Part shown: in pieces, positions 1 through 5,986 of the stretch | Layout: each line of letters starts with the position of its first letter | Numbering within the stretch: the stretch's first letter is position 1 | Source: an uncultured Alphaproteobacteria bacterium | GTDB lineage: Bacteria; Pseudomonadota; Alphaproteobacteria; Caulobacterales; Parvularculaceae | NCBI GenBank assembly: GCA_938003575.1 | Contig: CALKYG010000394.1 | Coordinates: forward strand, 1-5,986 | Reading direction: 5' to 3' | DNA: 5,986 nt | Position numbers and translations under genes: made by a program | Notes under the pieces: model-generated | Told to the model about the DNA's origin: nothing | The model's input: only the letters and a program-made list of their open reading frames with translations | Databases searched by the model: none

Positions 1-269
1 AGCTGCCTCACAAATTCGCCCTCGCCGGACCAGCCGGGAAGAACCTGCCCGCCATTACGGCCGGAGGCGCCCCAGCCAATGCGGTTGGCTTCGATAATGA
101 TGGACTTCCTTCCGCGTTCGGCCAGCGAAAGCGCGGTTGCGACGCCGGAAAATCCGCCGCCGATAATGCAGATATCGGTCTCGATATTGCGGTCGAGCGG
201 CGGCCTGACGGGCGACGGATGCGCGCTCGACGCATAATAGGATGCTATATGGCCGCTCGGTTCGCTCAT
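1..269 (-). CDS. puuB: PuuB-like FAD-dependent oxidoreductase (gamma-glutamylputrescine oxidase family), N-terminal 89 residues, cut by the left edge
   Basis: The frame opens at the ATG at 269-267 and stays open to position 1, so only the N-terminus is present. After about 30 variable residues comes a beta strand and the dinucleotide-binding loop IIGGGFSGVATALSLAERG (35-53), ending in an acidic residue, E60, expected to hold the FAD ribose. Next is GWGASGRNGGQ (65-75), a hallmark of the DAO-type oxidases that include PuuB. Family knowledge: PuuB oxidises the free amino group of gamma-glutamylputrescine to an aldehyde, releasing ammonia and hydrogen peroxide, in the cytoplasm. The ATG lies 5 bp after the stop of the upstream ligase, so translation is probably coupled; only a weak AGG precedes it. 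The enzyme class is clear. The substrate is inferred from the neighbouring PuuA-like genes, and another secondary-amine or amino-acid oxidase of the same family is possible. Confidence 0.85.
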   Translation of the reverse strand, partial: MSEPSGHIASYYASSAHPSPVRPPLDRNIETDICIIGGGFSGVATALSLAERGRKSIIIEANRIGWGASGRNGGQVLPGWSGEGEFVRQ

Positions 270-274
270 GACGC

Positions 275-1651
275 CTAGAAAGTGTCGAGATAGCTCTCAT
301 ATTCGAAATCGGTGACGCGCCGGTCGGCGACGCTGATTTCCTGCCGCTTCAACGCCGTGAAAACCCGCGTCATCAGCTCGCCGAATGCGGGCGCGAGAAC
401 AGGCCCCGAGGCGAAGGCGTCAAGCGCCGCGCGCCAGCCGAGCGACAGTCTCGGCGCGTCGGATTTGTAAGCGTTGCCTTCGAGCGCCGGCGGCGGCGTC
501 AATTTGTTTTCGATCCCGTAAAGCGCGCCGGCGAGCATCGCGGAAAGCACGAGATACGGATTGGCGTCGGCGCCCGAAACGCGGTGTTCAAAACGGCGGT
601 TGGCGCCCGTGTCGGTCGGGATGCGGATCGCCGCCGTCCGGTTTTCATACCCCCACGTCGCCCGCGTCGGCGCATGCGATGAGTCCTGAAAGCGCCGCCA
701 TGAATTCATATGCGGCGCGAAAAAGATCATCGCTTCGGGCGCTGTCGCTATCAGTCCCGCGATCGCGTTCATGAACAGCGCGCCGCCTTTATCGCCGTCG
801 CCGTCGAAGGCGTTTTCGCCTTTGTCGTCGATCATGCTCATGTGCACATGCATGCCGTTTCCCGGCAGGTCGCCGAAGGGCTTGGCCATGAACGAGCCGA
901 GCAAGCCATGCCTGGCGGCGACGCCCCTGATCGCGCGTTTCAGCAGGATGGCCTGGTCTGCGGCGACAAGGATGTCGGCCTGATGTTTGAGATTGACTTC
1001 AAACTGGCTCGGCCCGGCCTCAATGACCGCGGTGTCGAGCGGCAGGCCCTGCGCCTCACATGCGGCGTAGAGGTCGGAAAAAAAGTCGGAATAGGCGTCG
1101 ATCTCGCTCATCGCATAGACGCGGCCGTCAATGACGCGGCGTCCGGAAAACTTGTTCGGCGGCGTCAGAGGCCTGCCGTTCGCGTCGGACTGTCCGGAAA
1201 GGAGGTAGAACTCAAGTTCGAGCGCCGCGACGGCGCGCAGGCCCTTTGCCGCCAACCGCCGCCGCATTTCAGCGAGAAGCTGTCTTGGATCGGCGAGAAA
1301 CGGCGACCCGTCGGCCTCGCACAACATCATCAGCGATTGCGCCGTCGGCTCTTTCGACCACGGAACCGGAACGAGGGCGGGCGCGACGGCCTCGCATAGC
1401 CCGTCGGTATCGCCGGTGTCGACGACAAGCCCGTTGTCGAAAACGTCCGAGCCCCACACGTCGACGCCGATCAGCGATCGCGGCAAGCGAAGACCAGGCT
1501 CGAAAAGCTTGATCGCCGATTTCGCGGGAAGCCGCTTGCCGCGGATAACGCCGTTCAGATCCGTCAAGAATGCATCGACGAATTTAACGTGCGGCGACGC
1601 TTTCAGGAACATCCGCGCGTCTTCGGCGAGTTTTGCAGCCTGTTCCGACAT
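275..1651 (-). CDS. puuA: Glutamine synthetase family protein, PuuA-like gamma-glutamyl-amine ligase (paralogue 1, 458 aa)
   Basis: This is a full-length type I glutamine-synthetase fold. Metal and substrate motifs are all in place: ELEF (E145, E147), EAGPSQFE (E211, E218), GNGMHVHMS (H268), NSWRRF (R320), ENRTAAIRIP (336-345) and RFEHR (R353, E355, R357), followed by ANPYL (363-367). The N-terminal half lacks the DGSS loop that forms the ammonium site of true GlnA, and the C-terminus lacks the NLYDL adenylylation motif. It ends instead in a DFEYESYL-type tail, as in PuuA-like enzymes. It is therefore expected to use ATP to join the glutamate side-chain carboxyl to an amine such as putrescine, not to make glutamine. 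It sits 24 bp after the aminotransferase and 5 bp before the PuuB-like oxidase. The ATG at 1651 has AAGGGA 11 nt upstream, a slightly long spacing. The next in-frame ATG, at codon 14, would still leave the core intact. The exact amine is unknown. Confidence 0.9.
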   Translation of the reverse strand: MSEQAAKLAEDARMFLKASPHVKFVDAFLTDLNGVIRGKRLPAKSAIKLFEPGLRLPRSLIGVDVWGSDVFDNGLVVDTGDTDGLCEAVAPALVPVPWSKEPTAQSLMMLCEADGSPFLADPRQLLAEMRRRLAAKGLRAVAALELEFYLLSGQSDANGRPLTPPNKFSGRRVIDGRVYAMSEIDAYSDFFSDLYAACEAQGLPLDTAVIEAGPSQFEVNLKHQADILVAADQAILLKRAIRGVAARHGLLGSFMAKPFGDLPGNGMHVHMSMIDDKGENAFDGDGDKGGALFMNAIAGLIATAPEAMIFFAPHMNSWRRFQDSSHAPTRATWGYENRTAAIRIPTDTGANRRFEHRVSGADANPYLVLSAMLAGALYGIENKLTPPPALEGNAYKSDAPRLSLGWRAALDAFASGPVLAPAFGELMTRVFTALKRQEISVADRRVTDFEYESYLDTF

Positions 1652-1675
1652 CAGCTTTCAGGTCCCTTGCAGGTC

Positions 1676-3052
1676 TCAAGCGTTGGCGACGTCGCGCAGG
1701 GTAAGGTCCAGCGCCCGCTTTACAAGGGTGAAAAGCTCGTCGATCTCGCTGTCGGATATCACCAGCGGCGGGCAAAGGAACATCGTCTCGCCGACCGCGC
1801 GCATCACCACGCCCGATTCAAAGCAATGGCCGCGGCAAATCACGCCCGTCTCGCCGGACGCCGAATAACGCTCTTTCGTTTCCTTGTTCCTGACAAGTTC
1901 AATCGCGCCGAGCAAGCCGACGCCGCGGGTCTCTCCGACAAGCGGATGATCCTGAAGCTCATTCAATCGCGCCTGAAACCGCTCTGAGGCGGCCCGTCCG
2001 CGCGATCCGACGAGTTCCTTTTCTTCGATCATCTGAATGTTCTTGATCGCGACGGCGCAGGCCACCGGATGACCCGAATACGTATAGCCGTGCGCCATTT
2101 CGGAATCGGACTGAATGATCGGCTCCGCCATCCGGCGGCCGAGCGCGACGGCGGAAATCGGCTGGTATCCGCTCGACATGCCTTTCGCCATCGTCATGAG
2201 GTCTGGCGTCACGCCGTAGGTCTGGCACCCGAACCACGAACCGGTGCGGCCGAAGCCGCAGATGACCTCGTCCGACCACAGAAGAATGTCGTATTTCCGG
2301 CAGATGCGCTCAATTTCCGGCCAATACCCGTCAGGCGGCGTCATCAGGCCGCCCGCGCCCATGACCGGCTCGCCGATGAAAGCGGCGACATTCTCCGGGC
2401 CGAGTTCAAGGATCTTGTCCTCAAGGGCCTTTGCGCAGCGTTTTGCAAAATCGCTCTCGCTCTCGCCGGCGCTTCCATATTGATAGTAGCACGGCGTCGG
2501 CCCGATATGATGAATGCGGGGCAGGGGCAGGTCGAATATGCCCTGCATGAACGGAAGACCGGAAAGGCTCGCGCCCGCGACGGTCGATCCGTGATAAGCC
2601 CGCTGGCGGCTGATGATCGCCTTCTTGTTCGGCTTTCCCATCAGATTCCAGTAATACCAGATCAGTTTAAGCGCGCTGTCGTTCGCCTCCGACCCTGAAG
2701 ACGAGAACAGAATCTGATCGACGCCTGCGGGCGTTTTGGACGCGATGAGCGCAGCGAGTTCGGCGGCGTAGGGCGTCGTCGTCTGGAAGAACAGATTGTA
2801 ATAGGGGAGTTTCTTCAACGTGTCGTAAGCGGCGCGGGCCAGTTCGTCGACGCCGTAACCGAGCTGCACGCACCACAGACCGGCCATGCCGTCGAGTATC
2901 TTGTTCCCTTCAGAATCGTAAATATACACGCCTTCGGCGTGCGTAATGACGCGCGGCCCCTTTTCCCGGAGGTCATGATGAGTCGTGAACGGGTGAAGGT
3001 GATTGGCGCTGTCCAGCGCGCGAACGTGCTGCGTGTAGTTGGAAAAAGTCAT
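1676..3052 (-). CDS. Class-III PLP-dependent aminotransferase, putrescine/omega-amine:pyruvate type (SpuC-like, 458 aa)
   Basis: A complete fold-type I, class-III aminotransferase. SSSGSEAND (117-125) binds the PLP phosphate, D261 in LLWSDEVICGFGRTG pairs with the PLP ring nitrogen, and K290 in TMAKGMSSGYQP is the Schiff-base lysine. GLWCV (W60), YHGST (Y153) and VVMRAVGE (R418) match the active-site W, Y and carboxylate-flipping arginine of amine:pyruvate omega-transaminases such as that of Chromobacterium violaceum. It probably moves an amino group from a diamine or omega-amino acid to pyruvate, giving an aldehyde and alanine. In this operon, putrescine or a related amine is the natural guess, with beta-alanine as an alternative. 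I chose the ATG at 3052, which begins MTFSNYTQHV, because family proteins start there. An upstream in-frame start at 3121 would overlap the end of the preceding ligase and add 23 unrelated residues. The Shine-Dalgarno signal is weak (GGA, 8 nt upstream). Confidence 0.92.
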   Translation of the reverse strand: MTFSNYTQHVRALDSANHLHPFTTHHDLREKGPRVITHAEGVYIYDSEGNKILDGMAGLWCVQLGYGVDELARAAYDTLKKLPYYNLFFQTTTPYAAELAALIASKTPAGVDQILFSSSGSEANDSALKLIWYYWNLMGKPNKKAIISRQRAYHGSTVAGASLSGLPFMQGIFDLPLPRIHHIGPTPCYYQYGSAGESESDFAKRCAKALEDKILELGPENVAAFIGEPVMGAGGLMTPPDGYWPEIERICRKYDILLWSDEVICGFGRTGSWFGCQTYGVTPDLMTMAKGMSSGYQPISAVALGRRMAEPIIQSDSEMAHGYTYSGHPVACAVAIKNIQMIEEKELVGSRGRAASERFQARLNELQDHPLVGETRGVGLLGAIELVRNKETKERYSASGETGVICRGHCFESGVVMRAVGETMFLCPPLVISDSEIDELFTLVKRALDLTLRDVANA

Positions 3053-3087
3053 GGCCGGGTTCCAGGTGCGTTGGGTTGAGGCGGCGA

Positions 3088-4437
3088 CTAGACGTTCGTC
3101 ATCAGGAAACGGACGTCCCACGGACTTAACACCGACGATCGGTGTTCATATTCGGAGCGCTTGATCGTGCAGTAGGTGTCGACGAAGCTCGACCCCAGCG
3201 CGTCGCGCAGCGGTTTTGATTTCGCGAAGGTCTCGACGCTGTCGATCAGGGATTTGGGGAGCGGCCGCTCGCGGTCCTGGTATCCTTCCCCGAGATATTC
3301 CTCCCGCGGTTCGACCTGATTCATCATGCCGATATAGCCGCAAACGAGCGATGCGGCGACGCCGAGATAAGGATTGATGTCGGCGCCGGCTATCCTGTTC
3401 TCCACGCGGCGCGCTTCAGGATTGGAGGCCGGGACGCGAAGGCCGACGGTCCGGTTCTCACGGCTCCAGTGCGTGTTTGTCGGCGCGCTCATATAGGCTT
3501 CAAACCGGTTGAACGAATTCGTGTACGGCGCAAGGAGCGGCATCGCGGCCGGAAGATAGGCCTGAAGTCCGCCTATATAGTGACGGAACAGCTCACTGTC
3601 GGTTCCGTCCTCGTTCGCGAAAATATTGCGCCGCGTTTTCGTGTCGATGACACTCTGGTGCATGTGAATGGAGCTGCCCGCGCAATTCGCATAGGGCTTG
3701 GCCATGAAGGTCACGAACATGTTGTGACGCAGCGCCACCTGCCGGGTCAGCCTTTTGAAGAGGAACATCTGGTCGGCGACGTTGATCGCCTCATTGTGCC
3801 GGATGTTAACTTCAAACTGACAGGGACCGTCCTCATGAATCAGCGTGTCGAGGTCGACGCGCTGAATCTCGCAGAACTGATACAACTCCTCCCACAAACG
3901 GTCGAATTCATCGATGGCGTCGAGGCTGTAAACATGCTGGCCGAATTCCGGCCGGCCTGAGCGCCCCTCCGGCGCGCGCGGCTCAAGAATGACGTCCTTG
4001 AACCGTTCGATCAGGTAGAATTCGATTTCGGGCCCGACGATCGGCGTCCACCCTTGCTTCGCATAGAGATCAACGACGTTGCGCAGGACCTGGCGCGGCG
4101 CGAAGGAGGTCGAGACGCCCTGGTCGGTCGTGCTGTCGCAGATCAGGCAAGCCGTCGGGTCGTTGCTCCATGGGGCGAGGTGCAATGTCGACAGGTCCGG
4201 AACCATCACAAGGTCGCGCTCGGTCGTGACGACATCGTTCGTGAACTCGATCTCGCCATGCACGCTGATCGCATAGACCGTTTCCGGTATGCGAAGGCTG
4301 TTGTTTTTCATGCCGTTCAGGAAAAGCGCCGGGGTCATCGTCTTTCCGCGCGCCGCGCCAGTCATGTCGGGAACGAGGCAGGCGACATCGGTGACGCGAT
4401 GGCGCCGGAGCCAATCTTCAAGTTCTTTCAAGTCCAT
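3088..4437 (-). CDS. puuA: Glutamine synthetase family protein, PuuA-like gamma-glutamyl-amine ligase (paralogue 2, 449 aa), first gene of the operon
   Basis: This is a second complete type I glutamine-synthetase-like ligase, clearly different in sequence from the one at 275-1651. It shows GPEIEF (E137, E139), HEDGPCQFE (E202, E209), SSIHMHQS (H258), NSFNRF (R311), ENRTVGLRVP (327-336), RRVENR (R344, E346, R348) and INPYL (354-358). The usual NGSGMH is changed to CAGSSIH, a variant seen in amine ligases of this superfamily. The DGSS ammonium loop and the adenylylation tyrosine motif of housekeeping GlnA are missing. Expected chemistry is ATP-dependent gamma-glutamylation of an amine in the cytoplasm. 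The gene leads the operon. The ATG at 4437 is preceded by GAGGCGG about 5-11 nt upstream, an acceptable ribosome site. It faces the divergent GntR/FCD gene across 352 bp. Whether it shares substrates, or even a mixed oligomer, with the second ligase is not visible. Confidence 0.9.
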   Translation of the reverse strand: MDLKELEDWLRRHRVTDVACLVPDMTGAARGKTMTPALFLNGMKNNSLRIPETVYAISVHGEIEFTNDVVTTERDLVMVPDLSTLHLAPWSNDPTACLICDSTTDQGVSTSFAPRQVLRNVVDLYAKQGWTPIVGPEIEFYLIERFKDVILEPRAPEGRSGRPEFGQHVYSLDAIDEFDRLWEELYQFCEIQRVDLDTLIHEDGPCQFEVNIRHNEAINVADQMFLFKRLTRQVALRHNMFVTFMAKPYANCAGSSIHMHQSVIDTKTRRNIFANEDGTDSELFRHYIGGLQAYLPAAMPLLAPYTNSFNRFEAYMSAPTNTHWSRENRTVGLRVPASNPEARRVENRIAGADINPYLGVAASLVCGYIGMMNQVEPREEYLGEGYQDRERPLPKSLIDSVETFAKSKPLRDALGSSFVDTYCTIKRSEYEHRSSVLSPWDVRFLMTNV

Positions 4438-4551
4438 TGTTTCCGCCTCGAGGGCGCGCCCGAAGGGGAGCCGCTCTTGACTTTACACTCCCGCCGACGC
4501 GGCCCGCGCGCGATCGCCTTTTCCCGCTCGGGGCCGGCGTTGCAGCGATGG

Positions 4552-4579
4552 TGCGCCAAAGCGATATTGGATCGGCGCA
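4552..4579. repeat. Nested dyad, TGCGCC/GGCGCA arms enclosing CCAA/TTGG
   Basis: TGCGCC (4552-4557) is matched by its exact complement GGCGCA (4574-4579). Inside, CCAA (4556-4559, sharing CC with the outer arm) is matched by TTGG (4567-4570). It lies in the 5' leader or promoter zone of the minus-strand operon, so it may be a protein site or a leader-RNA hairpin. The spacing between arms is long (16 nt for the outer pair), and chance occurrence in GC-rich DNA is quite possible. Confidence 0.25.
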
Positions 4580-4616
4580 AGGAGAACGTGATCACAGTTA
4601 GCCCGGCCCGCGGAAA

Positions 4617-4644
4617 TTGGCAAGCGGATAGGATATTCTATGAA
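4617..4644 (+). promoter_or_regulatory. Candidate sigma-70 type promoter for the regulator gene
   Basis: TTGGCA (4617-4622) and TATGAA (4639-4644) are separated by 16 bp and each match the consensus at four or more positions. Transcription would begin near 4651, leaving a leader of about 140 nt that contains the stem-loop at 4726-4745. The spacer and the -10 overlap the palindrome at 4628-4641, an arrangement that suits autorepression. This rests on consensus matching only, and alphaproteobacterial promoters are often degenerate. Confidence 0.3.
4628..4641. promoter_or_regulatory. Imperfect 14-bp palindrome, candidate regulator operator
   Basis: ATAGGATATTCTAT reads as its own complement at 12 of 14 positions (ATAG-n-ATAT-n-CTAT). 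It is the most AT-rich short stretch in the divergent region and overlaps the candidate plus-strand promoter as well as a TAGAAT hexamer on the minus strand. GntR/FCD dimers bind short palindromes of this size, so this is my first choice for the operator of the adjacent regulator. No second copy was noticed in the window. Confidence 0.35.
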
Positions 4645-4725
4645 AAACAGATAGTTGCGGGCGTTTTTTCCCGGCGGCATTTCTGACAGATGGCCGCGGC
4701 CGCAGCGTGAAATATCATTACGAAA

Positions 4726-4745
4726 CGGCGTCCTGCGGGACGCCG
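4726..4745 (+). promoter_or_regulatory. Perfect 8-bp stem-loop with TGCG loop in the regulator leader
   Basis: Arms CGGCGTCC (4726-4733) and GGACGCCG (4738-4745) are exact complements around the four-base loop TGCG. In plus-strand RNA the loop would be a UNCG-type tetraloop closed by C-G, which is unusually stable. It lies 44 bp before the regulator ATG. No run of T follows on the plus strand (CTTCGCTTGATTT), so it is not a standard intrinsic terminator. On the minus strand only TTTCGT follows. It may stabilise the leader, attenuate the regulator, or be a dispersed genomic repeat. Confidence 0.5.
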
Positions 4746-4773
4746 CTTCGCTTGATTTGAGCGCATTTCGCGC

Positions 4774-4787
4774 GAATCGTCCGATTC
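4774..4787. promoter_or_regulatory. Inverted repeat abutting the regulator start codon
   Basis: GAATCG and CGATTC are exact complements separated by two bases and end 2 nt before the ATG at 4790. They occupy the place where a Shine-Dalgarno sequence would be expected, and none is seen. The repeat overlaps another short palindrome, TTCGCGCGAA (4767-4776). It could be an autoregulatory operator or fold over the start. The arms are short, so chance is a real alternative. Confidence 0.3.
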
Positions 4788-4789
4788 CG

Positions 4790-5497
4790 ATGGCGATGAA
4801 AAAAACAAAGTCCTCAAAGGCGGCGAAAAGGGCTCGAAAACGGGCGCCTGTCGTTCACGAAGAGGTCTATGCGCGCCTGCGCCGCGCAATCATTGAAGGA
4901 CAACTCGAACCCGGGCGTTCGCTGTCGGTGCGCACGCTCGCCGCGCAGTTTCATGTCAGCGCCATGCCGGCGCGCGAGGCGATAAGGCGCCTTGTCGCGC
5001 TCGGCGCGCTTGAATTGACGCAGACACGGCGCATCAGCGTCGCCCGCATGACATCGCAGAAGGTTGCGGAATTGACCGACGCGCGCGTGCCGCTCGAAAC
5101 GGGACTGGCCCTTCGCGCGCTCAAGAAGACCGAGGGAAAACCGAAGGTCAGGGCCGGCCTCGTCTCGAAACTGTCGAAGATCGACGACAAACTCGACGCC
5201 GCGATTTCATGCGGCGACGTCGCCGCCTATTCCAAGGCGAACAGCGAGTTTCATTTTGCGTTGTACGAGGCGGCAGGCGCGCCGACGCTCCTCGGCGTCG
5301 TCGAAGGCTTGTGGCTTCAGGTCGGCCCGTTCATGCGCGTGGTCCTTTCCAATTTGGGCACCGCCGATCTTGTTGATCAGCACAAGGAGGCGATCGACGC
5401 AATTTCGGAAGGAGATGCGCGCAAACTTGAAAAAGCGATAAGCCGCGACATCGCGGAAGGAATGAGAAATATCAGCGAAGCCCTCAGAAACTCCTGA
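4790..5497 (+). CDS. GntR-family transcriptional regulator, FCD (FadR-C) subfamily, 235 aa
   Basis: The N-terminal winged helix-turn-helix spans about residues 22-90. Its GntR signature runs from SLSVRTLAAQF (44-54) through SAMPAREAIRRL (57-68) to LGALE (71-75). The remainder is an all-helical FCD ligand domain (about 95-230) with the characteristic NSEFHF (N151, H155) and DQHKEAIDAISEGD (H198). In metal-binding FCD proteins a third histidine lies 22 residues after the second; here that position is D220, so metal binding may be altered or lost. Ahead of the HTH is a very basic tail, with 9 Lys/Arg in residues 4-18. I chose the ATG at 4790; the ATG at 4796 is equally possible. The frame also runs back to a TTG at 4655, but that would code through the stem-loop and has no family similarity. 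Divergent placement suggests it controls the amine operon, probably as a repressor released by a pathway metabolite. The ligand is unknown. Confidence 0.9.
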   Translation: MAMKKTKSSKAAKRARKRAPVVHEEVYARLRRAIIEGQLEPGRSLSVRTLAAQFHVSAMPAREAIRRLVALGALELTQTRRISVARMTSQKVAELTDARVPLETGLALRALKKTEGKPKVRAGLVSKLSKIDDKLDAAISCGDVAAYSKANSEFHFALYEAAGAPTLLGVVEGLWLQVGPFMRVVLSNLGTADLVDQHKEAIDAISEGDARKLEKAISRDIAEGMRNISEALRNS

Positions 5498-5503
5498 AGG
5501 CGG

Positions 5504-5848
5504 TCAGTCGGCGGCTCTGCTGAAAACCTTTTCGCCGGCGAACCAGGTCTCAAGCGCGTTCGTCTCGCTGATCGCTTCCGTTTGCCCGGATTCGGCGAGC
5601 GCAAAGATATCCTGGTCGACGATGACGAAATCCGCCTTCTTACCGGACTCGATGGAGCCGACCGCCGCATCCTGCTTCAGCGCTCTCGCCGCATTGATCG
5701 TATAGGCGTCGACGGCGTCGAAAATTGACAAGGATTCTGACGCGTTCAGCGCGCCGGCCTCGAATATGTCGCGGCTCACGGCGCCCTCGATGTTCACAAA
5801 CGGACGCGGATCGCGCGTATCGACCGTCGCGCCCGACCCGGCAATGAT
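5504..5848 (-). CDS. YtcJ-like amidohydrolase (amidohydrolase family 3), C-terminal fragment of about 114 residues
   Basis: This is the C-terminal end of a metal-dependent amidohydrolase, stop at 5504-5506. Recognisable family elements, in order, are DTRDPRPFVNIEGAVSR, then SLSIFDAVDAYTINAARAL, then VGSIESGKKADFVIVDQDIF, then ETWFAGEKVF. The last blocks belong to the small beta domain that closes the family's TIM barrel. Family members hydrolyse C-N bonds in cyclic or acylated amines; the substrate cannot be told. The usual catalytic GSD before this segment reads GSG, which is either divergence or part of the disturbed upstream sequence. All of the barrel carrying the metal histidines is missing: about 5848 the sequence changes to an unrelated membrane-protein type. 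The gene converges on the GntR gene with only 6 bp between stop codons and no room for a terminator between them. Identity as an amidohydrolase C-terminus is firm; the 5' boundary is uncertain by about 10 bp. Confidence 0.82.
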   Translation of the reverse strand: MIAGSGATVDTRDPRPFVNIEGAVSRDIFEAGALNASESLSIFDAVDAYTINAARALKQDAAVGSIESGKKADFVIVDQDIFALAESGQTEAISETNALETWFAGEKVFSRAAD

Positions 5849-5986
5849 CACGCCGCCCGACGCCGACAGCAGCATGAGCACGTAGACCTCGGGGCCGTCC
5901 ATGTCCTCGCGGCGGACGTAGCCGTCGGCGAGCAGGGCGCACAGCACGACCGCGGCGGCGATGACCACGGTGACGAAGACCGAGAA
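5849..5986 (-). CDS. nuoN: NuoN-like (NADH-quinone oxidoreductase subunit N) internal fragment, fused in frame to the amidohydrolase
   Basis: The same frame continues to the right edge, but its 46-47 residues are of a different kind. FSVFVTVVIAAAVVLCALLAD is a transmembrane helix, followed by a charged loop (GYVRREDMDGPE) and the start of another helix (VYVLMLLSASGGVI). Helix, Arg-Arg-Glu loop, G-x-E-x-Y-x-L-x-LLSASG is the pattern I recognise from NuoN, the proton-pumping membrane subunit of complex I, where ASANDL and the LFLGLE motif normally come next. Here that continuation is replaced by amidohydrolase sequence. Every codon of this stretch ends in G or C, typical of high-GC actinobacteria and unlike the adjoining sequence. 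It has no start codon in the window and no family-typical end, so it is only a piece. Assignment to NuoN is from memory of the family, without a search; another antiporter-like subunit such as NuoM is less likely. Confidence 0.6.

Follow-up and report, generated by a model that had tools for sequence, protein, structure and literature searches.

At the right end of the window, the whole stretch of 5,986 nucleotides analysed here, a preliminary description made from the letters alone had noted one minus-strand frame that reads as two unlike proteins: a membrane segment of NuoN, and then an amidohydrolase of the cytoplasmic YtcJ type. Such a frame raises the question of whether the two parts were fused in a living genome or were put together during sequencing or assembly.

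Reading frame and codon usage at the right end

The frame is single and uninterrupted as described, and it runs on the minus strand from 5986 to a stop at 5504, giving 160 residues. Its features are as follows.

5846..5986, minus strand: NuoN fragment of actinobacterial (Acidimicrobiales-like) type, 47 codons, truncated by the window end and, as far as sampled, foreign to the remaining window
5844..5860, minus strand: breakpoint zone, where the NuoN motif SASGG(V/L/I/M) overlaps the amidohydrolase motif AG(G/A)(V/I/T/M)
5825..5833, minus strand: amidohydrolase motif GSDAP, here read as GSGAT (residues 52 and 54); D and P are invariant in 10/10 relatives
5504..5845, minus strand: C-terminus of a YtcJ-type amidohydrolase (Amidohydro_3), 113 codons plus stop, native to the genome of the window

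Codons ending in A or T were recounted, and the earlier tally proved exact: 0/47 in 5986-5846 versus 25/113 beyond (Fisher p = 8e-5). The earliest such codon is that of residue 48 (ATT, 5845-5843). It had been taken to fall exactly where the protein type changes; the codon at 5845 is consistent with that, but it does not fix the exact base. Five coding stretches of the window (the two glutamine synthetases, the aminotransferase, the GntR regulator and the amidohydrolase tail itself) were used for comparison, and 71-78% of their codons end in G or C. Each of their 1480 sliding windows of 47 codons held at least one A/T-ending codon; runs without any were at most 25 codons long. In relatives, the matching upstream stretch of 46 codons contained 7-16 A/T-ending codons (13 loci in ten genomes). 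These results showed that the contrast in codon endings between the two halves exceeds chance.

Families and relatives of the two halves

Residues 1-47 were searched alone against protein candidates restricted to 0.55-1.75 times the query length, a range that leaves full-length NuoN outside its reach. Five NuoN pieces were returned among 23 candidates, all carrying PF00361, with identities of 81, 79, 74, 74 and 69%. The alignments covered 100% of the 47 residues in four pieces, which have 35-38/47 residues identical to the piece in the window, and 96% in the fifth (69%). All five align through SASGGV, four of them ungapped, and then continue with ANDLIVLF or a near variant, a continuation that the window does not have. 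The 160-residue query matched 20 proteins, nine on the amidohydrolase half and 11 on the NuoN half. The NuoN-half matches span 19-32% of this query, and 10/11 of these proteins carry PF00361 (for P0019 no Pfam domain is listed). Three of them bear NCBI names, one Acidimicrobiaceae bacterium and two Acidimicrobiales bacteria, at 67-78% identity. Acidimicrobiales belongs to the phylum Actinomycetota according to the taxonomy lookup, and it is these three named proteins that point to an actinobacterial origin. By similarity, residues 1-47 are NuoN with actinobacterial named relatives, which agrees with the earlier call for the membrane segment. They align to the actinobacterial type of this complex I subunit N (PF00361, TIGR01770); unlike NuoN itself, the window carries only 47 of about 500 residues.

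Profile and structure searches with the short piece gave little. A Pfam search of the 47 residues returned no PF00361 match, and the NCBIfam NuoN model gave a best E of 0.011 (range 0.011-0.055) at 14.6 bits; the model's cut-off of 519 is beyond the reach of a 47-residue fragment. The 47 residues alone matched nothing among solved structures (PDB, phmmer) or plasmids. The related proteins P0003 and P0002 were both identified as NuoN by solved structures, with 8qby_N as the best chain; presumably no close actinobacterial NuoN chain is among these matches. No NuoN was found in viral contigs searched with P0003. Plasmid matches to P0003 were also considered as a guide to the donor and set aside as uninformative: all 245 records, among them Sinorhizobium 71, Rhizobium 20 and Streptomyces 17, are below 60% identity.

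Residues 48-160 matched PF07969 with an E of 2.5e-16 (60.7 bits versus a gathering score of 29.7), and residues 48-155 are 65-79% identical to ten Parvularculaceae-type relatives, so the YtcJ-type call past GGVI in the preliminary description holds. Nineteen amidohydrolase loci were found in named public genomes, nine close (60-74% over the best segment) and ten distant (33-40%). The nine close loci are labelled Parvularculaceae (including Parvularcula), Marinicaulis or Alphaproteobacteria; Parvularculaceae is a family within Alphaproteobacteria (taxonomy lookup). The family of the closest locus gave some match in 56/62 genomes and a close one (60-74%) in ten. In 10/10 of these close genomes the amidohydrolase frame is open and stop-free through the breakpoint, at 678-746 codons from stop to stop. 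The stop-to-stop open frames of relatives, start codons aside, predict that the genuine amidohydrolase gene extends about 550-630 codons further upstream of 5845. The part present in the window is without about five sixths of the enzyme. It agrees with YtcJ-type amidohydrolases (Amidohydro_3, PF07969) in the C-terminal 113 residues and the gene neighbourhood, and differs from them in having a replaced upstream part and GSGAT in place of GSDAP.

Matches to the whole query that start before residue 48 had suggested that residues 1-47 might be amidohydrolase too. With all 160 residues, the matches start at residue 35 for PF07969 and at residues 20-44 for the nine close loci. This reading was rejected. 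Searched alone, the 47 residues gave only E 2.6 (37% over 27 residues) against the close relatives. Their highest score was 40 among 49 amidohydrolase frames (19 loci in named genomes plus 30 from the family of the closest locus, some genomes counted twice) and 29 among nine database amidohydrolases, versus 189 in the NuoN P0002. In addition, they break 15/20 of the columns that are invariant in the ten relatives, versus 3/52 in residues 48-160. Different families are represented in the two halves, and their nearest named relatives point to different phyla.

To locate the breakpoint, each residue of the frame was compared with both families, represented by eleven NuoN pieces and ten amidohydrolases. 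Preference for NuoN climbs to residue 43, is more or less flat across 43-47 and drops from 48. Both families can read G-G-V-I there, so the break can be placed only within about 5860-5844. A short Gly-Gly/Ala-Val-Ile stretch common to both families had been guessed from the letters, and it was recovered here at residues 43-47. The DNA common to both genes would be at most about 15 bases (5858-5844). The Val codon is GTG in the window but GTC or GTT in relatives that have GGVI here, a hint that the GTG comes from the NuoN side.

The three departures from invariant columns in residues 48-160 are at residues 52 and 54, adjoining the join, and at 136. When the relatives were treated in the same way by leaving one out, each showed 0-4 departures from otherwise invariant columns, none of them in residues 48-66. 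At residue 52 the window has G where 10/10 relatives have the Asp of the GSD motif, which we take to be a metal-site residue. Nine further amidohydrolase pieces were inspected; the motif was seen in six, always as GSDAP, and three had no match to the motif pattern. GSGAT may reflect poor sequence or read errors near a chimeric end, or the metal site could genuinely have been lost.

Origin of the junction

The NuoN fusion was found in none of the 49 amidohydrolase frames from the fetched loci, in none of the nine database amidohydrolases and in none of the 20 proteins matched by the 160-residue query. Among the matches listed in the family search, none starts before query residue 11. The match that reaches back to that residue, a weak amidohydrolase match in L038 (38%), was considered as a possible fusion and rejected, its score for the 47 residues being only 25.

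The in-frame NuoN-amidohydrolase junction is very probably a false join from sequencing or assembly; we infer both that it is an artefact and which step was responsible. The argument combines a cross-phylum piece of about read length, its place at the record end, the lack of the fusion in everything searched, and a stretch at the break that is compatible with both genes. The foreign piece extends exactly to the end of the record, the window end appears to be the contig end, and 129-143 bases would be about one short-read length. The likely path is by way of a chimeric read, or an erroneous step in the assembly graph, crossing a short stretch near GGCGGCGTGATCAT that the two genes may have in common. 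The assembler would then have lost support after about one short-read length, leaving a foreign tip on the contig. Assembler k-mers are usually longer than 15 bases, so a 15-base overlap would call for a chimeric read, not a graph error alone. Any join keeps the frame by chance in 1/3 of cases, and here the frame also follows from the common GGVI.

The preliminary description had named a wrong join at a contig end as the likeliest cause, an inference supported by the separate families and phyla of the two halves and by the uninterrupted frames of the relatives. Chimeric metagenome contigs and false joins between species likewise bring two unrelated pieces together at a short common stretch near a contig end. 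The present case does not differ from them in principle, except that the frame is kept and imitates a gene fusion. One paper covers misassemblies that link genomes through sequence they share, as well as tips in de Bruijn graphs (PMC8021871), and another covers false gene-event calls produced by misassembly (PMC6777429). Uncorrected, this contig end would enter records as a membrane-anchored amidohydrolase or a cross-phylum gene transfer. As a probable false join it is ordinary, and its importance is limited to annotation.

Real illegitimate recombination, in which actinobacterial nuoN DNA was inserted in the amidohydrolase gene or replaced part of it and destroyed the enzyme, is very unlikely. 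Horizontal transfer between phyla does occur, and the change from GSDAP to GSGAT beside the join is what relaxed selection would permit. However, the fusion is absent from all the amidohydrolase frames and database proteins compared, and the piece stops at the record end after about a read length. Moreover, 49/52 invariant columns of residues 48-160 are intact, which argues against general decay. It is slightly less probable still that a Parvularculaceae strain acquired the nuoN DNA by microhomology-mediated recombination inside the amidohydrolase gene, yielding an in-frame membrane segment on an enzyme tail deficient in its metal site; if true, this would be a case of between-phyla gene transfer through a very short common sequence.

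Recombination or misassembly within a single genome, joining the nuoN of the host itself to its amidohydrolase gene, is extremely improbable and already largely refuted. The host lineage does have nuoN, which scored above the family cut-off in 5/6 genomes searched (G001 had none above it). However, NuoN of these five genomes has only 14-17/44 residues in common with the piece in the window and is without SASGG, against the 35-38/47 of the four full-span pieces, and this argues that the piece is not a copy of the host's nuoN. Its third codon positions are also unlike those of host genes. Among 289 alphaproteobacterial genomes, six matched the 47 residues, at 31-51% identity; the loose first look of this search had no candidate in 12/20 of the unmatched genomes listed, so the result means no more than that a close copy was not encountered. 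As far as sampled, the NuoN piece would be foreign to the host lineage and not a copy of its own nuoN.

A true membrane-anchored amidohydrolase, formed by a new domain fusion, is hardly credible: the frame is open and residues 1-47 are largely hydrophobic, but most of the enzyme is missing, GSDAP is altered, and the absence of any such homologue from the frames, database proteins and search matches refutes it within the reach of the search. The earlier advice against annotating such a protein is upheld.

Gene neighbourhood of the amidohydrolase half

The genes that accompany the amidohydrolase in the window were compared with the nine close loci.

4655..5497, plus strand: GntR/FCD transcriptional regulator (PF00392 and PF07729), adjoining the amidohydrolase; same place in 8/9 close loci
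3088..4437, minus strand: glutamine synthetase-like protein (PF00120), 71-92% identity; 9/9 close loci
1676..3121, minus strand: class III aminotransferase (PF00202); 9/9 close loci
275..1651, minus strand: second glutamine synthetase-like protein (PF00120); 9/9 close loci

The order amidohydrolase, glutamine synthetase, aminotransferase, second glutamine synthetase is kept in all nine, which indicates a Parvularculaceae-type source for most of the window. Positions 275-5845 correspond to a cluster conserved in Parvularculaceae-type genomes, with two glutamine synthetase-like genes, the aminotransferase between them, the GntR regulator and the YtcJ-type amidohydrolase. This cluster resembles those for amine or polyamine utilisation, a function suggested by the families of its members. 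The space between amidohydrolase and glutamine synthetase showed no GntR match in one relative (L009 2699-4788), where the matches to these two genes lie about 380 bases apart.

Two of the listed frames probably begin too early. The true start of the GntR gene would lie further in than the listed start, with homology in relatives from residue 33-63. The listed frames of the aminotransferase and the upstream glutamine synthetase overlap by 34 bases (3088-3121). The aminotransferase also probably starts further in, its homology beginning at residue 23-33 in 8/9 relatives and at residue 1 in L009.

At the left end, positions 3-269 hold the 5' part of another minus-strand gene, truncated by the window end, whose product looks by eye like an FAD oxidoreductase, given a glycine-rich motif. 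It has a 73% match at the same place in L009, and the left end of the window therefore looks native.
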